Source: Saccharopolyspora gloriosae (lineage in GTDB: Bacteria > Actinomycetota > Actinomycetes > Mycobacteriales > Pseudonocardiaceae). From it: a stretch of DNA of 64,000 nt. Shown here in pieces: positions 1-64,000 of this stretch; positions within the stretch are counted from its first letter, which is position 1, and every line of letters begins with the position of its first letter. The notes below the pieces were generated by a model that saw only the letters and a list, made by a program, of their open reading frames with translations, made no database searches and was not told the DNA's origin. Location of the stretch: assembly GCF_014203325.1 (NCBI RefSeq), contig NZ_JACHIV010000001.1, forward strand, positions 5,829,501 through 5,893,500, written 5' to 3'. A program made the position numbers and the translations under genes.

Positions 1-428
1 AGGTCGGCTTCGCCGGTGGCGACTTCGCCGAGGATCCCCTCGTCGATCATCTTCAGGTCGAGCCGCACCTCGGGCCGCTCCGCGCGGAACTTCGCCACTG
101 CGGGCGGGATGAGCCCGACACCGGCGGTGTTGAAGTAGCGCACGCGCAGCACTCCGGTGCGGCCCGCGCGCAGGTCGGCGAGGTCGGCGTCGGCGTCGGC
201 GAGCAGCCCGGCGAGTTCGGTGGCGCGTTCGGCCAGCAGCCGCCCGGCCGCGGTGGGGCGCACGCCGCGGCCCACCTTCTCCAGCAGCGCGGTGCCCGCT
301 TCGCGTTCCAGCGTGGTGATCTGCTGGCTGATCGCCGAGGGCGTGTAGCCGAGGTTGGTGGCGGCACTGCTGATCGAGCCGCCGGTGACGACGGCTCTGA
401 GGACCTGCATCCGGCGGGCGTCGAGCAT
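1..428 (-). CDS. LysR-family transcriptional regulator, N-terminal part (cut by window edge)
   Basis: The minus-strand frame starts at ATG 428 and is still open at base 1, so only about 142 residues are present. Residues 1-60 form the winged helix-turn-helix of LysR proteins (MLDARRMQVLRAVVTGGSIS, then a SAAT..GYTPSAISQQI recognition helix and LEREAGTALLEKVGRG). The start of the effector-binding domain follows (LRVRYFNTAGVGLIPPAVAK). LysR regulators often control a divergent neighbour. Here that is the EamA exporter, whose start lies 155 bases away, so control of the exporter is plausible but inferred. The effector cannot be guessed from this fragment. Confidence 0.9.
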   Translation of the reverse strand, partial: MLDARRMQVLRAVVTGGSISSAATNLGYTPSAISQQITTLEREAGTALLEKVGRGVRPTAAGRLLAERATELAGLLADADADLADLRAGRTGVLRVRYFNTAGVGLIPPAVAKFRAERPEVRLDLKMIDEGILGEVATGEAD

Positions 429-583
429 GGACCCGACACTACAGCAGATCTGAAGTGTTCGTTCATTTTATTTCGATTGTGCTAATCGATCGTCCGCCGG
501 ATCGTGGTGTTCGCGGCCGCACGCTCACACCACTGCTCCGCCGACCGTCCGCGGGACGGGGCGGACCCACGAAGGGACGAACG

Positions 584-1537
584 ATGAACCATCCGGCGAG
601 CTACCTGCGGGTCGGCGCGTTGGCGCTGCTGTGGGGAGCCAGTTTCCTGCTGATCAAGCTCGCGCTGACCGCGCTGTCACCGGTGCAGGTCGCGTTCACC
701 CGCATCGCGCTCGGCGCGGCGGTGCTGGTGGTGCTGTGCGCGCTGCGCGGCATCCGGTTGCGCGGCGATCGGCGGCTGTGGGCGCACGTCGCGGTGGCCG
801 GGTTCTTCGCGAGCGCGCTGCCGTGGGTGCTGTTCAGCATGGCCGAGCGCACCGTGGATTCCGGGCTGGCCGGGGTGCTGAACGCGACGACGCCGCTGTG
901 GACGATCCTGTTCGGCTTCCTGGCGGGCACGCAGCGCGACGTGCCGCCGCGGATGCTGGCGGGCCTGGCCATCGGGTTCGGCGGCGTGCTGCTGATCATG
1001 GCGCCCTGGGACGCCACCGCGAGCGGCATCGGGCTGCTGGCCTGCCTCGGCGCGACGGCCAGCTACGGCATCGCCTACGTGCACATCGGCCGGAACCTGA
1101 CCGCGTCGCGCGACGGCGGACCCGCGCCCGTGCCGCTGGCGACGGCGGGCATGCAGCTCGTCGCCGCCACCGGCATCGCGGCGTTCGCGCTGCCGCTGGA
1201 CGGTCTCCCGCCGGTGCGCTTCGACCTGGTCGCGCTGCTGGCGGTCGCGGTGCTCGGCGTGTTCGGCACCGGAGTGGGTTTCGCGCTGAACTACCGCCTG
1301 ATCGCCGACGAGGGCCCCACCGCGGCGGCGACCGTCACCTACCTGATGCCGATCGTCTCGGTGCTGCTGGGCGCCCTGGTCCTCGGCGAGCAGATCGGCC
1401 CCCGGGTCGTGCTGGGCATCGCCCTGGTCCTCGCAGGCGTCGCCCTCACCCGCCGCACCAACCGCCCCAGCCCCCGCCGCCTGCCCCCCGCCGCCCGGGT
1501 CTTCACGGACCTCACCACCAACCACCCCATGAAGTGA
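584..1537 (+). CDS. EamA/DMT-family transporter, 10 predicted membrane helices
   Basis: The 317-residue product is an inner-membrane permease of the drug/metabolite transporter superfamily, with two EamA repeats. The first repeat runs from LRVGALALLWGASFLLIKLA to about residue 140, and the second from LLACLGATASYGIAYV to VLGIALVLAGVAL. Members export amino acids, purines or other small metabolites; the substrate cannot be told here. The frame is open further upstream to 455, but ATG 584 is preferred because a purine-rich site (GAAGGGACGA, 571-580) precedes it and the family N-terminus aligns there. It is divergent from the LysR gene, its likely regulator. The C-terminal tail is short, basic and proline-rich. 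Confidence 0.9.
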   Translation: MNHPASYLRVGALALLWGASFLLIKLALTALSPVQVAFTRIALGAAVLVVLCALRGIRLRGDRRLWAHVAVAGFFASALPWVLFSMAERTVDSGLAGVLNATTPLWTILFGFLAGTQRDVPPRMLAGLAIGFGGVLLIMAPWDATASGIGLLACLGATASYGIAYVHIGRNLTASRDGGPAPVPLATAGMQLVAATGIAAFALPLDGLPPVRFDLVALLAVAVLGVFGTGVGFALNYRLIADEGPTAAATVTYLMPIVSVLLGALVLGEQIGPRVVLGIALVLAGVALTRRTNRPSPRRLPPAARVFTDLTTNHPMK

Positions 1538-1589
1538 CCCCGAACCACCCACGCCGAAGGCCGCGCAGCGAGCGGACAAACCCCGCCCA

Positions 1590-1840
1590 CCCCGCGGCAG
1601 AAGGCCGTGCCTAGCGGCGAAGCCGTGCAGTCGGGCTGCGAAGCAAGCCTGCCTTGCGGCCGAAGGCCGTGCCTGTATTCGCGAAGCGAATAGCCCACGT
1701 CCAAAAGCCGACCACCCGCGGGTTCTCAGCTTCCTTCTCGCGAGGACAGCTTTTTCCCTCGTGGCGGAGCCACTCGGGAAAAAGATCCCGCAGCGAGAAG
1801 GACGCTGAGGTTCCGCCACCCGACCACAGAGCAAAACGAC
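1590..1840 (+). repeat. Structured dispersed element, copy 1 (long hairpin plus GAA-loop mini-hairpins)
   Basis: The core is a long inverted repeat with arms at 1735-1750 and 1794-1809 (one mismatch). An inner stem CTTTTTCCC/GGGAAAAAG encloses a smaller GTGGC/GCCAC hairpin. Upstream are short hairpins with GAA loops, for example CGGCC-GAA-GGCCG and TATTCGC-GAA-GCGAATA (about 1670-1692). Related copies lie at 5615-5698, 11932-12230 and, inverted, 35262-35520. It sits downstream of the EamA gene and upstream of the response-regulator stop, between convergent genes. I see no coding gene in it. Confidence 0.8.
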
Positions 1841-1877
1841 CGGCTCGGGCCCACCGCCCACCAAAGCCGAACGAGGC

Positions 1878-2552
1878 TCAGACCAACCGTCGATCCGTAG
1901 CCCAACGCGAGAGTTCGTACCTGTTGGAGAGCTGGGTCTTGCGCAGCACGCTGGACACGTGGGTTTCGACGGTCTTCACCGAGATGAACAGCTCCGACGC
2001 GATCTCCTTGTACGCGTAGCCGCGCGCGAGCAGCCGCAGCACGTCCCGTTCGCGCGGGGTGAGCAGGTCGAGTTCGGGGTCTCCGATGGGCGCGGAGTTC
2101 GGCCCTTGGGAGAACGCGTCGAGCACGAACCCGGCGAGCCGCGGCGAGAAGACCGGGTCGCCCGCCGCGACCTGGCACACCGCGTCGGCCAGTTCCCGCC
2201 CGGAGATCGTCTTCGTGACGTAGCCGCGCGCGCCGCCGCGGATCACGGCGATGACGTCCTCGGCGGCGTCGGAGACCGACAGCGCCAGGAACACCACGTC
2301 GGGGTGGTCGCCGCGCACTCGGCGCAGCACTTCGGCGCCGCCGCCGTCGGGCATGTGCACGTCGAGCAGCACGACCTGCGGCTCGTAGTGGGCGATGCCC
2401 GCGACGGCCTCCCCGACGGAACCGGCTTCGCCCACGACTTCGACCTGGTCGGGCGCGGTGGCGAGTTCGGCGCGCACGCCGGAGCGGAACAGCGCGTGGT
2501 CGTCGACGAGGAACACGCGAACCGGGGCCCGGTCCGTTCCGTCGCTGGTCAT
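1878..2552 (-). CDS. NarL/LuxR-type response regulator of the adjacent PspC-type histidine kinase
   Basis: The 224-residue product is a two-component response regulator. The N-terminal receiver has the acidic pair D17-D18 (FLVDDHALFRSG) and phospho-acceptor D64 (VVLLDVHMPDG). The C-terminal GerE/LuxR helix-turn-helix is LTPRERDVLRLLARGYAYKE followed by SELFISVKTVETHVSSVLRK. ATG 2552 is chosen over an upstream GTG at 2573 because GGAGGAG lies seven bases before it. It begins 37 bases after the kinase stop on the same strand, so the two form an operon. By analogy with LiaR/MacR-type systems it should regulate envelope-stress genes; autoregulation and control of the divergent PspC operon are inferred. 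Confidence 0.93.
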   Translation of the reverse strand: MTSDGTDRAPVRVFLVDDHALFRSGVRAELATAPDQVEVVGEAGSVGEAVAGIAHYEPQVVLLDVHMPDGGGAEVLRRVRGDHPDVVFLALSVSDAAEDVIAVIRGGARGYVTKTISGRELADAVCQVAAGDPVFSPRLAGFVLDAFSQGPNSAPIGDPELDLLTPRERDVLRLLARGYAYKEIASELFISVKTVETHVSSVLRKTQLSNRYELSRWATDRRLV

Positions 2553-2589
2553 GAGTCCTCCTCCGTCGACCACCGCTGCGGTCGGCTCA

Positions 2590-4032
2590 TCAGCTGGTCT
2601 TCCTGGGCATGTCCATCTGCACTTCGGTGCCCGAGCCGGGTGCGGTCTTGATCCGGACGGAGCCGCCGTTGCGCTCCATCCTCCCCTTGATCGAGTCGGC
2701 GAGCCCGTGCCGATCGTCGGACACCCGTTCCGGGTCGAAGCCGGCGCCGCGGTCCCGCACGAAGATCGACACCCGGTCCGGTTCGACTTCCGCGTAGACG
2801 CTGACCTCGCCGACCCCGGCGTGCTTGGCGGCGTTCACCACGGCCTCCCTGGCGGCGGCGAGCGCGGCGGTGAGCGGCTCGTCGAGTTCGCAGTCGCCGA
2901 CGACCACCTGCTGCACGGTGATCGCGAAGGCGTCCTCCACTTCGCCGCAGGCCCTCGTGAGCTGCGCGGACAGGGTCTGCGGTGGCGCGTCGCCCGGTTG
3001 CGCGGGGCCGGCGGGCCGGTCGCCGTCGGCACGCCCGTAGCCGTCGGGGCCGTAGAGCCAGGTCCGCAGCTCGCGTTCCTGCCCGCGGGCCAGCCGGCGG
3101 ACTTCGCGTTCCGAGTCGGCCTGCTTCTGGATCAGCGCCAGCGTCTGCAGCACCGAGTCGTGCAGGTGGGCGGCGATCTCGGCGCGTTCCTGCGAGCGGA
3201 CGCGACCGGCGCGCTCCACGTCGAGGTCCCGCATCAGCCGCATCCACCACGGCACCGTGAGCACGGCGGCACCGATCAGCGCGGTGATCGTGGACAGCAT
3301 CGCGAACTGCAGGTCGCTGGCGGTGGCCGAGCCTCCCAGGAACACCACCGCGCCGATCACCACGAGCGCGGCGCCGGAGATGATCCGCACCATCGCGGCC
3401 CGTCCGCCACCGCCGCCGAGCACCGCTCCCGCCATGCCGGAGCGGGCGCCCTCCCGCCAGCGCCGCCGCTGCGATTCGTCGGCTTCCCGCCACACCACGG
3501 CCGCGCCGACGAGCGCGACGCCGAGCGGGCCGGTGAGCCAGCCGGGCAGGATGCCCAGCAGCCCGACGGCGACCGCCAGGCCCAGCCCCAGGATGATCAG
3601 CCCGAGCCCTTGCTGGCGTTCGCGGTCGGTGACCGGGGGTTCGGCTCCGGCGCTCTGCGGCACGAAGATCCACAGCAGTCCGTAGGCGAAGACCCCGGCG
3701 CCGCCGAACGCGGCGAGCACCGCGAACGTCGCCCGCACGCTCAGCACCGACACGCCCAGGTGGTCGGAGATCCCGCTGCACACCCCGGAGACCAGCCGCC
3801 CGCCGCGGCGGCGGTACAGCTTCGGGCCGGTCTCGCGGACGCCGTGCGCCGAGTTCGGGCCGTGCACCACGTGCCCGAACGGCACGGTCGGCGCTTCCTG
3901 CGCGGAACCCGGAGCGTGCGGTGGGGCCGACGGCGCGGGGCCGTGCGGAGCGGCGGTCGCGGCGGTGCGCGACCGGTGGAGCGCGCGTTCGTGTTCGCGC
4001 TGGGACCGGGTTCTCACACCAGTGATGGTCAC
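2590..4032 (-). CDS. PspC-domain sensor histidine kinase (LiaS/DesK-like)
   Basis: The 480-residue membrane sensor kinase has a PspC domain at the N-terminus (KLYRRRGGRLVSGVCSGISD, ending near ..LLWIFVP). Several transmembrane helices follow, then a HisKA_3 dimerisation helix with phospho-acceptor His near residue 291 (AAHLHDSVLQTLALIQ). The GHKL ATPase domain has N box REAVVNAAKHAG, G1 RDRGAGFD, G2 HGLADSIKGRM and GSGTEV. GTG 4032 is the furthest start; no clear ribosome site precedes it, so the true start could be slightly downstream. The gene is followed by its response regulator and is divergent from a second PspC protein, with only 105 bases between the starts. The stimulus is probably cell-envelope damage (family inference). 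Confidence 0.92.
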   Translation of the reverse strand: MTITGVRTRSQREHERALHRSRTAATAAPHGPAPSAPPHAPGSAQEAPTVPFGHVVHGPNSAHGVRETGPKLYRRRGGRLVSGVCSGISDHLGVSVLSVRATFAVLAAFGGAGVFAYGLLWIFVPQSAGAEPPVTDRERQQGLGLIILGLGLAVAVGLLGILPGWLTGPLGVALVGAAVVWREADESQRRRWREGARSGMAGAVLGGGGGRAAMVRIISGAALVVIGAVVFLGGSATASDLQFAMLSTITALIGAAVLTVPWWMRLMRDLDVERAGRVRSQERAEIAAHLHDSVLQTLALIQKQADSEREVRRLARGQERELRTWLYGPDGYGRADGDRPAGPAQPGDAPPQTLSAQLTRACGEVEDAFAITVQQVVVGDCELDEPLTAALAAAREAVVNAAKHAGVGEVSVYAEVEPDRVSIFVRDRGAGFDPERVSDDRHGLADSIKGRMERNGGSVRIKTAPGSGTEVQMDMPRKTS

Positions 4033-4137
4033 ACGCGCGCAAGATCAGCTGCATCGGGGAATTCCCAGGGCGTTCGGGGCGCCCCTCAGGGGCGTCCCCG
4101 ATGCGTCGGCGATCGCGGCGGCTCGATAGTGGGTGGC

Positions 4138-5307
4138 ATGAACGGCAACGACAGCGTCGGCGACACCCTGCGCGAGATGTGGGAGACCCGGCCGACCCGG
4201 CCGCGGCAGGGCCGCAGGCTCACCGGGGTGTGCGCCGCGATCGGCCACCGCTACGGCATCGATCCGGTGCTGGTGCGGGTGGCGTTCGTGGTGGCGACCA
4301 TCCCCGGTGGCGGCGGCCTGGCCCTGTACCTGGCGCTGTGGGGGACGCTGCCCAACGCGGCACCCGTCGAGGAGCGGCACCGGCTGCTGCGGGTGCTCGG
4401 CCTGATCTCGCTGGTGGTCATCGGCATTCCCACCGCGCTCGCCATGCTCTACCCGCACGGCTGGCTCGTGTTCGCGGCGGCCATCGGCGGGCTGTACCTG
4501 CTGCACCGCAACCAGCGCGAGCAGGCTCCCGCCGTCGCGTCGACGCCGCCCGCGGCGGCACCGGTCGGCGAGAACACCTGGGTCTACCCGAGCTCGCCGC
4601 CGCGGACCGAGCCGCCGAGCTGGGATCCGCTGGGGGCCGCGCCGTTCGCGTGGGACCTGCCGGAGCCGTCGCAGGAAGCGGAGGCGCCGCAGCCGAAGCG
4701 GCCGTGGATCGGCTGGCTCGCGGTGGGCGTGGCCGTGGTGGCCTTCGTCGTGGTGCTAGCGGTGGGCGGCAGCGCGGCCGCCGCGTTCGCCGTGGCGCTG
4801 GGGGTGCTGGGCGTCGGCATGCTCGCCGGGGCGTTCCTGCGCGGCAGCCGGATGCTGATCGCGTTCGCGCTGCCCGTCGGCGCGCTGGCCCTGCTGCTGG
4901 GGGCCGTGGAGGACGATCAGCACTCGGCGGACTCGGAGTGGAACCCGCCGCGCAGCCAGCAGATCGTGGCGACCAGCTCGGACGGGTTGCAGGAGTACTA
5001 CGAGCACATCCCGAACGGCCGGATCACCCTGGACCTGCGGCAGCTGCGGCTCACCGGGGACGAGCGGATCGAGACCGGCGCGAGCGTCGGCAACGGCCGC
5101 GTGGAGGTGCTGCTGCCCCCTGGTCTCGACGTGACCGCGACGTGCACCACGAGCAGCGGCGCCGTGGACTGCCTGGGCAACCGCCAAGCAGGCGGCCAGC
5201 ACAACCAGCTGGAGATCAACGATCCCGGGGTGGACGGCCCCGGAGGCGGACACCTGACGCTCGACCTGTCCGCCGACAACGGAAACGTGGAGGTGCGCCG
5301 TGGCTGA
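4138..5307 (+). CDS. PspC-domain membrane protein with C-terminal toastrack/LiaF-like domain
   Basis: The 389-residue protein has an N-terminal PspC domain (RRLTGVCAAIGHRYGIDPVL, then helices ending LALYLALWGTL). Further hydrophobic helices follow, including IGWLAVGVAVVAFVVVLAV and AFAVALGVLGVGMLAGAFL. The C-terminal extracytoplasmic beta-rich region (ITLDLRQLRLTGDERIETGA..VGNGRVEVLLPPGLDVTATC) resembles the adhesin-like domain of LiaF. It is transcribed divergently from the PspC histidine kinase, and the shared promoter region suggests co-regulation by that system. Its role as an inhibitor or accessory of the kinase is inferred from the LiaF analogy. Its stop overlaps the start of the next small membrane protein by eight bases, indicating translational coupling. 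Confidence 0.88.
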   Translation: MNGNDSVGDTLREMWETRPTRPRQGRRLTGVCAAIGHRYGIDPVLVRVAFVVATIPGGGGLALYLALWGTLPNAAPVEERHRLLRVLGLISLVVIGIPTALAMLYPHGWLVFAAAIGGLYLLHRNQREQAPAVASTPPAAAPVGENTWVYPSSPPRTEPPSWDPLGAAPFAWDLPEPSQEAEAPQPKRPWIGWLAVGVAVVAFVVVLAVGGSAAAAFAVALGVLGVGMLAGAFLRGSRMLIAFALPVGALALLLGAVEDDQHSADSEWNPPRSQQIVATSSDGLQEYYEHIPNGRITLDLRQLRLTGDERIETGASVGNGRVEVLLPPGLDVTATCTTSSGAVDCLGNRQAGGQHNQLEINDPGVDGPGGGHLTLDLSADNGNVEVRRG

Positions 5308-5506
5308 TGACGCCCGCGATGAAACGAGCTCGGCCCACCGCCCGGACACCCCGCTGCTGGTGGCGGGAGCTCTCGCGCTGACCGTGTCGGGTTCGGTGTT
5401 GTTCGGCGGCTCGCAGGACTTCTGGATCGAGTGGTCCCTGGCGGGCGCCGCGGTCCTGGTCGGCATCTTCCTGCTGATCGCCTCGATGCGGCGCCGGGAC
5501 CGGTGA
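5300..5506 (+). CDS. Small two-helix membrane protein coupled to the PspC gene
   Basis: This is a 68-residue protein with GTG start at 5300, overlapping the end of the PspC gene. A short charged N-terminus (MADDARDETSSAHRPD) is followed by two hydrophobic helices (PLLVAGALALTVSGSVLF and WSLAGAAVLVGIFLLIAS) and a basic end, RRRDR. The positive-inside rule would put the C-terminus in the cytoplasm. No enzymatic motif is visible and I do not recognise a named family. The overlap makes it a co-translated partner of the PspC protein, probably an accessory part of the same envelope-stress module. Confidence 0.78.
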   Translation: MADDARDETSSAHRPDTPLLVAGALALTVSGSVLFGGSQDFWIEWSLAGAAVLVGIFLLIASMRRRDR

Positions 5507-5614
5507 GCTCAAAGCCTGTCTTTGACCTTGCCGTGCCAGATGAGCGTCGTTTTGGTCCGTGCCTTGTCAGCGGCGGGGCCGCTGAGCAGTGACCAGCCAG
5601 AGCAACCGGCACCT

Positions 5615-5698
5615 CTCAGCGGCCTTCTCGCGAGGACAGCGATTTCGCCGTGTACGGCGTGCATGAGAAATCGATCCCGCAGCGAGAAGCCCGCTGAG
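5615..5698 (+). repeat. Structured dispersed element, copy 2 (diverged, hairpin core only)
   Basis: The arms CTCAGCGGCCTTCTCG (5615-5630) and CGAGAAGCCCGCTGAG (5683-5698) pair with one mismatch. The inner stem differs from the other copies in sequence but keeps the pairing: CGATTTC (5640-5646) with GAAATCG (5667-5673), and a top hairpin CGCCG-TGTA-CGGCG. The GAA-loop array found beside the other copies is missing here. The conserved tail GCTGAGGTTCCGCCACCC is present. It lies in the 297-base gap before the LacI gene. Confidence 0.75.
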
Positions 5699-5803
5699 GT
5701 TCCGCCACCCGCCCCGCCATGCGGGCCGAGTTGAAAAACGGTGCTCTACGCTGCCATCCGATGTCTGCCTCGACCGCAGTGCAGGCGAAGGGGGAGGAAG
5801 CGG

Positions 5804-6826
5804 ATGAGCGTGCCCGGCGGGCGGCCGACGCTGGAGGACGTGGCGGCTCGGGCGGGGGTGTCGCGCGCGACGGTGTCCCGGGTGATCAACGACTCGCCGC
5901 GGGTGAGCCCCGAGGCGCGCGACCAGGTGGCCGCCGCGGTCCGCGACCTCGGCTACGTGCCCAACCGCGCGGCCCGCGCGCTGGTCACCCGGCGCACCGG
6001 CGCGGTCGCGCTGGTGCTCTCGGAACCGGAGAACAAGTTCTTCGACGACCCGTTCTTCGCCTCCACGGTCCGCATCGTCTCCCAGCACCTCTCCGCCGGG
6101 GACAGCCAGATGGTGCTGCTGATGGTGCACCGGCCGGACGATCACGCGCGGATCGCCCGCTACCTGGCCGCCGGGCACGTGGACGGCGCGCTGGTGCTCG
6201 CTCCGCACCGCGACGATCCGCTGCCGGAGGCGGTGCGGGAGCTGCCGCTGCCGGTGGTGTTCGGCGGCAGGCCGTGGATCCCCGAGCACGGCCTGCACCT
6301 GGTGGACCACGACAACGTGGGCGGTGGCAGGCAGGCCACCGAGCACCTGCTGTCGCTGGGCAGGCGCGGCGTCGTGACCGTCGCGGGCCCGCAGGACGAG
6401 TACGCGGGCCTGGAGCGGTTGCAGGGGTGGCGGGAGGCGACCGGGGTTGACGACGCGGCGACGGCGCTGCGCGCCGAGCCCGGCGGGTTCACCGAGCAGG
6501 GCGGCGAGCGGGCCATGGCCGCGCTGCTGGCCCGGGTGCCGGACCTGGACGCGGTGTTCGTGGCGAACGACCTGATGGCGAAGGGCGCGCTGCGGGCGCT
6601 GCGCGCGGCCGGTCGACGGGTGCCGCGGGACGTGGCGGTCGTGGGGTTCGACGACCAGCCCGCGATCGCGCCGCACACCGATCCCCCGCTCACGACGATC
6701 CGGCAGGACCCGGCGTTGCGCACGGTGCACATGGTGGAGCTGATGCGGCGGTTGATCGCGGGCGAGCGGGTCGCGCCCGGCCGGGAGATCCTGCCCGTGG
6801 AGCTCGTCCGCCGGGACTCCGCGTGA
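5804..6826 (+). CDS. LacI-family transcriptional regulator (CebR-like)
   Basis: The 340-residue repressor has a LacI helix-turn-helix at residues 8-55 (PTLEDVAARAGVSRATVSRV, INDSPRVSPEARDQV). A periplasmic-binding-protein-like sugar-sensing domain follows (TGAVALVLSEPENKFFDDPF ... VAVVGFDDQPAIAPHTDPPL). A purine-rich ribosome site (GGGGGAGGAAG) stands just before ATG 5804. The next gene is a secreted GH16 glucanase, and a perfect palindrome of the LacI/CebR type (TGAGAGCGCTCTCA, 7080-7093) lies in the glucanase promoter region. The simplest reading is a local repressor released by a beta-glucan oligosaccharide; the ligand is inferred. Confidence 0.9.
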   Translation: MSVPGGRPTLEDVAARAGVSRATVSRVINDSPRVSPEARDQVAAAVRDLGYVPNRAARALVTRRTGAVALVLSEPENKFFDDPFFASTVRIVSQHLSAGDSQMVLLMVHRPDDHARIARYLAAGHVDGALVLAPHRDDPLPEAVRELPLPVVFGGRPWIPEHGLHLVDHDNVGGGRQATEHLLSLGRRGVVTVAGPQDEYAGLERLQGWREATGVDDAATALRAEPGGFTEQGGERAMAALLARVPDLDAVFVANDLMAKGALRALRAAGRRVPRDVAVVGFDDQPAIAPHTDPPLTTIRQDPALRTVHMVELMRRLIAGERVAPGREILPVELVRRDSA

Positions 6827-7079
6827 TCGTCCGATCGGGTGGTCGAATTCCGTTCTCCCCGCATCGGGAGCGGCGAAAGAAGATCATCGAATCGGGCATT
6901 CGAATGGACGCGCGGGGCATTGTTTCCGGCCAATACTGGCAATAACGGTGATAATCGATTCGCCGAATCGCACAACCGGGTTCCGATGACCGTCCAATAG
7001 CGGCCGATCGGCGTAATCAGCCCGGGACTGCATCGATATAGCCTTTACCGGAACGTTTCAGGTGAGCAGCCTGTTCCGT

Positions 7080-7093
7080 TGAGAGCGCTCTCA
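7080..7093. promoter_or_regulatory. LacI/CebR-type operator upstream of the GH16 gene
   Basis: TGAGAGCGCTCTCA is a perfect 14-bp palindrome with the central GAGCGCTC core typical of LacI-family operators that control cellulose and glucan use in actinomycetes. It lies 33 bases before the GTG start of the glucanase, where binding would block transcription. The LacI gene immediately upstream is the obvious candidate binder (inference). Confidence 0.75.
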
Positions 7094-7125
7094 CCCTTCA
7101 ACGTCCCCCCGCGAAGGAGATTTTC

Positions 7126-8046
7126 GTGTCCCGAACCGGTTTCAAGGCGGCAGCAGGCAGCACGCTCGCCGCGCTTTGCCTGTTCCCGTTCGCCACCGCC
7201 TCGGCCACCCCCGCGCCGGCCGCCCCCGCGGCGCAGCCGAAGGCCGAGGTGTTCTTCGACGACTTCTCCGGTGCCGAGCTCGACCGCTCCAAGTGGCAGG
7301 TCGAGGTCACCGGGGAGAACTTCGGCACGGTCAACCAGGAGCAGCAGGCGTACGTCGACTCCCCCGAGACCATCTACATCGAGCACGACGACGCGTCGAC
7401 CGGTGCCACCAACGGTGCGCTGGCCCTGCACGCGCGCAACACCCCCGGCTTCCAGGCTCCCGACGGGAACACCTACGACTTCCAGTCGGGCCGGGTCAAC
7501 ACGAAGGACAAGTTCGAGTTCACCCACGGCAGCTACTCGGCGCGGCTGAAGCTGCCCGAGGGCGGCACCAGCCCGGGTCTGTGGCCCGCCTGGTGGTCGC
7601 TGGGCGCGAACATGGACGAGGTGGGCTGGCCGCAGAACGGTGAAGTCGACATCATGGAGAGCGTCGGCGAGCCGTGGACGAGCGTCGCGCTGCACGGTCC
7701 CGAGTACCACGGCGACACCCCGATCGCTGGCCAGCAGCAGTTCGAGGGCATGGACCCCGCGGACTGGCACACCTACAAGGTGGACTGGACGACCGACGGA
7801 TTCATCTTCTCCGTCGACGACAAGCAGATCTACGAGATCACCCGCGCCGAAATGGAGCAGAACGGCTGGACTTGGGTCTACGACGACCCGCAGTTCATGA
7901 TTCTGAACTTCGCCACCGGCGGACAGTTCCCGAACGGCGTCAACGGCGTGACCGAACCCTATTTCGGACTGCCGCAGGAATCGGTCGACAAGATCAAGTC
8001 GGGCAATGCCCGCTACTTGATCGACTGGGTCCGCGTCGAACAGTGA
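7126..8046 (+). CDS. Secreted glycoside hydrolase family 16 (beta-glucanase type)
   Basis: The 306-residue precursor has a Sec signal peptide (AAGSTLAALCLFPFATASA, cleavage probably after A27) and a short Ala/Pro linker. A single GH16 jelly-roll domain follows. The catalytic signature EVDIME is at residues 173-178, giving nucleophile E173, assisting D175 and acid/base E178; the surrounding WPAWWSLG and WHTYKVDWT motifs are typical. The enzyme should hydrolyse beta-1,3 or beta-1,3-1,4 glucans outside the cell; the exact linkage is not readable. The GTG start at 7126 follows AAGGAGA. A LacI-type operator precedes it and a LacI gene lies upstream, so induction by oligosaccharides is likely. No carbohydrate-binding module is attached. 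Confidence 0.93.
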   Translation: MSRTGFKAAAGSTLAALCLFPFATASATPAPAAPAAQPKAEVFFDDFSGAELDRSKWQVEVTGENFGTVNQEQQAYVDSPETIYIEHDDASTGATNGALALHARNTPGFQAPDGNTYDFQSGRVNTKDKFEFTHGSYSARLKLPEGGTSPGLWPAWWSLGANMDEVGWPQNGEVDIMESVGEPWTSVALHGPEYHGDTPIAGQQQFEGMDPADWHTYKVDWTTDGFIFSVDDKQIYEITRAEMEQNGWTWVYDDPQFMILNFATGGQFPNGVNGVTEPYFGLPQESVDKIKSGNARYLIDWVRVEQ

Positions 8047-8167
8047 TTCCCGATCACGTGCGTCGTGATCCGCGCCCACGACGCCCGTGAACCGGGTGGA
8101 GGCGTCGCCCCGGTACGTGCCCGGTCCGATCCCGGCCGCACCGCGGGCCACGCCCCCGAACTTCTGA

Positions 8168-8216
8168 AGTGAACGGACCGTTCGTCCAAGCTGCTTGGAC
8201 GAACGGTCCGTTCACT
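8168..8216. repeat. Dispersed palindrome, copy 1 (perfect 23-bp arms)
   Basis: Arms at 8168-8190 and 8194-8216 are perfectly complementary around a CTG loop, and the left arm begins AGTGAACGGACCGTTCGTCC. It lies between the convergent GH16 and guaA genes, next to the guaA terminator. It is the most perfect of about 21 copies in the window. Confidence 0.9.
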
Positions 8217-8235
8217 CATGTCACCCGAGGACGCA

Positions 8236-8268
8236 GAACGGCCCGCGCGATGTCCGCGCGGGCCGTTC
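8236..8268 (-). terminator. Rho-independent-type hairpin downstream of guaA
   Basis: Arms GAACGGCCCGCGCG (8236-8249) and CGCGCGGGCCGTTC (8255-8268) pair perfectly across an ATGTC loop. The hairpin sits 21 bases after the guaA stop. There is no strong T tract, as is common for actinomycete terminators. Confidence 0.75.
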
Positions 8269-8288
8269 GCCTCACTTCCGGAGCCGGG

Positions 8289-9899
<1,611 letters not shown>

Positions 9900-10014
9900 G
9901 TCGTCGAAACCTCCAGGCGAATGCGTGCGCTGCACCCATCATCCCAGCTAGCCCGCACCACCCGGCCAGCGGCTCCGCCACCTGCCGAGCTCACGCGTCC
10001 GGCCGCCACCGCGA

Positions 10015-11730
10015 TCACACCAGCGGCAGCCGCAGGGCCGCGGGAGCGTCGGCGGGCACCGCCGGGCTCTTCGGGGCGACCGGCTCCATCCGCCGGTAGC
10101 CGTCGGCCTGCGCGGCGCGCCGGTCCGGCTCGCCCTTGTTCGGCCACATCGAGAACGCCCGCTCCGCCTGCGCGGTGATCGTCAGCGACGGGTTGACCCC
10201 GAGGTTCGCGGTGATCGCCGAGCCGTCCACGATCGACAGCGTGGGGTGCCCGAACGCCCGGTGGTACGGGTCGACGACCCCGTGCTCGGCGTCCTCCCCG
10301 ATGGCGCAGCCGCCGATGAAGTGCGCGGTCATCGGCATGTCGACCAGTTCGCCCCAGGTGCCGCCCGCGATCCCGCCGATCTTCTCGGCGACCCGCTCGT
10401 TGGCTTCCTCGCCTGCGGGGATGAAGCTGGGGTTGGGCGCCCCGTGCCCTTGCCGGGAGGTGAGCCGGGAGCCGAACAGGCCGCGCTTGACGCGGGTGAT
10501 CAGCGAGTTGTCCAGGCTCTGCATCACCAGCAGGATGATCGTGCGCTCGCTCCAGTTGCGCACGATCGCCATCTTCAGCGCCTTCACCGGGTCGTTGCGC
10601 ACGAACCGCAGCCACTGCTTCCAGCGCGGATCGGGCTGGCCGCCCTTGGTGGGGAAGGTCTGCAGCAGGCCCATCGCGTTGCTGCCCTTGCCGTAGCGGA
10701 CGGGTTCGATGTGGGTGTCCTCGTCGGGGTGGAACGACGAGGTGATCGCGACCCCGCTGGAGTAGTTCTGCTCGCCGACCTGCGGCACCTGCGCCCCGAT
10801 GATCGCCTCGGAGTTCGTGCGGGTCAGCTCACCCAGCTTCGCCGACAGCCGCGGCAGGTCGCCGCGGTCCCGCGCTCGATGCAGCAGGTTCTGGGTGCCC
10901 CAGGTCCCGGCGGCGACGACGACCTGGTCGGCGGTGAACACCGAGCTGCCGAAGGCGGTCTTCGCCCCGGTGCGCCGGGTCCCGATCCGCCAGCGCCCGT
11001 CGCCGCCTTCGGCGAGCCGGTGCACGGTGGTCATCGGGAACACCTCGGCGCCACCGGCCTCCGCGAGGTGCAGGTAGTTCTTGACCAGGGTGTTCTTCGC
11101 CCCGACCCGGCAGCCGGTCATGCAGGCGCCGCATTCGGTGCAGCCGGTCCGGGAGGGTCCGGCGCCGCCGAAGTACGGGTCGGCGACCGTCTCCCCCGGC
11201 TTGCCGAAGTGCACGCCCACCGGGGTCGGGTGGTAGCTGCCGCCGACGCCCATGTCGGTGGCGACCTGCTTCATCACCACGTCCGACGGCGTGGTCGTCG
11301 GGTTCGTGACCACGCCGAGCATCCGGCTGGCCTGGTCGTAGTGCGGGGAGAGCTCGGACTCCCAGTCGGTGATGTGCGCCCATTGCGAGTCGTTGTAGAA
11401 CGGCTTCAGCGGCCGGTAGAGCGTGTTCGCGTAGACCAGCGAGCCGCCGCCGACCCCGGAGCCGGCCAGGATCAGGCAGTCCCGCAGCAGGTGGATGCGC
11501 TGGATGCCGTAGCAGCCGATCTGCGGCGCCCACAGGAACCGGCGCAGGTCCCAGGAGGTCTTCGCGAACTCGTCGTCGCTGAAGCGCCGCCCGGCCTCCA
11601 GCACGGCCACCCGGTAGCCCTTCTCCGTGAGCCGCAGCGCGGCGACGCTCCCGCCGAAGCCGGAACCGATCACAACGACGTCGTAGTGGTGGGGCCCTCG
11701 TTGACCTTGAGCACCGTTGCTGGAAGCCAT
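10015..11730 (-). CDS. choD: ChoD-like GMC oxidoreductase (putative cholesterol/steroid oxidase)
   Basis: The 571-residue FAD-dependent oxidoreductase of the GMC family closely resembles mycobacterial ChoD. The dinucleotide-binding motif is at the N-terminus (VVVIGSGFGGSVAALRLTEK). A cysteine-rich stretch (GCTECGACMTGCRVGAKNTL) and the C-terminal GMC motif (HFIGGCAIGEDAEHG ... GVNPSLTITAQAERA) are present. There is no signal peptide, so it is cytoplasmic. The family was named for cholesterol oxidase activity, but the true substrate of ChoD proteins is unsettled, so steroid oxidation is only a label here. Its position between guaA and guaB3 matches the mycobacterial gene order, which supports orthology. 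Confidence 0.85.
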   Translation of the reverse strand: MASSNGAQGQRGPHHYDVVVIGSGFGGSVAALRLTEKGYRVAVLEAGRRFSDDEFAKTSWDLRRFLWAPQIGCYGIQRIHLLRDCLILAGSGVGGGSLVYANTLYRPLKPFYNDSQWAHITDWESELSPHYDQASRMLGVVTNPTTTPSDVVMKQVATDMGVGGSYHPTPVGVHFGKPGETVADPYFGGAGPSRTGCTECGACMTGCRVGAKNTLVKNYLHLAEAGGAEVFPMTTVHRLAEGGDGRWRIGTRRTGAKTAFGSSVFTADQVVVAAGTWGTQNLLHRARDRGDLPRLSAKLGELTRTNSEAIIGAQVPQVGEQNYSSGVAITSSFHPDEDTHIEPVRYGKGSNAMGLLQTFPTKGGQPDPRWKQWLRFVRNDPVKALKMAIVRNWSERTIILLVMQSLDNSLITRVKRGLFGSRLTSRQGHGAPNPSFIPAGEEANERVAEKIGGIAGGTWGELVDMPMTAHFIGGCAIGEDAEHGVVDPYHRAFGHPTLSIVDGSAITANLGVNPSLTITAQAERAFSMWPNKGEPDRRAAQADGYRRMEPVAPKSPAVPADAPAALRLPLV

Positions 11731-11931
11731 GCGGACACGTTAGCCGTCATTACTCGCGGGTAGCCAGAGTTTTCGACTACTCCACCAGGCGGAATCGCAC
11801 CTCCGGCACAGCAGACGCACGACCTACCCCACGAACGACACCACGAGCCTTGAACCGACCAGCCCGCGAACCCAAGATCAACGAACCCACACCTGCCCGC
11901 CCCCCGACCACAGTCCCGCGCATCGCGGCGA

Positions 11932-12230
11932 AGCCGTGCCTCGGGCGGGCAAAGCCACGCCTGCCTCACGGCCGAAGGCCGTGCCTTGGGCGGCGAAGCC
12001 GTGCCTTGGGCGGCGAAGCCACGCCTGCCTTGCGGCCGAAGGCCGTGCCTGTATTCGCGCAGCGAATAGCCCACGTCCCAAAGCCGCCCACCCGCGGGTT
12101 CTCAGCGGCTTCCTCGCGAGGACAGCTTTTTCCCTCGTGGCGGAGCCACTCGGGAAAAAGATCCCGCAGCGAGGAAGCCGCTGAGGTTCCGCTAAGCGAC
12201 CACCAAAGCAGAACGAGCCGTGGAAGCACT
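11932..12230 (+). repeat. Structured dispersed element, copy 3 (perfect 16-bp hairpin, extended GAA-loop array)
   Basis: Arms CTCAGCGGCTTCCTCG (12101-12116) and CGAGGAAGCCGCTGAG (12170-12185) are perfectly complementary, with the inner CTTTTTCCC/GGGAAAAAG stem. Upstream, 11932-12070 carries a tandem array of CGGC-GAA-GCCG and CGGCC-GAA-GGCCG mini-hairpins ending in TATTCGC-GCA-GCGAATA. The tail (GCAGAACGAGCCGTGGAAGC) is shared with copy 4. The 628-base gap between guaB3 and choD holds this element and no convincing gene; I see nothing further in 12231-12358. Confidence 0.82.
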
Positions 12231-12358
12231 CAGTGAACCCGGCATTCCACGCACCACAGCAACCACACGCCCAAACCCGGGAAGGCTCTCAAACCCGACA
12301 CCACACGCCAAGCCGAGCAAGACTCCAAAGCCCGGCCACCAGAGCAACCCCCCGGCGA

Positions 12359-13489
12359 TCACCGCCGCAAACTAAGACCGACCTTCTGGAATTCCTTGAG
12401 TTCCGAGTACCCGGTCTTCGCCATCGAGCGGCGGAGGCCGCCGAACAGGTTGATGGTGCCGAACGGGTCGCTGCTCGGCCCGAACAGCAGCGTTTCGAGG
12501 TCGGCGCCGGCGCCGGTGAAGCCGACGATCTCGCTGCGCGGCAGGTTCGGGTGCGCGGCGGCGGACGTCCAGTAGTAGCCCTGCGCCGGTGCCTCTTCCG
12601 CTTCGGTCAGCGCTTCGCCCAGCATCACCGCGTCGGCGCCGCACGCGATGGCCTTCGCGATGTCGCCGGAGTAGGACAGCGCCCCGTCGGCGAGCACGTG
12701 CACGTACCGGCCACCGGTCTCGTCGAGGTAGTCGCGGCGCGCGGCGGCGGCGTCGGCGATGGCGGTGGCCATCGGCACTCCGATGCCCAGGACCTGCGTG
12801 GTCGTCGCGGAGCGGGACTGGCCGAATCCGACGATCACTCCGGCGGCGCCGGTGCGCATCAGGTGCATCGCGGTGCGGTAGTCGCCCACGCCGCCTGCGA
12901 TCACCGGCACGTCGAGGTCCGCGATGAAGCGCTTCAGGTTCAGCGGTTCGCCGTCGCGGGCGACGTGTTCGGCCGAGACGATGGTGCCGTGCACCATGAG
13001 CACTTCGACTCCGGCGGCCAGCAGGTCGGGGGTGAGCTCTTCGGCGTGCTGCGGGCTGACCCGCGCGGCGACCGTGACCCCGGAGTCCTTGATCTCCTTG
13101 ATCGACTGGGTGAGCAGGTCGCGGCGCAACGGAGCCGCGTGCAGCTCCTGCAGCAGCGTGATGGCGGCGGCCGGGTCCTCGTTCTCCTCGGCGGTGCGCA
13201 CGACTTCGAGCAGCTTCTCCTCGACGTTGGAGTGCCGCGCCCAGAGCCCTTCGGCGTTGAGCACGCCGAGGCCGCCGAGCTCACCGACGCGGATCGCGGT
13301 CGCCGGGGACACCACGGCGTCCGTCGGGTGCGTCACCAGCGGGATGTCGAACCGGTACGCGTCGATCTGCCAGGCCAGCGACACGTCCTGCGACGAACGG
13401 GTCCGCCGGGACGGGACGATCTCGATGTCCTCCAGGTCGTACCCCCGCATGGCCGTCCGGCCCATGCCGATCTCAACCAGATCCCGCAC
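12359..13489 (-). CDS. guaB3: GuaB3-family IMP dehydrogenase-like protein
   Basis: The 376-residue TIM-barrel protein of the IMPDH/GMP reductase superfamily is of the GuaB3 type found in actinobacteria, without CBS domains. The phosphate-binding region is clear (VPVIAGGVGDYRTAMHLMRT, ACGADAVMLGEALTEAEE), as is the family C-terminus INLFGGLRRSMAKTGYSELK. At the position of the IMPDH catalytic loop (GPGSICTTR in GuaB) it reads GFGQSRSATTTQ, with no cysteine, so ordinary IMPDH chemistry is doubtful. A regulatory or GMP-reductase-like role has been proposed for some members; the function is open. GTG 13489 follows GGGAGGA. It is in the same strand block as guaA and guaB. Confidence 0.9.
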   Translation of the reverse strand: MRDLVEIGMGRTAMRGYDLEDIEIVPSRRTRSSQDVSLAWQIDAYRFDIPLVTHPTDAVVSPATAIRVGELGGLGVLNAEGLWARHSNVEEKLLEVVRTAEENEDPAAAITLLQELHAAPLRRDLLTQSIKEIKDSGVTVAARVSPQHAEELTPDLLAAGVEVLMVHGTIVSAEHVARDGEPLNLKRFIADLDVPVIAGGVGDYRTAMHLMRTGAAGVIVGFGQSRSATTTQVLGIGVPMATAIADAAAARRDYLDETGGRYVHVLADGALSYSGDIAKAIACGADAVMLGEALTEAEEAPAQGYYWTSAAAHPNLPRSEIVGFTGAGADLETLLFGPSSDPFGTINLFGGLRRSMAKTGYSELKEFQKVGLSLRR

Positions 13490-13596
13490 GTCAAGTCCTC
13501 CCTACCAGCACCACGGCACTCCAACGGAGCATTCTCTCTACTCCGGGCTCGGACCTCGCATCCGCCCCGGTCTTTCGGCTCCGGCGCCCGGTGCGT

Positions 13597-14163
13597 TCAG
13601 GCGTGCGGGGCAAGGCCCGCGACGGTCAGCCGGAACAACCTGTCGGCTTCGGCGGCGGCGTCGGCGCGGTGTTCGACGGCCAGCACGATGCCGACGATCA
13701 CCGTGATCAGGTCGGCGAGGGCGATGTCCGCTCGCACCGCACCGTCGCGCACGGCGCGGTCCAGCAGCGGTGTTCCCGCTTCCTCCAGCGCTCCGGCGCA
13801 GGTGTTGCCCTGGACGGGGTCGGCGTCGGGTCCCGCGTAGGACAGCGCGACCGCCAGGCCGCGGACGGTGGCGCAGTAGGCGACCACTTCGTCGAGCCAG
13901 CGCAGTAGCGCGTCGCGGCCGTCGGGCGCACCGGTCAGTTCGGCGGCGCGACGGCTCAGCGCGTCGATGCGGCTGTGCGAGACCGCTTCGAGCAGGGCGC
14001 GGCGCGTGGGGAAGTGCCTGCGCACGGTCGCCGATCCGACTCCGGCGGTGCGGGCGATCTGCTCCAGGGACGCTTCGGCGCCGCGGGCGGCGACCTCTTG
14101 TTCGGCCACGGCGAGGATGCGGGCGTGGTTGCGCCGGGCGTCCGAGCGCTGCGCGCCGGTCAC
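13597..14163 (-). CDS. TetR-family repressor
   Basis: The 188-residue regulator has an N-terminal TetR helix-turn-helix (ARILAVAEQEVAARGAEASL, IARTAGVGSATVRRHFPTRR). The C-terminal ligand domain belongs to the group with a C-terminal helix TVIVGIVLAVEHRADAAAEA. GTG 14163 is chosen because AGGAGG lies just upstream, although the frame continues far beyond it. It is divergent from an NmrA-like gene, with 93 bases between starts that contain two near-identical palindromes, very likely its operators. It probably represses itself and the NmrA gene. Confidence 0.9.
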   Translation of the reverse strand: MTGAQRSDARRNHARILAVAEQEVAARGAEASLEQIARTAGVGSATVRRHFPTRRALLEAVSHSRIDALSRRAAELTGAPDGRDALLRWLDEVVAYCATVRGLAVALSYAGPDADPVQGNTCAGALEEAGTPLLDRAVRDGAVRADIALADLITVIVGIVLAVEHRADAAAEADRLFRLTVAGLAPHA

Positions 14164-14186
14164 GGCGTCACCTCCTGCTTCACAAA

Positions 14187-14203
14187 ACGGCGGGGTCCGC
14201 CGT
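14187..14203. promoter_or_regulatory. Putative TetR operator 1
   Basis: ACGGCGGGGTCCGCCGT is a 17-bp near-perfect palindrome. It lies 23 bases upstream of the TetR start and 34 bp centre-to-centre from the second copy. Repression of both divergent genes is inferred from position. Confidence 0.7.
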
Positions 14204-14220
14204 ATCGTACGGGAACACAA

Positions 14221-14237
14221 ACGGCGGGCCCCGCCGT
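14221..14237. promoter_or_regulatory. Putative TetR operator 2
   Basis: ACGGCGGGCCCCGCCGT is a 17-bp palindrome matching operator 1 at 16 of 17 positions. It sits 19 bases before the NmrA-like start codon and so overlaps the transcript start or 5-prime leader. Confidence 0.7.
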
Positions 14238-14256
14238 TTTTCTCCCGAGGAGCAGC

Positions 14257-15177
14257 ATGCCGACCCAACCCGCACCCGTCCTGGTCTCCGGCGCCACCGG
14301 CAGGCAGGGCGGAGCCACCGCCCGCGCCCTGCTCGCCGCGGGCGTTCCCGTCCGCGCCCTGGTGCGCGACCCCGAGACCGAACGCGCCGCCGCGGTGCGC
14401 GCGCTCGGAGCCGATCTGGTGACCGGCGACCTCCGCGACCGCGACTCCCTGGCACCGGCGGTCGACGGCGTCCGCGCGGTCTTCTCCGTGCAGATGCCGG
14501 AGCTCACCGAAGACGGATTCGACTTCGACGGCGAGGTCGCCCAAGCCACCAACCTCGTCGAAGCGGCCCGCGCCGCCGAGGTGGCGCAGTTCGTGCACAC
14601 CTCGGTCAGCGGCGCCGGTCAGCACACCGAGGTGCCCGGCATGGCCGAAGGCCGGTGGGGAGTGGCGCGCAGCCTGGGCGCCAAGAGCGCGATCCAGGAC
14701 CGGGTCCGCGAAGCCGGTTTTCCCAGCTGGACGCTGCTCAAGCCCGCCTTCTTCATGGCGAACTTCCTGCCCTCGATGGGCTTCCTGTTCCCGCGCGGCG
14801 TCGAAGGCGGCCTGGTCAGCGTCCTCAAGCCGGACACCCGCCTGTCCCTGATCGCGACGGCGGACATCGGGGCCGCGGCGGCCGCCGCGATCGCCGAGCC
14901 GGCGCGGTTCCACGAGGTCGAACTGGAACTGGCGGGCGACTTCCTGCCGATGGAGCGGATCGCCGAAGTACTCTCCGGCGCGCTCGGCGTCCCGCTGACG
15001 GCCCCCGACATGACCGAGGCCGAAGCACTGGCCGCCGGGATGCCGGGCATGGGCGCCACCCACGACTACCTGAACGCGGTCGGCCAGCCGGCCCGCCCCG
15101 AGTTCGCCGCCGAACTGGGCCTGCCCACCACCGCGGTCGAGCAGTGGGCGGCGGAACACCTGCGCGCGGGCGCGTGA
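14257..15177 (+). CDS. NmrA-like NAD(P)-binding protein
   Basis: The 306-residue atypical short-chain dehydrogenase of the NmrA/HSCARG family starts with the nucleotide-binding motif VLVSGATGRQGGATARALLA (GxxGxxG). The NmrA body follows (VRALVRDPETERAAAVRALG, FVHTSVSGAGQHTEV, SWTLLKPAFFMANFLPSMGF). Members are redox sensors or NAD(P)H-dependent oxidoreductases; the catalytic Tyr-Lys pair of classical enzymes is not evident. ATG 14257 follows CGAGGAG. It is controlled from a promoter flanked by two TetR-type palindromes and shares that region with the divergent tetR gene, so it is the probable target. Confidence 0.88.
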   Translation: MPTQPAPVLVSGATGRQGGATARALLAAGVPVRALVRDPETERAAAVRALGADLVTGDLRDRDSLAPAVDGVRAVFSVQMPELTEDGFDFDGEVAQATNLVEAARAAEVAQFVHTSVSGAGQHTEVPGMAEGRWGVARSLGAKSAIQDRVREAGFPSWTLLKPAFFMANFLPSMGFLFPRGVEGGLVSVLKPDTRLSLIATADIGAAAAAAIAEPARFHEVELELAGDFLPMERIAEVLSGALGVPLTAPDMTEAEALAAGMPGMGATHDYLNAVGQPARPEFAAELGLPTTAVEQWAAEHLRAGA

Positions 15178-15188
15178 CCCGCGAGCGA

Positions 15189-15220
15189 GGGGCTCGGGAA
15201 CCGATCGGCTCCCGAGCCCC
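15189..15220. terminator. Bidirectional terminator between NmrA-like gene and guaB
   Basis: GGGGCTCGGGA (15189-15199) and TCCCGAGCCCC (15210-15220) form an 11-bp perfect stem in the 49-base gap between two convergent genes. Confidence 0.8.
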
Positions 15221-15226
15221 CGCGCC

Positions 15227-17548
<2,322 letters not shown>

Positions 17549-18874
17549 TCAGTTCGGCCGGGGGAACAACCCGCCGCCGTGGTTCGGGTCCGAGGTGGAA
17601 CCGTCGGTGCTCCCGCTGGAGGGCACGTCCGTGCTCCCGCTGGTCTCGCTCGGCTGCGTGGTCGGCTCCGTCGGCTCCTGCGAGGAGCTCGGCGTGCTCG
17701 GCGACGTCGGCGTCGGCAGGTCCGTCGGCGGCACCTGCGGGTGCGACGGCGGCGGCGGCTCCACGGTCGTCGTCGGCACGTGGTCCGAACTCGACGTGGA
17801 CTCCGAGGTCGACGGGTCGGACGGGTGGGAGCCTTCGAACTGCTGCCGCAACGCCTCGTGCTGCGCTTCCAGCTCCTTCAGCCGGTCGCCGGCGTCCTGC
17901 ATCGTCCGGCGCGCGAGTGCGAGCGAGGCCCGCGCATCGCTGCGCTGGCCCGAGTTCCACTGCTCCTCGGCCTGGTCGAGCTGGTCCTGGGCTTGCGCCG
18001 CGGCCTTGGACTCCTGCGCGTGGTCGGTGTAGAGCACCTGCGCCACACCCCACAGCATGTCGCCGGGCATCGCGTCCCGCGCCGCCAGGCCCACACCGGT
18101 GAAACCGATCATCAGCACCGCCGCGGCCGAGGCCACCGGAACCAGGTGCCTGCGGCGGGACTTGCGCCGCGGACGGCTGCCCGCGGCGATCGCGGCGACG
18201 GCGGCGTCGGTGTCCACGAGGTCACCGATCGGGGCCGCGTCGACCTCCCGGCGCCACGCGACGAGCAGCGACTCCAACCCGGGCCCGGTGTCCGCGGATT
18301 CCGCGGGCACGCTCGGGTTGGTGCCGCCGAGCGCGTCGAGCAGCGCGTCGTCGGCCTGCAGTTCGGAGAGGTTCAGCGGCTCCGCGCCGACCTCGTCGGG
18401 ATCGATCAGCCCCGCGGCGGTCGCCTGCGCGGTGTCGGCGGCGGCATCGGTCGCCAGCGGGCGCTGCCGGAAGTCCAGGACGGTGGCGCCGGCGCTCACC
18501 GGCTCCGCCTCGAACTCCTCCTCGGGGCGCGCGATCGTCGACTCCGCTGCCGCGTCGTCATCCGCGCCGTCGACCCGCGCGGCGGGTTCGTCGTACGTGG
18601 CCGAATCGGCCGAATGGCCGGTAGAGTGGTCCTCGGCGTCCGGCACCGGACCGTCGGTGACCCCGGCGGCGTTCGACCCGGCTGCCACCGAGGTGGCGGA
18701 GTCGGACTCTCGATTGTCGATCAGCTCGGCTCCCTCGCCAGCGGCGGGCACGGCCGGAGAGTCCTCCGAAGCACGTGTCTCGCCCGCACGGTCGTCCTGC
18801 CGGCCGGAATCGACGGGAACGTCCGAGGTGTGCTCCCTTTTCGGGGAGCGCTCGGGCTCTTCCCGCTCGACCAT
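17549..18874 (-). CDS. rsdA: Anti-sigma-D factor (RsdA family, DUF5667)
   Basis: The 441-residue type I membrane protein is encoded directly after sigD; the SigD TGA abuts its ATG, so the two are translationally coupled. The putative sigma-binding segment is about residues 166-215 (PLNLSELQADDALLDALGG, LESLLVAWRREVDAAPI). A basic stop-transfer region precedes one transmembrane helix at about 243-265. The extracytoplasmic part has a Gln/Ala-rich coiled segment (KAAAQAQDQLDQAEEQWNSG) and a long Pro/Ser/Thr-rich tail suited to the cell wall. An acidic, probably disordered N-terminal extension of about 160 residues makes it longer than the roughly 300-residue mycobacterial protein. It should hold SigD inactive at the membrane until proteolysis. 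Confidence 0.85.
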   Translation of the reverse strand: MVEREEPERSPKREHTSDVPVDSGRQDDRAGETRASEDSPAVPAAGEGAELIDNRESDSATSVAAGSNAAGVTDGPVPDAEDHSTGHSADSATYDEPAARVDGADDDAAAESTIARPEEEFEAEPVSAGATVLDFRQRPLATDAAADTAQATAAGLIDPDEVGAEPLNLSELQADDALLDALGGTNPSVPAESADTGPGLESLLVAWRREVDAAPIGDLVDTDAAVAAIAAGSRPRRKSRRRHLVPVASAAAVLMIGFTGVGLAARDAMPGDMLWGVAQVLYTDHAQESKAAAQAQDQLDQAEEQWNSGQRSDARASLALARRTMQDAGDRLKELEAQHEALRQQFEGSHPSDPSTSESTSSSDHVPTTTVEPPPPSHPQVPPTDLPTPTSPSTPSSSQEPTEPTTQPSETSGSTDVPSSGSTDGSTSDPNHGGGLFPRPN

Positions 18875-19447
18875 TCAGACCACCTCCTCCGCGGACAGCG
18901 TCTTGCGTAGCCGGGCCAGTGCGCGGTGCTGTGCCACCCGCACCGCTCCCGGAGTCGAACCGACCGCTTCGGCGGTTTCCTCCGCGGACAACCCGACGAC
19001 CACCCGGAGCAGCAGGATCTCCCGCTGCTTGGCCGGGAGGACACGCAATAGCTGCGCCATCCTGCCCGAAAGCTCACCTTGCATGGCCCGCTGCTCCGGT
19101 CCAGCCTCGGACTCCGGGGTGTCCGGAACGTCCGCCACCGGTTCGGAGCGGTTGCGGGCCGACGCTCGGTGCGCATCAGCCACCTTGTGTGCGGCGATGC
19201 CGTACACGAACGCCAGGAAAGGACGACCCTGGTCCCGGTAGCTGGGCAGCGCCGTCAACACGGCGAGGCACACTTCCTGGGCGACGTCATCCGCCGAAGC
19301 GAACGACCGTTCGTTTCGTCCTACCCTGGCGCGGCAGTACCGCACCACCAAAGGACGGATTTCGGCCAGCAAGCGCTCGATCGACTGACGATCGCCGTCG
19401 ACGGCGGCGCCTACAAGTGCGTCCAGCCCGTCCCCCACGTTGCTCAT
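18875..19447 (-). CDS. sigD: ECF RNA polymerase sigma factor SigD
   Basis: The 190-residue ECF sigma factor has region 2 at about residues 25-95 (RYCRARVGRNERSFASADDV, AQEVCLAVLTALPSYRDQGR, PFLAFVYGIAAHKVADAHR). Region 4 is at about 125-185 (LLRVLPAKQREILLLRVVVG, LSAEETAEAVGSTPGAVRVA). It directs polymerase to a small regulon. Its anti-sigma gene follows without a gap, and bldM, a MerR gene and whiB lie upstream, matching the conserved sigD-bldM-whiB locus of actinobacteria. ATG 19447 gives MSNVGDGLDALVGAA. Confidence 0.93.
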   Translation of the reverse strand: MSNVGDGLDALVGAAVDGDRQSIERLLAEIRPLVVRYCRARVGRNERSFASADDVAQEVCLAVLTALPSYRDQGRPFLAFVYGIAAHKVADAHRASARNRSEPVADVPDTPESEAGPEQRAMQGELSGRMAQLLRVLPAKQREILLLRVVVGLSAEETAEAVGSTPGAVRVAQHRALARLRKTLSAEEVV

Positions 19448-20093
19448 CGCAGACAGCAGCCCTGGTGTTACGCGTTCAAGCGACTCGGATTTGCCCGGCG
19501 AACATCACGTGCTCCGCACGCAGCGCCGAGGTCACCGTACCGGGAAAGGACAGATCCCTGAACAGGGAGTGGGGGCCAGCGGCGGTCGTTGTCACGTAAC
19601 CATAACTACCAGATATCCACCCGAGCATCGTCCGCCCAGTACGGAACTCGCACTGATCGACGGATGGTAAGGGCGGACGCGGCGACCGCGATCGACTCCC
19701 GGCTCGACCTGGCCGGGTCATGAGACGTGTCCGTCGCCACGTCCCGGTGCGATGCACCGGGGCATGGCGACGGAAGTCCTGCCGACACCGCCGAGCCCGA
19801 ACGGCGGCGTCGAGGTGAACCGGGTGGCGGCCGAGGGCCGCGTTCCGGCGAGGGGCGTCACACAACAGGAAGGAGCTCCCACGGAACCTCCGCGGATCAT
19901 CCGTCGAGCCCTCGCGCGCGAGAACTCGGTCGCCGGGCCAGGCCGGGCGCCGGAACCGTCCGGGACGTGCGCCCCGGAACCGGTGCGGCGCGGGGCACGG
20001 TCCGCCGCCCGCGGGCGATCGGCGCACGTGGCGCTCCGACCGGAACCCGGATGATCGAGCGAGCAGGTGGGCATCCGTGGCAGTCCGTTCGGC
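19448..20093. other. 646-base gap between bldM and sigD, no gene called
   Basis: An A+T-richer stretch at 19590-19640 (GTAACCATAACTACCAGAT) looks like the sigD promoter zone, but no consensus could be fixed. A small hairpin TCCCT-GAAC-AGGGA is near 19555. Short open frames exist on both strands, but their third-position base use is unlike neighbouring genes, so none is called. Confidence 0.5.
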
Positions 20094-20690
20094 TCAGGCG
20101 ACCAGTCCCCGGCGGAACCCGTGCGCCACGGCCTGCGCCCGATCCCGGACTCCCAGCTTGCGGAAGAGCCGGCGGGCGTGGGTCTTGACGGTGTCTTCGG
20201 ACAGGTAGAGCTCGCGGCCGATCTGGCCGTTGCTCTTGCCCTGGCTCATCCCCCGCAGCACTTGCAGCTCTCGCTCGGTGAGCTGCACGCCCGGGTCGGA
20301 CGGCTGCCGCGGCGCGGGGACGGACGTGCTGGCCAGGGTGTGCGCCAGCGCGGCGACCAGTTCCGGCCGCGAGGCGTCCCAGCGCAGGTATCCGCGCGCA
20401 CCACCGGCGATCGCCGCCGCGATGCTGCCCGCGTCGTCCGGCGCACCGAAGACGATCACATTGGCTTGGGGATGAGCGGAGACGAGCCGTCTGGTGGCCT
20501 CGACACCGTTCGGCACCGCTCGCTGGGTGCCGACCAGCACGACGTCCACCGCTTGCCGCGCGAAGCGGGCGAGCAGCTCATCACCGTGGGCTACGCAATC
20601 AATCCGACTCACTCCGGGGACAGCAGACATCACGCGAGTGAGTCCTTCCCGGACGCTACGTCGGTCATCGCAGATCAGGACCGTCGTCAC
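20094..20690 (-). CDS. bldM: BldM-type atypical response regulator (phospho-Asp replaced by Gly)
   Basis: The 198-residue regulator has an N-terminal receiver-like domain (VLICDDRRSVREGLTRVMSA, D8-D9 present). The C-terminal LuxR helix-turn-helix (LTERELQVLRGMSQGKSNGQ, IGRELYLSEDTVKTHARRLF) closely matches Streptomyces BldM. The normal phosphorylation site is lost: position 54 is Gly in VDVVLVGTQRAV, where BldM has Asp54. Activity must therefore be phosphorylation-independent, for example by dimerisation or partner binding as described for BldM-WhiI. GTG 20690 follows AAGGAG. The neighbours sigD and whiB match the Streptomyces bldM locus. It probably controls development or a morphology programme. 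Confidence 0.88.
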   Translation of the reverse strand: MTTVLICDDRRSVREGLTRVMSAVPGVSRIDCVAHGDELLARFARQAVDVVLVGTQRAVPNGVEATRRLVSAHPQANVIVFGAPDDAGSIAAAIAGGARGYLRWDASRPELVAALAHTLASTSVPAPRQPSDPGVQLTERELQVLRGMSQGKSNGQIGRELYLSEDTVKTHARRLFRKLGVRDRAQAVAHGFRRGLVA

Positions 20691-20970
20691 GGGAACTCCT
20701 TCCTGCAGGCGGGTGACGTTCCACTTCCCCTATCGGACGCAGCGGGGCGGACCTTGACACGATCTAGTGCTGAATCCGTCCAGAGATCGGCTCACGCCAC
20801 CCCATCGAGATATTCACCGGAACGGAGCAGGGGCCGACGCGGGCACGCACGCCTTCCTACGTCACCCGCCGATTAAGGCCCATACCTGCGATGTTCACCC
20901 GTGCGTGGGCCTGCCGAGCGATCCGCCACCCGATCTCGCGACACCCGGCAATCAACTGACAACGTTCGAA

Positions 20971-20986
20971 TGTGATTTGCGTCACG
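20971..20986. promoter_or_regulatory. CRP/FNR-type binding site upstream of bldM
   Basis: TGTGATTTGCGTCACG matches TGTGA-N6-TCACA at nine of ten fixed positions, the site recognised by actinobacterial cAMP receptor proteins (Crp/GlxR). It is about 280 bases upstream of the bldM start and two bases after the merR stop. The 300-base gap 20691-20988 otherwise shows nothing I can name. Confidence 0.5.
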
Positions 20987-20988
20987 TT

Positions 20989-22272
20989 CTAGTCGAGAAC
21001 GGTCCGGCCGATCAGTTCCGCCGCGCTCTCGAGCGAAGCGACCGTCTCAGCGGGAGCGGGTAACTTGCCCGGAGCCCATCCGGCGCCCATCGCGAGGACC
21101 ACGGCGCGCTGCCGCTTGATGGGCAGGTCGGACAGCAGCGCGGGCGCCGCGTAGTGCGGCTGATCGGCCCACAGCACGATCACCGCGGGCGCCGCCCGGC
21201 GCACCGCCGCGTGCAGGCCCTCCGGCGGCAGACCGGCTCCGAAGAGGCGATGACCGATGCCGCGCGACGCCAGCTCCGCGGCCAGCGCGACCAGCTCCAG
21301 CTCCTGCTGCTCACCAGGCGCCGGCGCGAGCAGCACCGGGCGCGGATTGCTCGGTTCGGGCGCGCGGGCCAGCACCGCCCGCAACGCCGTCGACGCGTTG
21401 TCGGTGAGCAGGCGTAACGCCTCCACTCCGACACCGGTGTGCTGCCAGCGCTCGCCGGCCGCGGTCAGCACCGGGGACAGCACCTCCCGCCAGGTGGCGA
21501 GCACGCCCTGCGCCTCGATCGACTCCGCGAGCAGGCGCTGCTGGTGCCAGGCGTCCAGCGCGAGCACCGCGCGGCCGAGCCCGCGGGCGCGCGGTCCGGC
21601 GCCGGTGAGGCGCAGCCCCCGCCCGCCCGGGTTGGACGTCGACTCGACGGCCGGGGGTTCGAGGGGGTCCAGGACGCCGGAGATGAGGACGGGCTCGGCC
21701 GGCGCGGGCGGAGCCGCCTGCGCGCCGTCGTCGGCATGGCGCGGCAGCGGCGGAGTGGCCGCCAGCGCGTAGCGCGCCGCTTCCGCCGGGGAGGCGCCGC
21801 GCAGCAGCGCGCGCTGCATCTGCTCGAGCCGCGCCACGTCCTCCGGGCCGTACCTGCGGTGGCTGCCGGAGGCGTGATCGGTCGGGCCGAGCCCGTAGCG
21901 CCGGTCCCAGGTGCGCAGCGTCGCGGGAGCGACGCCGAGCCTGCGCGCGACGGCGGCCACCGTCAGCCGCGGTTCCTCCGGGGTGGAGCCGAGCACTCCT
22001 GCGGTGAGGTCGGACTCGGCGTCGGCACCTCGCGCACCGGAGGCTTCCACCTCGGGCGCGCGGTGGTGCCTTCCGGTGTCCGCCTGAGCACCGTCGTCGG
22101 CAGGCCGTTCCCCCGCCTCGCGGGCGATCTTGCGGCGGGCGTCGTCTCGATCTTCGTCGGCGTTCGCCGCGCCGCGGGGGAAGGCCGGGCCGTCCAGGTG
22201 GTCGGCAAGTCGTGGATCAACCTCCCGGGCAGCGCCGTGCTGCCCGGACAGGGGTTCCTCCCGCATGGTCAC
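20989..22272 (-). CDS. MerR-family regulator with degenerate B12-binding-type domain
   Basis: The frame is up to 427 residues. The first roughly 100 are acidic and low in complexity, and the start (GTG 22272 or ATG 22266) lacks a ribosome site, so the true start is uncertain. The MerR helix-turn-helix follows (LTVAAVARRLGVAPATLRTW, DRRYGLGPTDHASGSHRRYG). Next comes a CarH/LitR-like helical bundle (LAESIEAQGVLATWREVLSP, ERWQHTGVGVEALRLLTDN). The C-terminal Rossmann fold resembles a cobalamin-binding domain. The axial-His motif ExHxxG of CarH-type sensors reads GEQQELEL here, so B12 photosensing is unlikely. It sits between bldM and whiB, suggesting a developmental or stress role (inferred). 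Confidence 0.8.
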   Translation of the reverse strand: MTMREEPLSGQHGAAREVDPRLADHLDGPAFPRGAANADEDRDDARRKIAREAGERPADDGAQADTGRHHRAPEVEASGARGADAESDLTAGVLGSTPEEPRLTVAAVARRLGVAPATLRTWDRRYGLGPTDHASGSHRRYGPEDVARLEQMQRALLRGASPAEAARYALAATPPLPRHADDGAQAAPPAPAEPVLISGVLDPLEPPAVESTSNPGGRGLRLTGAGPRARGLGRAVLALDAWHQQRLLAESIEAQGVLATWREVLSPVLTAAGERWQHTGVGVEALRLLTDNASTALRAVLARAPEPSNPRPVLLAPAPGEQQELELVALAAELASRGIGHRLFGAGLPPEGLHAAVRRAAPAVIVLWADQPHYAAPALLSDLPIKRQRAVVLAMGAGWAPGKLPAPAETVASLESAAELIGRTVLD

Positions 22273-22374
22273 GCGGTCATGTTCCGGATCGAGACGGCCG
22301 GTGGCAAGCGGGCACTCCCGGATGCCACCGGTCAGAGATCACCCGTCAGTGAACAGCTTTCGGCGCGAAAGGGG

Positions 22375-22403
22375 TTGAACAAGTATTGGCGCGGTTCTAC
22401 CTT
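22375..22403 (+). promoter_or_regulatory. Putative sigma-70-type promoter of whiB
   Basis: TTGAAC (22375-22380), a 17-base spacer and TACCTT (22398-22403) form a vegetative-type promoter 69 bases before the whiB start. The assignment is by consensus only. Confidence 0.5.
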
Positions 22404-22471
22404 GGATCATGCGAGGCCACGGCAGCCGCCGTGGCGGGGAGGGGATCCACCGGTGGGAGGTGGTTGTCGCA

Positions 22472-22774
22472 ATGGCCGACACTCGACGTCTTCCAGGCCC
22501 GAACGCCGATATCTGGGACTGGCAGATCAAGGGTTCGTGTCGCGGAATGGACAGCGCGTACTTCTTCCATCCCGACGGCGAACGCGGCCCGGCAAGGGCG
22601 CGGCGTGAGGCGAAGGCGAAAGAGGTGTGCCAGCACTGCCCGGTTCTCGATCAGTGCCGTCGGCACGCGCTGGCAGTGCAAGAACCCTATGGAATCTGGG
22701 GTGGGCTCTCCGAGTCCGAGCGCGAAGTGATCATCAAGACCCGCAAGCGCAGGGTGGCCGCAATGGCCGGATGA
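22472..22774 (+). CDS. WhiB-family iron-sulfur regulator (WhiB3/WhiD type)
   Basis: The 100-residue protein has the four cluster-binding cysteines C23, C53, C56 and C62 (GSCRGMDSAYFFHPDGERG, EVCQHCPVLDQCRRHALAV). The beta-turn motif GIWGG and a basic C-terminal DNA-binding tail (IIKTRKRRVAAMAG) are present. WhiB proteins bind a [4Fe-4S] cluster and act with the principal sigma factor; WhiB3 and WhiD are the orthologues at this locus in Mycobacterium and Streptomyces. ATG 22472 follows GGGAGGTGG. It is divergent from the merR gene and convergent with groEL across a strong terminator. Confidence 0.93.
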   Translation: MADTRRLPGPNADIWDWQIKGSCRGMDSAYFFHPDGERGPARARREAKAKEVCQHCPVLDQCRRHALAVQEPYGIWGGLSESEREVIIKTRKRRVAAMAG

Positions 22775-22881
22775 GACGCGACCGCCGCGACGAACGGCGG
22801 TGGCGGCGCCGCACGGGCAGGCCGAATCGGATGACTGCGAGGGGCGTCATCCGCGGCGGCCCCCGAGGCAGGCGTGCAAAA

Positions 22882-22920
22882 AGATCAGGGGCGGCACCGC
22901 GAAGGTGCCGCCCCTGATCT
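22882..22920. terminator. Strong bidirectional terminator between whiB and groEL
   Basis: A perfect 17-bp stem has arms at 22882-22898 (AGATCAGGGGCGGCACC) and 22904-22920, closed by a GCGAA loop. An A-rich run (GCAAAAAG) borders the left arm, so it can end groEL transcripts on the minus strand. Confidence 0.85.
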
Positions 22921-22974
22921 CGTGTTGCACCCCTGAACCGGAGCCCCCGGACGGGCGCCCCGGTTCAGCGGGGG

Positions 22975-24594
<1,620 letters not shown>

Positions 24595-24807
24595 TCAACA
24601 GCCCTTCAGCATGGGTGTTCAGGTGCCGGTCGCGAACGTCCCGGCGCGAGCTCCGACCGACCCGGCGCATCGCCCGGCCGGAGGCCGCGAGCGCTCGCGG
24701 GGCCGGGGCGTTGGTCCGGTCGGCTGTCGCCTGGGTGGGACGTCGGGGCGGCGGAGTCGCCGCGTCGCCGAGTGGCGTGCGGGGCGTGGCGTCCGGCCTG
24801 GGACAAA

Positions 24808-24851
24808 CCACCGCCCCGGCGGTCCCGGAGGCGGGACCACCGGGGCGGTGG
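24808..24851 (-). terminator. Long intercistronic hairpin between groES and groEL
   Basis: Arms 24808-24827 (CCACCGCCCCGGCGGTCCCG) and 24832-24851 pair over 20 bp with one mismatch around a GAGG loop. It lies 22 bases after the groES stop. It could act as a partial terminator or an mRNA-stabilising or processing site that lowers groEL relative to groES; this is inferred from position. Confidence 0.6.
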
Positions 24852-24873
24852 GGTGCGCATGGTGCGGAAGTCG

Positions 24874-25164
24874 TCAGTTGACGACGGCCAGCACGTCGCG
24901 GGCGGAGAGGATCAAGTACTCCTCGCCGTTGTACTTGACCTCGGTGCCGCCGTACTTGGAGTAGATGACGACGTCACCTTCCTGCACGTCCACGGGGACG
25001 CGGTTGCCCTTGTCGTCGACGCGACCCGGGCCGACGGCCAAGACCTTGCCCTCCTGGGGCTTTTCCTTGGCGGTGTCCGGGATCACGATGCCGGACGCAG
25101 TCGTCGTCTCGGCTTCGCTCGCCTGGACAACGATCTTGTCCTCAAGCGGCTTGATGCTCGCCAC
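24874..25164 (-). CDS. groES: 10-kDa co-chaperonin GroES
   Basis: The 96-residue co-chaperonin caps the GroEL ring. The N-terminal [20 protein letters not shown], the mobile loop region [20 protein letters not shown] and the C-terminal [20 protein letters not shown] are all typical. It is the first gene of the groES-groEL operon, with an upstream CIRCE element that overlaps the promoter, so it is repressed by HrcA and induced by heat. Confidence 0.97.
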
Positions 25165-25273
25165 GGTGTGACCTCCACCTTCTGGGGCCTGCGTAAGCGT
25201 TGGCTCTGGTCTGGGTGACGGCTCCGTGGCTCCCCGTCGTCGCGGGTGCCGGGGCGCTGCGGCGCCGTGCTGA

Positions 25274-25307
25274 TTGGCACTCTACCCAGCCGAGTGCCAA
25301 GGCTCAA
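25274..25307 (-). promoter_or_regulatory. CIRCE operator overlapping the groES promoter
   Basis: TTGGCACTC (25274-25282), nine bases, then GAGTGCCAA (25292-25300) is the HrcA-binding CIRCE inverted repeat. On the minus strand a promoter TTGAGC (25307-25302), 17-base spacer and TAGAGT (25284-25279) runs through it, so HrcA would block polymerase directly. The groES start is 110 bases downstream. Confidence 0.92.
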
Positions 25308-26070
25308 CCACCGGGCACCCGTTCAGCCGTCACTCGAAGGCGGACATCGGACGAGCGGGGCTTTCCCCGAGCTCCCCGGATCCTGCCGGAGCCGTCGCGA
25401 TCTCCCGGAGCCGGCGTTCCGGGAACGCGCCCGATCGCGCCCCTCGCGCCCCTCGCGCACCGCTGCTCCGAAGGGGTGACGCCGGTGCCGCGAGACGGAA
25501 ACGGCTCGCGCGGGGGCCTCCGGATCACCCGCGCGATCTTGCGCCCGGAGCGGCGCCGATCTTCGCCGGGAGAACCGGCCAGGTGAGCGGGCGGGAGCCC
25601 GCGCGAAGCGGGCCGGGCGGCGGCGCGGCGCGGTCGCCGCCGACCGGCCCTGATGCCGATCTTCGCAGGTAGATCGGCATGCGGGAAATGTCACCGGAAC
25701 CCGATGGCGGTTCACACCATCGAGGCAATGTGGCTTAGGTTCTGCCGCATGGCTCCGACGAAGCCCACGAATCGCCCGTGGGAACGCCGCCCTCGCCCAT
25801 CCCGTCCTCCCGGTCCGTCCGGGCCTCCCGGCCGGTCCGGCTGGCGCCCTCGCTGACCTTCCTCCCGTTCCGGTTCGCACCGGCCCCGGGAGACCTGCAG
25901 CGCGGGCGCGGTGATCAACAACCCGTCTTCGCCAGAAGTTAACCGGATGCCCACCGGGCGCGGATACCTTTCCACTCGTTCGAGTGAAGCCGAAAGCAGG
26001 ACACAGCCCTGTTCGGCGTGCTCACGCACGCCTCGACGGCAGCCACCGACGTTCTGGGAGGACCGCCCGA
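25308..26070. other. 763-base gap between groES and phoD, no gene called
   Basis: A 10-bp perfect hairpin ATGCCGATCT (25653-25662) / AGATCGGCAT (25671-25680) stands here, and a related GCCGATCTTCGC motif occurs at 25555. Proline/arginine-rich short frames are present on the plus strand near 25750-25856 but have no ribosome site or recognisable family. A CACTCGTTCGAGTG palindrome at about 25974 lies near the phoD promoter. Confidence 0.5.
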
Positions 26071-27633
26071 ATGCCCGACCCCACCACATCCCGATCCGTT
26101 TCCCGCCGGGCCGTGCTGCTCGGCGGCGCCGCCGCGGTGAGCACCGCCGCGCTGAGCGGAGCCGCCTCGGCCGGACCGCTGTCGCTGCCCGGCGCGGGCA
26201 CCGGCAGGCTCGCCGACCCGTTCACGCTCGGCGTCGCCTCCGGTGATCCGCTGCCGGACGGCGTCGTGCTCTGGACCCGCCTCGCTCCTGACCCGACCGC
26301 CGACGACGGTGGCGGCGGCATGCCGGCCAAGGTCGTCCCCGTGCAGTGGGAGGTCGCCGAGGACGAGCGGTTCAGCCGCGTCGTCCGGCGCGGCGAAGCG
26401 CAGGCCGCGCCCGAGCTCGGGCACAGCGTGCACGTCGAACTCGACGGGCTCCGCCCCGGCGCCGAGTACTACTACCGGTTCCGCGCCGAGGGCGCCGTCT
26501 CGCGCACCGGGTTCACCCGCACCGCGCCCGCGCCGGGCTCGATGGACCCGCTGACCATGTGCTTCGCGTCCTGCGCGCACTTCGGCCAGGGCCACTTCAC
26601 CGCCTACCGGCGGCTGGCCGAGGACCAGCCCGGCCTGGTCCTGCACCTCGGCGACTACCAGTACGAGTACGCCGCCGACGCCGACGACGTGCGGAAGGTG
26701 CTCGGGCCGGAGACCCGGACGCTGGCGAACTACCGGCAGCGGCACGCCCAGTACAAGACCGACGAGGACCTGCAGCTCGCGCACGCCGTGGCGCCGTGGA
26801 TCGTCGTGTGGGACGACCACGAGACCGAGAACAACTGGGCCGACGAGACGCCGGAGAAGCCGGATTCCGGTTTCCTCGACCGGCGCAAGGCGGCCTTCCA
26901 GGCGTACTACGAGAACATGCCGCTGCGGTCCACGGCCAAGCCCGAGGGCATCGACATGCGGCTGTACCGGCGGTTGCAGTGGGGCGGCCTGGCCACGTTC
27001 CACATGCTCGACACCCGCCAGTACCGCGACGACCAGCCCTGCGGCGACGTCGGCAACGTGGACTGCGCGCAGCGGCTGGAGCCGGACCGCACGATCACCG
27101 GCGCCGAGCAGGAGCGCTGGCTGCTGGACGGGTTCGCGAACTCCGCGGCGCGCTGGGACGTGCTGGGCCAGCAGGTGTTCTTCTCGCGCCTGGACAACGA
27201 CCTGACCGACGGCGTCGCGTTCAGCACCGACTCGTGGGCCGGTTACGTGGCGAACCGGGACCGGATCGCCGCCGGGCTCGGGCAGGTCCGCAACGGCGTG
27301 GTGCTCACCGGGGACGTGCACCGGCACTGGGCGGCGGAGGTGCAGGCCGAGCACGAGGACACCGGCTCGGCAGTGGTCGGCACCGAGCTCGTCACGACCT
27401 CGATCACCAGCGGTGGCGACGGGGACGACGACGCGAAGGACGCGGTGCTCGCGGAGAACCCGCACATCAAGTTCCACAAGAACCGCCGCGGCTACGTCCG
27501 CACCCGCTTCACCGCGGACGAGCTGCGCGCCGATTACCGGATCGTCCCGGAGGTGACGAAGCCCGGTGCGGAGGTGCGCACCGAACGCGGCTTCGTGGTG
27601 GCCGACGGCGAGCCGCGGCTGAAGCCGGCGTGA
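26071..27633 (+). CDS. phoD: PhoD-type alkaline phosphatase, Tat-exported
   Basis: The 520-residue precursor is a calcium/iron-dependent phosphodiesterase/phosphatase of the PhoD family that releases phosphate from extracellular esters. The twin-arginine signal is SRSVSRRAVLLGGAAAVSTA, with Ala-rich hydrophobic core and AASA cleavage. An N-terminal PhoD beta domain (DPFTLGVASGDPLPDGVVLW) is followed by the metallophosphatase domain with CFASCAHFGQGHFTAYRRL, LHLGDYQYEYAA, WDDHETENNW and VLTGDVHRHWAAEV. ATG 26071 follows GGGAGGA. A PhoP site would be expected, but I could not find a convincing direct repeat. A strong hairpin terminator follows the gene. Confidence 0.95.
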   Translation: MPDPTTSRSVSRRAVLLGGAAAVSTAALSGAASAGPLSLPGAGTGRLADPFTLGVASGDPLPDGVVLWTRLAPDPTADDGGGGMPAKVVPVQWEVAEDERFSRVVRRGEAQAAPELGHSVHVELDGLRPGAEYYYRFRAEGAVSRTGFTRTAPAPGSMDPLTMCFASCAHFGQGHFTAYRRLAEDQPGLVLHLGDYQYEYAADADDVRKVLGPETRTLANYRQRHAQYKTDEDLQLAHAVAPWIVVWDDHETENNWADETPEKPDSGFLDRRKAAFQAYYENMPLRSTAKPEGIDMRLYRRLQWGGLATFHMLDTRQYRDDQPCGDVGNVDCAQRLEPDRTITGAEQERWLLDGFANSAARWDVLGQQVFFSRLDNDLTDGVAFSTDSWAGYVANRDRIAAGLGQVRNGVVLTGDVHRHWAAEVQAEHEDTGSAVVGTELVTTSITSGGDGDDDAKDAVLAENPHIKFHKNRRGYVRTRFTADELRADYRIVPEVTKPGAEVRTERGFVVADGEPRLKPA

Positions 27634-27639
27634 GCCTCG

Positions 27640-27669
27640 CGGGTGCCGCCCGGCGGCGGGCGGCACCCG
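27640..27669 (+). terminator. Terminator after phoD
   Basis: CGGGTGCCGCCC (27640-27651) pairs perfectly with GGGCGGCACCCG (27658-27669) across GGCGGC, seven bases after the phoD stop. Confidence 0.8.
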
Positions 27670-27715
27670 TTCGGCCGCTGCACCGCGCGGGCCGGTGGCA
27701 CGGCACACTTGCCTG

Positions 27716-28294
27716 ATGCGTGGGCGATGGTGTGCGGCGGCGGGTCTGGGCGCGCTGGGCGCGCTGCCGTCGGTGTGGGTGCGGGTGCGCAGCTCGGGCC
27801 GGGTGCGGACGCTCGCCGACGTGCCCGCGACGGAGGCCGCGCTGGTCCTCGGCGCCGGGGTGCGGCGCGACGGGCTGCCGAGCCGGATCCTGCAGGGCAG
27901 GCTCGTCGTGGCCGTGGAGCTGTACCGGGCGGGCCGGGTGCGGTGGATCCTGGTCAGCGGCAGCCCGCGGTCGCGCGGGTACAGCGAACCGGTCGTGATG
28001 CGGGAATTCCTGGTGCGCAACGGGATTCCGGAGTCGGCGATCGAGCTGGACGAGTCCGGTGTGGACACCTGGGCGTCGTGCCGGAGCGCGGTCGCGGCGT
28101 TCGGCCTGCGGCGGGTCACGGTGGCGACGTCGAAGTTCCACCTGCGCCGGTCGATCGCGTTGTGCCGCCGGGCCGGGATCGACGCGTTCGGCGTGGGCCA
28201 CGACGCGGCGGCGGACGGGCTGCGGCGGGTGTCGGCGCGCGGGGCGCGGCGCGAGTTCCTGGCCGTGACGAAGGCGTTCTGGTTCAGCCACTGA
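27716..28294 (+). CDS. YdcF/SanA-like DUF218 protein
   Basis: The 192-residue membrane-anchored protein has a short hydrophobic N-terminus (CAAAGLGALGALPSVWVRV). The DUF218 domain follows (AALVLGAGVRRDGLPSRILQ GRL, VRWILVSGSPRSRGYSEPVV, SKFHLRRSIALCRRAGIDAF). The conserved pattern GxG..P...R and the late S.FH.RR are seen. E. coli SanA and related proteins affect envelope permeability; the biochemical role is unknown. ATG 27716 is used; a GTG at 27695 is also possible, and neither has a clear ribosome site. It stands alone after the phoD terminator. Confidence 0.8.
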   Translation: MRGRWCAAAGLGALGALPSVWVRVRSSGRVRTLADVPATEAALVLGAGVRRDGLPSRILQGRLVVAVELYRAGRVRWILVSGSPRSRGYSEPVVMREFLVRNGIPESAIELDESGVDTWASCRSAVAAFGLRRVTVATSKFHLRRSIALCRRAGIDAFGVGHDAAADGLRRVSARGARREFLAVTKAFWFSH

Positions 28295-28440
28295 TCGGCC
28301 GAGCATTGACCGAGGTTCGCAACGAACTGACTCGATGATCAGTTCCGAGCCCTGGACCACACCACTCCCCTCGCCTTCCTGTGCCTTCCGCTAGCGAGAA
28401 CGCCACTTCCCCGCCGCGCCGTCGCACCCCGGACGGAGCA

Positions 28441-28455
28441 TTGCGAATATCGCAA
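28441..28455. promoter_or_regulatory. Palindrome in the carnitine-operon promoter region
   Basis: TTGCGA-ATA-TCGCAA is a perfect inverted repeat 63 bases before the first operon gene. It is a plausible operator, but no regulator gene lies beside the operon, so the binder is unknown. Confidence 0.5.
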
Positions 28456-28517
28456 CGCCCCTGCTAGCGTCGCCGCGCTACGGGCCGCCGCGAGCGGACC
28501 ACGACAGGGGAGGGCGC

Positions 28518-29408
28518 ATGAACGAGGAAGTGATCGTCACCGCCGCGCTGACCGGTGCCGGCGACACCGTCGGCCGCAGCGAGCACGTGCCGGTGACACC
28601 CGAGCAGATCGCGGAGTCCGCCGTGCAGGCCGCGAACGCGGGCGCCGCCGTGGTGCACATCCACGTGCGCGACGTCGAATCCGGCCAGGGCTCCCGCGAG
28701 GTCCCGCTGTACCGCGAGGTGGTGCGCCGCATCCGCGAATCCGGCGTGGACGTCGTGATCAACCTGACCGCGGGCATGGGCGGCGACCTGGTGATCGACC
28801 CGGACGATCCGCTCAAGCCGGTGGACGGCACCGACCTGGTCAACGGGCTCGACCGGTTGCCGCACGTGGAGGAGCTGCTGCCGGACATCTGCACGATGGA
28901 CTGCGGCTCGCTCAACTTCGGCGAAGGCAGCCAGCTCTACATCAGCACCCCCGACATGCTGCGCGCCGGCGCGAAGCGCATCCAGGAGCTCGGCGTGAAG
29001 CCGGAGCTGGAGATCTTCGACACCGGCCAGCTGTGGTTCGCCACCAAGATGATCGAAGAGGGCCTGATCGACGCGCCGCCGCTGTTCCAGCTGTGCATGG
29101 GTATCCCGTACGGCGCCCCGGCCGACCCGGGCGTGCTGCAGGCGATGGTGAAGATGCTGCCGGAAGGCGCGAACTGGGCCAGCTTCAGCATCGGCCGCAA
29201 CCAGTTGCCGTGGGTCGCGCAGTCGGCGCTGCTCGGCGGCGAGGTCCGCGTCGGGCTGGAGGACAACCTCTACCTGAGCAAGGGAGTGAAGGCGACGAAC
29301 GCGCAGCTCGTGGAGCGCGCGGTGACGATCGTCGAAGGCATGGGCGCGCGGATCGCGACCCCGGACCAGGCTCGGGCGAAGCTCGGGTTGAAGCGGAGGA
29401 ACGCCTGA
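28518..29408 (+). CDS. cdhC: BKACE-type 3-keto acid cleavage enzyme (dehydrocarnitine cleavage, CdhC-like)
   Basis: The 296-residue DUF849/BKACE enzyme is a zinc-dependent TIM barrel that condenses a beta-keto acid with acetyl-CoA. The metal-ligand motif H47-x-H49 is in [34 protein letters not shown] and [20 protein letters not shown] are family landmarks. In carnitine degraders CdhC turns 3-dehydrocarnitine plus acetyl-CoA into betainyl-CoA and acetoacetate. That role is inferred from the following dehydrogenase and thioesterase genes, which match cdhA and cdhB. ATG 28518 follows GGGGAGGG. Its TGA shares a base with the next ATG. Confidence 0.88.
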
Positions 29409-30367
29409 TGGGGGCTCCGGTGGAACCGGAATCGGTGCGCCACGTCGCGTGCGTCGGCGCGGGCGTGATCGGCGGCGGCTGGGTGGCGCACTTCCTGGCC
29501 CGCGGCTACCGGGTGACCGCGTGGGATCCCGCGCCGGACGCCGAGCAGAAGCTGCGGCGGCTGGTCGACGCGGCGTGGCCCGCGCTGACCGAGCTGGGTC
29601 TGGCGCCCGGCGCCTCCCGCGACGCGCTCACCGTCACGTCCACTTTGGACGAAGCGGTGGCGGGCGCGGAGTTCGTGCAGGAGAGCGCGCCGGAAGACCT
29701 GGAGCTCAAGCAGGACCTGCTGGCGCGGATCGACGCGGCGACCCCGGCGGGCGTCGTGGTGTCCTCGTCGACCTCCGGCTACGGCATGACGGAGATGCAG
29801 CAGCGCTGCGCCACTCCGGAGCGGCTGGTCGTGGGGCACCCGTTCAACCCGCCCTACCTCATCCCGCTGGTGGAGGTCGTCGGCGGCGAGCGGACCGCGC
29901 CGGAAGCGGTGCGGTGGGCGTCGCGGTTCTTCGAAGTGGCGGGCAAATCCGTCATCACGATGGACCGGGAGGTGCCCGGCTTCATCGCGAACCGGCTGCA
30001 GGAGGCGCTGTGGCGCGAAGCGCTGCACATGGTCGCCGAAGGCGAGGCGACCGTGGAGCAGATCGACGCCTCCATCACCGAGGGGCCCGGCCTGCGGTGG
30101 CCGTTCCTCGGACCGTGCCTGACCTTCCACCTCGCCGGCGGTGAAGGCGGGATGGCGCACATGCTGGACCACTTCGGGCCGTCGCTGAAGTCGCCGTGGA
30201 CGCGGCTGGAGGCGCCGGAGCTCACCGCGGAACTGCGGGACCGGATGGTCGAGGGCTGCGAGGAGACCGCCGACGGCCGCAGCATCGCGGACCTGGTCGC
30301 CGACCGGGACCGGGCCGTGATCGCCGTGCTGCGCGCGGTGCGCGAGGTCCGAGGGGGCGGCGCGTGA
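29408..30367 (+). CDS. cdhA: L-carnitine dehydrogenase (3-hydroxyacyl-CoA dehydrogenase family)
   Basis: The 319-residue NAD-dependent dehydrogenase has an N-terminal Rossmann motif HVACVGAGVIGGGWVAHFLA. The 3-hydroxyacyl-dehydrogenase active-site region VVSSSTSGYGMTEMQ and VVGHPFNPPYLIPLVEVVGG holds the catalytic His. The C-terminal helical domain is DREVPGFIANRLQEALWREA. The family includes carnitine 3-dehydrogenase, which oxidises L-carnitine to 3-dehydrocarnitine; context with BKACE and thioesterase genes supports this over a fatty-acid enzyme. It overlaps both neighbours (TGATG and GTGA), so the operon is translationally coupled. Confidence 0.87.
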   Translation: MGAPVEPESVRHVACVGAGVIGGGWVAHFLARGYRVTAWDPAPDAEQKLRRLVDAAWPALTELGLAPGASRDALTVTSTLDEAVAGAEFVQESAPEDLELKQDLLARIDAATPAGVVVSSSTSGYGMTEMQQRCATPERLVVGHPFNPPYLIPLVEVVGGERTAPEAVRWASRFFEVAGKSVITMDREVPGFIANRLQEALWREALHMVAEGEATVEQIDASITEGPGLRWPFLGPCLTFHLAGGEGGMAHMLDHFGPSLKSPWTRLEAPELTAELRDRMVEGCEETADGRSIADLVADRDRAVIAVLRAVREVRGGGA

Positions 30368-30798
30368 GCGGTGAGTTCCGGCAGCGGGTCCGGCCCGAGT
30401 GGATCGACTACAACGGGCACCTCAGCGAGGCGTACTACGTGCTGGTGTTCGGGTTCGCCACCGACGCGGTGATGGACCGGCTCGGCTTGGACGCGGAGTA
30501 CCGCACCTCGACGGGCCGCTCGCTCTACACCGTCGAGGCGCACGTCCGGTACCTGCGGGAGGTCGGGCCGGACTCGGAGCTGATCGTCACCTCCCGCGTC
30601 GTCGGCGGCGGGTCGAAGAAGCTCGTGCTGTGCCACGAGATGGCGGTCGGCGGAGAGGTCGTCTCGACCGAGGAGCTGCTGGCGCTGCACGTCGATTCGG
30701 CGGCGAGCAGGGCCGTCCCGTTCCCGGACGAGGTGGCCCGGCGGATCGCCGACGCCACCGAACCGGCTCCGCCCTACGCGGGCCGCGCCATCGGCTGA
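30364..30798 (+). CDS. cdhB: Hotdog thioesterase (betainyl-CoA thioesterase, CdhB-like)
   Basis: The 144-residue single-hotdog protein of the 4HBT type has the catalytic Asp in RVRPEWIDYNGHLSEAYYVL, plus VEAHVRYLREVGPDSEL and SKKLVLCHEMAVGG. In the carnitine pathway it hydrolyses betainyl-CoA to glycine betaine and CoA. The GTG start at 30364 overlaps the dehydrogenase stop by four bases, which links it to that pathway. Glycine betaine would serve as an osmolyte or carbon source. Four dispersed palindromes follow immediately downstream. Confidence 0.85.
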   Translation: MSGEFRQRVRPEWIDYNGHLSEAYYVLVFGFATDAVMDRLGLDAEYRTSTGRSLYTVEAHVRYLREVGPDSELIVTSRVVGGGSKKLVLCHEMAVGGEVVSTEELLALHVDSAASRAVPFPDEVARRIADATEPAPPYAGRAIG

Positions 30799-30818
30799 GC
30801 CGGGCGCTGATTTTTCGA

Positions 30819-30867
30819 AGTGAACGGATCGTTCGACCAATCCCGTTGGACGAACGGTCCGTTCACT
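30819..30867. repeat. Dispersed palindrome, copy 2
   Basis: 22-base arms surround a TCCCG loop with two imperfect positions (one G-T type and one A-A). It lies 20 bases after the cdhB-like stop, where it could serve as a terminator; it follows TTTTT at 30811-30815. Confidence 0.85.
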
Positions 30868-30927
30868 CGCTCCCCTCCCCGGCTCGATTCGCCCACGGAG
30901 CACGGCGTTCGGGAGGGCTTTCGCCGG

Positions 30928-30974
30928 GTGAACGGACCGTTCGTCCAAGCGGATTGGACGAACAGGCCGTTCAC
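30928..30974. repeat. Dispersed palindrome, copy 3
   Basis: GTGAACGGACCGTTCGTCCA opens the left arm; the loop is AGCGGA and the right arm ends GGCCGTTCAC. The loop sequence suggests the inverse orientation to copy 2. Confidence 0.82.
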
Positions 30975-31020
30975 TCACTCCTGAGATCCCGGCGCCGTCG
31001 CCGTCCGGAGCTCTTTCCGG

Positions 31021-31070
31021 AGTGAACGGACCGTTCGACCAATCCCGTTGGACGAACGGTCCGTTGACTC
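31021..31070. repeat. Dispersed palindrome, copy 4
   Basis: The left arm starts AGTGAACGGACCGTTCGACC, the loop is TCCCG and the right arm ends GGTCCGTTGACT. Spacing to copies 3 and 5 is about 95-110 bases. Confidence 0.82.
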
Positions 31071-31130
31071 GGTTCGCCGCCCGGGTTCGGGTGTGCGGGC
31101 ATGAGGGCGTTCGGGGTGCGGGGGTTTGGG

Positions 31131-31177
31131 GTGAACGGACCGGTCGCCCGATCCGGTTGGGCGAACGGGCCGTTCAC
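31131..31177. repeat. Dispersed palindrome, copy 5 (variant arms)
   Basis: The variant arm GTGAACGGACCGGTCGCCCG pairs with GGGCGAACGGGCCGTTCAC across ATCCGGTT. It stands 179 bases before the lacZ-like start. Copies 2-5 fill the 557-base gap; the rest of it shows no gene. Confidence 0.8.
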
Positions 31178-31355
31178 CTCGCTTCGCGAGGGCGCGCACG
31201 GGCCTGTGCGCTGGGCCGTTCGGCGGAGCTGGGCTGTTCGGGCGGAGATCACGAACGGCCGTTGACCGGTTTGCCCGGGACGGCCAGGATCACCCGGCGA
31301 AGGCTCGGCCTTCCACAACAGAACACTCGCAGCATCGGGCACCAACGGAGGGCTC

Positions 31356-34300
31356 ATGCGGTCCGCGCGCCACCCCCAGCTCATCCCGGCAGGAAAGTCC
31401 GCCCGCGTCCGGGCGTTGACGTCGCTGGCCGTGCTGCTCGTCGCGGCGGGGCTGCTGAGCCCGCCCGCGCAGGCCGCGCCGGTGGACGGCCCGAGCGATC
31501 CGGCGGCCGTCGAGTCCTACTTGGACGATCCGGAGCGCACCGGGGAGAACCAGGAGCGGCCGCACGCGCTGCTGCGCCCCTACGCCGACGCGGAGCAGGC
31601 GTTGCGCGCCGCCCGCGACGACTTGGACGCGGCGGCCGACGAGCCGACGCCGTGGACGTTGCCGTTGAACGGCCCGTGGCACTTCGGCTACGCCGACCAC
31701 CACCGGGACCTGCCCGCCGGGTGGCAGCACGGCCGCGCGGACTGGCCGGAGACCGAGGTGCCGGGCGTGTGGCAGCAGCAGGGCCACGACCGCCCGATCT
31801 ACCGGAACGTGCCGTCGGAGGTCGCGCCCTACGACCCGCCGAACGTGCCGGACGACGTGAACCCGACCGGCGCCTACGTGCGCGAGTTCGAGGTGCCCGA
31901 CGACTGGGACGGCCGACGGCAGCTGCTGCGCTTCGAAGGCGCCACGAGCGGCTGGTTCGTGTGGGTCAACGGCCGCTACGTGGGTTACGACCAGGGCGGC
32001 TACACCCCGGCGGAGTTCGACGTGACCGATCATCTCGCGCCGGGCCGCAACACGATCGCCGTGCAGGTGCACCGCTGGGGTTCGGGCAGCTACCTGGAGA
32101 ACATGGACTTCTGGCACCTGTCCGGGATCTTCCGCGACGCGCACCTCTACAGCGTGCCGCGCACGCACTTGGAGGACGTCACGATCCGCACGGAGCTCGA
32201 CGACGCCTACACCGACGCGACGGTGCGGCTGGGCGTGGACGTGCGCAACGACGCGGGCACGGTCGGCGCGCACGAGGTGCGGGTCGCGCTGCACGACCCG
32301 GAGGGCCGCGTGGTGGACCGGTTCGCGCAGGGCGTGGACGTCACCGGTCCGGGCGCCTCGGTGGAGCTGGACCGCCGCGTCCGCGCGCCCCGGTTGTGGA
32401 GCGACGAGACGCCGGAGGTCTACACGGCGGTGGTGCAGCTCGCCGACGCGCAGGGCCGGGTCGTGCACACCACGCAGCAGCCCGTCGGGTTCCGCGAGGT
32501 GGAGGTGCGCGACGAGCAGTTGCTGCTCAACGGGAAACCGGTGGACCTGCGCGGCGTGAACCGGCACGAGCACGATCCGGAGACGGGCCGCACCGTGAGC
32601 CGCGACCGGCAGCGCGAGGACGTCGCGCTGATGCGGCAGCACAACGTCAACGCGGTGCGCACGTCGCACTACCCGAACGATCCGTACTGGTACCGGCTGG
32701 CCGACGCGAACGGCCTGCTGCTGGCCGACGAGGTCGACGTCGAGACGCACTACCGCGAGGACTGCACGGCGACCGGCGATCAGGACTGCCTCGCCGACCG
32801 GCCGGAGTGGCAGGCGGCGTTCGCGGACCGGTTCGAGGCGCTGCTGGAGCGGGACAAGAACCACCCGAGCGTGATCATGTGGGACACCGGCAACGAGGCG
32901 GGGCTGGGCGCCGCGCACTACGCGATGGCCGAGCACGCGCACGCCACCGATCCGACGCGGCCGTTGTACCACCAGTCGAACTCCCCCGACGGCGACGCGC
33001 CGTTCGCCGACGTGTGGGGGCCGCGCTACCCGTCGCCGAAGCACCTGCGCGAGATCGCGGAGCGGACGACGAAGCCGGTCGTGATGGGCGAGTGGCTGCA
33101 CGCGATGGGCAACAGCCTCGGGCACTACGAGGACATGTGGCGCACCATCCGCGAGGACCCGTCGTTGCAGGGCGGTTTCGTGTGGGACTGGGTGGACCAG
33201 GGCTTGGTGCGGCCGCTGCGGATCGCGCCGGACTCCTCCGGCAACGACGTCCCGGTGCACTACGGCGGCGATCCGAAGCCGGTGCCGGGCGTGTCCGGGC
33301 AGGCGGTCGAGCTGTCCGGGCTGGACGACTGGGCGGAGGCCTACCGCGATCCGGCGCTGGAGATCACCGGCAAGGCCGTCACCTTGGACGTCCAGGTGAA
33401 ACCGCTGTCCTGGCAGGGATCGGGCACGTACCTGTCCAAGGGCGACAAGCAGTGGGCGTTGCAGATGCCGGACGCCGGGCACGTCGAGTTCTTCGTCTAC
33501 GGCGAGGATTCGTGGCACACGGCCCGCGTCGAGGTGCCGGACGACTGGTGGGGGAAGTGGCACCGGCTCACCGGCGTCTACGACGGGTCGCAGGTGCGGC
33601 TGCTGATCGACGGCGAGGAGGTCGCGGCGCAGCCGTACTCCGGCGAGATCGCGTCGAACACGATGTACACCGTGTCGGTGGGCCGCAACCAGGAGAAGCA
33701 CGCGGATTCGTTCGCGGGCCGCACCGCGCACGCCGTGGTGGACTCGGCGCGGATCTACGACCGGGCGCTCAGCGATGCGGAGCTCGCGGCCGATCCGGCG
33801 CGGGAGGCGGCGCTGGCGCTGAACTTCGACGAGGAGCGGCAGCAGGGCACCTTCCACGACTACGGCTCGTCGAACTTCCTCGCCAACGGGCTGATCAACG
33901 CGGATCGCACGCCGCAGCCGGAGCTGGCGCAGCTGGCCTACAGCCACGCCCCGGTTCGGTTCGAGGACGCGGGGGCACCGGGCCGGTTCACCGTGCGCAA
34001 CTTGAACCACACGCTGTCCACCGCGGCCTACGACCTCAGCTGGCGGCTGGTGGAGGCGGGCGAGGAACTCGCGAGCGGCACCCTCGACGTCGAGGTCCCG
34101 GCGGGCGGGGCGGAGCAGGTGCGGCTGGACCTGCCGCAGGCGGGGAAGACGGAGCGGTTCCTGGAGTTGCGGGCGCGGCAACGCGCCGACGCCCCGAGCC
34201 TGCCCGCGGGTCACGTGGTGTCGGCCGAGCAGCTGCCCGCGGGCGGCACCGACCCGGCGCCCGCACCCGTCGAGGGTTCGACGCCCGGCCGGGTCTCCGT

Positions 34301-35147
34301 GGACGGCGCCACCGTGTCCGGGCCTGATTTCCGCTACGAGTTCGACGAGCGGACGGGTGCGCTGAGCTCGATGGACTCCGGTGGCGTGCAGCGCTTGGTC
34401 GCCGGGCCGGAGCTGGACGTGTTCCGGGCGCCGACGGGCAACGAGTGGAGCGACTGGAGCGGCATCGAACCGGAGGCGAAGTTCCGCGCGGCCGGGCTGG
34501 ACCGCCTGGTCACGCAGGTCCTCGGCTTCGACGCCACCGCGCTGCCGGACGGCCGGGCGCGGATCACCATCGACACCCGTTCGGCCGCGCCGGACGTGCC
34601 CGGTGAGGGGTTCGGCAGCCGCTGGACCTACACCGTGGACGGGTCCGGGGCGGTCGCCCTGGACCACACGGTGGAGGCGTTCGGGCCGCTCACGAGGGCC
34701 TTGCCGTGGCTGCCGAGGGCCGGGTTCGCGCTGCGGCTGCCGGAGTCGTTCACCGACTTCGACTGGTACGGGCGCGGTCCCGGCGAGTCCTACCCGGACC
34801 GGTTCCACTCGCAGCCCGTGGGGCGCTGGTCGTCGACGGTGGACGAGCAGTGGTTCGACTTCCTGCCGCCGCAGGACAACGGCGTGAAGATCGGCACGGC
34901 GTGGGCGCTGCTGTCCGGCCCCGACGGCGGGCTCCAGGTGTCCGGCGAGGACTTGGCGGTCGCGGCGGAACGGCACTCCAACACCGAACGCACCGACTTC
35001 GCCCACCAACTGCGCCAGGACCCCTTCGTGACCTTGCACGTAGGCGCGGTCACCGGCCTCGGCGACACCCCCGTCCCGGTCCAGGACCAGTACCGAGTCC
35101 GAGCCGACGTCCCGCACACGACGTCCGTCGTCCTACGGCCCAGCTGA
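31356..35147 (+). CDS. Secreted GH2 beta-galactosidase with inserted LamG domain
   Basis: The 1263-residue enzyme has a Sec signal (ALTSLAVLLVAAGLLSPPAQA). The five-domain LacZ architecture is present: jelly-roll N-domain (FGYADHHRDLPAGWQHGRAD), immunoglobulin-like domains, the TIM barrel, and the C-terminal beta-gal small chain (VSGPDFRYEFDERTGALSSM ... GRGPGESYPDRFHSQPVG). Acid/base E514 is in WDTGNEAGLG, and nucleophile E579 is in VVMGEWLHAMGNSLGHYEDM, so it should be active. A LamG/concanavalin-like domain is inserted at about residues 668-808 (KAVTLDVQVKPLSWQGSGTY ... NTMYTVSVGRNQEKHAD), probably a carbohydrate-binding module. ATG 31356 follows GGAGGG. The substrate is a beta-galactoside, perhaps a plant polysaccharide side chain. 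Confidence 0.93.
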   Translation: MRSARHPQLIPAGKSARVRALTSLAVLLVAAGLLSPPAQAAPVDGPSDPAAVESYLDDPERTGENQERPHALLRPYADAEQALRAARDDLDAAADEPTPWTLPLNGPWHFGYADHHRDLPAGWQHGRADWPETEVPGVWQQQGHDRPIYRNVPSEVAPYDPPNVPDDVNPTGAYVREFEVPDDWDGRRQLLRFEGATSGWFVWVNGRYVGYDQGGYTPAEFDVTDHLAPGRNTIAVQVHRWGSGSYLENMDFWHLSGIFRDAHLYSVPRTHLEDVTIRTELDDAYTDATVRLGVDVRNDAGTVGAHEVRVALHDPEGRVVDRFAQGVDVTGPGASVELDRRVRAPRLWSDETPEVYTAVVQLADAQGRVVHTTQQPVGFREVEVRDEQLLLNGKPVDLRGVNRHEHDPETGRTVSRDRQREDVALMRQHNVNAVRTSHYPNDPYWYRLADANGLLLADEVDVETHYREDCTATGDQDCLADRPEWQAAFADRFEALLERDKNHPSVIMWDTGNEAGLGAAHYAMAEHAHATDPTRPLYHQSNSPDGDAPFADVWGPRYPSPKHLREIAERTTKPVVMGEWLHAMGNSLGHYEDMWRTIREDPSLQGGFVWDWVDQGLVRPLRIAPDSSGNDVPVHYGGDPKPVPGVSGQAVELSGLDDWAEAYRDPALEITGKAVTLDVQVKPLSWQGSGTYLSKGDKQWALQMPDAGHVEFFVYGEDSWHTARVEVPDDWWGKWHRLTGVYDGSQVRLLIDGEEVAAQPYSGEIASNTMYTVSVGRNQEKHADSFAGRTAHAVVDSARIYDRALSDAELAADPAREAALALNFDEERQQGTFHDYGSSNFLANGLINADRTPQPELAQLAYSHAPVRFEDAGAPGRFTVRNLNHTLSTAAYDLSWRLVEAGEELASGTLDVEVPAGGAEQVRLDLPQAGKTERFLELRARQRADAPSLPAGHVVSAEQLPAGGTDPAPAPVEGSTPGRVSVDGATVSGPDFRYEFDERTGALSSMDSGGVQRLVAGPELDVFRAPTGNEWSDWSGIEPEAKFRAAGLDRLVTQVLGFDATALPDGRARITIDTRSAAPDVPGEGFGSRWTYTVDGSGAVALDHTVEAFGPLTRALPWLPRAGFALRLPESFTDFDWYGRGPGESYPDRFHSQPVGRWSSTVDEQWFDFLPPQDNGVKIGTAWALLSGPDGGLQVSGEDLAVAAERHSNTERTDFAHQLRQDPFVTLHVGAVTGLGDTPVPVQDQYRVRADVPHTTSVVLRPS

Positions 35148-35261
35148 TCGGGGAGTCGCGCGGTCGGGCGTGTGGAGCGGCTTTCAAGCCTTCCCCGGTT
35201 CGGGCATGTGGTTGTAGTGGCGCGGTGGAAGGTCGTCTCTACTGAGTGCTTCCACGGCTCG

Positions 35262-35520
35262 TTCTGCTCGGGTGTCCGGGTAGCGGAACCTCAGTGGCTT
35301 CCTCGCTGCGGGATCTTTTTTCCAAGTGGCTCCGCCACGAGGAAAAAAGCTGTCCTCGCGAGGAAGCCACTGAGAACCCGCCGGTGGTCGGCTTTGGACG
35401 TGGGCTATTCGCTGCGCGAATACAGGCACGGCCTTCGGCCGCAAGGCAGACTTCGCTTCGCTCGTCCACTGCACGGCTTCGCCGCTAGGCACGGCCTTCG
35501 GCCGCGAGGTTCTCGTGGAG
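35262..35520 (-). repeat. Structured dispersed element, copy 4 (inverted)
   Basis: Arms CTCAGTGGCTTCCTCG (35290-35305) and CGAGGAAGCCACTGAG (35359-35374) pair perfectly. Relative to copy 3, one C-G pair has become T-A on both sides, a compensatory change. The inner stem is CTTTTTTCC/GGAAAAAAG. Read on the minus strand it carries the same GAA-loop array (TATTCGC-GCA-GCGAATA, CGGCC-GAA-GGCCG) up to about 35515. It occupies the gap before tsaB, ending about 50 bases from that gene. Confidence 0.82.
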
Positions 35521-35569
35521 CAGCACCCCGGAAACCCTGGTGACCAGCGTTGACGTAGTCTTTTTCGCT

Positions 35570-36337
35570 GTGCTCGTCATTGCGTTGGACACTTCTACGC
35601 CTGCGGTGACCGCTGGACTGGTCGCCTTGGACGGCGGCGGGCCCCGGCCTCTCGCGCAACGCGTGACGGTGAACGCGCGGGCGCACGGCGAACTGCTCAC
35701 GCCGCACTTGATGGCGGCCGTCGCGGAGGCCGGTCACCGGCTCGCCGATGCGGACGCGATCGTGGTGGGCTCGGGGCCGGGGCCGTTCACCGGGCTGCGC
35801 GCGGGCATGGTCACCGCTGCCGCGCTCGGGCAGGCCTTGGACGTGCCGGTGCACCCGGTGTGCAGCCTCGATGCCATCGCCGCCGCCGTCCCGGACGGCG
35901 CGGCGGGTCAGGGCGTCGTCGCCGACATCGGTGAGCCCGGCGCCGCGGTGTCGGGGGCTTCGGCCGGCGGTTTGCGGCTGCTCGTCGCGACGGACGCGCG
36001 GCGCAAGGAGGTCTACTGGGCCGCTTACGGCGCCGATCGCGAGCGGCTCACGGGCCCGCACGTGCACCGGCCGGCGGACGTGCCCGCTGAGATCGACGGG
36101 CTGGACTTGGACTTCGCGGTCGGTGAGATGGCGGCGCCGCACCGCGAGGTCTTCGGGCTCGACGTGCTCGGCACCGAGTACCCGACTCCCACGGGCCTGG
36201 TCGCCGCGGCGCGCCACGACCTGCAGAGCGGCGCGGAGCCGACGCCGCCGGTCCCGATGTACCTGCGGCGCCCGGACGCCACCGCGCCGGGCCCGCGCAA
36301 GCAGGTCAGCCCGGATGATCGGCGGGGAACGGCATGA
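35570..36337 (+). CDS. tsaB: tRNA t6A modification protein TsaB
   Basis: The 255-residue ASKHA-fold protein partners TsaD, TsaE and TsaC in making threonylcarbamoyl-adenosine at tRNA position 37. The N-terminal VIALDTSTPAVTAGLVALDG and the family motif VVGSGPGPFTGLRAGMVTAA are clear. GTG 35570 is the likely start because the conserved domain begins immediately; an upstream in-frame GTG at 35540 also exists, and neither has a strong ribosome site. It overlaps rimI by four bases. The TsaE partner is not here but 21 kb away at 58 kb. Confidence 0.93.
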   Translation: MLVIALDTSTPAVTAGLVALDGGGPRPLAQRVTVNARAHGELLTPHLMAAVAEAGHRLADADAIVVGSGPGPFTGLRAGMVTAAALGQALDVPVHPVCSLDAIAAAVPDGAAGQGVVADIGEPGAAVSGASAGGLRLLVATDARRKEVYWAAYGADRERLTGPHVHRPADVPAEIDGLDLDFAVGEMAAPHREVFGLDVLGTEYPTPTGLVAAARHDLQSGAEPTPPVPMYLRRPDATAPGPRKQVSPDDRRGTA

Positions 36338-36828
36338 GCGCGCCGTTCGTGGCGAAGCTGCGCCGCAGCGATTTGAAGCGGTGCGCCGAGCTGGAGCAGG
36401 TCCTGTTCCCCGGTGACGACCCGTGGTCGCTGGAGTCGTTCGTGGCCGAGATCGATCGCGGGCACTACTACCTGGGTGCTTACGACGCCGACGAGAACTT
36501 GATCGGCTACGCGGGCCTGTCCTTGGCGGGCAAGCCGCCGGAGGTGGACGCCGAGGTGCACACGATGGCCGTCGACCCGGCGCAGCAGGGCCGGGGCGTC
36601 GGCGCGGCGCTGCTGCGCAGGCTGCTGGCCCGTGCCGATGAGCACCGCGCCACCACGTTCCTCGAGGTGCGCACCGACAACGACCCGGCGATCGCGCTGT
36701 ACCGCAAGCACGGGTTCGAGATCGTCGGCCTGCGCAAGCGCTACTACCAGCCTTCGGGCGCGGACGCGCACACGATGCGCAGGCCCGCGGCCGATTCCCC
36801 CACCGCGGAGGGAGGTGGTCCGTCGTGA
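36334..36828 (+). CDS. rimI: Ribosomal-protein/N-terminal acetyltransferase RimI
   Basis: The 164-residue GNAT acetyltransferase has the acetyl-CoA motif [20 protein letters not shown] (QxxGxG). The RimI-type ends [20 protein letters not shown] and [14 protein letters not shown] are present. RimI acetylates N-termini of proteins such as ribosomal S18. It is the middle gene of the conserved tsaB-rimI-tsaD operon, overlapping tsaB by ATGA and tsaD by GTGA. Confidence 0.94.
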
Positions 36829-37880
36829 CCACCGACCGGATCGTGCTCGGCATCGAGAGCTCTTGCGACGAGACGGGTGTCGGCTTGGTGCGGCTCGGCG
36901 CGGACGGCTCGGTCGAGCTGCTCGCCGATGCCGTCGCTTCCAGCGTCGACGAGCACGCCCGCTTCGGCGGGGTGGTTCCGGAGATCGCGAGCCGAGCGCA
37001 CTTGACGGCGATGACGCCGACGATGCGGCGCGCACTCGACGAATCCGGACTCGAACTGTCCGATGTGGACGCCATCGCGGTGACCGCGGGGCCGGGCCTG
37101 GCGGGGGCGCTGATGGTCGGCGTCGCGGCGGCGAAGGCCTATTCGGTGGCGCTGGACGTGCCGCTGTACGGGGTGAACCACCTCGGCGGGCACGTCGCCG
37201 TGGACACCTTGCAGCACGGGGCGCTGCCGTCGCGGTGCCTGGCGCTGCTGGTCTCCGGCGGGCACAGCCAGCTGCTGCTGGTGGAAGGCGTCGCGGAGCG
37301 GATCACGCAGGTCGGGTCCACGATCGACGACGCCGCCGGGGAGGCCTACGACAAGGTCGCCCGCATTCTCGACCTGCCCTATCCGGGTGGTCCGCCGATC
37401 GACAAACTGGCGCAGCAGGGCGATCCGAAGGCGATCGCGTTCCCGCGCGGGCTCACCGGCCCGCGCGATTCGCGGCACGACTTCTCGTTCTCCGGTTTGA
37501 AGACGGCGGTGGCCCGCTGGGTGGAGACCGAGCAGCGGGCGGGCCGGGAGGTCCCCGTCGCCGACGTGTGCGCCTCGTTCCAGGAGGCCGTCGCCGACGT
37601 GCTCACCGCGAAGGCCGTGCGCGCCGCGCAGGACCTCGGGGTGGACACGCTGGTCATCTCCGGTGGTGTGGCGGCGAATTCGCGGTTGTCGGCGCTGGCC
37701 GCCGAGCGCTGCGCGGCGGCGGGCATCACGCTGCGGGTGCCGAAGCCCCGGCTGTGCACGGACAACGGCGCCATGATCGCCGCGCTCGGCGCGCACGTCG
37801 TCGCCTCGGGTGCGAAGCCGTCGCCGTTGGACCTCGCCGCCGCGCCCGACCTTCCCGTGGACACCATCGTCGTGAACTGA
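36825..37880 (+). CDS. tsaD: tRNA threonylcarbamoyltransferase TsaD
   Basis: The 351-residue catalytic subunit of the t6A complex transfers the threonylcarbamoyl group to A37 of ANN-decoding tRNAs. The N-terminal [20 protein letters not shown], the metal-binding His motif NHLGGHVAV, the [10 protein letters not shown] segment and [15 protein letters not shown] are typical of TsaD/Kae1. GTG 36825 overlaps the rimI stop. It depends on TsaB (same operon) and TsaE (58 kb). Confidence 0.96.
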
Positions 37881-37881
37881 C

Positions 37882-38598
37882 GTGCCGAACGGGGAGGGGC
37901 CGGTGGTGGACAGCGACGTCAGGGCGCTCGACGATCCGGTCGGCGAGTCGCTGCGCGGCCACCACGCCCACCTGGCCCGCCGGGTCGGTTCGGCCGCGAC
38001 CTACTTGCCGGACGTCACGACGTTCGCGGCGGTGCCCGCCGATGCGGGCGCGGCCGAGTGGGCGGACCTGGCCCGGTTGCTCGGCAGCGGGGCGCTCGCC
38101 GACCTGTTCAGCAGCCCGGCGACGCCGCCACCGGAGTGGGAACCGGTCTTCTCCCTCCCGGCGCGGCGGATGGTCGGCCCCGCCGACGGCGTCGCGGACG
38201 CCGAGCCCGCATCCGCGGTGGAGCTCGGTCCGGGCGACGTCGCCGACATGCTCGACCTCGTCGCCCGGACCGAGCCGGGACCGTTCTGGGCGCGCACCCG
38301 CGAACTCGGCACCTACTTGGGCGTCCGCGACGAGCACGGCGCGCTGGTCGCCATGGCGGGTGAACGGCTCCGGCCGCCCGGCTGGACGGAGATCAGCGCC
38401 GTCTGCACCGCCCCGGCGGCCCGGGGCCGCGGCCACGCCGCTCGCCTGGTGCGCGCGCTCGCCGCCCGCATCCGGTCCCGCGGCGAACGCCCCTTCCTGC
38501 ACGTCACCGACTCCAACACCGCCGCCATCGCGCTCTACGAACGCCTCGGTTTCACGATGCTGGAGCCGGTGACCTTCCGCGGTTTCCGGGTTCCCTGA
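37882..38598 (+). CDS. GNAT-family acetyltransferase
   Basis: The 238-residue protein has a variable N-terminal half (a linker or pseudo-GNAT) and a C-terminal GNAT domain. The C-terminal domain has the acetyl-CoA loop APAARGRGHAARLVRALAAR, and FLHVTDSNTAAIALYERLGF closes the fold. The substrate is unknown. GTG 37882 starts one base after tsaD; GTG 37903, preceded by GGGGAGGGG, is an alternative start seven residues later. Its close spacing makes it the fourth gene of the tsaB operon. Confidence 0.85.
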   Translation: MPNGEGPVVDSDVRALDDPVGESLRGHHAHLARRVGSAATYLPDVTTFAAVPADAGAAEWADLARLLGSGALADLFSSPATPPPEWEPVFSLPARRMVGPADGVADAEPASAVELGPGDVADMLDLVARTEPGPFWARTRELGTYLGVRDEHGALVAMAGERLRPPGWTEISAVCTAPAARGRGHAARLVRALAARIRSRGERPFLHVTDSNTAAIALYERLGFTMLEPVTFRGFRVP

Positions 38599-38601
38599 CG
38601 G

Positions 38602-39468
38602 TCAGCCCTCGGCGCGTTCCACCGGGATCCAGAGTTCCGCGTCGGCGTGCTCGCCGTCCTCGGAGAGCCGGGTGCTGAGCAGTTCCGGGCCGGGCCTGCT
38701 GCGGTACGGGTTCGACGGGAACCACTGGGTGAACACGTCCCGCCACAGGTACTGGATCGACTGCGGCATCGGCCCGGAGCTCTCGAACACCGCCCACGTC
38801 CCGGCGGGCACGCGCAGCGAGTCGAGGTCATCGGGACCGGCGGCGCTCGCCGCCACCCCGTGGTGGTAGTCGAGCGTGGTCCCTTCCGCCCGGCTCTCGT
38901 CGAGGTCGTCGGTGGCCGCGATGATCCCGGCCGGTTCCTGGTCGGACAACGCGGCGATGCGCCGCAGCTCGTCCGCGCCGATGCCTTGGACGTGCTCGAC
39001 GATCGCCGGGTTCATCCCCTCGTGGACGAGCGGGACCCTGGCCTTCTTGCCGACGATGAAGAACTCGTCCCGTTGCGCGATCCGGTATCGCATGTCGCTG
39101 CTCCCTTCGACGATGAGCCGGAAGGAGATCCGCTGCTGCGAACGCAGCACGGCACCGTCGCGCCGCGCCTCGCCGGGCCCGACGCCGTGCATCGCGCGGA
39201 ACGCCCGCGCGAACGCCTCACCGGAGCCGTAGCCGTGGCGCACCGCGATGTCGAGCAGCGTGCGCGTCCCGCCGAGCACTTCGGCGCCCGCGCGGGTGAG
39301 CCGCCTGCGCCGCACGTACTCCGACAGCGGCATCCCCGCCAGCGCGGAGAACATCCGCCGGAAGTGGTGCTCCGACGTCGCCGCGATCCGCGCCGCCTCG
39401 GCCAGGTCCAGCTGCTCGTCGAGGTGCGCCTCGATGTGCTCCAAGGCCTCGTTCAACCGCTCCAGCAC
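38602..39468 (-). CDS. AraC-family regulator with GyrI-like effector domain
   Basis: The 288-residue regulator has an N-terminal AraC helix-turn-helix pair (LAEAARIAATSEHHFRRMFS, IAVRHGYGSGEAFARAFRAM). The C-terminal GyrI/SOUL-like ligand domain includes SDMRYRIAQRDEFFIVGKKA, VPAGTWAVFESSGPMPQSIQ and AELWIPVERAEG. Proteins of this layout (Rob/SoxS-GyrI) bind hydrophobic compounds or DNA gyrase inhibitors. GTG 39468 follows GGAAGGAG. It ends three bases from the convergent GNAT gene. Its target is unknown. Confidence 0.9.
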   Translation of the reverse strand: MLERLNEALEHIEAHLDEQLDLAEAARIAATSEHHFRRMFSALAGMPLSEYVRRRRLTRAGAEVLGGTRTLLDIAVRHGYGSGEAFARAFRAMHGVGPGEARRDGAVLRSQQRISFRLIVEGSSDMRYRIAQRDEFFIVGKKARVPLVHEGMNPAIVEHVQGIGADELRRIAALSDQEPAGIIAATDDLDESRAEGTTLDYHHGVAASAAGPDDLDSLRVPAGTWAVFESSGPMPQSIQYLWRDVFTQWFPSNPYRSRPGPELLSTRLSEDGEHADAELWIPVERAEG

Positions 39469-39576
39469 CGGGATCTCCTTCCCTCGTGCTCACCACGCTA
39501 GGAAGCCACCACCCCACCGCACCCGACATCGGCGTGCCCGATGCGGTCGGGTGCACGTGGGCGGACCGCCCCGTCC

Positions 39577-39595
39577 GGACGAACGGTCCGTTCAC
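39577..39595. repeat. Half copy of the dispersed palindrome
   Basis: GGACGAACGGTCCGTTCAC matches only the right arm of the palindrome family; the left arm is absent. It lies between the AraC gene and the glycerate kinase stop. Confidence 0.65.
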
Positions 39596-39645
39596 GCTGG
39601 CGTCGGCCCTCGTTCCAGCCTGGTGCAGCGGTGCCGGTCAGTCGC

Positions 39646-40758
39646 TCAGGCGAGCCACTTCGCTGTGACGTGCCCGGCGAGGACGGGGAGCAGGGATGCG
39701 GCTTCCCGGATGCAGCGCTGGGGGTCGGGTTCGACGTCGGTGAGGGCGAAGACGTCGGCGAATCCCGCTTCCCGCAGGCGTTCCGGCGCGAGCGTGCAGC
39801 GCCCGGCGACGGCGATGACGGGGATTCCGGCCGCCGCCGCTCGTTCGGCGACGACGGCGGGGCCCTTGCCGTGCAGGGTCTGCTCGTCCACCGAGCCTTC
39901 GCCGGTGATGACCAGTGCGGCGCCGGGCAGCGCCGCGTCGAAGCCGACGAGTTCGAACACCAGGTCCGCACCGGGTCGCTGCCGCGCGCCGAGCACGGCG
40001 AGCGCCGCGTAGCCGACTCCGCCCGCCGCGCCTGCGCCGGGTTCGGCGGCGGCTTCGCGCCCGCCCGCGCGGGTCACGGCACCGGACCAGCTGCGCAGCG
40101 CGGAGTCGAGCAGCCGGACCTGGGTGGGGTCGGCGCCCTTCTGCGGCCCGTACACGTGCGCGGCGCCGTGCTCCCCGAGCAGCGGGTTGTCCACATCGGA
40201 CGCGAGCACGATGTCGGCTTCGGCCAGGCGCGGATCGAGCCCGGAGAGGTCGACCTCGGCGAGCTCGACGAGCCCCCCGCCGCCCGGCGGCAGCGGCCGC
40301 CCGGCGTCGGCGAGCAACCGGGCGCCCAGCGCGGCGACCATGCCCGCGCCGCCGTCGGTGCAGGCGCTGCCGCCGACACCGAGCACGATGGTGCGGGCTC
40401 CGGCGTCGAGCGCGGCGCGGATCAGCTCCCCGGTGCCGAAGCTGGAGGCGGTCATCGGCGCGAGTTCCCGCGTGGGCAGCAGCGCCAGCCCGGATGCGGA
40501 GGCGAGTTCCACGACGGCCGTGTCGTCGCGCAGCGCGAACTCGGCGGTGAGCGGTGCGCCCACCGGGCCGGTGACACGCGCCTGCATGCGGCGGAATCCG
40601 GTGGCGATGGCGGCTTCCACGGTGCCGTCGCCGCCGTCGGCGATGGGGGCGAGCCGCACCTCCACCCCGGGCAGTCCCGCGGCGAGCGCGCTCGCGACAT
40701 CGGGGGCGGTCAGCGACCCCTTGAACTTGTCCGGCGCGATCAGGACGGGACCGGGCAC
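39646..40758 (-). CDS. glxK: Glycerate kinase (GlxK/GarK family)
   Basis: The 370-residue enzyme phosphorylates D-glycerate (usually to 2-phosphoglycerate), feeding the glyoxylate-tartronate route into glycolysis. Family landmarks are APDKFKGSLTAPDVASALAA, APIADGGDGTVEAAIATGF, VGGSACTDGGAGMVAALGAR, ASDVDNPLLGEHGAAHVYGP and TGEGSVDEQTLHGKGPAVVA. GTG 40758 (VPGPVLIAPDKF) follows GAGGGAGAG, although the frame is open to 40800. It stands near the urate operon and malate synthase, which also handle glyoxylate; the missing glyoxylate carboligase is not in the window. Confidence 0.93.
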   Translation of the reverse strand: MPGPVLIAPDKFKGSLTAPDVASALAAGLPGVEVRLAPIADGGDGTVEAAIATGFRRMQARVTGPVGAPLTAEFALRDDTAVVELASASGLALLPTRELAPMTASSFGTGELIRAALDAGARTIVLGVGGSACTDGGAGMVAALGARLLADAGRPLPPGGGGLVELAEVDLSGLDPRLAEADIVLASDVDNPLLGEHGAAHVYGPQKGADPTQVRLLDSALRSWSGAVTRAGGREAAAEPGAGAAGGVGYAALAVLGARQRPGADLVFELVGFDAALPGAALVITGEGSVDEQTLHGKGPAVVAERAAAAGIPVIAVAGRCTLAPERLREAGFADVFALTDVEPDPQRCIREAASLLPVLAGHVTAKWLA

Positions 40759-40946
40759 AGCGCTCTCCCTCGGCTCACGGTGGTTACCCGCACATTCCAC
40801 CCGACTCGCCCGATCAGCGGAACCCCATCCGGTCGCGTTCAGCGGACTGGGATGCCCTGCGCGGCACCGCTTCCGGCTGCGGGGTGGCCGGTGTTCTCCG
40901 GCCCGTACAGTGTGCGCACCGGCACCCGCTCCTTCCGGAGGCCCGC

Positions 40947-41204
40947 ATGCATCCGACCGATCCGCAGGTCACCGCGGAGTTCACCACCGAACCGTTCCAC
41001 GGCGAGGGCGAGCCGCCGCAGCACGCGCTGGCCGCGCGGGACCGGTTGCGCGAGGCGGGACTGGAACCGGATTTCGGCCCGCTGGGCACGTCGGTCACCG
41101 GGGCCCGCGACGCGGTGCTGCCCGCGATCTCCCGCGTCCTCGATTCAGCGCTGGCCTCGGGCGCGCACCGCATCACCCTCCAGGTCACCGTCGACGAGAC
41201 CTGA
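40947..41204 (+). CDS. Small thiamine-binding-like protein (MTH1187/YkoF fold)
   Basis: The 85-residue protein has the core VTAEFTTEPFHGEGEPPQHA, FGPLGTSVTGARDAVLPAIS and HRITLQVTVDET. These resemble the small ferredoxin-like thiamine-binding proteins common in actinobacteria. These proteins are thought to bind hydroxymethylpyrimidine or thiamine; the function is unproven. ATG 40947 follows CCGGAGG. It is monocistronic between the glycerate kinase and the urate regulator, with no thiamine genes nearby. Confidence 0.78.
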   Translation: MHPTDPQVTAEFTTEPFHGEGEPPQHALAARDRLREAGLEPDFGPLGTSVTGARDAVLPAISRVLDSALASGAHRITLQVTVDET

Positions 41205-41225
41205 CCACCTCCGGGGACACCCGCG

Positions 41226-41358
41226 ATTTCGCGAGAAGTTGAACGCGCCCCGCGTGTCGTACACCCCTGTGGACAACTCGTTCCCCCTGTTCAACGTGCG
41301 CCTCGCGGCCGTGAAGCGACGGGCTCGCCTCGTTCGGGTGGTTCAATTTCTCGCGAGA
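41226..41358. repeat. Long-spaced inverted repeat, copy 1 of a two-copy family
   Basis: The left arm TTTCGCGAGAAGTTGAAC (41227-41244) is repeated in inverse as GTTCAATTTCTCGCGAGA (41341-41358), about 96 bases apart. A similar layout occurs at 57818-57938. No open frame or transposase lies inside, so it could be a short non-autonomous element or a regulatory structure. Confidence 0.55.
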
Positions 41359-41471
41359 TCTCCCGAGTAGTCCACAAGGTGACCGCGGGGCCGGCTGGGT
41401 GCGCGGCCGATCCTTGGTGGCTCCGAACACCGGTGGGCGACCGGGTGGCGCGGAGTCCTTACGCTGTCCGG

Positions 41472-41822
41472 GTGCATCCGCTCGCTTCCGCGATCGCGCC
41501 GTTGCTGGCGCAGCTCGGCGCCACCTCGGTTCCCGTCGAGGACCGGGAACCGAGCGACGTGCTGCTGTACTGGGAGGGCGAGCCCGCCGTCGCCGTCCGC
41601 CTGCCGGGCGCGGAGCTGACCAGCGCCCTGGACCGGCTGATCGCCGAGGTGGAGGCAGAGCTGGGCGCGGCGCTGCCGGAGCTGCCGAGGGCGGACAAGC
41701 AGCGCGCGGTGCGGCTGCTGGAGGAGCGCGGCGCGTTCACGTTGCGCAAGTCGGTGGAGTCGGTCGCGAAGGCCCTCGGAGTCAGCCGGTTCACGGTCTA
41801 CAACTATCTGAACCGCGAATAA
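41472..41822 (+). CDS. Helix-turn-helix regulator of the urate operon (YheO-like HTH)
   Basis: The 116-residue protein starts at GTG 41472. An N-terminal sensory-like segment (VEDREPSDVLLYWEGEPAVA) precedes a C-terminal helix-turn-helix of the YheO C-terminal type (DKQRAVRLLEERGAFTLRKS, VESVAKALGVSRFTVYNYLN). It is encoded 91 bases before uraD in the same direction, and a palindrome overlaps the uraD -35 box between them. A role as repressor or activator of urate breakdown is inferred from this arrangement. No clear ribosome site is seen, so the start is uncertain. Confidence 0.8.
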   Translation: MHPLASAIAPLLAQLGATSVPVEDREPSDVLLYWEGEPAVAVRLPGAELTSALDRLIAEVEAELGAALPELPRADKQRAVRLLEERGAFTLRKSVESVAKALGVSRFTVYNYLNRE

Positions 41823-41844
41823 CAGCCTCCCCCACCTGCAACTT

Positions 41845-41883
41845 CAACAAAGTGTTGACACCACTGGGTGCTGGTCGTAGCTT
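41845..41883 (+). promoter_or_regulatory. uraD promoter with overlapping operator-like palindrome
   Basis: TTGACA (41855-41860), 17 bases, TAGCTT (41878-41883) is a good vegetative promoter. CAACA-AAG-TGTTG (41845-41857) is a perfect inverted repeat that overlaps the -35 box, a position expected for a repressor site; the upstream HTH protein is the candidate binder. Confidence 0.68.
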
Positions 41884-41913
41884 TTCGTCTCATCCGAGCG
41901 CGATGGGAACACC

Positions 41914-42411
41914 ATGTCAGCACCCGACCGGTTCAACGGCCTGCCCAAGACCGAGCTCCTGCTGGAACTGCGAGCCTGCCTCGACGTCCCGCGCTGGGCG
42001 CAGCGGCTCTCCGACGCCCGCCCTTACGCGACCGCCGCGGACGTCCTAGCCCGAGCCGATGCCGCCGCCCGCGAACTCACCTCCGACGAGATCCACACCG
42101 CGCTCGCCGCGCACCCCAGGATCGGCGAGCGGGCCGACGGCCACGACACGTCCTCGACCTGGTCCCGCTCCGAGCAGTCCGGGGTGAACTTCGGCGATGA
42201 TGCGCTGAAGTCCGCGCTGCGCGCCGAGAACGCCGAGTACGAACGCCGGTTCGGCCACGTGTACCTGGTGTGCGCGAGCGGCCGCAGCGGTGCGGAGCTG
42301 CTGGAGGTCCTGCGCTCCCGCATGCACAACGATCCGCGCACCGAACTGGGCGTGGTGGCCGACGAGCTGCGCAAGATCGCGTTGCTGCGCCTGGAGAAGG
42401 TGATCGCATGA
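41914..42411 (+). CDS. uraD: OHCU decarboxylase (UraD)
   Basis: The 165-residue enzyme decarboxylates 2-oxo-4-hydroxy-4-carboxy-5-ureidoimidazoline to S-allantoin, the third step of urate breakdown. The family motif ALAAHPRIGERADGHDTSST carries the catalytic His and the GE pair. SEQSGVNFGDDALKSALRAE, NAEYERRFGHVYLVCASGRS and DELRKIALLRLEKV follow. It overlaps hiuH by ATGA, so the genes are coupled. Confidence 0.96.
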   Translation: MSAPDRFNGLPKTELLLELRACLDVPRWAQRLSDARPYATAADVLARADAAARELTSDEIHTALAAHPRIGERADGHDTSSTWSRSEQSGVNFGDDALKSALRAENAEYERRFGHVYLVCASGRSGAELLEVLRSRMHNDPRTELGVVADELRKIALLRLEKVIA

Positions 42412-42728
42412 GCGCCGTCACGACGCACGTGCTGGACGCGGCGCTGGGCCGCCCGGCCGCCGGGATCGCGGTCCGGCTGGAGGGCGCGGACCTGGTGGCC
42501 GACGGCGTCACCGACGGCGACGGCCGCATCGGCGACCTCGGCCCGGACGCGCTCCCGGCGGGCGACTACCGGCTGACGTTCGACATCGGCGCCTACTTCG
42601 CCGCGCGGGGCACCGACACCTTCTACCCGCAGGTGCAGATCACCTTCCGCATCGCCGATCCCGCTCAGCACCACCACGTTCCGCTGCTGCTGAGCCCGTT
42701 CGCCTACTCCACCTACCGAGGGAGCTGA
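42408..42728 (+). CDS. hiuH: 5-hydroxyisourate hydrolase (transthyretin-like)
   Basis: The 106-residue enzyme hydrolyses 5-hydroxyisourate to OHCU. The N-terminal TTHVLDAALGRPAAGIAVRL contains the first catalytic His. The C-terminal HHHVPLLLSPFAYSTYRGS is the diagnostic YRGS ending. It lies between uraD and uricase in pathway order and overlaps uraD by four bases. Confidence 0.96.
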   Translation: MSAVTTHVLDAALGRPAAGIAVRLEGADLVADGVTDGDGRIGDLGPDALPAGDYRLTFDIGAYFAARGTDTFYPQVQITFRIADPAQHHHVPLLLSPFAYSTYRGS

Positions 42729-42735
42729 TCGCCCG

Positions 42736-43626
42736 ATGGGCATCGTGTTGGGACCGAACCAGTACGGCAAGGCAGAGATCCGGCTCGTCGCGGTGGACCG
42801 CGACGGCGACCGCCACGGCATCCGCGACCTCACCATCGGCACGTCGCTGCGCGGCGAGTTCGACTCCACCCACCACACGGGCGACAACGCGAACGTGCTG
42901 CCGACCGACACCCAGAAGAACACCGCCTACGCGTTCGCGAAGCAGGCCCCGGTCGGCGAGATCGAGGATTTCGCGCTGCGGCTGGGAAAGCACTTCGTCG
43001 ACACCCAGGAACCGGTGCGGGGCGCGCGAATCCTCGTCGAGGAGCACGCGTGGGAGCGCATCGAGGTCGGCGGTTCCGGCCACGACCACTCGTTCCGGCG
43101 CGGCAGCGATGAGAAGCGCACCGCCGCGGTCACCTTCGACGGCGGCACCGCGCACGTGGTGACGGGCTTGAAGGACCTGGTGGTGCTGAAGTCCACCGGC
43201 TCGGAGTTCTGGGGCTACCCGAAGGACGAGTACACGACGCTGCCGGAGACCTCGGACCGCATCCTCGCCACGGCGGTCACGGCGCGCTGGCGCCACCTGG
43301 GCACCGACGTGGACTGGGCGGCGAGCTTCGACTCGGTCCGCACGACGTTGCTGGAGGCGTTCGCGACGACGCACAGCTACGCGTTGCAGCAGACGTTGTA
43401 CGCGATGGGCGAATCAGTGCTGAAGCAGCATCCGAACGTGGCGGAAGTGCGGTTGTCGCTGCCGAACAAGCACCACTTCCGGGTTGATCTGGAACCGTTC
43501 GGATTGGCCAACGACAACGAGGTCTTCTTCGCCGCCGACCGCCCGTACGGCCTGATCGAGGGCACCGTGACCCGCGACGACGTCGAGCAGGCGCCGATGG
43601 CCTGGTACAGCACCCCGGAGTTCTGA
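42736..43626 (+). CDS. pucL: Urate oxidase (uricase)
   Basis: The 296-residue cofactor-free uricase oxidises urate to 5-hydroxyisourate with release of H2O2. Motifs include LGPNQYGKAEIRLVAVDRDG (catalytic Lys), GDNANVLPTDTQKNTAYAFA (catalytic Thr), VLKSTGSEFWGYPKDEYTTL and PNKHHFRVDLEPFGLANDNE. It starts seven bases after hiuH. The product ends FYSTPEF-like without an obvious peroxisomal-type tail. A tandem-repeat tract separates it from the permease gene. Confidence 0.97.
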   Translation: MGIVLGPNQYGKAEIRLVAVDRDGDRHGIRDLTIGTSLRGEFDSTHHTGDNANVLPTDTQKNTAYAFAKQAPVGEIEDFALRLGKHFVDTQEPVRGARILVEEHAWERIEVGGSGHDHSFRRGSDEKRTAAVTFDGGTAHVVTGLKDLVVLKSTGSEFWGYPKDEYTTLPETSDRILATAVTARWRHLGTDVDWAASFDSVRTTLLEAFATTHSYALQQTLYAMGESVLKQHPNVAEVRLSLPNKHHFRVDLEPFGLANDNEVFFAADRPYGLIEGTVTRDDVEQAPMAWYSTPEF

Positions 43627-43634
43627 CCCGCCCC

Positions 43635-43748
43635 GATTCGCCCGCGGGTGAATCCTCGTTGATCCGGTCGCCCGCGGGCGAATCCTCGTTGATCCGGTCG
43701 CCCACGGGCGGACCACCGTCGATCCGATCGCCCGCGGGCGAACCCGCC
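43635..43748. repeat. Four tandem 30-bp repeats containing a CGCCCGCGGGCG palindrome
   Basis: Units start at 43635, 43661, 43691 and 43721; the consensus opens GATCCGGTCGCCCGCGGGCG and continues AATCCTCGTT. The first and last units are shortened or diverged. The tract sits nine bases after the uricase stop in the 301-base gap before the permease gene. Confidence 0.85.
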
Positions 43749-43927
43749 TTTCACCGAGCCGTTGTTCCGGCACCGATTCCACATCCGATCAGCCGATTCG
43801 TGCTGCCTTGGAAAGGACGAGGATCGGCGCCGGAGAATTGATCCGGCGGACACGCGCCGAAATCCGCGGAAAATCGTCGCCCGGTAGGAAATCAGCCGAA
43901 TCCCTTCCCATGGCCGAGGAGTCCTCG

Positions 43928-45301
43928 ATGGCCTTCAAGAAGCACGCCGGCACCGATGTCCACCCGGTGGACGAACTGCCCGCCCCCGGCAGGCTGGTGG
44001 CCTACGGCGTCCAGCACGTGGCCGCGATGTACGCGGGCGTCGTCGCGCCACCGCTGATCATCGGCGAGGCGCTGGGGTTGTCCGGGGTGCAGCAGACGCT
44101 GCTGATCGGGGCGAGCCTGCTCACCGCCGGGCTGGCGACCTTGTTGCAGTCGCTGGGGATCTGGCGGATCGGGGCGCGGCTGCCGTTCGTCAACGGCGTC
44201 ACGTTCGGCTCGGTCGCCCCGATCCTGGCGATCATCGCGCAGCCCACCGGGGAGAACCCGCTGTCGGTGGTATACGGCGCGGTGCTGGTGGCGGGGGCGC
44301 TGGCGTTCCTGGTGGCGCCGTACTTCTCGCGGCTGGTGCGGTTCTTCCCGCCGGTGGTCAACGGCACCGTGATCACGCTGATCGGGTTGTCGCTGATGCC
44401 GGTGGGCATCGGGTGGATCGCGGGGCAGGATTCGGCGGCTGCGGACTACGGCTCGCCCGGCCGCATCGCGCTGGGCGCGGTGACCTTGGTGCTGGTGCTG
44501 CTGTTCAACCGGTTCCTGCGCGGGTTCTGGAACCGCATCGCGCTGCTGATCGGCCTGGTCGCGGGCACGGTGATCGCGTGGCCGTTCGGCTTGGTCGACA
44601 CTTCGACGTTCGAGCAGGCGCCGATCTTCAGCCTGCCGGTGCCGTTCGCGCTGGGAGCGCCGAGCTTCAGCGTCAGCGCCACGCTCTCGCTGTGCGTGGT
44701 GATGCTGGTGGCGATGATGGAGAGCACCGCGGACATGATCGCGCTCGGCGAGATCGTGGACCGGCCCGCCGATGAGCGCACCATCGCCGCCGGGCTGCGC
44801 GCCGACGGCGCCGGTAGCGCGCTGAGCGCCGTGTTCGGCGGGTTCACCTGCAGCGCGTTCGCGCAGAACGTGGGGCTGGTGGCGCTCACCCAGGTCCGCA
44901 GCCGGTTCGTGGTCGCGGCCGGTGGCGGCGTGCTGGTGCTGCTCGGCTTGTTCCCGGTGGTGGGCGCGGTGGTCTCGCTGGTGCCGCAGCCGGTGCTGGG
45001 CGGGGCGGCGCTGGTGCTGTTCGGGTCGGTCGCCACCAGCGGCATCCGCACCCTCGGGCGCGCGGATCTCGGCGACCCGTTCCAGGCGTTGATCGTGGCC
45101 GCGTCGCTGGGCATCGGCCTGGTTCCCGTGGTGCAGCCCGATTTCTACGCGCAGGCCCCGGACGCGTTGCGCACGGTGCTGGATTCCGGCATCAGCACGG
45201 GCTGCTTGGCGGCGCTCGCCCTCAACGCCCTCTTCCACCGCCGCGCGCCGGAGCAGCCCGCTGATCACGCTGCGCCGCTGCGCGCCGATCCGGGTGAGTG
45301 A
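43928..45301 (+). CDS. NCS2-family nucleobase (urate/xanthine) permease
   Basis: The 457-residue permease has about 12-14 membrane helices. NCS2 landmarks are VAYGVQHVAAMYAGVVAPPL (conserved QH in helix 1), MESTADMIALGEIVDRPA in the substrate region, and the signature QNVGLVALTQVRSRFVVAAG. Placement after uricase supports urate or xanthine uptake by proton symport. ATG 43928 is chosen over the upstream ATG 43910 because GAGGAG lies six bases before it; the frame is open to 43808. It may be transcribed with the urate operon across the tandem repeats or from its own promoter. Confidence 0.92.
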   Translation: MAFKKHAGTDVHPVDELPAPGRLVAYGVQHVAAMYAGVVAPPLIIGEALGLSGVQQTLLIGASLLTAGLATLLQSLGIWRIGARLPFVNGVTFGSVAPILAIIAQPTGENPLSVVYGAVLVAGALAFLVAPYFSRLVRFFPPVVNGTVITLIGLSLMPVGIGWIAGQDSAAADYGSPGRIALGAVTLVLVLLFNRFLRGFWNRIALLIGLVAGTVIAWPFGLVDTSTFEQAPIFSLPVPFALGAPSFSVSATLSLCVVMLVAMMESTADMIALGEIVDRPADERTIAAGLRADGAGSALSAVFGGFTCSAFAQNVGLVALTQVRSRFVVAAGGGVLVLLGLFPVVGAVVSLVPQPVLGGAALVLFGSVATSGIRTLGRADLGDPFQALIVAASLGIGLVPVVQPDFYAQAPDALRTVLDSGISTGCLAALALNALFHRRAPEQPADHAAPLRADPGE

Positions 45302-45504
45302 TCTTTCCTCCTGATCGGATGAGCCGTCCTCCTGACCGCGCGCCGGGTGGACGGCTCGTCCGAGCGCGCAGGCGGATCTCCGGCTACCGCGAAACCGGTC
45401 GTCCGCCCGCTGAGAGGCACGATCGGGTGTCACTCGTGGGGTGAATGTGTCCAGCGAGGCGCACGGGGCGCCGGTGCACTGGTGCGGTCACCGAAGGAGG
45501 GGCC

Positions 45505-46500
45505 GTGCCGCGAAAGTGCCGACACATTAGCTTGACCACTGCCATTCTGCTGCTGCTCATGTCACCGACCGCCCTGGCGCGCGAGCGAACGGAGGGAGCG
45601 GACGCGGCCCGGCAAGTGATCTCCCGGAACTTCCCCGATCCCGACGTCTTCACCCACGGCGGAACGCACTACGCGTACGCGACGAACACCGCCGGGTACA
45701 ACGTGCAGCTCGCCACCGCGACCGACGCGACGGGATCGTGGGAGCAGCGGGCCGACGCGCTGCCGCAGCTGCCGCCGTGGATCGGCCCGTCCGAAACGGG
45801 CAGCCTCAACGTGTGGGCGCCGGACGTGAGCGCCCGCGACGACGGCACGTTCCTGCTGTACTACACCGCGCACCACGCGCCCTCCGGCCGCCAGTGCATC
45901 GGCGCCGCCGTCGCCGGTTCCCCCGAGGGGCCGTTCATCCCGACCGGGCCGGATCCGCTGATCTGCGCTCCCGGCCAGGGCGACGTGATCGACCCGAGCA
46001 GCTTCGTCGACGACGACGGCAGCCGCTACCTGCTCTACAAGGACTCCCGCGGCACCCGCGCCCGCAGCGGCCCGTCGACCATCCACCTGCGTCCCGTCGC
46101 CGCCGACGGCCTCACGCCCACCGGTGCGGACGTGTCGCTGCTGCGCGCGGACCGGCCGGAGGAATCCGGCGTCGTCGAAGCGCCCACGCTGCTGCGCAGG
46201 CCGGGCGGGTACGTGCTGCTGTTCTCCGGCAACACCTTCGACAGCGGCGACTACTTCACGAACTACGCGACCTCGTCGAGCCCGACGGGTCCGTTCACGA
46301 AAGCGCCCGGTGCGTTGCTGAGCAAGGAGATCCTGGGCGGCGCGGTGCGGAATCCGGGCGGCCAGGACGTGTTCGACGACGGCGGGCTCATCGCGTTCCA
46401 CGGCGACCTCCCGGAGCCGCCCGGTGATCGCGGGCTGTGGATCGCGGAACTGAGCTGGGACGGCCTGAATCCCGTGCTGTCGCGGGAAATTTCCTCTTGA
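45505..46500 (+). CDS. Secreted glycoside hydrolase family 43
   Basis: The 331-residue precursor has a Sec signal (KCRHISLTTAILLLLMSPTALA). The five-bladed propeller of GH43 has catalytic base D45 in SRNFPDPDVFTHGGTHYAY, the supporting Asp in GDVIDPSSFVDDDGSRYLLY, and the acid Glu in SGVVEAPTLLRRPGGYVLLF. Family members are arabinanases, arabinofuranosidases or xylosidases; which is not readable. GTG 45505 follows AAGGAGGGG. A classical terminator with a T run follows. With the GH16 and GH2 genes it points to use of plant polysaccharides. Confidence 0.9.
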   Translation: MPRKCRHISLTTAILLLLMSPTALARERTEGADAARQVISRNFPDPDVFTHGGTHYAYATNTAGYNVQLATATDATGSWEQRADALPQLPPWIGPSETGSLNVWAPDVSARDDGTFLLYYTAHHAPSGRQCIGAAVAGSPEGPFIPTGPDPLICAPGQGDVIDPSSFVDDDGSRYLLYKDSRGTRARSGPSTIHLRPVAADGLTPTGADVSLLRADRPEESGVVEAPTLLRRPGGYVLLFSGNTFDSGDYFTNYATSSSPTGPFTKAPGALLSKEILGGAVRNPGGQDVFDDGGLIAFHGDLPEPPGDRGLWIAELSWDGLNPVLSREISS

Positions 46501-46638
46501 ACGATCATGGGAATCCACCCGATCGTGCACTGCTCGATGAGTTCTGCGCGGACACCTCCCCGGCTATCGTTCCGATCAGTCCCCTCCGATGGCGCGCGAT
46601 CTCCTTGCGAGGCAACCGGATGGGGCAAGGGAGGGAGC

Positions 46639-46674
46639 GGACCCGATGTCCTCTGAGGACATCGGGTCCGTTTT
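46639..46674 (+). terminator. Rho-independent terminator after the GH43 gene
   Basis: GGACCCGATGTCC (46639-46651) pairs perfectly with GGACATCGGGTCC (46657-46669) across TCTGA and is followed by GTTTT. This is the most classical terminator in the window. The rest of 46501-46815 holds the subtilase promoter region and no gene. Confidence 0.88.
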
Positions 46675-46815
46675 ATCCGTTCAACACTGCTCCGTTCGCA
46701 GCAATTCGCTGAACCGAACAGCGGCTTCTGGACTCGGTCATGTATCGGGACGAAACGTCGATCGTCAGGCTGTCGTTAATCGCCTGAACTTTTCGCCGAA
46801 ACCCAGGAGCAGCCC

Positions 46816-47880
46816 ATGCGTTTACGGGCCCTCGCAGTCACGGTCGCCGGCCTGACGGCATTAGCCACGCCGTCCGCCTCCGCAGCCACCACCAACGATC
46901 CCTTGGCCGGCCAGCAGTGGGGCCTCGACCAGATCCACGCCGAGCAGGCGTGGCAGACCAGCACCGGCGCCGGGCAGGTCATCGCCGTCGTCGACACCGG
47001 GGTCGACCTCGGCCACCCCGACCTGCAGTCCCAGCTCGTCCCGGGCGCGACGTTCGCCTGCGGCGGCGCTCCCGCGCCGTGCGGCAACGGCGACTGGGTC
47101 GGCGGTGACGGCGTCGGTCAGGACACCGACGTGCACGGCACCCACGTCGCCGGGATCGCGGCCGCGGCCGCGAACAACGGCATCGGCGGAGCGGGCGTCG
47201 CCCCCGACGCGAAGATAATGCCGGTGAAGGTGCTGGAGAACGGTTCCGGCGCGTTCAGCGAGATCGGCGCGGGCATCCGCTACGCCGCCGACAACGGCGC
47301 CAACGTGATCAACCTGAGCCTCGGCGCGCAGCCCGGCACCCAGCTGCTCACGCTGCTCGGCATCGAAGCGGACGCGAAGGACGCCATCGAGTACGCCCGT
47401 TCGAAGGGCGTCGTGGTCGTCGCCTCCGCGGGCAACGAGACCGCGCCGCTGTGCGACACCCCCGCGTGGGAGAAGGGCGCACTGTGCATCGCGGCCACCG
47501 ACCGCGAGGAGAAGAAGGCCTCCTACTCCAACTTCGGCCTGAAGCTGGACATGAAGGCCGTGTCCGCGCCCGGCGGCGCGGGAGACGACGTCTGCGCCGA
47601 CGACGTGATCTCCACCGTGCCGCGAGGCATGGGCACGCCGAAGTGCGGCCAGCCCGACTACGACGCGCTCGCGGGCACCTCGATGGCCGCCCCGATGGTC
47701 GCCGGTGCCGCCGCGCTGCTGACGGCGCAAGGTCGTTCCGTGGACCAGGTGGAGCAGGTCCTGATGGACACCGCGCACACCCCCGGCAGCGACAACACCG
47801 GGCAGTTCAGCCTGCTCACCGGGCACGGCGTCATCGACGCCGCCGCCGCGGTGAACGCGCCGGTCGTGCCGCAGCCCTGA
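46816..47880 (+). CDS. Secreted subtilisin-like serine protease (S8)
   Basis: The 354-residue precursor has a Sec signal (RALAVTVAGLTALATPSASA) and almost no propeptide, since the catalytic domain begins by residue 30. The triad is D60 (VIAVVDTGVDLGHPDLQ), H107 (DVHGTHVAGIAAAAANNGIG) and S289 (LAGTSMAAPMVAGAAALLTA). The oxyanion Asn lies in VVVVASAGNETAPLCD. Paired cysteines suggest disulfides outside the cell. It is monocistronic, with a strong terminator. It is a general extracellular protease, mycosin-like in size but without a C-terminal membrane anchor. Confidence 0.94.
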   Translation: MRLRALAVTVAGLTALATPSASAATTNDPLAGQQWGLDQIHAEQAWQTSTGAGQVIAVVDTGVDLGHPDLQSQLVPGATFACGGAPAPCGNGDWVGGDGVGQDTDVHGTHVAGIAAAAANNGIGGAGVAPDAKIMPVKVLENGSGAFSEIGAGIRYAADNGANVINLSLGAQPGTQLLTLLGIEADAKDAIEYARSKGVVVVASAGNETAPLCDTPAWEKGALCIAATDREEKKASYSNFGLKLDMKAVSAPGGAGDDVCADDVISTVPRGMGTPKCGQPDYDALAGTSMAAPMVAGAAALLTAQGRSVDQVEQVLMDTAHTPGSDNTGQFSLLTGHGVIDAAAAVNAPVVPQP

Positions 47881-47888
47881 TCCGGTAG

Positions 47889-47920
47889 GTGGGCGGCCCC
47901 GCATCGGGCGGGCCGCCCAC
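47889..47920. terminator. Bidirectional terminator between subtilase and DUF397 gene
   Basis: GTGGGCGGCCC (47889-47899) pairs with GGGCCGCCCAC (47910-47920); the hairpin lies between convergent genes. Confidence 0.78.
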
Positions 47921-47927
47921 CGCCCGC

Positions 47928-48113
47928 TCACCGGTCGAAACGGCCGGATTTGAGCGTGTGCAAGAAGAATCCCCACTGCGCGGCCGGGACGGTGAAGTGC
48001 CCGTCCTCCGGCGCCTTGGAATCCCGCACCGCCGTGGACCCTGGTGACAGCGCGACTTCGACGCAGTTGTAGTCGCCGCTCCACGTGCTCTTGCGCCACT
48101 TCAGTTCAGCCAT
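47928..48113 (-). CDS. DUF397 protein (partner of Scr1-type regulator)
   Basis: The 61-residue DUF397 protein has the motif LKWRKSTWSGDYNCVEVALS, then TAVRDSKAPEDGHFTVPAA and QWGFFLHTLKSGRF. In actinomycetes these small proteins are almost always paired with a Scr1/DUF5753 helix-turn-helix gene, as here, with an eight-base overlap. The pair has been discussed as a toxin/antitoxin-like or developmental regulatory unit (BldB/WhiJ type); the exact role is unknown. Confidence 0.92.
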   Translation of the reverse strand: MAELKWRKSTWSGDYNCVEVALSPGSTAVRDSKAPEDGHFTVPAAQWGFFLHTLKSGRFDR

Positions 48114-48948
48114 CTCCGAGCCTCTCCGCGACCGCCGAGATCATGTCGTCGGAAGTTGTCGCATCCAAAGCATGTTTGCCCAGCCCGTTGCACACTTCCA
48201 CAAACGGTTGCACTGCTGAAGTTTCAGTGACGAAGACGCCGAAGCTGCGAGCTTCCACGAACACGTAGGGCGTCCCGTCCGCCAACTCGTAGAGCGTGAA
48301 CGAACCGCGCAGCCCCTCGTGCGGCACTGCATCGAACGGCAGGACTCGGATCGCTACGTTATCCCTGCGCTGCACGGCGATGAGGTGCCTCAGCTGCTCT
48401 TGAGCGATCCTCGCGTTCGCAAGCGTTCGCCAGAGCACTGCCTCGTCCAAGAACATGGCGACTTTCGGCGCTCTCGGCTTCGACAGCACCGCTTGGCGCC
48501 CAAGTCGAGTAGCGACTTGCCGCTCCAGATCAACACCGGGAGCGAGGGACGACCCCAGGATCAAGCGGGCGTAATCGGCGGTCTGGGCGAGTCCCGGAAC
48601 CAGCGCCAACTCCACCGCCGTGATCTCCACGGCCTCCCGTTCCAGGATCATCAAGCTCGTCACCTGGTCCGGTACGTGCTCGGTCGCGAGCCAGGCAGCG
48701 TTGTCCTTCGACTCCCCGACCCGCTCGATGAGCTCCTGCTTCTCGTCGCCGACGACGCCGAACACCGCGCAGAGCGCGCTGACCTCTTCGCGGCTGGGCG
48801 ACCTGCTGCCGAGCTCCGTGCGGTTGATCGAAGCCGGTGAGACACCGAGCGATTTCGCCACCGATCGGGTGGATAAGCCCCTGCTTTCCCGGAGTTTGCG
48901 CAGTTGCACGCCGAGCCCCAATTGGCGCAGCTTGTCCGCGTGCCGCAT
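48106..48948 (-). CDS. XRE-family regulator with Scr1/DUF5753 domain (WhiJ-like)
   Basis: The 280-residue DNA-binding protein has an N-terminal XRE helix-turn-helix (LRKLRESRGLSTRSVAKSLG, VSPASINRTELGSRSPSREE). A DUF5753 domain follows (LEREAVEITAVELALVPGLA QTADYARLIL, RDNVAIRVLPFDAVPHEGLR). ATG 48948 is strongly supported by GGAGGTGACC directly upstream. It overlaps the DUF397 gene. A divergent small cysteine-containing protein shares its promoter region. Base composition is less GC-extreme than the neighbours, suggesting the pair moved in horizontally. Confidence 0.92.
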   Translation of the reverse strand: MRHADKLRQLGLGVQLRKLRESRGLSTRSVAKSLGVSPASINRTELGSRSPSREEVSALCAVFGVVGDEKQELIERVGESKDNAAWLATEHVPDQVTSLMILEREAVEITAVELALVPGLAQTADYARLILGSSLAPGVDLERQVATRLGRQAVLSKPRAPKVAMFLDEAVLWRTLANARIAQEQLRHLIAVQRRDNVAIRVLPFDAVPHEGLRGSFTLYELADGTPYVFVEARSFGVFVTETSAVQPFVEVCNGLGKHALDATTSDDMISAVAERLGDG

Positions 48949-49115
48949 CCGGTCACCTCCGCATTCGCCGATTCCTCTCGCCGAGCAGTGAGACGACGAA
49001 GCCACCGGCACCCATCGTGAGCTGCGAAGTCTCATCTTGGCGGAAACACAAAATAGCGATCTACCTTTCGTTTCGTCAGCGGTTCCGCTGGTGATCGAAC
49101 CGAAAGGAGGACGAA

Positions 49116-49385
49116 ATGGCGCTGCCCCACCCTTTCCGATGCCCCAGACCGGTGGCGTTCTGGATCGTCGGGCTGGCGCTGTACCTGCGCCACGCGACGC
49201 CTTCCCGGCCGGGCGCGCTGCCCGGCGGCGAGCGGGCCGCGACGCTGTGCGGCACCTGGATCCGCGTCCCCTTCGACACCCCGCCACCGCGCCGCCCCCG
49301 ATCCGAGCAGATCACCGAACGGTGCCCGCAGTGCGCCGACATCGCCCGCACCCACGACTACCTGCTGCTCACCTGGGACTTCTGA
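49116..49385 (+). CDS. Small cysteine-containing protein divergent from the Scr1-type gene
   Basis: The 89-residue product has an excellent ribosome site (AAAGGAGGACG) before ATG 49116. It shows CPRPVAFWIVGLALYLRHAT, ATLCGTWIRVPFD and ERCPQCADIARTHDYLLLTW, with a late CxxC and four cysteines that could hold zinc. I do not recognise the family. Its divergent arrangement with the Scr1/DUF397 pair is recurrent in my recollection of actinomycete genomes, but I cannot confirm this here. Confidence 0.7.
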   Translation: MALPHPFRCPRPVAFWIVGLALYLRHATPSRPGALPGGERAATLCGTWIRVPFDTPPPRRPRSEQITERCPQCADIARTHDYLLLTWDF

Positions 49386-49515
49386 CACGACACCGGAATC
49401 CACCGGTCTCCGAACCCCGGCCCGTTGCGGCACCTCCCCGACACCGCACCGGACCGGCCGGTGGCCGGGCGCTCCCCCACTCCGTCGCGCCCGGCCACCA
49501 CCCCCACCGCCGGTG

Positions 49516-49563
49516 AGTGAACGGACCGTTCGCCCAATCCCACTGGACGAACGGTCCGTTCAC
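49516..49563. repeat. Dispersed palindrome, copy 6
   Basis: The left arm starts AGTGAACGGACCGTTCGCCC, the loop is TCCCAC and the right arm is GGACGAACGGTCCGTTCAC. Confidence 0.85.
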
Positions 49564-49606
49564 CCGCCCCCGGCCCGCCCTCGCCGGGCCGCCGCGAGCC
49601 GATCGA

Positions 49607-49655
49607 AGTGAACGGACCGCTTGCCCAATCGGATTGGACGAACGGGCCGTTCACT
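49607..49655. repeat. Dispersed palindrome, copy 7
   Basis: The left arm AGTGAACGGACCGCTTGCCC and loop TCGGA are identical to copy 8, 87 bases away, suggesting recent duplication. Confidence 0.83.
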
Positions 49656-49693
49656 CGGAACCAGGCGTCCACGCCGTGACGGGTATCGGATGA

Positions 49694-49773
49694 AGTGAAC
49701 GGACCGCTTGCCCAATCGGATTGGACGAACGGGCCGTTCACTCCAGCTTCGTTGGACGAACGGGCCGTTCACT
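49694..49773. repeat. Dispersed palindrome, copy 8 plus an extra right half-arm
   Basis: A full copy spans 49694-49742. A second right arm, TTGGACGAACGGGCCGTTCA, follows at 49752, making one and a half copies. Confidence 0.82.
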
Positions 49774-49915
49774 CGTGTCCCGCGCCGGGGTGGGCTCCGC
49801 TCGACGGCAGCGCGGTCCGGTATGACCGATCTTCGCGTAGCCTGGCGAGGAGCTGATCTCGCCAGATCGTCCGCGGCGAGGTCACGCCCCGGCACCGGAC
49901 GCAGGAGAATCCACA

Positions 49916-50104
49916 ATGGACTTAGGCAAGCTGTTCAGCTCCCTCTCGCCCGCCAAGCACGACCACCGCTCCTCCCGCGACAGCAGCGACCGCCGCAGGC
50001 ACCACCGCGGGCGCAGCCACTCCAGCAGCGACCACCGCCGCCGTCGCCGCGACAGCTCCAGCCGCAGCGGATCCGGCCGCCGCCGCCACCGCAGCCGCAG
50101 CTGA
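49916..50104 (+). CDS. Ser/Arg-rich (RS-domain-like) mini-protein
   Basis: The 62-residue protein starts at ATG 49916 after GCAGGAGAA. After a short hydrophobic lead (MDLGKLFSSLSPAKHDH) the rest is almost only Ser, Arg, His and Asp: 18 Ser, 18 Arg and 7 His in total. It has runs such as RRRRRDSSSRSGSGRRRHRS and ends RSRS. Third codon positions are almost all G or C, as in real genes here. No family is recognised. The composition is like eukaryotic RS domains, which are kinase substrates. The next gene on the same strand, 91 bases away, is a Ser/Thr kinase. Nucleic-acid binding regulated by phosphorylation is a hypothesis. Confidence 0.75.
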   Translation: MDLGKLFSSLSPAKHDHRSSRDSSDRRRHHRGRSHSSSDHRRRRRDSSSRSGSGRRRHRSRS

Positions 50105-50195
50105 ACGAGCCCGGACCAGCCGAGCCCGCGAGTCCGGCGCCACCGCGCCGGGCTCCGGCCGAAACACCCCGCACCTGCGAACGAAACGGTGGCCC

Positions 50196-51092
50196 GTGGC
50201 CGTTGACGCGCCGAGTTCCTACTACGGCGAAGACGACGACTGGGGAGCTCCCGGCCCCGCCCTGGAAGCCGGCGAGCACCTCGCTCCGGGCTATCGCGTG
50301 CTCTCCCTGCTGCGGCGGGGAAATCGGCTCGACGTCTACGACCTCTGGAGCGAGGAGCGCGGCTGCCGCTGCGTCGGCAAGACCCTGCGCCCGGAACGCG
50401 CCGAGGACACCACCGCCGCCGGGTGGCTGCGCGGCGAAGGGATGCTGCTGGGCTCCCTCACCCATCCGCACCTGGTGCGCGGCTACGAAACGGTGCTCAG
50501 CAGCGAGCCCGCCCGTCCCGTGGTGATCACCGAGACGCTGCCCGGCGCGACGTTGAGCTACCTGCTCGACCAGCACGCGCGGCTGCGGCCCGTCGACGCG
50601 GCGATCCTCGGGATCCAGCTGTGCTCCGTGCTCGGCTACCTGCACCGCCAGGGCTGGGCGCACCTCGACGTGAAACCGTCCAATGTGGTCTCCGCGGGCG
50701 GGCGGGCCGTGCTGCTCGACCTGAGCCTCGCCTGCCGCATCGGCGAGCACAACACCGCAGGCACCTTCGACTACCTCTCGCCCGAGCAGGCGCGCGGTGG
50801 CGAGATGACCGCCGCCACCGACGTCTGGGGACTCGGAATCACCTTGTGGGAGGCCCTTTCCGGCGCACCGCCGTGGGTCGACGTCTCACACCGGCAACGA
50901 CGCGAGGACGGCTCCCGGCACTACCCGCAGCTCGACGGCGCACCGCCGCCGCTGCGCACCCGCCGCCGCCTGCCCGCCCGGCTGTCCCGCACCGTCGACG
51001 CCTGCCTGGCCCCCGACCCGGCCGCGCGCCCGAGCATCGACGAGGTCGCCACCCGCCTGATCACCTGGTCCGGCATCGACCCGACCGCCTGA
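50196..51092 (+). CDS. Soluble serine/threonine protein kinase
   Basis: The 298-residue kinase lacks a transmembrane or PASTA domain. The ATP-binding Lys is K62 (CRCVGKTLRPERAED). The glycine loop is degenerate (SLLRRGNRLDVYDLW). The catalytic loop is WAHLDVKPSNVVSAGGRAVL (HLD in place of HRD, with Lys and Asn kept). The metal-binding Asp is in LLDLSLACRIG (DLS in place of DFG), and TFDYLSPEQARGGEMTAATD is the activation/APE segment. It is probably active, but the glycine loop is unusual. GTG 50196 lacks a good ribosome site. The Ser/Arg-rich mini-protein upstream is a candidate substrate; a GerW/YtfJ-like gene faces it. Confidence 0.88.
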   Translation: MAVDAPSSYYGEDDDWGAPGPALEAGEHLAPGYRVLSLLRRGNRLDVYDLWSEERGCRCVGKTLRPERAEDTTAAGWLRGEGMLLGSLTHPHLVRGYETVLSSEPARPVVITETLPGATLSYLLDQHARLRPVDAAILGIQLCSVLGYLHRQGWAHLDVKPSNVVSAGGRAVLLDLSLACRIGEHNTAGTFDYLSPEQARGGEMTAATDVWGLGITLWEALSGAPPWVDVSHRQRREDGSRHYPQLDGAPPPLRTRRRLPARLSRTVDACLAPDPAARPSIDEVATRLITWSGIDPTA

Positions 51093-51102
51093 GCGGGGAC
51101 TG

Positions 51103-51447
51103 TCAGCGCTTGCGGCGGAACGCGATGGCGCAAGCCACGCCGATCGCCGTGAGCGCGAGCTGACCGCCCAGGACGATGCGGTTCACGCTCACCGCCGGAT
51201 GCCAGACGGCGCCCTCCGAGGTGACCGCCCACGCGCCGACGGGCCGGGCCACGGCGCCGACTCCCCCGCCGGTTCCCCGCTTCTTCCTGCCGCCGAGCCC
51301 ACCACCGGTGCGGACCTGCGCGACCGGCACCAACGTCGTGTCGCCCTGCTGCACGACCGGCCCGAAGACCTGGTCCTCCCGGAGGCGAGCGGCGAGCGCG
51401 GACAACGCGTCCTCGGTCGCGGCGAGCTCGTTGTCGTTCCCGGCCAT
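51103..51447 (-). CDS. GerW/YtfJ-family small membrane protein
   Basis: The 114-residue protein has the YtfJ core QVFGPVVQQGDTTLVPVAQV, a Gly/Lys-rich loop (GGGLGGRKKRGTGGGVGAVA), and VGAWAVTSEGAVWHPAVSV. A C-terminal transmembrane helix (IVLGGQLALTAIGVACAIAF) ends RRKR. The family is named for a Bacillus spore protein, but similar proteins are common in actinobacteria without that role. ATG 51447 follows GAGGAGGGG. It is convergent with the kinase gene, ten bases apart. Confidence 0.8.
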   Translation of the reverse strand: MAGNDNELAATEDALSALAARLREDQVFGPVVQQGDTTLVPVAQVRTGGGLGGRKKRGTGGGVGAVARPVGAWAVTSEGAVWHPAVSVNRIVLGGQLALTAIGVACAIAFRRKR

Positions 51448-51532
51448 GGCCCCTCCTCGAACGATCACCCGTCCCGCCAACCCTAGCCGCCCACCACCCC
51501 CACCAGACCCCCTTCAGCCCGACGCCCCTTCC

Positions 51533-51582
51533 GGACGAACGGCCCGTTCGCCCAACGGGATCGGACAAGCAGGCCGTTCACT
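51533..51582. repeat. Dispersed palindrome, copy 9 (degenerate)
   Basis: GACGAACGGCCCGTTCGCCC and GGACAAGCAGGCCGTTCACT pair with several mismatches; it is the most eroded full-length copy. Confidence 0.7.
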
Positions 51583-51619
51583 CCGCCCCGACTCGCCTCC
51601 GACCCGCGCTTCCGGATCA

Positions 51620-51668
51620 AGTGAACGGACCGTTCGTCCAATCCTGTTGGGCAAACGGTCCGTTCACT
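51620..51668. repeat. Dispersed palindrome, copy 10
   Basis: The left arm begins AGTGAACGGACCGTTCGTCC, the loop is TCCTG, and the right arm uses the TTGGGCAAACGG variant. Confidence 0.85.
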
Positions 51669-51699
51669 CCACCCCGATCCGCCCCCGACCCGCGCTTCG

Positions 51700-51747
51700 G
51701 GAACGGACCGTTCGTCCAATCCCGTTGGGCAAACGGTCCGTTCACTC
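51700..51747. repeat. Dispersed palindrome, copy 11
   Basis: GAACGGACCGTTCGTCCAAT opens the element and the right arm ends ACGGTCCGTTCACT. It is about 80 bases from copies 10 and 12. Confidence 0.85.
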
Positions 51748-51784
51748 CATCCCGATCCGCCGCTGACGCGTGGTTCGAGTTCGG

Positions 51785-51831
51785 GTGAACGGACCGTTGG
51801 TCCAATCTCGTTGGGCAAACCGGCCGTTCAC
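51785..51831. repeat. Dispersed palindrome, copy 12
   Basis: GTGAACGGACCGTTGGTCCA (left), loop TCTCG, right arm ends CCGGCCGTTCAC. It is 26 bases beyond the hydrolase stop, so it may end that transcript. Copies 9-12 fill the 409-base gap; no gene is seen. Confidence 0.83.
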
Positions 51832-51856
51832 TTCATCCCGGCGCTGCGCGGGTGGG

Positions 51857-52804
51857 CTACTTCGAGTCGACTCGGCCGAGCGGGGTCGGGGTGGCCGCCA
51901 GGTCGGCGCACGCCTCCTGCCAGGAGGGGTCGCCGGGGTGCAGCGTCGAGCGGAGGTAGGCCGTGGTGAGCCGCCGGACCGCCTCCACCCGCTCGGGGTT
52001 CTCGTCGGTGGTCTCCGCGACGTCGTACCCGGACACGCCGCCGAGCCCGTGCCCGGCGCCGAACAGGGTGAGCAGCGATTTCGGGCCGGGCGCGAGGAAG
52101 TACGGGTCGGCGTGCCACTGCGGGCCGCGAACGGTCAGGTGCTCGGAGGCGTCCGCGTCCCCGGCGACGACCAGCGCGGGAGCGGCCATCTCGGCGAAGT
52201 CGATCCCCAGGAAAAACGGGTAGTTCTCGGCGACGAACTCGGTCACGGCGTCGCCGCCCCGGCCGGGCGCGGCGAGCAGGACGCCCGCCTTGATCCGCGG
52301 CTCGGTCAGGTCCACCACCGAGCCGTCGGTCGGGTCGGTGAGCCGCGAACCCAGCAGCATGCTCGCGGTGTGCCCGCCCATGGAGTGCCCGGCGACGGCG
52401 ACCTTCTCCCGGTCCAGCCGCCCGCGCAGCTGCGGGACGGCGTCCTCGATCTCGTCGAACCGGTCGAGGACGGCCGACATGTCCAGCACCCGCGACCGCC
52501 AGTGCAGCGGCGCGTCGGGCTCGTCGGTGTCGAGCCGCAACGTCGTCGAGCTCAGGTGGGTCGGCTGGATCACGACGAAGCCGTGCGCGGCCCAGTGGTC
52601 GACGAGCGGCGCGTAGCCGTCGAGCGAGGAGAGGTGGTGGGAGTGGCCTTGCCCGTGCGACAGGAGGATCACCGGCAGGCCGGTCCCGGTGACGGGCGCG
52701 GAGACCCGCACTTCCAGGTCCACCGGGCGGCCCGGCACCGGCAGCACCACCGGGCGGACCGAGAGGACGGGTGCGGCGTCGGCCGCGTGGGTCGAGTCGT
52801 TCAT
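51857..52804 (-). CDS. Alpha/beta hydrolase (dienelactone-hydrolase/PAF-acetylhydrolase-like)
   Basis: The 315-residue cytoplasmic hydrolase has an oxyanion loop ILLSHGQGHSHHLSSLDGYA. The nucleophile elbow is VAVAGHSMGGHTASMLLGSR (GHSMGG). Likely acid Asp is in ALVVAGDADASEHL and His in FGAGHGLGGVSGYD. Ester or lactone hydrolysis is expected; the substrate is unknown. ATG 52804 starts MNDSTHAADAAPVLSV. Upstream, at 52876-52916, is a large two-site palindrome of the TetR type, so expression is likely ligand-induced, but no TetR gene is adjacent. Confidence 0.88.
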   Translation of the reverse strand: MNDSTHAADAAPVLSVRPVVLPVPGRPVDLEVRVSAPVTGTGLPVILLSHGQGHSHHLSSLDGYAPLVDHWAAHGFVVIQPTHLSSTTLRLDTDEPDAPLHWRSRVLDMSAVLDRFDEIEDAVPQLRGRLDREKVAVAGHSMGGHTASMLLGSRLTDPTDGSVVDLTEPRIKAGVLLAAPGRGGDAVTEFVAENYPFFLGIDFAEMAAPALVVAGDADASEHLTVRGPQWHADPYFLAPGPKSLLTLFGAGHGLGGVSGYDVAETTDENPERVEAVRRLTTAYLRSTLHPGDPSWQEACADLAATPTPLGRVDSK

Positions 52805-52875
52805 GGTGCGCGTCTTCCCTTCGATGGCCGCCGCACCACCTCGTCGCGGGTCGGCGGCCGCTTCAGCACACCAAA

Positions 52876-52916
52876 GCGGAGCACTGTTCCGTTAAATATA
52901 CGGAGCAGTGTTCCGC
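52876..52916. promoter_or_regulatory. Double TetR-type operator upstream of the hydrolase
   Basis: GCGGAGCACTGTTCCGT (52876-52892) and ACGGAGCAGTGTTCCGC (52900-52916) form a 17-bp-arm inverted repeat with two mismatches around TAAATAT. Each arm also contains a small palindromic site (GGAGCA-C/G-TGTTCC), start-to-start 24 bp. It lies 72 bases before the hydrolase start and includes the most AT-rich patch nearby. Confidence 0.7.
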
Positions 52917-53034
52917 TTCGTCAACGCGGACGCGCCCGCGCAAGAAAACCGCCCGCCCGGCGCAACGGTGCACCGGAACGGGCGGAGTGGGACCTCCGAC
53001 CCGGCGAGCGATCAGCCCGCCAGGTCGCGGCAGG

Positions 53035-54285
53035 TCAGAGGCGGGCGAGCGCCCGGAGTCCGGGCTCGTCGATCGTGGTCATCGCCTGCGCCTCAGCGGC
53101 GTCGATGGCCCCGCCGTCCAACGCGCGGACGAAGGCCGATGCCATCGCGCGGGCCGTGGCGGGCTCGTCCAGGACCGCGCCGCCGCCCGCGCCGACGTAA
53201 GCGGCGAGGCGGTGCGCCTGCGCGGGCGCCGTCTCGCGGAACGCGGCGAACACCGCCGCGTACCGGCTCACCAGCTGCGCCGGATGCAGGTCCCAGCCCT
53301 GGTAGAAACCGTGCGCCAGCGAACGCCGCACCAGGTCGTAGTGGTTGCGCCAGCCGTGGTCGCGCTGCTCGCCGACGGGCAGCACGTTCGTCGACCCGTC
53401 GGACAGGAAGATCCCGGTGCCCGCCGCGGCCACCTGCATCGCGTGCCGGGCGAAGTCGCAGGAACCGTGCGCCAAGTGCTGGTGGGTCGCGGTGAGACCG
53501 CAGCTCGCGGTGTAGTCGTAGGTGCCGAAGTGCAGACCGCTGACCCGCCCGGCACCGGCCGCGATGAAGCGCGGCAGCGCGAACCGGCCCGAACCGTCCA
53601 CGATGGACTGAGTGGTCTCCACCTGGATCTCGAAGCGCAGCGACCCCGCCGCCAGGCCCAGCTGCTGCTCGAACAGCTCCAGCAGCTCGACGAACACCTC
53701 CACCTGCGCGACGTCGACGACCTTCGGGAAGGTCAGCACGAACCCGCTCGGCAGGCTCCCCCACCGCTGCAACAACGACGTCAGGAACACGTCGAGGGTG
53801 CGCACCGACCGCGCGCGCAACTCCGCGTCGTCGAAGGACTTCACGCGGAGCCCGAAGGTCGCGGGCTGCTGCCCGTCGCGCAACCAGCCCGCGACGACAC
53901 CGGCCGTGCGCTCGGCGTCGGCGTCCTCCGCCTCGTCACCGGGCGCGCCGTAGCCGTCCTCGAAGTCGATCCGCAGGTCCTCCACGGCCGCCCCGGCCAG
54001 CTTCTGGCGCACCCGCGGATGCACCGCGTCGGCCACCGGACCGTCCAGGCCCAGCAGGAACGTCAGCGAAGCGGGCTCCGGCAGGTGCTCGTCGAACGTG
54101 CCCAGCGCCGTGTCAGCCCACTGCCGCAAGGTGCCCGAGTCGACCGCGCCCGCGGGCACGTAGCAGGTGTGCACCGGTTGCCGCGCGGCACCGGCTCCCG
54201 GATACCGCCGCGCCATGTCCTCGTCCACGGCCGACAACCGGGCCAACCGCGACTCGACCTGATCCGCGTTCAACGACGTCCGCAC
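53035..54285 (-). CDS. DUF6986 / citrate-lyase-like TIM-barrel protein
   Basis: The 416-residue protein is of the HpcH/HpaI-citrate lyase beta-like type, DUF6986. LRIDFEDGYGAPGDEAEDAD, FVLTFPKVVDVAQVEVFVEL and RFEIQVETTQSIVDGSGRFA carry the acidic metal-binding residues typical of aldolase/malyl-CoA lyase folds, and GLHFGTYDYTASCGLTATHQ continues the barrel. GTG 54285 follows GGAGGT; the frame is open to 54396. It follows aceB on the same strand after a hairpin, so it likely acts in the same glyoxylate pathway, but the reaction is unknown. Confidence 0.82.
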   Translation of the reverse strand: MRTSLNADQVESRLARLSAVDEDMARRYPGAGAARQPVHTCYVPAGAVDSGTLRQWADTALGTFDEHLPEPASLTFLLGLDGPVADAVHPRVRQKLAGAAVEDLRIDFEDGYGAPGDEAEDADAERTAGVVAGWLRDGQQPATFGLRVKSFDDAELRARSVRTLDVFLTSLLQRWGSLPSGFVLTFPKVVDVAQVEVFVELLELFEQQLGLAAGSLRFEIQVETTQSIVDGSGRFALPRFIAAGAGRVSGLHFGTYDYTASCGLTATHQHLAHGSCDFARHAMQVAAAGTGIFLSDGSTNVLPVGEQRDHGWRNHYDLVRRSLAHGFYQGWDLHPAQLVSRYAAVFAAFRETAPAQAHRLAAYVGAGGGAVLDEPATARAMASAFVRALDGGAIDAAEAQAMTTIDEPGLRALARL

Positions 54286-54380
54286 ACACACCTCCGGCGA
54301 GAAAGAAGCCCTTGCACCTTGAACTTTGATCGTCGTCCGCCCGTGGCGGAGCCGCCGGACGTGAACGGATTCCCACGGCG

Positions 54381-54413
54381 GAAGAGGGGGCGGCACGACA
54401 CCGCCCCCTCTTC
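54381..54413 (-). terminator. Hairpin after aceB
   Basis: GAAGAGGGGGCGG (54381-54393) pairs perfectly with CCGCCCCCTCTTC (54401-54413) across CACGACA. It is 12 bases beyond the aceB stop and before the DUF6986 gene, so it may attenuate read-through. Confidence 0.75.
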
Positions 54414-54424
54414 GAAACGCCCGA

Positions 54425-56023
54425 TCAGATCCGCTCGTACGCGGGCAGCGTCAGGAAGTCCACGAACTCGTCGGCGACCGCGACCTGCTCGAACAGCTCG
54501 ACGGCCTGGCCCAGGTTCTCCGTCGGGAAACCGTTCTCGGCGCGCAGCGCCTTCTCCGTGTCGGCCAGCACCTGGCGCACCAGGTCGACGGTGACCTGCT
54601 CGCCACCGGCGAGGACCACGTCGTTGTGCAGCCACTGCCAGATCTGCGAACGAGAGATCTCGGCGGTCGCGGCGTCCTCCATCAGGTTGTGGATCGCCGC
54701 GGCACCGTTGCCGCCCAGCCAGGACACGATGTAGCGGACGCCGACGTCCACCGCCGCGCGCAGGCCCTCGATGGTCTTCTGGCCCGGCGTCCGGTTCACC
54801 GACAGCAGGTCGTCGGCGGTGACCGAGACGTCCTCGCGCTTGCGGTCGATCTGGTTCGGCTTGTCACCGAGGACGCCGTCGAACTCCTCGAAGCAGATCT
54901 CCACCAGACCGGGGTGCGCGACCCAGGAACCGTCGAAACCGTCGCCGGCCTCGCGGTTCTTGTCGTCGTGGACCTTGGCCATCGCCTTGTCGTTGGCCTC
55001 CGGGTCCTTCTTGTTCGGGATGAACGCGGCCATGCCGCCGATCGCGAACGCGCCGCGCTTGTGGCAGGTGCGCACCAGCAGCTCGGTGTAGGCGCGCATG
55101 AACGGCGCCGTCATCCCGACCGTGTTGCGGTCCGGCAGGATGTACTGGTCCGAGTCGCGGAACGTCTTGATGACGCTGAACAGGTAGTCCCAGCGACCGG
55201 CGTTGAGGCCCGCGGAGTGGTCGCGCAGCTCGTAGAGGATCTCCTCCATCTCGAACGCCGCCGGGAAGGTCTCGATCAGCACCGTGCCGCGGATCGTGCC
55301 GTGCGGGATGCCGAGCTCCTGCTGGGCGTGGGTGAACACGTCGTTCCACAGCCGCGCCTCGAGGTGGCTCTCCATCTTCGGCAGGTAGAAGTACGGGCCG
55401 CTGCCCCGGTTCACCAGCTCCTGGGCGTTGTGGAAGAAGTACAGCCCGAAGTCCAGCAGCGCACCGACGATCGGCTTGCCGTCGACCAGCACGTGCTTGT
55501 CGTCGAAGTGCCAGCCGCGCGGGCGCACCAGCGGCACCGCGTGCTGCACGTCGTCGCGCAGCTTGTACTGCTTGCCCTCCGGGGTGGTGAGCTCGACCTG
55601 CTTGCGCACCACGTCGTAGAGGTTGACCTGGCCGCTGACCACGTTCTCCCAGTGCGGGGTGTTCGCGTCCTCCAGGTCGGCCAGCCAGATGCGGGCACCG
55701 GAGTTCAGCGCGTTCACCGACATCTTGCGGTCGGTCGGGCCGGTGATCTCCACGCGCCGGTCGGCGATGTCGGCCGGGGGCGTGGCGACCTGCCAGTCGG
55801 ACTCGCGGATCTCCTTGGTCTCCGGCAGGAAGTCGAGGCGGCCGTTGCGGGTGGCCTCGTCCCGGCGCTGCACGCGGCGGGCCAGCAGCTCGTCCCGGCG
55901 GGCGCCGAACTTCCGCTGCAGACCAGCGACGAAGTCGAGAGCCTCCTGGGTGAGGATCTCGTCGCCCCGCTCCACGGAGCCGCCGAGCACCTGCACGCTC
56001 GTCGCTGGGGTCGTGTCGGACAT
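54425..56023 (-). CDS. aceB: Malate synthase A
   Basis: The 532-residue enzyme condenses glyoxylate with acetyl-CoA to malate. Landmarks are VNALNSGARIWLADLEDANT, PHGTIRGTVLIETFPAAFEM (catalytic region with metal-binding Glu), GRWDYLFSVIKTFRDSDQYI and the signature FIPNKKDPEANDKAM. It has the shorter A-type length rather than the 720-residue G type. It is divergent from an IclR gene, with a palindrome in the gap. With no isocitrate lyase nearby, the glyoxylate may come from urate/allantoin breakdown rather than the glyoxylate shunt (inferred). Confidence 0.96.
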   Translation of the reverse strand: MSDTTPATSVQVLGGSVERGDEILTQEALDFVAGLQRKFGARRDELLARRVQRRDEATRNGRLDFLPETKEIRESDWQVATPPADIADRRVEITGPTDRKMSVNALNSGARIWLADLEDANTPHWENVVSGQVNLYDVVRKQVELTTPEGKQYKLRDDVQHAVPLVRPRGWHFDDKHVLVDGKPIVGALLDFGLYFFHNAQELVNRGSGPYFYLPKMESHLEARLWNDVFTHAQQELGIPHGTIRGTVLIETFPAAFEMEEILYELRDHSAGLNAGRWDYLFSVIKTFRDSDQYILPDRNTVGMTAPFMRAYTELLVRTCHKRGAFAIGGMAAFIPNKKDPEANDKAMAKVHDDKNREAGDGFDGSWVAHPGLVEICFEEFDGVLGDKPNQIDRKREDVSVTADDLLSVNRTPGQKTIEGLRAAVDVGVRYIVSWLGGNGAAAIHNLMEDAATAEISRSQIWQWLHNDVVLAGGEQVTVDLVRQVLADTEKALRAENGFPTENLGQAVELFEQVAVADEFVDFLTLPAYERI

Positions 56024-56111
56024 GGAAGCCCACCTTCTCTCGGGTACCTGCGCTCGCCGCCGCGCCGGGTCACGCCCGGTAGCGCCACAACGCTTCAGTG
56101 CTTTTCTGCAT

Positions 56112-56131
56112 CGTGGATGTTAGTTTCCACG
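56112..56131. promoter_or_regulatory. Putative IclR operator between aceB and the iclR-type gene
   Basis: CGTGGA-N8-TCCACG is a perfect 6-bp-arm inverted repeat, 89 bases before the aceB start and 88 before the IclR start, thus central in the divergent promoter region. Confidence 0.6.
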
Positions 56132-56218
56132 TATGGCCCGAGGCAACATGAGCTCGGGCACCGCCGACTAGAATCGATCACCAGGCCGACCTCCGAGGCC
56201 GACGAAGGGACCGCAGCG

Positions 56219-56998
56219 ATGACCGGGCCACGCCGTGCCAACCAAGGCGGAGGGGTGCAGTCCATCGAACGCGCCTTCGACCTGCTGGAACTGATGGCGG
56301 ACGCGGGCGGCGAAGTCGCGCTCTCCGAACTCGCCGAAGCCTCCGGGCTGCCGCTGCCGACCATCCACCGCATCATGCGCACCCTCGTGACCAGCGGATA
56401 CGCCCGGCAGCAGCCGTCGCGGCGGTACTCGCTCGGGCCGCGGCTCATCCGGCTCGGCGAAACCGCGAGCCGCTCGCTCGGGTCCTGGGCGCGCCCCTAC
56501 CTGGCGGAACTCACCGAAGCGACCGGCGAGACCTCGAACATGGCCGTGCTCGACGGCGACCAGATCGTCTACGTCGCGCAGGTCCCGTCGCAGCACTCGA
56601 TGCGGATGTTCACCGAGGTCGGCCGCCGGGTCGACGTGCACGCCACCGCCGTCGGCAAGGCCGTGCTCGCCGACCTCGCCACCGACACCGTCGCGCAGCT
56701 CCTCGGCCGATCCGGGATGCGGGCGCAGACCGAACGCACCATCACCACCGTCGCCGCCATGCAGGACGAGCTGGGGCGCGTGCGCGAACAGGGCTTCGCC
56801 ATCGACGACGGCGAGCAGGAAGTGGGCGTGCGCTGCTACGCCGTGGCGGTGCCCGGCGCCCCCGCCGGAGCGGGCATCTCGATCAGCGGCCCCGAAGGGC
56901 GCATGACGCGGATCGCCACGGACACGATCGTCCCGCTGATGCGACGGCTCGCCAAGGACCTCAGCGCCGAACTGCGGACCGCCTCACACAGCGCTTGA
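56219..56998 (+). CDS. IclR-family regulator of aceB (AllR/IclR-like)
   Basis: The 259-residue regulator has an N-terminal winged helix-turn-helix (VQSIERAFDLLELMADAGGE, LSELAEASGLPLPTIHRIMR). The C-terminal IclR ligand domain reads RRVDVHATAVGKAVLADLAT, GFAIDDGEQEVGVRCYAVAV and GISISGPEGRMT. ATG 56219 follows GAAGGGA. It is divergent from malate synthase. IclR and AllR sense glyoxylate or allantoin-derived signals, which would suit this neighbourhood. Its 3-prime end overlaps the convergent DedA gene by 15 bases. Confidence 0.92.
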   Translation: MTGPRRANQGGGVQSIERAFDLLELMADAGGEVALSELAEASGLPLPTIHRIMRTLVTSGYARQQPSRRYSLGPRLIRLGETASRSLGSWARPYLAELTEATGETSNMAVLDGDQIVYVAQVPSQHSMRMFTEVGRRVDVHATAVGKAVLADLATDTVAQLLGRSGMRAQTERTITTVAAMQDELGRVREQGFAIDDGEQEVGVRCYAVAVPGAPAGAGISISGPEGRMTRIATDTIVPLMRRLAKDLSAELRTASHSA

Positions 56999-57667
56999 GG
57001 CCTCCGCGTCCGCCGAGGTCTCCGCGTCCGCGCGGGACCGGCGACGCCGCACCACGAGCACGATCGACCCGATCACCGCGGCGACCAGCACCACCGGCAG
57101 CCCGGCCAACCCCACCGCGGACGAGACCTGGTCGAACGCCGCCCCCGCGATCCGGCCGAGCGTGACCAGCAACGCGGCCCAGGCGAACGCGGCCGGGACG
57201 TTCACGGAGCTGAACCTGCGATGCGAGACGCCCGCGCGCCCGGCCAGGCGGGGCATCAAGGTGCGCACCACGCTGAAGAAGTGACCGGTCGCCACGGTCG
57301 CCGCCGCACGGCGGTCCAGGAACGTCAGCAGCCGGCGCACCCGCTCCCGCCCGATGCGCTGGATCAGCTTGCGCTCCAACCGGTTCGGCGGGTCGAGCAG
57401 ATCGGCCGAACCCGCCTCCCGGTCCAGCAACCGGAGCCTGCGAGCCCGCAGGAAACCCCACTGGCAGCCCAGCGCCGAAGCCGCACCCGCCACCAGCACC
57501 GCCACCCACGGGTTCGCGACGCCCTGCCGCGACAGCAGCCCCAGCGCGAGCAGCGTCGGCGAACCGGGCAGGAACAGCCCGATCGGCGACCCGGACTCCA
57601 TCGCCAGCACCACCAAGGCCACCGCGAACAGCCCGTACACCGGCAACCCCGACAAGAACTCGATCAC
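56984..57667 (-). CDS. DedA-family (VTT-domain) membrane protein
   Basis: The 227-residue integral membrane protein has a VTT/DedA core. AMESGSPIGLFLPGSPTLLA holds the conserved Glu and FLPG motif. VATGHFFSVVRTLMPRLAGR is the second landmark, where most DedA proteins read F.GRF.P.VR. Three C-terminal helices follow. DedA proteins act as flippases for undecaprenyl phosphate or phospholipids and help maintain the proton gradient. The C-terminus is acidic (ADAETSADAEASSAV). It is monocistronic and convergent with the IclR gene. Confidence 0.9.
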   Translation of the reverse strand: MIEFLSGLPVYGLFAVALVVLAMESGSPIGLFLPGSPTLLALGLLSRQGVANPWVAVLVAGAASALGCQWGFLRARRLRLLDREAGSADLLDPPNRLERKLIQRIGRERVRRLLTFLDRRAAATVATGHFFSVVRTLMPRLAGRAGVSHRRFSSVNVPAAFAWAALLVTLGRIAGAAFDQVSSAVGLAGLPVVLVAAVIGSIVLVVRRRRSRADAETSADAEASSAV

Positions 57668-57817
57668 CGATGTGCCCTTCCGCGCCCGAGCGATGTGCGA
57701 GCTCAGCCTACGGCCGGATCACGACCCCCGAATTACCGGCGGTCACCAGCCGCCACGTCCCGGGGAAACCCCGTTCCACCCCGAACGAGGGATCTCACCA
57801 CCCGCAGCAACCCCGCA

Positions 57818-57938
57818 ATTTCGCGAGAAATCAAACCCCCACCACTCCCGCAAAACCCCGAACCCCAGCAATAACCCCAGATCAAGCCACGTAGCTGCCC
57901 AGGCATCCACTTCGGGGGCTCGCAATTCCTCGCGAAAT
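57818..57938. repeat. Long-spaced inverted repeat, copy 2 of a two-copy family
   Basis: ATTTCGCGAGAAAT (57818-57831) is repeated in inverse as AATTCCTCGCGAAAT (57924-57938), with about 92 bases between, the same layout as at 41226-41358. It occupies most of the 334-base gap between dedA and tsaE; no gene is seen. Confidence 0.55.
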
Positions 57939-58001
57939 CGCGCGAGTCATCCCAGGTGAGGAGTTCGTCCCCAGCCGTTCGGGGAGGCCGAGGAAGGGGG
58001 A

Positions 58002-58457
58002 TCAGGTGTGCCAGCGGTCGCCGTGGGGCTCCAGGACGACCTCGCGCACGTCGTCGGTACGGCGGTGCAACCGGATCATCAAGTACTCGTCGGCCAACCG
58101 CGCCGCGACCTCGGCACCCCACTCCACGACCACGACCGCATCGGTGAGATCGGTGTCCAGGTCCAGGTCGTCGATGTCCTCCAGCCCACCGAGCCGGTAC
58201 GCGTCGACGTGCACCAGCGCCGGACCGTCCCCAGCCGGGTGGTGCACCCTGGCGATCACGAACGTCGGCGAGGTGACCTGGCCGGTCACGCCCATGCCCG
58301 CGGCGATCCCCTTCGCCAGCACCGTCTTGCCCGCGCCCAGCGGACCGTCCAGCACGACCAGATCACCGGCGCGCAACCCGGCGCCCAGGCGGCGGCCGAA
58401 GTCCAGCGCCTCCTCCGGAGTCGCCAACTCGGCGGTGGACGCCACATCCGCGCTCAT
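58002..58457 (-). CDS. tsaE: tRNA t6A modification ATPase TsaE
   Basis: The 151-residue P-loop ATPase has Walker A VVLDGPLGAGKTVLAKGIAA, TSPTFVIARVHHP (switch-like region), HVDAYRLGGLEDIDDL and VVVVEWGAEVAARL. It powers the TsaB-TsaD complex in t6A formation. It overlaps the preceding hydrolase gene by ATGA, and the order alr-hydrolase-tsaE is conserved in actinobacteria. Normally tsaB-rimI-tsaD follow directly; here they are about 21 kb away. Confidence 0.94.
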   Translation of the reverse strand: MSADVASTAELATPEEALDFGRRLGAGLRAGDLVVLDGPLGAGKTVLAKGIAAGMGVTGQVTSPTFVIARVHHPAGDGPALVHVDAYRLGGLEDIDDLDLDTDLTDAVVVVEWGAEVAARLADEYLMIRLHRRTDDVREVVLEPHGDRWHT

Positions 58458-59560
58458 GACCGGCCGCTCACTTTCTTCTCCCCGTTCGAGATCCGCTGCG
58501 CCGCGCGCTTCACCAAGCCAACCAGGTGCCCGGTGACCAGCTCGTGCTGCTCCAGCATCGCCATGTGCCCGGCGCCCTCGACCCGCACCAGCTCCGCCTC
58601 CGGCAACTCCCCGGCGATCACCTCGGAGTGCGAGAACGGCGTCATCCGGTCCAGATCGCCGCTGAGCACCAGCACCTCGGTGTGGCGCAGCCCGGCGAGC
58701 GCGGCCTTGCGATCGTGCGACCCGAGCGTCTCCAGGAAGTCCGTGACGACCTCGACCGTCGTCGCGGAGATCATCTTGTTCATCAGGTCCACCAGCGACG
58801 GGCTGACCTCGCGATCGCCGAACGACAGCGCCCGCACGATGCTCCACGCCAACTGCCCGCCGGTGCGGCGCACCCGCTCCACCAGCTCCGGCTGCAGGCC
58901 CGCCAGCACACCCAGGCCACGGGTGAGCGGGTTGTTCCGGGACAACCACGGCTTCGGCAGGCCGGACGCGCCGATCTCCCCGGCGGACGTGCTCATGAAC
59001 GCGACCGCGCACACCCGGTCGCGGAACAACTTCGGCTGCTGCTCGGCCAGCGCCATGATCGCCATGCCGCCCATCGAATGCCCCACCAGCACCACCGGAC
59101 CGCGCCGAGCGGTCGCCCGCACCACCGCGTCCAGATCCTTGCCGAGCTGTTCGATCGTGCTGTTGCGCCGCGACGAATGCCCGGACCGGCCGTGGCTGCG
59201 CTGGTCGTACTGCACCACCCGCACCCGCGGATCCGTCATCAGCGGCAGGTCGCGGCGCTGGAAGTGCCAACATCGCGAATCCAGCGCGTAGCCGTGCACC
59301 AGCACCACCGTGAGATCGGCGTGCCCGCCGTCGGCTGGCTTGATCTCCTGCACCGCCAGCGGCACGCCGTCATCGGCGGCCACCGTGGACTGCCGGTCCG
59401 GCCGCAACCGCCCCAGGCTCTCCTGCGCGTACAGGTCGTCCTCGTCGTGGCGCTGGGTCGCGATCCGCGAGCTGTGCGCGGCGACGCCGACGGCCGCCCC
59501 CGTCACCGCCGCGCCCAGCACCCCGCTGGACCAGGCGAGCGCCTGCCACACCGGTCTCAT
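58454..59560 (-). CDS. Alpha/beta hydrolase of the alr-tsaE locus
   Basis: The 368-residue hydrolase has an N-terminal hydrophobic anchor (ALAWSSGVLGAAVTGAAVGV). The oxyanion HG motif is VVLVHGYALDSRCWHFQRRD, the nucleophile elbow VVLVGHSMGGMAIMALAEQQ, the acid region VLVLSGDLDRMTPFSHSEVI, and the catalytic His is in VEGAGHMAMLEQHELV. The substrate is unknown, possibly lipid or cell-wall esters. ATG 59560 follows GGAGGTGGCG and overlaps the alr stop, so alr, this gene and tsaE form one coupled operon. Confidence 0.9.
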   Translation of the reverse strand: MRPVWQALAWSSGVLGAAVTGAAVGVAAHSSRIATQRHDEDDLYAQESLGRLRPDRQSTVAADDGVPLAVQEIKPADGGHADLTVVLVHGYALDSRCWHFQRRDLPLMTDPRVRVVQYDQRSHGRSGHSSRRNSTIEQLGKDLDAVVRATARRGPVVLVGHSMGGMAIMALAEQQPKLFRDRVCAVAFMSTSAGEIGASGLPKPWLSRNNPLTRGLGVLAGLQPELVERVRRTGGQLAWSIVRALSFGDREVSPSLVDLMNKMISATTVEVVTDFLETLGSHDRKAALAGLRHTEVLVLSGDLDRMTPFSHSEVIAGELPEAELVRVEGAGHMAMLEQHELVTGHLVGLVKRAAQRISNGEKKVSGRS

Positions 59561-60699
59561 GTCGCCACCTCCGTAGGGGTGCGCGTCACCCGCGGCCGGA
59601 ACATGCCGGTGACGATCTCGTAGTGGATCGTGCCCAGCTTGTCCGCCCACTCCGCGGCGGTCGGCGCACCCTGCTCACCAGGGCCGAACAGGACGACCTC
59701 ATCGCCCACCGCGACCGGATCGTCGTCGCAGCACACCACCAGCTGATCCATGCACACCCGGCCCACCACCGGCCTGCGGCGCCCGGCCAGCCACACGTCC
59801 ATCCGGCCGGACAGGTTGCGCGGCACGCCGTCGGCGTAGCCCACCGGCACCAGCGCCAACGTGCACTCGCGGTCGGCCGTCCACAGGTGGCCGTAGGAGA
59901 CGCTCTCGCCGGGGCCGACGCGCTTGGTCAGCACCACCTCGGAGCGGAACGTCATGGCCGGGACCAGCCCGTGATCGCCCGCGTGCGGCACCGGGTCCAG
60001 CCCGTAGGCGGCGATGCCCGGCCGGACCAGTTCGAAGTGCAGGTCGGGGCGGGTCAGCAGCGCCGCCGAGTTCGCCAGGTGCCGGATCGGGGTGAGCCCG
60101 GCGGCGCGCGCCTGCTCGTAGGCGTCCTGGAAGCGGGCGGCCTGCGCGTCGATCGACGGGTGGCCCGGTTCGTCCGCGCACGCCAAGTGCGACCAGACCG
60201 CGGCCACCTCCAGCACGCCCGACGCCTGCGCCTTCGCCGCGCGCTCCACCAGCGCCGGCCACAGCTCCGGCGGGCAGCCGTTGCGGCTCAACCCGGTGTC
60301 GATCTTGAGGTGCACCTTGGCGACCCGGGACCGCGCGTGCGCGGCGGTCGCGATCGCGTCCAGTTCGGCGGCCGACGACGCGGCGAGCTCCACATCGGCC
60401 GCGACGGCCGCGTCGAAATCGTCACCCGGGACGTGCAGCCAGCACAGCAGCGGAGCGGTGATGCCCGCGGCCCGCAGCCGCAAGGCCTCCCCGATGGCCG
60501 CCACGCCCAACGCGGAAGCACCGGCGTCGAGCGCGGCGCGGGCCACCACCTCGGCGCCGTGGCCGTACCCGTCGGACTTCACCACCACCATCGTCCGGGC
60601 GCCCGAGCGCTGAGCCCGTTCGGCCAGCAAGGCGACGTTGTGGCGAAGCGCATCGACGTCAATGCGCAGGTCGGCGCGGTGCGCGGGCTGCTCAGTCAT
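59557..60699 (-). CDS. alr: Alanine racemase
   Basis: The 380-residue PLP enzyme supplies D-alanine for peptidoglycan. The PLP lysine is in TMVVVKSDGYGHGAEVVARA. KIDTGLSRNGCP and the second catalytic Tyr region ESVSYGHLWTADRE, then GRVCMDQLVVCC, are standard. ATG 60699 (MTEQPAHRADLRIDVDALRH) is preferred; the frame is open to 60720. It heads the alr-hydrolase-tsaE operon. A cluster of dispersed palindromes separates it from nnr. Confidence 0.96.
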   Translation of the reverse strand: MTEQPAHRADLRIDVDALRHNVALLAERAQRSGARTMVVVKSDGYGHGAEVVARAALDAGASALGVAAIGEALRLRAAGITAPLLCWLHVPGDDFDAAVAADVELAASSAAELDAIATAAHARSRVAKVHLKIDTGLSRNGCPPELWPALVERAAKAQASGVLEVAAVWSHLACADEPGHPSIDAQAARFQDAYEQARAAGLTPIRHLANSAALLTRPDLHFELVRPGIAAYGLDPVPHAGDHGLVPAMTFRSEVVLTKRVGPGESVSYGHLWTADRECTLALVPVGYADGVPRNLSGRMDVWLAGRRRPVVGRVCMDQLVVCCDDDPVAVGDEVVLFGPGEQGAPTAAEWADKLGTIHYEIVTGMFRPRVTRTPTEVAT

Positions 60700-60853
60700 G
60701 GCGCCGACATCGTCGCACACGCATTGCCGATCACCGCCTGGTTGTGAAGCAGACCCTCATCACGTTCCTTGTATACCACCCTGGGAGACCAGCTGATCAC
60801 CCTCCGTGCGCATTGCTGCTCCCAGCGCCCTGCGCACGGCGGCTCAGGTTCGG

Positions 60854-60902
60854 AGTGAACGGACCGTTCGTCCAATCCCGTTGGGCAAACGGTCCGCTCA
60901 CC
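60854..60902. repeat. Dispersed palindrome, copy 13
   Basis: The left arm starts AGTGAACGGACCGTTCGTCC, the loop is TCCCG, and the right arm is TTGGGCAAACGGTCCGCTCA. Confidence 0.85.
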
Positions 60903-60939
60903 CCAGCCCGCCCCACGCGACGTGAGATTCCAGCTCCAG

Positions 60940-60976
60940 GTGAACGGAGCTCCCGTTGGGCAAACGGTCCGCTCAC
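60940..60976. repeat. Dispersed palindrome, copy 14 (left arm truncated)
   Basis: GTGAACGGAGC runs directly into TCCCGTTGGGCAAACGGTCC, so about ten bases of the left arm are missing while the right arm is intact. Confidence 0.75.
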
Positions 60977-61021
60977 CCCAACGCCCACGCGGATCGCCGC
61001 ACAGCGCACGCCCCTGATCCG

Positions 61022-61070
61022 AGTGAACGGCCCGTTCGCCCAATCCCATTGGGCGGACGGGCCGCTCACC
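61022..61070. repeat. Dispersed palindrome, copy 15
   Basis: AGTGAACGGCCCGTTCGCCC opens it; the right arm TTGGGCGGACGGGCCGCTCA keeps most pairs with the changed left arm (CCC with GGG). Confidence 0.83.
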
Positions 61071-61085
61071 CCCGACCCCGAACCG

Positions 61086-61132
61086 AGTCAACGGACCGTT
61101 CGCCCAATCCCGTTGGACGAACGGGCCGCTCA
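61086..61132. repeat. Dispersed palindrome, copy 16
   Basis: AGTCAACGGACCGTTCGCCC (left), loop TCCCG, right arm GGACGAACGGGCCGCTCAC. It is 16 bases from copy 15. Confidence 0.82.
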
Positions 61133-61173
61133 CCCAGCCCGCGTGATCACCACACGGCGCGCGCTCTGAAACG

Positions 61174-61222
61174 AGTGAACGGACCGTTCGTCCCATCTCG
61201 TTGGGCGAACGGTCCGTTCACT
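61174..61222. repeat. Dispersed palindrome, copy 17
   Basis: AGTGAACGGACCGTTCGTCC opens the element and GGGCGAACGGTCCGTTCACT closes it; it is 20 bases beyond the nnr stop and could end that transcript. Confidence 0.85.
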
Positions 61223-61242
61223 TCAGCGGCGGGGCGGTGCGA

Positions 61243-62739
61243 TCAGGTGGAGCGGAGGGTGCGGATCGCCGCCGGGAGCGCCGCGAGCAGGGCTGAAGCC
61301 CCGATCGGCGCACCGGCCTCCTCGCCGGCACCTCCGAGGGCGGCGAGCTCGGCGGCGAGGGCGTGCGCGTGCGCGGCGAAACCGCAGGCCAGCCACGGGT
61401 CCATCCCCGTGGCCAGCAGTGCCCCGATCAACCCGGTGAGCACGTCGCCCGACCCGGCCGTCGCGGGCCACGCGTGCGTCGAAGGGTTGACCAGCACTCG
61501 GCCGTCCGGAGCGGCGATCACCGTGGTGTTGCCCTTGAGCAGCAGCACCACGTCGTCGCGCCGCGCCACCTCCCGCGCCGCGGCGACCCGGTCCGGGCCC
61601 ACCTCGCCCGCGAGCCGCTCGAACTCACCGGCGTGCGGTGTCAGCACCACCGCCGCGTCCGGCTCCCGCGCGTCCCACAGCGTCGGGTCCTGCGCGAACA
61701 ACGTGATCGAGTCCGCGTCCGCGCACACCGGGCGCCCCGACTCCAGCACGTGCCGCAGCACCTCGCGCCCGCTGGCCCCGGTGCCGATGCCCGGCCCGAC
61801 CGCCCAGGACTGCACCCGTCCCGCGTCGGCGACCGACCCGGTCGCCACCACCTCCGGCCATCGGGACCGCACCACGTCCGCGGCGGGCCCGGCGTAGCGG
61901 ACCATGCCCGACGTCGCCTGCACCGCCGAGCCCGCGGCCAGCACCGCCGCACCCGGATACGTCGCCGACCCCGCCGCGACACCCACGACGCCCTGCGAGT
62001 ACTTGTCGTCCGACGCCCCCGGCACCGGCCATCCCGCGCCGACGTCCGACGGCTCCAGCACGTGCAGATCAGGCTCGGGAAGATCATCGCCCAGGCCGAT
62101 GTCGGCCACCACGACCGAGCCCGACAGCACCGCGCCCGCTCCCAGCACGTGGCACGGCTTGCGCCCGCCGAAGGTGACGGTCAGGTCCGCGTCGACGGCG
62201 GGCCCGTCCACCGCCCCGGTGATCGGGTCGACGCCGCTGGGCAGGTCGACCGCCACGATCGGCGCTTCGACCCGAGCGACCAGCTCGGCCGCCACCGGGC
62301 GCAGGCTCCCCCGCGCCGAAAGACCGACGATGCCGTCGATCACCAGGTCCGCGCGCTGCACCGCGTCCGTCGCGGCGGCCCCGATGCCGGCGGTGTCCGC
62401 GCCCGGCCCCGACGCCTCCACGACCCGGCCGCCCGCGCGGCGCAACGCCGCCAGCCCGGCCGGGTGCGCCTTGTCCGGAGCCAGCAGGACCGCGGTGACC
62501 CCGGCTCCTCGGCGGCGCAGCTCGGCACCGGCCCACAGCGCGTCCCCACCGTTGTTGCCCGCTCCGACCAGCAACGTCACGTGCCGGCCCGCGGTCGCTC
62601 CGGTCGTCTCGGCCAGCAGCCGCGCGCTGTGCGCGGCGACGGCGAACGCGGCGCGGCGCATCACCAACGGCTCCGGGGTCCGGGCGAACACACTGCGCTC
62701 GGCGGCCCGGATCTGATCCGGCGTCCACACTCCCTGCAC
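61243..62739 (-). CDS. nnr: Bifunctional NAD(P)HX epimerase/dehydratase (Nnr)
   Basis: The 498-residue metabolite-repair enzyme restores NADH/NADPH from their hydrates. The N-terminal YjeF epimerase domain (WTPDQIRAAERSVFARTPEP, LLVGAGNNGGDALWAGAELR, VAVDLPSGVDPITG) is fused to the C-terminal carbohydrate-kinase-like dehydratase. Dehydratase landmarks are VVLTPHAGEFERLAGEVGPD, VVLLLKGNTTVIAAPDGRVL and WPATAGSGDVLTGLIGALLA. GTG 62739 begins MQGVWTPDQ. Its order between glmS and alr is conserved in actinobacteria. Confidence 0.95.
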   Translation of the reverse strand: MQGVWTPDQIRAAERSVFARTPEPLVMRRAAFAVAAHSARLLAETTGATAGRHVTLLVGAGNNGGDALWAGAELRRRGAGVTAVLLAPDKAHPAGLAALRRAGGRVVEASGPGADTAGIGAAATDAVQRADLVIDGIVGLSARGSLRPVAAELVARVEAPIVAVDLPSGVDPITGAVDGPAVDADLTVTFGGRKPCHVLGAGAVLSGSVVVADIGLGDDLPEPDLHVLEPSDVGAGWPVPGASDDKYSQGVVGVAAGSATYPGAAVLAAGSAVQATSGMVRYAGPAADVVRSRWPEVVATGSVADAGRVQSWAVGPGIGTGASGREVLRHVLESGRPVCADADSITLFAQDPTLWDAREPDAAVVLTPHAGEFERLAGEVGPDRVAAAREVARRDDVVLLLKGNTTVIAAPDGRVLVNPSTHAWPATAGSGDVLTGLIGALLATGMDPWLACGFAAHAHALAAELAALGGAGEEAGAPIGASALLAALPAAIRTLRST

Positions 62740-62823
62740 GGAGACCTCCCACTCGCGGTTGCTGCCGTCTTACCCGATCACCGCGCCCCTGTCGCGCCAC
62801 CCACCGCACCGACACCGTCTCCG

Positions 62824-62933
62824 AGTGAACGGACCGTTCGCCCAATCCCGTTGGACGAACAGGCCGTTCGCCCAATCCCGTTGGACGAACAGGCCGTTCG
62901 CCCAATCCCGTTGGACGAACAGGCCGTTCACCC
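62824..62933. repeat. Dispersed palindrome, copy 18, with internal tandem expansion
   Basis: A normal copy starts at 62824. Its loop and right arm (CGCCCAATCCCGTTGGACGA) are then repeated with a strict 30-bp period, giving three tandem loops before the closing GGCCGTTCACC near 62932. The three units are identical, so the expansion is recent. Confidence 0.88.
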
Positions 62934-62968
62934 CACCTCACCCTCCGGCCGGACAGGAACCGGACGGG

Positions 62969-63018
62969 AGTGAACGGACCGTCTGCCCAATCTCATCGGA
63001 CGAACAGGCCGTCCACCC
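62969..63018. repeat. Dispersed palindrome, copy 19
   Basis: AGTGAACGGACCGTCTGCCC, loop TCTCA, right arm GGACGAACAGGCCGTCCACC. Confidence 0.8.
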
Positions 63019-63053
63019 CGGCTCACCCCCCGAACCGAGCGAGAACCGGTTCG

Positions 63054-63101
63054 AGTCAACGGACCGTTCGCCCAACCTCCTTGGACGAACGAGCCGTTCA
63101 C
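63054..63101. repeat. Dispersed palindrome, copy 20
   Basis: AGTCAACGGACCGTTCGCCC, loop CCTCC, right arm GGACGAACGAGCCGTTCACC. Confidence 0.8.
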
Positions 63102-63128
63102 CCCAGCCGGAGAGCGGCAGCGGTTCCG

Positions 63129-63177
63129 AGTGAACGGACCGTCTGCCCAATCCCGTTGGGCGAACAGGCCGTTCGCT
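63129..63177. repeat. Dispersed palindrome, copy 21
   Basis: AGTGAACGGACCGTCTGCCC, loop TCCCG, right arm GGGCGAACAGGCCGTTCGCT. Copies 18-21 fill most of the 535-base gap between glmS and nnr. Confidence 0.8.
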
Positions 63178-63210
63178 CGGGAGCGAGTTCGCCTCGGCGG
63201 TCCGCGAAAG

Positions 63211-63252
63211 CCGGACGGGCCGCTCGACGCTGTGGTCGAACGGCCCGTCCGG
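63211..63252 (-). terminator. Terminator after glmS
   Basis: CCGGACGGGCCG (63211-63222) pairs perfectly with CGGCCCGTCCGG (63241-63252), and an inner TCGAC/GTCGA stem closes the top. It lies 22 bases beyond the glmS stop. Confidence 0.8.
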
Positions 63253-63274
63253 AGGCGCGAAGCGGCGGTGGTGA

Positions 63275-64000
63275 TCACTCCACCGTGACGGATTTGGCCA
63301 GGTTGCGGGGCTTGTCCACGTCGTAGCCGCGGGCGCGGGCGATCTCCGCGGCGAGCACCTGCAGCGGCACCGTCGACACCAGCGGCTGCAGGAGCGTGGC
63401 CACCGCCGGGATCTCGATCAGCTCGTCCGCGAACGGGCGCACCGCCTCGTCGCCCTCCTCGGCGATGACGACGGTGCGGGCACCGCGCGCCTGGATCTCG
63501 CGGATGTTGGACAGCATCTTCGAGTGCAGCAGCGCCCGGCCCTTCGCCGACGGCATCACCACGACGACCGGCAACCGGTCCTCGATCAGCGCGATCGGCC
63601 CGTGCTTGAGCTCGCCCGCGGCGAAGCCCTCCGCGTGCATGTACGCGAGCTCCTTGAGCTTGAGCGCGCCCTCCAGCGCCACCGGGTAGCCCACGTGGCG
63701 CCCCAGGAACAGCACCGCCTTCGAGTCGGCGAGCTCGCGCCCGAGCGTGCGCACCTGCTCCACGGTGGACAGGGTCTGGCGCACCGCCTGCGGCATCGCG
63801 GCGAGCTCCTCGAACTCGCGCGCCACCTCGTCGGAGTACTTCGTGCCGCGCGCCTGCGCCAAGGCGAGGCCCACCAGGTAGTTCGCGGTGATCTGCGCCA
63901 GGAACGTCTTCGTCGCCGCCACCCCGATCTCGGGTCCGGCGTGCGTGTAGAGCACCGCGTCCGACTCGCGCGGGATCTGCGCGCCGTTGGTGTTGCAGAT
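63275..64000 (-). CDS. glmS: Glucosamine-6-phosphate synthase, C-terminal part (cut by window edge)
   Basis: Only the last roughly 241 residues are present; the frame continues past base 64000. They form the isomerase half (two SIS domains). THAGPEIGVAATKTFLAQIT, LFLGRHVGYPVALEGALKLK, ELAYMHAEGFAAGELKHGPI and the C-terminus GYDVDKPRNLAKSVTVE are diagnostic. The enzyme makes glucosamine-6-phosphate from fructose-6-phosphate and glutamine for cell-wall synthesis. A strong hairpin terminator follows. Its placement near nnr and alr matches other actinobacteria. Confidence 0.97.
   Translation of the reverse strand: MCNTNGAQIPRESDAVLYTHAGPEIGVAATKTFLAQITANYLVGLALAQARGTKYSDEVAREFEELAAMPQAVRQTLSTVEQVRTLGRELADSKAVLFLGRHVGYPVALEGALKLKELAYMHAEGFAAGELKHGPIALIEDRLPVVVVMPSAKGRALLHSKMLSNIREIQARGARTVVIAEEGDEAVRPFADELIEIPAVATLLQPLVSTVPLQVLAAEIARARGYDVDKPRNLAKSVTVE

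Follow-up and report, generated by a model that had tools for sequence, protein, structure and literature searches.

A Ser/Arg-rich microprotein gene strictly linked to a Ser/Thr kinase gene in the Saccharopolyspora group suggests a bacterial look-alike of phosphorylation-switched SR proteins

A predicted gene for a small, basic, Ser/Arg-rich protein lies immediately upstream of a Ser/Thr kinase gene in a 64,000-nucleotide stretch of Saccharopolyspora gloriosae DNA (the window) and, as judged by sequence comparison, the two genes are a strictly linked pair. Their pairing among the relatives of this organism suggests that bacteria possess a look-alike of the SR proteins that eukaryotes switch by phosphorylation. 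A bacterial Ser/Thr kinase with an obvious dedicated partner is unusual; here the linkage of the genes, their joint absence from one genome and a tail that uses Ser and not Thr all point to such a partner, and the module is small enough to be rebuilt in the tube. The pair also brings to light a family of microproteins without a match in Pfam.

The preliminary description of this DNA reported a protein of 62 residues with 18 Ser and 18 Arg and an RSRS end, followed 91 bases after its stop by a kinase, and the reading of the ORFs bore out each of these particulars (Table 1). Because the DNA is GC-rich (0.67–0.73 around the microprotein, in a genome, G000, of 6.8 Mb), a Ser/Arg composition alone is weak evidence for a gene: the six frames of the window hold 30 places with at least 11 Ser and at least 11 Arg per 45 residues, of which the microprotein ORF is the most extreme (33/45, against 27 for the runner-up). 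These 30 stretches speak for a chance low-complexity frame, a reading that is nevertheless contradicted by the adjacency of ORF and kinase at 31 of 31 loci, by invariant residues, by profile matches and by pN/pS, and that we regard as vanishingly improbable. It is this conservation that establishes the Ser/Arg ORF as a genuine gene. Across 30 orthologues the protein ranges from 51 to 82 residues, the start codon is ATG in 22 and GTG in eight, and 29 have a GGAG no more than 18 nt from the start. Comparison of the orthologues indicates that purifying selection acts on the amino-acid sequence. When computed on 11 disjoint pairs, pN/pS amounts to 0.04 in residues 2–15 and 0.26 in the tail; for all pairs the ratios are 0.43 and 0.68, the signal being blurred by saturation and uncertain tail alignment, and in two close groups the tail ratio is uninformative (1.78 on three changes in one, zero changes in the other). 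No match to the microprotein was found in Pfam (30 members, E up to 0.5), in NCBIfam or PADLOC (window protein as query) or, with the family profile, among solved structures (E up to 0.1). Small novel ORFs figure in the accessible part of a re-annotation paper on S. erythraea (PMC4008361).

Table 1. Features of the microprotein–kinase locus, in window coordinates
Feature	Coordinates	Strand	Remarks
Block like those 5' of the microprotein in the other five genomes of the genus	49820..49850	+	alignment by eye
Ribosome-binding site AGGAG	49903..49907	+	8 bases 5' of ATG
Ser/Arg-rich microprotein gene (predicted)	49916..50104	+	62 aa plus stop
Conserved N-terminal segment MDLGKLFSSLSPAKH	49916..49960	+	P12, A13 and K14 invariant in 30/30
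Ser/Arg/His/Asp tail, probably disordered	49961..50101	+	pLDDT about 55–58
Invariant C-terminal R-S-x-S (here RSRS)	50090..50101	+	R59, S60 and S62 invariant in 30/30
Ser/Thr protein kinase gene, kinase domain only	50196..51092	+	298 aa, GTG start, PF00069
Acidic, Tyr-containing N-terminal tail of the kinase	50196..50270	+	candidate dock for the basic peptide
Catalytic Lys62 codon	50379..50381	+	invariant in 30/30
HLD catalytic-loop motif	50661..50669	+	HLD or HID in 29/30; HRD in L106
DLS replacing DFG, then DFG+1 Leu178	50718..50729	+	invariant in 30/30

The evidence for linkage comes from 297 Pseudonocardiaceae genomes, in which the kinase was sought at E up to 1e-60. A match was obtained in 39 of them, at 64–100% identity in 31 and solely at lower identity in eight (44–48%, or 42–46% on realignment). 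In all 31 close orthologues a Ser/Arg ORF lies immediately 5' of the kinase gene, and in 30 the ORF is intact. The other copy, in genome G114 (locus L156), is frame-broken beside an open kinase frame, as could arise by real decay or by sequencing error. A profile of the 30 intact microproteins, from which the frame-broken copy was left out, matches 31 of the 297 genomes, and these are the same 31 that carry the close kinase (the lists were compared by eye). Recovery of these genomes is expected, since the profile was built from those loci; the informative part of the search is the absence of a match from the other 266, with up to 21 candidates scored per genome. Loss of the small ORF or of its pairing in relatives had been named beforehand as an outcome that would refute the proposal; with adjacency at 31 of 31 loci, an intact ORF at 30 of them and both genes in the same 31 genomes, the proposal survived this test.

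The microprotein is present in all six genomes of the genus to which the window belongs. In the S. hirsuta genus, where all candidates were scored, 21 of the 22 genomes have it. The remaining genome, G247 (4.2 Mb, 92% complete), lacks both the microprotein and a close kinase orthologue (best 35% identity) and retains the flanking genes, including a CitE-like gene; the slot is taken by a methyltransferase-like ORF between YtfJ-like and S8-protease-like ORFs (named by eye). This is a single incomplete genome, yet the slot of the gene pair is assembled in it. Beyond the family, the profile matched 13 of 397 genomes of the order at E up to 0.01, ten of which are the known clade while three (G405, G419 and G534) gave weak, partial matches, and six of 396 genomes of the phylum, namely the window's own and five weak ones. 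No match to the window kinase lies near the eight weak matches (loci of 2.2–5.2 kb). Up to 15 first-look candidates per genome were scored in the order and phylum searches, so that absence beyond the clade is not proven by them.

The immediate neighbourhood of the pair is looser than the pair itself. In a survey of the 31 loci with flanks of at most some 7 kb (L080 ends 540 nt upstream), a CitE-like gene is found near the pair in 30, a YtfJ-like gene in 28 (flipped in two of the 31) and an S8 protease gene in 21, at varying distances. At one locus (L106) the pair is kept with none of the eight other tested neighbours within roughly 7 kb on each side, and the microprotein gene is the one tested gene that invariably abuts that of the kinase. 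A small conserved protein encoded on the reverse strand at 51103–51480, with a hydrophobic C-terminus by eye and a sub-threshold match to Spore_YtfJ (17.5 bits, cut-off 25), accompanies the pair at 28 of the 31 loci.

The distance from the microprotein stop to the kinase start is 8–97 nt across loci, with the kinase start extrapolated from the alignment, and the two genes are likely to be read from one transcript. No terminator-like site was found in 49700–51200 and no Rfam match in 49000–52000. A sigma-70 scan of 49700–51200 likewise returned no site. In other genera a promoter-like sequence TCGACC-17-[AG]ACAAT, or a close variant, begins 71–125 nt 5' of the microprotein; it is present at 18 of 30 loci, compared with 3 of 2757 control windows, a count that is not an independent test because the pattern was devised after the alignment had been seen. 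The 12 loci that lack it comprise all six of the window's genus and six more. The upstream block that the window shares with the rest of its genus (Table 1) is possibly the promoter. The intergenic DNA of the window also carries a short palindromic repeat, GAACGGNCCGTTC, often paired about 30 bases apart, at 49519–49770, 51537–51799, 8171–8213, 30822–31175 and 60857–63250. The window holds 36 matches with at most one mismatch, where 0.41 are expected, and across the genome a 23-base version, with up to three mismatches allowed, gives 190 matches in the forward and 196 in the reverse orientation (control 0), these figures being matches and not elements.

The composition of the microprotein is restricted. 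A short helix is predicted at residues 3–10 by a model made from five sequences, of low overall confidence, and the remainder of the model has low confidence as expected for disorder, so that the tail is probably disordered. The tails of the 30 orthologues comprise 1527 residues, including 491 Arg, 437 Ser, 245 His, 157 Asp, 118 Gly, 46 Tyr, seven Lys and one Thr. The Ser:Thr ratio of 437:1 contrasts with 596:595 in the partner kinases. A ban on C at the second codon position does not explain the missing Thr, since the tails use TCN codons for Ser 104 times and ACN codons for Thr once, and several columns retain Ser while drawing on two codon families. The tails are also poor in Asn, Ala, Pro and Lys, and the restriction is therefore wider than Thr alone. 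Ser and Arg stand mostly in alternating clusters, with one to eight RS/SR dipeptides per protein. The net charge (Arg+Lys–Asp–Glu) is +9 to +16 in 30 of 30 microproteins and would reach –9 to –26 if every Ser were phosphorylated, a computed limit that need not be reached.

The partner kinase has an intact fold and intact catalytic residues, which fits the kinase–substrate module set out below. It scores 102.1 bits against Pkinase PF00069, above the gathering cut-off of 31.7, residues K62, E81, D158, K160, N163 and D175 show no variation among the 30 orthologues, and the structure model is confident (pLDDT 87.1, pTM 0.86). No domain besides the kinase domain was detected in the protein. The HLD and DLS motifs and the degenerate glycine loop (RRGNRLDVY) noticed in the preliminary description are all present in the sequence. 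Its judgement that the kinase is not of the standard PknB type holds for motifs and architecture, yet PknB is the nearest solved relative by both sequence and fold (TM 0.72–0.79, 27–30% identity, among the PknB matches listed). The N-terminal tail has a net charge of 0 to –6 in its aligned part across the 30 orthologues, its acidic character being faint or absent in the alignment for L106 and L109, and has pLDDT below 50 at residues 1–13. Five cysteines, Cys57 and Cys59 (50364–50372), Cys143 (50622–50624), Cys180 (50733–50735) and Cys270 (51003–51005), are invariant in 30 of 30 kinase orthologues, for which a redox or metal role is possible from the sequence; the first two form a CRC motif, shortly before the catalytic lysine, that is found also in 11 of 16 distant kinases.

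The kinase probably favours Ser, as suggested by the residue at DFG+1, which is Leu in 30 of 30 partner kinases. In PKA, two acidic residues, which we take to correspond to a Thr and a Ser here, serve Arg-flanked sites, so that a preference for basic sites is not evident from the sequence of this kinase. Other kinase loci of the window's genus have Ile at DFG+1 in all six of the 24 that were readable by motif expression, including one (L022) in the window's own genome. Leu is found in 10 of 11 readable distant kinases (11 of 16 being readable), and the trait thus predates pairing with the microprotein. According to the accessible part of one study (Chen et al. 2014, PMC3898841), Leu, Phe and Met predominate at DFG+1 in Ser-selective yeast kinases, whilst Leu or Ser occurs there in non-selective kinases and Ile in most Thr-specific ones; because that work, as far as it was accessible, dealt with eukaryotic kinases, the rule is carried over to a bacterial kinase by inference.

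These features can be joined in a mechanism in which the two genes act as one operon-like module with a presumed shared transcript. The first product would be a probably disordered polycation, in which a short helix with an SPAKH motif is followed by a tail where Ser clusters and Arg runs alternate and by the RSxS end. The second would be a dedicated kinase with a PknB-like fold, a non-RD loop and probably a liking for Ser. The kinase may dock on the conserved ends of the microprotein and phosphorylate many of the tail serines, which would bring the window protein from a net charge of about +14 towards –22 at most. Such a charge reversal would loosen or alter the hold of the protein on a polyanion, for which DNA or RNA is the likeliest candidate. 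Tails with Ser in place of Thr, Leu at DFG+1 and the net charge of +9 to +16 in 30 of 30 microproteins are consistent with a phospho-switch. Weighing against the module are the occurrence of Leu at DFG+1 in distant kinases, the absence of an evident preference for basic sites, the rarity of several tail residues besides Thr, the faint acidic tail of the kinase in L106 and L109, the frame-broken copy in G114 and the 12 loci, that of the window included, without the promoter-like sequence. That the gene pair is functional we hold with considerable confidence; for the proposal as a whole, in which a kinase phosphorylates its substrate at many Ser and thereby reverses a charge that most likely serves to bind nucleic acid, the case seems to us evenly balanced. 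We put forward more tentatively that the Saccharopolyspora group has independently evolved a complete SR-protein-like switch, in which a dedicated Ser kinase would reverse the charge of a disordered Arg/Ser microprotein by multisite phosphorylation and so control nucleic-acid binding or condensates with no splicing machinery. If the switch is real, phospho-control of the RS type over polyelectrolyte tails has more than one origin and can do without splicing, and the pair would provide a minimal model of multisite charge switching.

The main rival to the kinase–substrate module holds that the microprotein is chiefly a subunit of the kinase and not its main substrate, with the N-terminal helix and SPAKH segment and the RSxS end binding the kinase so as to activate or inhibit it, and with the basic tail as a tether to nucleoid, RNA or membrane. 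It would account for ends that are the most conserved parts of a protein of variable length (51 to 82 residues), for the one-to-one linkage of the genes and for a kinase protein in which no other domain was detected; a tether alone leaves 437 tail Ser against one Thr unexplained. We think it rather unlikely as the principal role, and both readings could hold together. Compaction or shielding of DNA in spores or resting cells by a protamine-like peptide, with phosphorylation governing its loading, is a less probable role. Spore formation is known in the Saccharopolyspora group and is counted in its favour, as is the polycationic Arg/Ser tail. A precedent also exists in mycobacteria, where phosphorylation of HupB lowers DNA binding, according to the accessible part of a review (PMC4754617). 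Against such a role stand the sigma-70-like site at 18 of 30 loci, the restriction of profile matches to just 31 of 297 genomes of the family and the fact that the sole sporulation hint among the scanned neighbours is the sub-threshold Spore_YtfJ match.

Two further readings were weighed. A leader peptide that merely tunes kinase translation would be expected to look much like this one in being short, in stopping 8–97 nt before the extrapolated kinase start and in having a variable tail, but selection at the amino-acid level, the maintenance of Ser through two codon families, the invariant termini and the lack of a terminator-like site (49700–51200) or Rfam match (49000–52000) make it very improbable. 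It is harder still to credit a toxin–antitoxin-like arrangement in which a toxic cationic peptide is neutralised by the kinase. The genes are adjacent, the peptide is basic and both are absent from G247, as such an arrangement would have it; presence in 21 of 22 genomes of one genus and six of six of the window's, in largely syntenic positions, is nevertheless unlike the behaviour of a mobile module.

Comparison with other kinases places the pair apart from systems that it resembles in part. Among 17 further stretches, one (L063) belongs to the close group, leaving 16 distant kinases of the same family (42–48% identity), which have HLD, DLS and often CRC in common with the window kinase; no Ser/Arg ORF was seen upstream in 16 of 16 (L068 and L076 show less than 200 nt upstream). 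Several members of this distant group (L064–L079) follow ABC-exporter-like ORFs, as judged by eye. PASTA kinases of the PknB type have the same fold, and PknB is the best match by sequence and structure among the matches listed, whereas the window kinase is a kinase domain only, of 298 aa, with HLD, DLS and an RRG glycine loop; it scores 96.1 bits against the Stk1/PknB PASTA model NF033483 (cut-off 450), the kinase part alone matching. In a PADLOC scan of the two proteins of the pair, 31 kinase models match along the kinase domain, the best being MAD6 at 1e-37, for which no cut-off is given; the NCBIfam model of the MAD6 defence kinase gives 79.8 bits against a cut-off of 460, and a role in a defence system (MAD6, PD-T4-6) is, on these scans of the pair itself, unlikely. 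In class III/IV lanthionine synthetases the kinase is joined to lyase and cyclase domains, and the precursor contains Cys. An assignment of the pair as lanthipeptide precursor and synthetase was rejected, as LanL scores 86.9 bits against a cut-off of 650 with the kinase part alone, and Cys is absent from the microprotein tails in 30 of 30.

The pair also resembles the eukaryotic SR proteins and their SRPK/CLK kinases, in which a tail rich in Arg and Ser likewise has a kinase of its own; the common idea would be a charge switch worked by multisite phosphorylation. SR proteins are defined by one or two RRM domains and a long tract of dense RS/SR dipeptides, whilst the microprotein has no Pfam domain in 30 of 30 members (E up to 0.5) and only one to eight such dipeptides in 51–82 aa. 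The kinase, in place of an SRPK-type domain with a large spacer insert, is a compact protein of 298 aa nearest to PknB, and no SRPK appears among the best 60 of 1605 sequence matches or the best 50 of at least 2000 structure matches. By membership the pair is therefore neither an SR protein nor an SRPK, and its mode of action may be similar to theirs. The likeness to eukaryotic RS domains drawn in the preliminary description thus stands at most at the level of function and fails on family grounds, given the missing RRM, the few RS/SR dipeptides and the PknB-like kinase.

Among actinobacterial proteins, HupB has a folded DNA-binding domain. The microprotein, in contrast, has no Pfam match in 30 of 30 members and a predicted helix of eight residues, where HU and HupB have a folded HU domain and a basic tail. 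Lsr2 also has a folded DNA-binding domain, with an NMR structure, and its phosphorylation by PknB lowers DNA binding, as described in the accessible part of PMC6906086. Together with the phosphorylation of mycobacterial HupB by Ser/Thr kinases, which lowers DNA binding according to the review (PMC4754617), this makes kinase control of actinobacterial nucleoid proteins a known phenomenon, at least from the accessible parts of these sources, and those parts make no mention of a substrate and its kinase sharing an operon. Titles and abstract openings in the literature yielded no description of a Ser/Arg microprotein beside its own kinase, the matches being unrelated.
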